Source of the DNA: Caulobacteraceae bacterium
Lineage (GTDB): Bacteria > Pseudomonadota > Alphaproteobacteria > Caulobacterales > Caulobacteraceae
Direction: 5' to 3'
DNA length: 12,488 nt
NCBI GenBank assembly: GCA_013815405.1
Contig: JACDGF010000021.1
Span: forward strand, 1-12,488
Positions within the stretch are counted from its first letter, which is position 1. Each line of letters opens with the position of its first letter. The notes under the pieces were generated by a model. That model saw nothing but the letters and a program-made list of their open reading frames with translations, was not told the origin of the DNA and did no database searches. This document shows positions 1-12,488 of the stretch, piece by piece. The position numbers and the translations under genes were made by a program.

Positions 1-522
1 GCCCTGGGCGCCCGCGTGACCTTGGTCTCGGGCCCCGCCGCCCTGGCCACGCCCCGCGGCGTGGATCGCATCGACCTGGAGACCGCGGAGGAGATGCTGG
101 CCGCGTGCCGCGCGGCCCTGCCGGCCGACGCGGCGGTGTGCGTCGCGGCGGTGTCGGACTGGCGCCCCGACGCGGTCTTCGGCGTCAAGCTGAAGAAGGG
201 CCGGGAAGGCCCCCCGACCGTGAGGCTGGTGGAGACCCCCGACATCCTGGCCGATCTTTCCGCCGCGGCTCCCGGCCGCCCGCGCCTGGTGGTGGGCTTT
301 GCCGCCGAAACCGATCATCTGGAAACCAACGCCCGCGCCAAGCTCGAGCGCAAGGGCTGCGACTGGATCGTCGCCAACGACGTCGGCCAAGCTGGGATCA
401 TGGGCGGCGACGACAATGAGGTGCTCGTGCTGGACCGCGACGGCGCGGACCGCTGGCCCCGGGCCTCCAAGGCCGAAGTAGCCCGGCGCTTGGCCGAGCG
501 GATCGCCCGGGCGCTGGCGTGA
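1..522 (+). CDS. coaBC: CoaBC bifunctional protein, CoaB (phosphopantothenate-cysteine ligase) domain, 5' truncated
   Basis: This is the C-terminal part of the coenzyme A biosynthesis enzyme. The CoaB domain joins 4'-phosphopantothenate to cysteine using CTP, and the CoaC domain, which would lie before the window, decarboxylates the product. The open frame runs in from base 1. The visible CoaB hallmarks, in order, are [10 protein letters not shown] near the start, AAVSDWRP, a KLKK lysine cluster, the VETPDIL segment, VGFAAET, the [14 protein letters not shown] block and GGDDNEV before the end. It stops at TGA 520-522, which overlaps the GTG start of dut, so the two are probably co-transcribed and translationally coupled. 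A coaBC-dut pair is common in alphaproteobacteria. The family assignment is firm, and only the N-terminal half is missing, because of the window edge. Confidence 0.95.
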
Positions 523-974
523 TCGCGCCGATCCGGATCCTCCGCCTGGCTCACGGCGCGGACCTGCCGCTGCCCGCCTATGAGACCACCGGCGCCGCGG
601 GCATGGACCTGCGCGCGGCCGTCCCGGCCGACCAGCCGGTCGTCCTTCGCCCCGGAGACCGCGCGGCGGTGCCGACCGGCGTCGCCATCGCCCTGCCGGA
701 AGGCTACGAGGGCCAGGTGCGCCCCCGGTCGGGTCTCGCCCTGAGGGGGGGCGTCACCGAACTCAATACGCCGGGGACGATCGACAGCGATTATCGCGGC
801 GAACTGAAGGTGATCCTGATCAATCATGGCGCGGACGACGTCGCCATCCGCCGCGGCGACCGCATCGCCCAACTCGTTATCGCACCGGTGATCCGCGCGG
901 AGTGGGCCGAGGTGGAGGCGCTGGACGAGACGCCGCGAGGCGGAGGAGGATTCGGGTCGACGGGCGGCGGGTGA
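519..974 (+). CDS. dut: Deoxyuridine 5'-triphosphate nucleotidohydrolase (dUTPase)
   Basis: The enzyme hydrolyses dUTP to dUMP and pyrophosphate. This keeps uracil out of DNA and supplies dUMP for thymidylate synthesis; it acts as a cytosolic homotrimer. All five trimeric-dUTPase motifs are present: AGMDLRA (about 27-33), PRSGLA (69-74), the [12 protein letters not shown] block (84-95, with the catalytic Asp and the uracil-stacking Tyr), RGDRIAQLV (112-120) and the C-terminal GGFGSTG lid (143-149). The length of 151 aa is normal. The GTG start at 519 overlaps the coaBC stop (GTGA), which fixes the start and implies coupling. It converges on dapB with only 21 bases between the two stop codons and no obvious U-tract terminator there. 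Confidence 0.97.
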
Positions 975-981
975 TCCCCTT

Positions 982-1013
982 AAAACCCCAGCACATCAAA
1001 GCCCCAGCACATC
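982..1013. repeat. 16-bp tandem duplication across the dapB stop codon
   Basis: Bases 982-997 and 998-1013 are adjacent 16-base copies differing at one position (985 A against 1001 G). On the minus strand the unit reads GATGTGCTGGGGYTTT. The dapB TGA (996-998) is formed at the junction of the copies. A single copy would read through to a TAA and end DapB in VLGF instead of VLGL, at the same length, so the duplication is probably neutral. Confidence 0.7.
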
Positions 1014-1790
1014 CCTCATGCCGTAGAGGCCGGGGGCGCGACCCGCGACCCAGGCCGCCGCGCGAACGGCGCCATTCGCGAAGAGCCGGCGATCGCGGGC
1101 CGAGTGGGAAAGGGTGAGGATCTCGTCCTCGGCCGCGAAGACCACGGCGTGCTCGCCGACGATGCCCCCGCCGCGCAGGACGCTGAAGCCGATCGCGCCC
1201 TCCCGCCGCGCGCCCCTCACACCCTCGCGGGCCGGCGCGGTAATCTCGGCCAAGGCTTCGCCACGTCCCCTCGCCGCCGCCTTGGCCAGCAGCAGGGCGG
1301 TGCCCGACGGGGCGTCCAGCTTGCCCCGATGATGGGCCTCGGCGACCTCGATGTCCCAGAGTTCCGGGCCAAGGCGGGCGGCCGCCTGTTCCACCAGGGT
1401 CGCCAGAAGGGTGACTCCGACCGAGAAGTTGTTCGATTTGACGATGGCGATCCTCTTCGCCGCAACGTCGACCGCCGCATCCTGCGCCGCCGAAAAGCCG
1501 GTCGACCCGATGACCAGGGCCGGCCCACCGCGCGCGGCCGCCCGAGCGGCGAGATCCGCCGACGACGCGGCGGAGGAAAAATCGATGATCACGTCGCAGG
1601 CGTCGAGCGCTTCTTCGACCGTGTCGGGGGCTTTGCCCACCGCGTCCGGCCGACCGAAGAGGGTCCCGATCGCCAGGCCCTCCCGCGCCTCGATCACGCG
1701 GGCGACCGCGCGTCCCATGCGCCCCGGGGCCCCGGCCACTCCGATCGTCAACCCAGGGCCCACGCCCGCTCCCGTTCCCGCCTGAGCCAA
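996..1790 (-). CDS. dapB: 4-hydroxy-tetrahydrodipicolinate reductase
   Basis: DapB reduces 4-hydroxy-tetrahydrodipicolinate with NAD(P)H in the diaminopimelate/lysine pathway, feeding peptidoglycan and lysine synthesis in the cytosol. The sequence shows the Rossmann motif GAPGRMG (about residues 20-26), IIDFS, GSTG (95-98), NFSVGV, and the family signature HHRGKLDAPSGTA (from 153) with the catalytic His and Lys. The C-terminal part has RGGGIVGEH and a final VLGL. The length of 264 aa is usual for the family. The longest form starts at TTG 1790. A GTG at 1763 is preceded by GGGAG five bases upstream and would remove nine poorly conserved residues (255 aa), so the true start may be 1763. It is divergent from gst (81 bases between starts) and convergent with dut. 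Confidence 0.95.
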   Translation of the reverse strand: MAQAGTGAGVGPGLTIGVAGAPGRMGRAVARVIEAREGLAIGTLFGRPDAVGKAPDTVEEALDACDVIIDFSSAASSADLAARAAARGGPALVIGSTGFSAAQDAAVDVAAKRIAIVKSNNFSVGVTLLATLVEQAAARLGPELWDIEVAEAHHRGKLDAPSGTALLLAKAAARGRGEALAEITAPAREGVRGARREGAIGFSVLRGGGIVGEHAVVFAAEDEILTLSHSARDRRLFANGAVRAAAWVAGRAPGLYGMRDVLGL

Positions 1791-1809
1791 AGCCCGATCC
1801 GCCCGCCGA

Positions 1810-1838
1810 TTGCGCTGCCGCAGGATCGCGGGTTTAAG
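1810..1838 (+). promoter_or_regulatory. Candidate sigma-70-type promoter for gst
   Basis: TTGCGC (1810-1815), a 17-base spacer and TTTAAG (1833-1838) lie in the 81-base divergent gap between dapB and gst. They would give a leader of about 27 bases containing the AGGA ribosome site at 1861-1864. The match to consensus is partial, so this is a weak call. Confidence 0.25.
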
Positions 1839-1871
1839 TCCGCCGCTATCGACGCCTTACAGGAAACCGCC

Positions 1872-2522
1872 ATGAAGCTCTATTCGGTCGACCTATCCCC
1901 CTACGCCACCCGCGTGCGGATGGCGATCCACGCCAAGGGCCTGGACGTCGAGATCGCCCCGCCGCCAGGCGGTGACCTGAAGTCGGCCGAGTATCTCGCC
2001 GTCAATCCGATGGGCAAGATCCCCGCCCTGGTGCTCGACGACGGGACGGTGATCCCCGAGTCCGACACCATCGTCGAATACCTCGAGGACGCGTATCCCC
2101 AGAGGCCGCTGCGCCCCGCCACGCCCGAGGGCAAGGCGCGCGCCCGCCTGATCGCCCGGGTGGCCGAGCTCTATGTGATGACCCAGGGCCTGACCCTGTT
2201 CGGCCAGATGAACCCCGCCGCCCGCGACCAGGCGGTGGTCGACGATGCGTTCGGCAAGATCGACGAGGCCCTGGTCCATCTCAACCACGTCATGGGCCCC
2301 GGCCCCTATGCGGTGGAAGGCGACCTGACCACCGCCGACTGCGCCCTGGTCCCCCTGCTCTTCTTCATGGGCGTCTTCGGCCAGGTGTTCGGTAAGGGCG
2401 ACGTGATGGCCAAATACGGCAAGCTGGGCCCCTACTGGGCGTTCATCCAGACCGACCCGGTGATGGCGGAGGGAATCGCGGAGATGGCGGAGGCGCTGAG
2501 GGTGCGGATGGGGGGAGGGTGA
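1872..2522 (+). CDS. Glutathione S-transferase family protein
   Basis: This is a 216-residue protein with a complete cytosolic GST architecture. The N-terminal thioredoxin-like domain (about 1-80) contains LYSVDLSPYATRVRMA, with serines (S5, S9) suited to activating glutathione; NPMGKIPAL with the cis-proline at about 51; and PESDTIVEYL, whose Glu-Ser pair (63-64) binds the gamma-glutamyl group. The helical C-terminal domain has the LTTADCALVPLLFF capping segment. The SxxS-like start resembles zeta-type or bacterial serine GSTs more than beta-class cysteine enzymes. The substrate cannot be deduced: detoxification conjugation and maleylacetoacetate-isomerase-like activity are both possible. 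ATG 1872 is chosen because AGGA sits seven bases upstream and homology begins there. The same frame stays open further upstream across dapB, but that part is antisense shadow. Confidence 0.9.
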   Translation: MKLYSVDLSPYATRVRMAIHAKGLDVEIAPPPGGDLKSAEYLAVNPMGKIPALVLDDGTVIPESDTIVEYLEDAYPQRPLRPATPEGKARARLIARVAELYVMTQGLTLFGQMNPAARDQAVVDDAFGKIDEALVHLNHVMGPGPYAVEGDLTTADCALVPLLFFMGVFGQVFGKGDVMAKYGKLGPYWAFIQTDPVMAEGIAEMAEALRVRMGGG

Positions 2523-2561
2523 AGGGCGGCCTCCCGCCAATGCGCCGGCCCGCGACGTTGG

Positions 2562-2589
2562 TTGCGGCCTGCGCACGATCGCCTACAAT
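2562..2589 (+). promoter_or_regulatory. Candidate promoter for the small membrane protein
   Basis: TTGCGG (2562-2567), a 16-base spacer and TACAAT (2584-2589, five of six matches to the -10 consensus) lie just before the GGAGGAA ribosome site at 2597-2603. Transcription would start near 2596, giving a very short leader. This suggests the small gene is transcribed independently of gst. Confidence 0.4.
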
Positions 2590-2609
2590 GAGGCGCGGAG
2601 GAACCATTT

Positions 2610-2813
2610 ATGAGCGCGATGCAAAGCGAAGTCTTTGAAGCCTTCCGCGCCATAGACATACCCGAAGACAAGGCGATGAAAGCGGCCACCGCCCTCAGCA
2701 AGCGCGACGACGATGTCATCTCGGTCAAAGGGGAGCTCCTACTGATCAAGTGGATGATGGGGTTCGTGCTCGCCTTTCAGGTCGCGATCTTCGCCAAGCT
2801 GTTTCTGCATTGA
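2610..2813 (+). CDS. Small membrane-anchored protein with amphipathic N-terminus (DUF1640-like)
   Basis: This is a 67-residue protein of unknown function. Residues 1-45 are charged and helix-prone, including IPEDKAMKAATALSKRDDD. Residues about 46-67 form one hydrophobic segment, LIKWMMGFVLAFQVAIFAKL, a C-terminal membrane anchor. The layout (a helical segment with a PEDKA motif, then VKGELLLIKWM and a single tail-end transmembrane helix) resembles the short coiled-coil proteins grouped around DUF1640. That is recalled similarity, not a search result. The start is well supported by GGAGGAA (2597-2603), six bases before ATG, and by a TACAAT -10 box. A hairpin follows directly after the stop, so it appears monocistronic. 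An anchored helical oligomer or partner-binding protein would fit, but the role is unknown. Confidence 0.75.
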   Translation: MSAMQSEVFEAFRAIDIPEDKAMKAATALSKRDDDVISVKGELLLIKWMMGFVLAFQVAIFAKLFLH

Positions 2814-2814
2814 C

Positions 2815-2839
2815 GGCGATGTTCGCGCCGAACGCCGCC
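2815..2839 (+). terminator. Hairpin just after the small gene, possible terminator
   Basis: GGCGATGTTCG (2815-2825) pairs with CGAACGCCGCC (2829-2839) around a CGC loop. There are nine Watson-Crick pairs, one wobble and one mismatch. It starts two bases after the TGA. No T-tract follows (ATCATCATC instead), so it may be a weak or Rho-assisted terminator or a 3'-end stabiliser. Confidence 0.4.
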
Positions 2840-2963
2840 ATCATCATCGGGCGGGGGTGGGGCCACGCTGCGGGGGCGCACATCTGCTCGGCCACGCCGA
2901 GCCCAACGTAGGCCCTCGCGGCTTGGCAAGAACTCGCCCTCTCAGCGCGCGCGGCTCCGGGGG

Positions 2964-3400
2964 ATGACTGTTGGCAGGTTGGTGCAGCGGAACATGTATG
3001 CGGAGTTGGGAAATTTCATTGTGATTGGCAGCCTCTGCCTTGAGCTTTTGGGATGTCAAGCCAAGCAAAGCTTGACGTCACCACCCGAGTTCAAGGCTGC
3101 CACGATTGCCTTATGCGGTTCGCAGCTGAAAAGGCGAATGGACCCGCATCTGCCAAGGTCGTGGCAAAGGCGGCGATGCGAACGTGTCGCGTCCAGGTGA
3201 AAGCTGCACAGTCTGAAGAGGTCAGCAGATTCAACGAGTGGCTCAAGATTCATCCGAGTCGCTTTCCCGTCGTGCAACAGTTAGACAAACAGACGCTCGG
3301 AAGCATGCCTCAAAACTTGGCGGACGAACTGGAGAATTATACCATATTAGCTGTCGACGGCTACCGACAACAGGCACGTAAAAGAGATCGCTCGCCGTAA
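2964..3400 (+). pseudogene. Putative lipoprotein gene split by a frameshift
   Basis: Two overlapping frames read best as one broken gene. From ATG 2964 (or 2994) the first frame encodes a basic n-region, a hydrophobic stretch FIVIGSLCLELL and a lipobox LLGC with Cys at about residue 31, then QAKQSLTSPPEFKAATIA. After that it turns arginine-rich and stops at 3200. The frame at positions 3053-3400 takes over with a protein-like sequence: CLMRFAAEKANGPASAKVV, a second conserved-looking Cys (MRTC) and a C-terminal helix with ILAVDGYRQQ. A one-base loss somewhere near 3090-3110 would join them into an exported lipoprotein of about 145 residues. The joined pattern resembles small secreted alphaproteobacterial proteins with a CxxxxA...AxxxC core, but no named family was recognised. 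Base composition is lower in GC than the neighbours. A sequence error is an alternative to decay. Confidence 0.4.
3053..3400 (+). CDS. Hypothetical protein (115 aa), intact frame, probably the C-terminal part of a broken lipoprotein
   Basis: The frame is open from ATG 3053 to TAA 3400 and encodes a soluble, mixed-charge protein with four Cys/Met-containing blocks and no recognisable domain. The region CLMRFAAEKANGP to EVSRFNEWLKIHPSRF looks like genuine helical protein. The first 18 residues (MSSQAKLDVTTRVQGCHD) overlap the lipoprotein signal frame and look less natural, and no good ribosome site precedes 3053. If the gene is translated as it stands, this would be its product. The frameshifted-lipoprotein reading is the preferred interpretation. 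Confidence 0.4.
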   Translation: MSSQAKLDVTTRVQGCHDCLMRFAAEKANGPASAKVVAKAAMRTCRVQVKAAQSEEVSRFNEWLKIHPSRFPVVQQLDKQTLGSMPQNLADELENYTILAVDGYRQQARKRDRSP

Positions 3401-3523
3401 ACCTGTCTCTCTGGGACGTAAAACCGCGCCCACCTGAAAGAGCTAACTCAGTATAAACCGGTCTATAATTTTAGACGATATTATCTTTCAGAACCTCAGC
3501 GCAACTCCCAAGTTACCTCCTAC
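3401..3523. other. AT-rich non-coding stretch between two degraded genes
   Basis: No credible gene lies here. The stretch is clearly poorer in GC than the rest of the window. It contains a 16-base near-palindrome GTCTATAATTTTAGAC (3461-3476), which includes a perfect TATAAT at 3464-3469. No matching -35 box stands 16-18 bases upstream and no gene follows on the plus strand within useful range. It is most simply remnant intergenic DNA of an acquired islet. Confidence 0.5.
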
Positions 3524-3695
3524 TTAGCGGTTACCAAATTTTACTGCATCTCCAATCGTCTTAAATTCATGTGTCGTCCATTCTTGGCCTTTCGGACCGA
3601 CAATGCAGACATTTAACCTCCCCTGCATCATCAATTCCTGAGCAAGCGCGTTCGCATTTTGGGCGTTCTTCGATGTCAGCAGGACGAGCCTTCAT
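3524..3695 (-). pseudogene. Small hypothetical gene, apparently frameshifted right after its start codon
   Basis: On the minus strand, bases 3691 down to 3527 encode 55 natural-looking residues: RLVLLTSKNAQNANALAQEL, then MMQGRLNVCIVGPKGQEW and TTHEFKTIGDAVKFGNR, ending at TAA 3524-3526. The frame has no start codon of its own. Just upstream are GAGG (3703-3706) and, seven bases on, ATG (3695-3693), but one extra A (3691/3692) puts that ATG out of frame. Without that base the product would be a 56-residue protein beginning MRLVLLTSKN. By hand count the third codon position is G or C in about 30 of 55 codons here, against about 17 of 42 in the competing frame that the ATG actually reads, which favours this frame as the original. 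The function is unknown; the second half looks like a beta-hairpin followed by a helix. Confidence 0.4.
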
Positions 3696-3808
3696 CGTCG
3701 TACCTCACTGCATAGGTCATTCGGGAGCATTAACACCACGGAGCGGTCGACGCTATGAATTTGGGGGCATCGACTTTGAACGACATCCCAACCTTAGCTG
3801 ACCGTCCG

Positions 3809-3837
3809 TTGTCCCCTCTCTCTACCGCCGCTAGGGT
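3809..3837 (+). promoter_or_regulatory. Candidate maeB promoter placing the start site at the ATG
   Basis: TTGTCC (3809-3814), a 17-base spacer and TAGGGT (3832-3837) precede maeB. The predicted transcription start falls on or beside the A of ATG 3844, which would make the mRNA leaderless. The alternative is that AGGG (3833-3836), seven bases before the ATG, is the ribosome site and the promoter lies further upstream. The consensus match is moderate. Confidence 0.3.
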
Positions 3838-3843
3838 GCCCCC

Positions 3844-6129
3844 ATGAGCGACCCCGAGAAGCAGACCTTCACCGACGACGAAGCGCTGGCGTTTCATCGC
3901 TACCCGACGCCGGGCAAGATCGCGGTGATGGCGACCAAGCCGATGGCGACGCAGAGGGACCTCTCCTTGGCTTATTCGCCGGGGGTGGCGGCGCCGGTGC
4001 TGGCGATCGCGGCGGACCCGGATCTGGCCTATGACTACACCTCCAAGGGCAATCTGGTGGCCGTGATCTCCAACGGCACGGCGATCCTGGGCCTGGGCGA
4101 TCTGGGGGCCCTGGCGGCCAAGCCGGTGATGGAGGGCAAGAGCGTGCTCTTCAAACGCTTCGCGGACGTCGACAGCGTGGACATCGAGGTCACCTCCCGG
4201 GACCCCGACGAAATCATCACCGTGGTCAAGAACATCGGGGTGACGTTCGGCGGAATCAATCTGGAGGACATCAGGAGCCCCGAGTGCTTCCGCATCGAGA
4301 CCGAGCTGCAGGAGCTTCTGGACATACCGGTGTTCCACGACGACCAGCACGGCACGGCGATCATCTCGGCGGCGGGCCTGATCAACGCCTGCGCGATCAC
4401 CGGGCGGCGCCTGGAAGAGATAAAGTTGGTGCTCTGCGGAGCCGGGGCGGCGGGCATCGCCTCTCTGGAGCTGATGAAGGCCATGGGCGTGCGGCCCGAC
4501 CATTGCATCGCGGTGGACAACACCGGGGTCATCTGGCGGGGCCGGGTCGCGGGCATGAACCAGTGGAAGTCGGCCCATGCGGTGGATACGCACGCTCGCA
4601 CCCTGGCCGACGCCATGAAGGGCGCGGACGTGTTCCTGGGCCTGTCGGTCAAGGGCGCGGTCACCCAGGCGATGGTGATGAGCATGGCCGACAAGCCGAT
4701 CATCTTTGCCATGGCCAACCCCGACCCGGAGATCACGCCCGAGGACGTCCATGCCGTGCGGCCCGAGGCGATCGTCGCCACGGGGCGGTCGGATTACCCC
4801 AACCAGGTGAACAACGTCCTGGGCTTTCCCTACATCTTCCGCGGCGCGCTGGACGTGCGGGCCCGGCGGGTCAACCTGGAGATGAAGATCGCCTGCGCCC
4901 ACGCCCTGGCCGCCCTGGCCCGGGAGGACGTGCCCGACGAGGTGGCGGCGGCCTATCAGGGCCTGCGCCTGAAGTTCGGGCCGCACTACATCATCCCCAC
5001 CCCCTTCGATCCCAGGCTGATCCACTACATCCCGCCTTTCGTCGCCCAGGCGGCGATGGCCAGCGGCGTGGCGCGCCGGCCGATCACGGACATGGACGCC
5101 TACCGCGAGAGCCTGGCGCGGCGGCTCGACCCGACCGCCGGGTTCCTCCAGAAGATCTCCGCGGCGGTGCAGTCGGGGCCGGCCAGGCGGATCGTCTTTG
5201 CCGAAGGCGAGGAGCCGTCGGTGATCCGCGCCGCCCACGCCTTCCAGGCCCAGGGCTACGGCAAGGCGGTGCTGGTCGGGCGCGAGGACCTGGTGGCCGA
5301 GAACATGGCCCTGGCCGGGATCGACCCGGCCCTGGCCAATCTCGAGGTCGTCAACGCCCGGGTCTCCGGCCACAATGCCGAGTTCGTCGAGGCGCTCTAC
5401 GCCCGCCTCCAGCGCCACGGCTATCTGACCCGCGACGTCCAGCGCCTGATCAACCAGGATCGCAACTCCTTCGCCGCCTCGATGGTCGCGCGCGGCCACG
5501 CCGACGGCATGGTGACGGGGGTTACCCGCACATTCGACCAGGCTCTCGAGGAGATCCAGCGGGTGATCGACCCCGCGCCGGGCGGCCGGGTGCTGGGCAT
5601 GTCGATCGTCCTGGCCCGGGGCCAGACCCTGTTCATCGCCGACACCAATGTCACCGAGATGCCCGAAGCGTCCGAACTGGTGGCGATCGCCTGTCAGGCG
5701 GCGCGGACGGTGGGCCAGCTGGGATTTACGCCCAGGCTGGCGTTCCTCTCCTATTCAGCCTTCGGCAACCCGATGGGCGAGCGTTCGGAGAAGGTGCGCG
5801 ACGCGGTGGCCATGCTGGATGCGCGACGCGACATCGACTTCGAATACGAGGGGGAGATGCCGCCGGAACTGGCGCTCGATCCGGCGTTGCGCGAAAACTA
5901 CCCGTTCATGCGCCTGACCGACCGGGCCAATGTGCTGATCATGCCGGCGATCCACTCGGCCTCGATCTCCACCAAACTGGTCCAGGCGCTCGGCGGGGCG
6001 ACGGTGGTGGGGCCGATCCTGGTGGGGCTTTCCAAATCAGTGCAGATCTGCCCGCTGTCCGCCTCGGTCTCCAAGATCCTGATGATGGCCCAGATGGCCG
6101 CCTATGAGCGGCCGCGCGCCGAGGCGTGA
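3844..6129 (+). CDS. maeB: NADP-dependent malic enzyme with C-terminal phosphotransacetylase-like domain
   Basis: MaeB converts malate to pyruvate and CO2 with reduction of NADP, supplying NADPH and pyruvate. At 761 aa it has the long two-domain MaeB form (E. coli MaeB is of similar size). The malic enzyme part (about 1-420) shows catalytic Tyr in AYSPGVAAP (44-49), Lys in TSKGNLVAV (68), the ILGLGDLG block (81-88), metal ligands in NLEDI (139-143) and HDDQHGTA (165-172), the nucleotide motif GAGAAG (199-204), ANPDPEI and SDYPNQVNN. The second part (about 430-761) starts at RIVFAEGEE and is a phosphotransacetylase fold. In studied homologues it lacks transacetylase activity and mediates acetyl-CoA inhibition. 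The start is the first ATG, followed directly by conserved sequence. The gene is alone on its strand; the upstream neighbours are degraded. Confidence 0.97.
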   Translation: MSDPEKQTFTDDEALAFHRYPTPGKIAVMATKPMATQRDLSLAYSPGVAAPVLAIAADPDLAYDYTSKGNLVAVISNGTAILGLGDLGALAAKPVMEGKSVLFKRFADVDSVDIEVTSRDPDEIITVVKNIGVTFGGINLEDIRSPECFRIETELQELLDIPVFHDDQHGTAIISAAGLINACAITGRRLEEIKLVLCGAGAAGIASLELMKAMGVRPDHCIAVDNTGVIWRGRVAGMNQWKSAHAVDTHARTLADAMKGADVFLGLSVKGAVTQAMVMSMADKPIIFAMANPDPEITPEDVHAVRPEAIVATGRSDYPNQVNNVLGFPYIFRGALDVRARRVNLEMKIACAHALAALAREDVPDEVAAAYQGLRLKFGPHYIIPTPFDPRLIHYIPPFVAQAAMASGVARRPITDMDAYRESLARRLDPTAGFLQKISAAVQSGPARRIVFAEGEEPSVIRAAHAFQAQGYGKAVLVGREDLVAENMALAGIDPALANLEVVNARVSGHNAEFVEALYARLQRHGYLTRDVQRLINQDRNSFAASMVARGHADGMVTGVTRTFDQALEEIQRVIDPAPGGRVLGMSIVLARGQTLFIADTNVTEMPEASELVAIACQAARTVGQLGFTPRLAFLSYSAFGNPMGERSEKVRDAVAMLDARRDIDFEYEGEMPPELALDPALRENYPFMRLTDRANVLIMPAIHSASISTKLVQALGGATVVGPILVGLSKSVQICPLSASVSKILMMAQMAAYERPRAEA

Positions 6130-6175
6130 GGGCTCGGCGCTCCAATCTCCAAGCAAGCCGGCCGCCGCTCCGCGC

Positions 6176-6287
6176 CCCCTCCACCACTTCGTGGTCCCCC
6201 TCCCCCGCAAGAGAGCAGGGGAGGATTGGATGTCGCGCGCGCCTCTTCATTTCTCAATCCTCACCCGCGAAGCGGGGGGAGGTGGCG
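6176..6287. repeat. Palindromic intergenic repeat cluster in the maeB-hslU gap
   Basis: Three hairpins lie in tandem. ACCAC-TTC-GTGGT occupies 6183-6195. CCTCCCC (6199-6205) pairs with GGGGAGG (6218-6224). CCCGC-GAA-GCGGG occupies 6264-6276, with outer CCTC/GAGG pairing. The C-rich wording with TTC or GAA loops looks like the dispersed palindromic repeats common between convergent genes in Caulobacteraceae and related genomes. That family link is from memory. Short open frames across this stretch are not credible genes. Confidence 0.55.
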
Positions 6288-6320
6288 CGGTGCGATCTTG
6301 CGCCGTGACATAGGGGGCGC

Positions 6321-6341
6321 AAGGCGGCGAGCGCCTTTCTT

Positions 6342-6343
<2 letters not shown>
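6321..6343 (+). terminator. Rho-independent terminator for maeB
   Basis: AAGGCG (6321-6326) pairs perfectly with CGCCTT (6332-6337) around GCGAG, followed by TCTTTT. An alternative GGCGC/GCGCC pairing (6316-6320 with 6331-6335) overlaps it. The T-run points to termination of plus-strand transcription from maeB. It ends at the hslU stop codon, so it also protects hslU from convergent reading. Confidence 0.7.
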
Positions 6344-7645
<1,302 letters not shown>

Positions 7646-7649
<4 letters not shown>

Positions 7650-8212
7650 GGGCCGCGTTGCGCCCCCACCGTCTCCAGCACCAGCTCGCGGTTGGTGTAC
7701 ACGCAGATGTCGGCGGCGATCCCCATCGCCTTGCGGGCGATGGCCTCGGCGGTGAAATCGAGATCGACGAGGGCGCGGGCGGCAGCCAGGGCGTACTGGC
7801 CCCCCGAACCGATGGCGGCCACCCCGTGCTCGGGCTCCAGCACGTCGCCGGCCCCGGAGATGACGAAGATGGCGCAGGCGTCGGCGGCGATCATCATCGC
7901 CTCGAGCCGGCGCAGATAGCGGTCGGAGCGCCAGTCCTTGGCCAGGTCGACGCACGCCCGGGCCAGCTGGCCGGGATACTACTCCAGCTTGGCTTCCAGG
8001 CGCTCGATCAGGGTGAAGGCGTCGGCGGTGGCCCCGGCGAAGCCCGCGGCCACGAGGCCGCCGGGCAGCTTGCGGACTTTGCGGGCGTTGCCCTTGACGA
8101 TGGTCTGGCCCATGGAGACCTGGCCGTCGCCGGCGACCACCGTCGATCCGGCCTTGCGCACGGCGAGGATGGTGGTGCCATGCCAATCTGGGACGGGGCC
8201 AGGGCTCGCCAT
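7646..8212 (-). pseudogene. hslV: HslV peptidase subunit with an in-frame amber stop at codon 78
   Basis: HslV is the threonine peptidase of the HslUV (ClpYQ) complex. Translation from ATG 8212 gives [12 protein letters not shown], then the catalytic Thr at residue 13 (TTILAVRK, exposed after propeptide removal), [20 protein letters not shown] and [12 protein letters not shown]. Codon 78 (7981-7979) is TAG. The frame then continues undisturbed: [47 protein letters not shown] and [12 protein letters not shown] to TGA 7646-7648. With the stop read through, the protein is 188 residues, normal for HslV. HslV homologues, as I recall them, have KLEQYPGQL here, so CAG has become TAG by one transition (plus strand G to A at 7981). 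If real, only a 77-residue fragment is made. The downstream part lacks the catalytic Thr. Confidence 0.9.
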
Positions 8213-8219
8213 GGCCGCG

Positions 8220-8248
8220 CATGTGGCGGCGCGGGCGGCGCGGGTCAA
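8220..8248 (-). promoter_or_regulatory. Possible hslV promoter, leaderless geometry
   Basis: On the minus strand TTGACC (8248-8243), 17 bases and CACATG (8225-8220) precede hslV. The start site would fall at about 8213, right at ATG 8212, where no ribosome site is visible. The -10 match is poor. The -35 lies three bases from the moeB-like GTG. Confidence 0.2.
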
Positions 8249-8250
8249 GC

Positions 8251-9009
8251 GTGACGGACTTCTCGCCCGCGGAGGTGGAGCGGTACGCCCGGCACTTGGT
8301 GCTGCGCGAGATCGGCGGTCCGGGGCAGCAGGCGCTCAAGGCCGCCCGGGTGCTGATCGTCGGCGCCGGGGGCCTGGGCGCGCCGGCCGCCCTCTATCTC
8401 GCCGCCGCTGGGGTGGGGAGGATCGGCTTGGTCGACGCGGACGTGGTCAGCCTCTCGAACCTCCAGCGCCAGGTGCTCTACGCCGACGCCGACGCGGACG
8501 TGGAGGCGGTCAAGGTCGAGGTCGCCGCGCGGCGCCTGGGCGCTCTCAATCCGCATGTGGCGGTCGAGGCCCTGGCGCTCGCTCTGACACCGGAGAATGC
8601 CGGCGAGATGGTCGCGGGCTGGGACGTGGTTCTCGACGGCACGGACAATTTCGCGACGCGGTTCGCGGTGGGCGCCGCCTCCGTGGCGGCCGGCAAGCCC
8701 CTGGTCAGCGGGGCGATCGGGCGGTGGACCGGCCAGGTCGGCGTGTTCGCCGGGCGGCCGTGCTATCGCTGCCTGGTTCCCGATACTCCGCCCGACGCCG
8801 AGACCTGCGCGGCGGTGGGGGTGGTGGGCGCCCTGGCGGGGGTGATCGGATCGCTGATGGCCCTCGAAGCGGTGAAGCTGATCGCCGGGGCCGGCGAGCC
8901 GCTGATCGGGCGGTTGCTAATCTTCGACGCCCTGAGCGGCGAAGCGCGCACCGTTCGGGTCGGCGCCGATCCGGTCTGCCCCGTGTGCGGGTTAGGCGCG
9001 CTGATTTGA
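8251..9009 (+). CDS. moeB: MoeB/ThiF/HesA-family adenylyltransferase
   Basis: This E1-like enzyme adenylates the C-terminal glycine of a small sulfur-carrier protein (MoaD for molybdopterin, or ThiS for thiamine) before sulfur transfer. The 252-residue sequence has [10 protein letters not shown] (ATP site, 38-43), D62 and D64, the NLQRQVLY motif (70-77) with its arginine, [10 protein letters not shown], the zinc-binding pairs CYRC and CPVC near the middle and end, and the [10 protein letters not shown] cysteine region. It lacks a rhodanese domain, so sulfur must come from elsewhere. The start is GTG 8251, where homology begins ([16 protein letters not shown]). An upstream in-frame ATG at 8221 would add an arginine-rich leader and is unlikely. 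There is no clear ribosome site for either. MoeB and ThiF cannot be separated here without a moaD or thiS neighbour. Confidence 0.9.
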
Positions 9010-9012
9010 CAT

Positions 9013-9040
9013 CGGGCGCCGCCTTGACCGGCGGGCGCCG
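9013..9040. repeat. Pair of CGGGCGCCG boxes around a -35 element
   Basis: Two identical 9-base words CGGGCGCCG (9013-9021 and 9032-9040), each with a palindromic GGCGCC core, stand 19 bases apart start to start and flank TTGACC (9024-9029). They could be operator half-sites, but in DNA this rich in GC chance is a serious alternative. Confidence 0.25.
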
Positions 9041-9053
9041 TCGCCCATACCCT
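9024..9053 (+). promoter_or_regulatory. Candidate promoter for the S9 peptidase
   Basis: TTGACC (9024-9029), an 18-base spacer and TACCCT (9048-9053) lie in the 69-base gap after the moeB-like gene. They would give a leader of about 19 bases containing the strong purine run GGGGAGGGG (9067-9075) before ATG 9079. Confidence 0.35.
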
Positions 9054-9078
9054 CGGGGCGCTGATCGGGGAGGGGTGG

Positions 9079-11055
9079 ATGGATCATTTCATCGTGGGCG
9101 GCCTGATGGCTTTCGCCTGTCTGGCCGCGGGCGCGGCGCGGGCGGCGGGCCCGCCGATCGAGGACTACGGCAAGCTGCCGGCCGTCGAGCAGATGAGCTT
9201 GTCGCCCTCGGGCGAGAAGCTGGCCTGGCTCGCCGTGACCGGCGACGGTCGCCAGCTGGTGATCGCCAAGGCCGGCGGCGAGGTGCTGTTCACCATCCGG
9301 ACGGGGGCGCTTCGGCCCCGGCGGGTCGCGTGGCTGGGCGACGGCCATGTGCTGATCGAGGCCAGCAAGACCCTCGCCATCGATCCCAACGTTTCCCACA
9401 GCACCCAGCGGGTGGAGGCCACCCAGTCCACCATCGTCGACGCCGCCACCGGCGCGATGAAGACGGTGTTTTTCAACGATCGCCTGATCCACCACTCCAC
9501 ATTCGGCTATTTCGGCTACGGCCGGACGGGCGGCCAGGAATACGGCTACTTCGGCGGCGTCACCCTGGGCGGCGGCGGCACCGGGCTGACGGACTTCGAG
9601 GAAGGGACCGGCGCCTTCGATCACAACCACAGCGATCTCTACCGGGTGAACCTAGCGACCGGCGTCTCGGAAAAGGTCGGGGGCGGCAGCGAGCGCAAGG
9701 AGACTACCTGGGTAATGGGGCCGGACGGAGCCGTGGTGGGGCGCGGCCAATATGACATCAAGGGCGGCGAATGGATCCTCTGGTCGGGCCAGAAGCTGGG
9801 CGGACTCATCGCGCGTGAACGCGACCCGACCGGGGAAATCTCCGTCGTGGGCCTGGGCCGGACGCCCGCGACGGTGCTCGTCGAGCGCCCCGGTGATGAC
9901 GGCGATTGGGCGCGGATCGAATATGGCCCCGGCGGCGCCAAGGCCCAGCCGTTCGGCGACACGCCGATGCGCGAGGAGCTCCGTGATTCGACGACCAACC
10001 TCTTGATCGGCGGGATCACCAATGAGGACGACCCGCGCACCATCCTGTTCGATCCGGCCCAGCAGGCTATCTTCGACAAGATCAGGCGGGCCTTTCCCGG
10101 CGAGCGGGTGGCCCTGATCTCCTCCTCCGCCGGCCTCCAGCGGATGGTGCTGCACACCGATGGGCCCGGGGATTCGGGAACCTATTTCCTGGTCGACGTG
10201 CCGACCAAGAAGATCTCGGCGATCGGCTGGGACTATCCGACCGTGCTGCCGCCACAGGTCGCGCCGACCAGGATGGTGACCTACAAGGCGGCCGACGGCC
10301 TGACCGTGCGCGGCATTCTCACCCTGCCGCCCGGCCGGGAGGCCAAGGGGTTGGCGGCGGTCGTCTTGCCCCACGGCGGGCCCCAGGGCCATGACACCTT
10401 GCATTTCGACTGGTGGGCCCAGGCCCTGGCATCGCGCGGCTATGCCGTCTTCCAGCCCAATTTCCGCGGTTCGGACGGGGAGGGCAAGGCGTTCCGCGAC
10501 GCGGGCTTCGGCCAATGGGGCCGCAAGATGCAGACCGACATCTCCGACGGCGTGGCCGATCTTGCGCGCCAGGGCGTGGTCGATCCGCAGCGCGTCTGCA
10601 TCGTCGGGGCCAGCTACGGCGGTTATGCGGCCCTCGCGGGAGTCACCCTGCAGCAGGGCCTGTATCGCTGCGCCGTGGCGGTCAGCGGGGTTTCGGATCT
10701 CAACGCCATGCTGGCCTGGGAAGCCGACCGGGGCGGCGAGAGCACCAGCACCATGCGCTACTGGCGCCGGTTCATGGGCACGACTTCAGACGGGGACGGC
10801 TCGCTGAAAGCCCTATCGCCAGCGAGGCTGGCGGCCAAGGCCGACGCCCCGGTCCTGCTCATCCACGGTCGTGACGACACCACCGTGGCGATCAGCCAGA
10901 GCCGTAACATGCGGGCCGCGCTAGCGGGCGCCGGCAAGGCGGTCGAGCTGATCGAACTGGCCGGCGAGGACCACTACCTCTCGACCCAAGCCACCCGCGT
11001 CCAGATGCTCGCCGCGGTTACCGCCTTCGTCGAGAAGAACAACCCGGCGAAGTAG
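9079..11055 (+). CDS. Secreted S9-family prolyl oligopeptidase/dipeptidyl aminopeptidase-like serine peptidase
   Basis: This 658-residue exported peptidase of the prolyl oligopeptidase clan probably trims peptides in the periplasm. Residues 1-23 form a signal peptide ending ARA-AG. A beta-propeller-like region follows (about 30-390), including a glycine- and aromatic-rich segment at 141-180 (TFGYFGYGRTGGQEYGYFGG). The alpha/beta-hydrolase domain (about 395-658) has HGGPQGHD (432-439), nucleophile Ser512 in GASYGGYAA, Asp600 in HGRDDTTV and His632 in GEDHYLS, so the triad is complete. The start is ATG 9079 with GGGGAGGGG just upstream. It stops at TAG 11053-11055, showing that amber is used as an ordinary stop in this genome. 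It may be co-transcribed with the moeB-like gene or use its own promoter. The exact substrate (dipeptidyl or acylaminoacyl) is not decidable. Confidence 0.93.
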   Translation: MDHFIVGGLMAFACLAAGAARAAGPPIEDYGKLPAVEQMSLSPSGEKLAWLAVTGDGRQLVIAKAGGEVLFTIRTGALRPRRVAWLGDGHVLIEASKTLAIDPNVSHSTQRVEATQSTIVDAATGAMKTVFFNDRLIHHSTFGYFGYGRTGGQEYGYFGGVTLGGGGTGLTDFEEGTGAFDHNHSDLYRVNLATGVSEKVGGGSERKETTWVMGPDGAVVGRGQYDIKGGEWILWSGQKLGGLIARERDPTGEISVVGLGRTPATVLVERPGDDGDWARIEYGPGGAKAQPFGDTPMREELRDSTTNLLIGGITNEDDPRTILFDPAQQAIFDKIRRAFPGERVALISSSAGLQRMVLHTDGPGDSGTYFLVDVPTKKISAIGWDYPTVLPPQVAPTRMVTYKAADGLTVRGILTLPPGREAKGLAAVVLPHGGPQGHDTLHFDWWAQALASRGYAVFQPNFRGSDGEGKAFRDAGFGQWGRKMQTDISDGVADLARQGVVDPQRVCIVGASYGGYAALAGVTLQQGLYRCAVAVSGVSDLNAMLAWEADRGGESTSTMRYWRRFMGTTSDGDGSLKALSPARLAAKADAPVLLIHGRDDTTVAISQSRNMRAALAGAGKAVELIELAGEDHYLSTQATRVQMLAAVTAFVEKNNPAK

Positions 11056-11077
11056 AGACAGCAACGGCGTGCTTTGC

Positions 11078-12064
11078 TTAAAGCATCGACGGGATGATCC
11101 TGTCCGGGGGCCTGTGGCCGTCCATCCAGGTGCGGATGTTGATGATCACCTTTTCGCCCATGTCGATCCGCCCTTCGATCGTCGCCGAACTCATGTGGGG
11201 AAGGAGGACGACGTTCGGGAGCTTGAGGAGCTTGGGGTTGACCGCCGGCTCGTGTTCATAAACGTCCAGCCCCGCGCCGGCCAGTTCCCCGCGTTGGAGC
11301 ATGCCGGCGAGGGCCGCTTCGTCGATGATCTCCCCGCGGGCAGTGTTGACCAGGATGGCGTGGGGCCGCATCAGCTTGAGCCGCCGGGCCGAGAGCAGAT
11401 GATAGGTGGCCGGGGTATGGGGGCAGTTGACCGACACCACGTCGGTGCGGGCCAGCATCTGGTCGAGGCTCTCCCAATAGGTGGCCTCCAGTTCCTCGGC
11501 GACGCGGGCGTTCACCGGCTTGCGGTTGTGATAGTGGATCGAGAGGCCGAAGGCCCGGGCCCGCTTGGCCAGGGCCTGGCCGATCCGCCCCATGCCGACG
11601 ATCCCCAGCCGCTTGCCCCACAGGCGCCGCCCCAGCATCCAGGTGGGGGTCCAGCCGTGGAACTCGCCGGCCTGCAGGATGTTGGCGCCCTCCACCAGCC
11701 GCCGGGCGGCGGCGAGGATCAGGCCCATGGTCAGGTCGGCGGTGTCCTCGGTGAGGACGCCGGGGGTATTGGTGACCAGGATCCCTCGGGCGTGGGCGGC
11801 GGCGACGTCGATGTGGTCGATCCCCACCCCGAAGTTGGCGATCAGCTTGAGCTGGTCGCCGGCCCGGGCGATCAGCGCCGCGTCCAGGCGGTCGGTGATG
11901 GTGGACGCCAGGACATCGGCGCGCGACAGGGCGGCGACTAGGGTCTCGACGTTCATCGGCGTATCGTCGAGATTGAGCTCGGTGTCGAACAGCTCGCGCA
12001 TCCGCGTTTCCACCGCGTCGGGCAGTTTGCGCGTGACGACGACTTTCGGCTTGCGAGGGGCCAT
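11078..12064 (-). CDS. D-isomer specific 2-hydroxyacid dehydrogenase, glyoxylate/hydroxypyruvate reductase type
   Basis: The 328-residue protein belongs to the GyaR/GRHPR branch of D-2-hydroxyacid dehydrogenases, which reduce glyoxylate or hydroxypyruvate. Visible features are NFGVGIDHID (77-86), TEDTADLTMGLIL (105-117), the nucleotide motif GMGRIG (157-162), Arg243 in NTARGEIID, Glu272 in YEHEP and His290 in LLPHMSSAT, which give the full catalytic triad. The second beta strand ends in YHNRK without an acidic residue, which suggests a preference for NADPH (inference). ATG 12064 is chosen because the homology begins there (MAPRKPKVVVTRKLPD). The frame is open upstream only as a shadow of the opposite lipoprotein gene. 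It ends 22 bases from the convergent peptidase gene and diverges from the SH3 lipoprotein. Confidence 0.93.
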   Translation of the reverse strand: MAPRKPKVVVTRKLPDAVETRMRELFDTELNLDDTPMNVETLVAALSRADVLASTITDRLDAALIARAGDQLKLIANFGVGIDHIDVAAAHARGILVTNTPGVLTEDTADLTMGLILAAARRLVEGANILQAGEFHGWTPTWMLGRRLWGKRLGIVGMGRIGQALAKRARAFGLSIHYHNRKPVNARVAEELEATYWESLDQMLARTDVVSVNCPHTPATYHLLSARRLKLMRPHAILVNTARGEIIDEAALAGMLQRGELAGAGLDVYEHEPAVNPKLLKLPNVVLLPHMSSATIEGRIDMGEKVIINIRTWMDGHRPPDRIIPSML

Positions 12065-12108
12065 GGGCGGGTTTGACCTGGGACGCGGGCGCGGCGACGG
12101 GCGTGTCG

Positions 12109-12125
12109 CGGTCTCTAACAGACCG
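12109..12125. promoter_or_regulatory. Palindrome in the divergent gap, possible operator
   Basis: CGGTCT (12109-12114) and AGACCG (12120-12125) form a perfect inverted repeat around CTAAC. Beside it, GACCGGC occurs twice, ten bases apart (12121-12127 and 12131-12137). It lies within the 85 bases between the dehydrogenase and lipoprotein starts. On the minus strand it overlaps a weak promoter-like pair, TTGGCC (12140-12135), 17 bases, then TAGAGA. A repressor site is possible but unproven. Confidence 0.3.
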
Positions 12126-12149
12126 GCTTTGACCGGCCAAGCAAGGGGG

Positions 12150-12488
12150 ATGCGGCGGCCCGCCCCGCTCGGCGCGGCGGCGGCGGCGGGCCTGGCCCTC
12201 GCGGCCTGCGGCGACCACGCCTTGGAAGGCAAGGACTGCCCGGCGGCGATGAGGGCGCGGACGGTGTCGGGGTTCTGCGTCCCGCGGTATCTCAGCCTCA
12301 AGCGCGGCGAAGTCATGGGACGGGCGGGGCCGGGCAAGGACTATCCGGCCCGCTGGGTCTATCACGTCCAGGGCCTGCCGGTGCAGGTGGTGGCCGAGAC
12401 GACCGACTGGCGGCGCATCTGCGACCCGGACGGCGGGGCGGTGTGGGTTCACCGCTCGATGGTCGATGGGCGCCGCACGGTGATGGCC
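12150..12488 (+). CDS. Lipoprotein with bacterial SH3-like domain, 3' truncated by window end
   Basis: An open frame from ATG 12150 runs off the window after 113 codons. Residues 1-20 (MRRPAPLGAAAAAGLALAAC) are a lipoprotein signal with lipobox LAAC at Cys20. After a cysteine-containing linker, the segment FCVPRYLSLKRGEVMGRAGP to WVYHVQGLPVQVVAETTDWR and CDPDGGAVWVHRSMV has the pattern of SH3-like (SH3b) domains in alphaproteobacterial envelope proteins. It was recognised by the R.GP..DY...W.Y...GLPV..V.E...WR wording. These domains are thought to bind cell-wall or protein partners. A possible upstream in-frame TTG at 12129 would add seven residues. AAGGGGG directly abuts the ATG, so the ribosome site spacing is poor. 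Most members of this group are soluble secreted proteins, so the lipid anchor is a prediction only. Confidence 0.8.
   Translation, partial: MRRPAPLGAAAAAGLALAACGDHALEGKDCPAAMRARTVSGFCVPRYLSLKRGEVMGRAGPGKDYPARWVYHVQGLPVQVVAETTDWRRICDPDGGAVWVHRSMVDGRRTVMA

Follow-up and report, generated by a model that had tools for sequence, protein, structure and literature searches.

An in-frame TAG in an otherwise intact hslV gene of a draft Caulobacteraceae genome

The hslVU locus and its interrupted peptidase gene

The window, i.e. the entire 12,488-nucleotide stretch of DNA that was analyzed, corresponds to contig C193 of a draft genome of the Caulobacteraceae and carries the genes hslV and hslU next to each other (Table 1). 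The hslV reading frame is open throughout except for a TAG at 7981..7979, confirming a sequence-only reading of this DNA that had described a single amber codon within an otherwise intact hslV. Whereas HslV is expected to be encoded by one uninterrupted frame of about 170-190 codons, the frame here is broken at codon 78, and a disabling mutation is present in the consensus sequence.

Table 1. Coordinates of the hslVU features in the window.
Feature	Position	Strand	Description
hslV, interrupted	7646..8212	minus	ATG 8212 to TGA 7648..7646; 188 sense codons and the TAG within
In-frame TAG	7979..7981	minus	codon 78 from ATG 8212
N-terminal 77-residue fragment	7982..8212	minus	matches PF00227 profile positions 3-68 of 189
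83-aa open frame after the TAG, from the first in-frame ATG	7646..7897	minus	matches PF00227 profile positions 115-188
hslU, intact, GTG start	6342..7649	minus	435 aa, ends DLSRFIL

Each half of hslV matches the Proteasome family on its own, and the joined frame, with an X in place of the stop, reaches 271.3 bits on NF003964 (cut-off 137) and 258.3 bits on TIGR03692 (curated cut-off 157.75). It is therefore not just an open frame that arose by chance. In an alignment to solved HslV chains, residue 13 pairs with residue 1 of those chains, placing a short leader before the predicted catalytic Thr (GTTIL) and the TAG at residue 66 when counted from this Thr. The 83-aa frame downstream of the stop lacks the catalytic N-terminus. 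In sequence, in its GTTIL N-terminus, and in its order and overlap with hslU, the gene resembles HslV (ClpQ), the peptidase of HslUV (ClpYQ) as captured by TIGR03692 and NF003964; it differs by the TAG at codon 78, for which 110 relative loci offer no counterpart.

The product of hslU scores 567.9 bits (cut-off 362.45), and the TGA of hslV overlaps the GTG of hslU as GTGA. Both an HslU intact up to its C-terminal tail and a preserved overlap between the two genes had been proposed from the letters of the window, and both hold. The accompanying claim that hslV and hslU are kept or lost as a pair is borne out by the relatives, in that 34 of 39 genomes score over the cut-offs for both genes, and the remaining five lack the one as well as the other. 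Two genomes of the family (G016 and G019; 97 and 98% complete) lack hits over the cut-offs for either gene, likely reflecting joint loss. In Caulobacter ginsengisoli (L077), the frame directly after hslV begins unlike hslU, in contrast to the genus members listed.

The source genome (G000) is a draft of 2,720,259 bases in 513 contigs and is 85.45% complete. We considered a mis-binned contig and rejected this idea, as the G+C content of the window (0.685) falls within the range of the genome's other unmasked stretches. The other genes checked in the window are intact. An intact second hslV copy was likewise rejected: the whole draft genome contains one proteasome-family match, namely that of the window.

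Codon 78 and the conservation of HslV among relatives

By their HslV proteins, the closest named relatives are uncultured Caulobacteraceae, Phenylobacterium, Brevundimonas, and Caulobacter (best 80 of 503 loci). In an alignment of 110 relative loci, the codon corresponding to the TAG specifies Gln in 99 (76 CAG, 23 CAA), Arg in eight, and Ala, Met, or Lys in one each; a stop occurs in none of them. This agrees with the sequence-only reading, which had expected Gln here. Some contigs are contained twice in this set, having entered from two collections, and among the 100 distinct DNAs Gln occupies the position in 89. Judged by the presence of Gln, Arg, Ala, Met, and Lys in relatives, the position is tolerant of several residues. 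The closest full-length HslV, found among the best 120 of 7999 candidates, shares 91% identity, represents 11 member sequences, and carries Gln at this codon. A close record of the truncated allele was not seen: among the best 120 of 2217 matched proteins, none is more than 89% identical to the 77-aa product. Three of the matched proteins, P0121 (78 aa), P0123 (79 aa), and P0130 (78 aa), terminate at the codon 78 site or directly beside it, be it through a stop or through the end of a contig.

Across 40 genomes (that of the window and 39 relatives), the stop in the window's hslV is the only one. Extending the survey to 390 genomes of the family, 306 of which have an HslV match, revealed one further stop among the matches listed. 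In this case (L282, G162:C292:3600-4230), a TAA interrupts the frame close to the C-terminus (ICV*TNG), at a position where the window's HslV has Tyr, and the genome concerned, G162, is a fragmented draft as well (370 contigs, 78% complete). Among 142 genomes drawn evenly from the class, of which 112 gave a match, no other hslV stop appeared in the matches listed.

Across columns that are conserved in 95% or more of the relatives, the window's HslV has no private change before the stop (0 of 40 columns) and a single one after it (1 of 51; T96S). The relatives themselves have on average 0.37 private changes before and 0.76 after the stop position, and 35 of 100 have at least one after it. Compared with 12 members of the genus, the window's hslV has a mean dN/dS of 0.209 in the part before the stop and 0.247 in the part after it; the corresponding values among 66 pairs of genus members are 0.123 and 0.193. 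These values come from non-independent pairs, some of them with large synonymous distances. HslV is, by this measure, under purifying selection in the genus. The ratio of the window's gene is somewhat raised in both parts and not specifically in the part after the stop, and we do not read it as decay. Relaxed selection or further decay, as would mark a nonsense pseudogene, was not found, and the gene appears to bear no clear sign of damage beyond its stop.

Use of TAG and further in-frame stops

Lineages that recode or suppress UAG would likewise show in-frame TAG at sites occupied by Gln in relatives. In contrast to such lineages, TAG is here a regular terminator. Among 225 non-overlapping open reading frames of at least 300 codons (579,729 unmasked bases), 126 end in TGA, 74 in TAG, and 25 in TAA, so TAG is neither rare nor absent at gene ends; G005, a genome of the same genus, has a comparable distribution (146 frames in 349,718 bases; TGA 76, TAG 51, TAA 19). 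Within the window, the S9 peptidase gene ends in TAG (11053..11055), as noted before. Release factor 1 is present (478.4 bits, cut-off 423.25), and none of the 31 tRNAs found has a CTA anticodon, in a set that is incomplete (the genome being 85% complete) and has no Gln tRNA. These findings uphold the earlier argument against genome-wide amber reassignment. The proposed search for an amber suppressor tRNA came back empty for those 31, leaving that part of the proposal with the caveat of a partial set. The same search yields 42 tRNAs in G005. In the window's genome, tRNAs for Gln, Cys, Phe, and Ile are missing from the 31, probably owing to draft incompleteness.

The 58 domain matches examined, totalling 8619 codons, contain no in-frame stop; 31 are ABC and 27 short-chain dehydrogenase domains, and four of the dehydrogenase matches score below the cut-off. 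The base following the TAG of hslV is a T, a context that is efficient for termination. Recoding of TAG in this genome is unlikely, on a tRNA coverage that is incomplete, and nothing found in this analysis suggests that the TAG of hslV is read as an amino acid. As for precedents, a passage in one paper states that the bacterial stop codon reassignments known to its authors all concern UGA and remarks, with respect to yeasts, that in-frame stops in pseudogenes mimic recoding (PMC8629427).

A coding-potential scan over sampled parts of the genome placed the hslV stop 8th among 3174 stops flanked by long open stretches. Under a stricter filter, passed by 26 of 4649 stops, it was joint top, tied at 0.06 with a stop of L180. 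The sensitivity of the scan is ~13% with the strict filter and 42% without, and therefore the scans cannot show hslV to be the only case. Pfam checks covered 10 of the 64 (stricter scan) and 96 (other scan) stops, in addition to seven control stops and L242 again. None of the 10 further candidates in this genome's sample has a Pfam domain across the stop. In L242 (minus strand, G000:C368), a TAG at 1716..1714 splits a long, repeat-rich frame that has no Pfam match. A tblastn comparison with G005 frames, matching 18,742 bases of the genome, flagged seven stretches, and hslV alone has a stop in its best-scoring frame; the six others were discarded, as each matches better, and without a stop, on the opposite strand.

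Two of the seven candidates checked in G005 have a Pfam domain spanning an in-frame TAG. One is the gene for cytochrome bd subunit I (L268, minus strand, 3654..3652; MSY*FGTNWS), in which PF01654 covers residues 150-469 and the stop falls at 219, a position at which we take Gln to be the usual residue. The other encodes a DUF2442 and helix-turn-helix protein (L273, minus strand, TAG 6624..6622), with the domain at 31-105 and the stop at 86, where the homologous frame L223 of the window's genome has Trp. Since G005 has these two TAGs within Pfam domains, one-base stops are peculiar neither to hslV nor to this genome. Among random single-base changes to this genome's codons, ~2.4% create a stop, with TAG accounting for 55% of these; the preponderance of TAG is therefore not strange.

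Weighing a young null allele against its alternatives

The sequence-only reading had offered a recent loss, a readthrough or suppressed codon, and a base-call error as explanations of the stop. That list stands, but its members are not of equal likelihood, as suppression is disfavored by the use of TAG, by release factor 1, and by the tRNAs. We regard a single nonsense substitution truly present in the organism's DNA, fixed or segregating, and young enough that the rest of hslV is undecayed, as the best explanation, with our confidence in it evenly poised between belief and doubt. The stop sits in an otherwise conserved HslV frame with hardly a private change on either side, it affects the sole proteasome-family match in the genome, and single nonsense codons also occur elsewhere, in the hslV of G162 (TAA) and in the cytochrome bd and DUF2442 genes of G005 (TAG); each of these points supports a young allele. 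Young nonsense pseudogenes in bacteria likewise depart from a conserved frame by one disabling base, and hslV here is free of other decay, although a base error would give the same consensus picture. Indeed, the same facts fit a wrong base in a draft of this fragmentation and completeness, and it is quite plausible, if short of probable, that the TAG arose from an error in the consensus or assembly, or from a base of a minority strain that entered the consensus, and that the organism's own hslV is intact. The unbroken and undecayed remainder of the gene accords with this, as does the origin of both stop-bearing hslV genes among the matches listed, that of G162 included, from fragmented drafts; at the above rates of stop and TAG formation, an isolated TAG is what would be expected from a handful of wrong bases per genome. 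Against a young allele also speak the Gln in the 91%-identical full-length relative, the lack of a second record of the truncated form among the best 120 of 2217 matched proteins, and the purifying selection on HslV in the genus. Error, on the other hand, is not needed to explain a single clean substitution, and the other genes checked around it are intact.

That the TAG is read through or suppressed, by a UAG-reading tRNA or through leaky termination, with full-length HslV still being made, appears improbable. The absence of decay after the stop, the range of residues accepted at codon 78, the TAG in the cytochrome bd gene of the same genus, and a tRNA set that is partial next to that of G005 and includes none for Gln would all be compatible with it. 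They are set against the many genes that end in TAG here and in G005, release factor 1 over its cut-off, the lack of a CTA anticodon, the stop-free domain matches, and the T after the stop, together with the restriction to UGA that the cited passage gives for known bacterial reassignments (PMC8629427). More speculative still, and in our view very improbable, is partial suppression of UAG as Gln among some members of this uncultured genus, which would make ambers tolerable in conserved genes such as hslV and the cytochrome bd gene of G005; TAG would then still end many genes alongside. We give least credence of all, close to none, to an old pseudogene or to an HslV that still works in truncated form or as two separate pieces. 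Both pieces do match the family separately, and an ATG lies 28 codons downstream of the stop; yet there is no decay after the stop as an old pseudogene would show, the C-terminal piece would begin 27 codons past the stop and skip a conserved stretch, and such a split is seen in none of the 110 relative loci.

If the stop is a young null allele, the nonsense base would have arisen in hslV recently, with the remainder of the gene still undecayed. Translation would end after 77 residues, under half of the HslV fold, and would be predicted to yield no active peptidase. Because the hslU GTG overlaps the hslV stop, and 111 codons upstream of it would go untranslated, coupling would be lost and HslU would probably be made at a lower level. 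An HslU without its peptidase, as the earlier reading had envisaged, is possible, provided that the base is real and that HslU is still made. Loss of hslVU looks tolerable, given that five of 39 relatives are without both genes (two of those listed being 97 and 98% complete) and that a Caulobacter strain deleted for hslU has been built and used (PMC5760092).

In a literature search for hslV pseudogenes or premature stops, one paper describes hslVU remnants in one Mannheimia lineage rather than a nonsense hslV (PMC2228313), and a search on premature stops in metagenome-assembled genomes returned no match. The substrates of HslUV in Caulobacter are described as uncharacterised in a further paper (PMC8119881). 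In a draft genome, a stop created by one base can mimic biology, and the base needs a read check before interpretation. Should it be real, the locus would offer a clean case of an HslU ATPase just after loss of its peptidase, in a group in which hslV and hslU are present or absent together in 39 of the 39 relatives checked.
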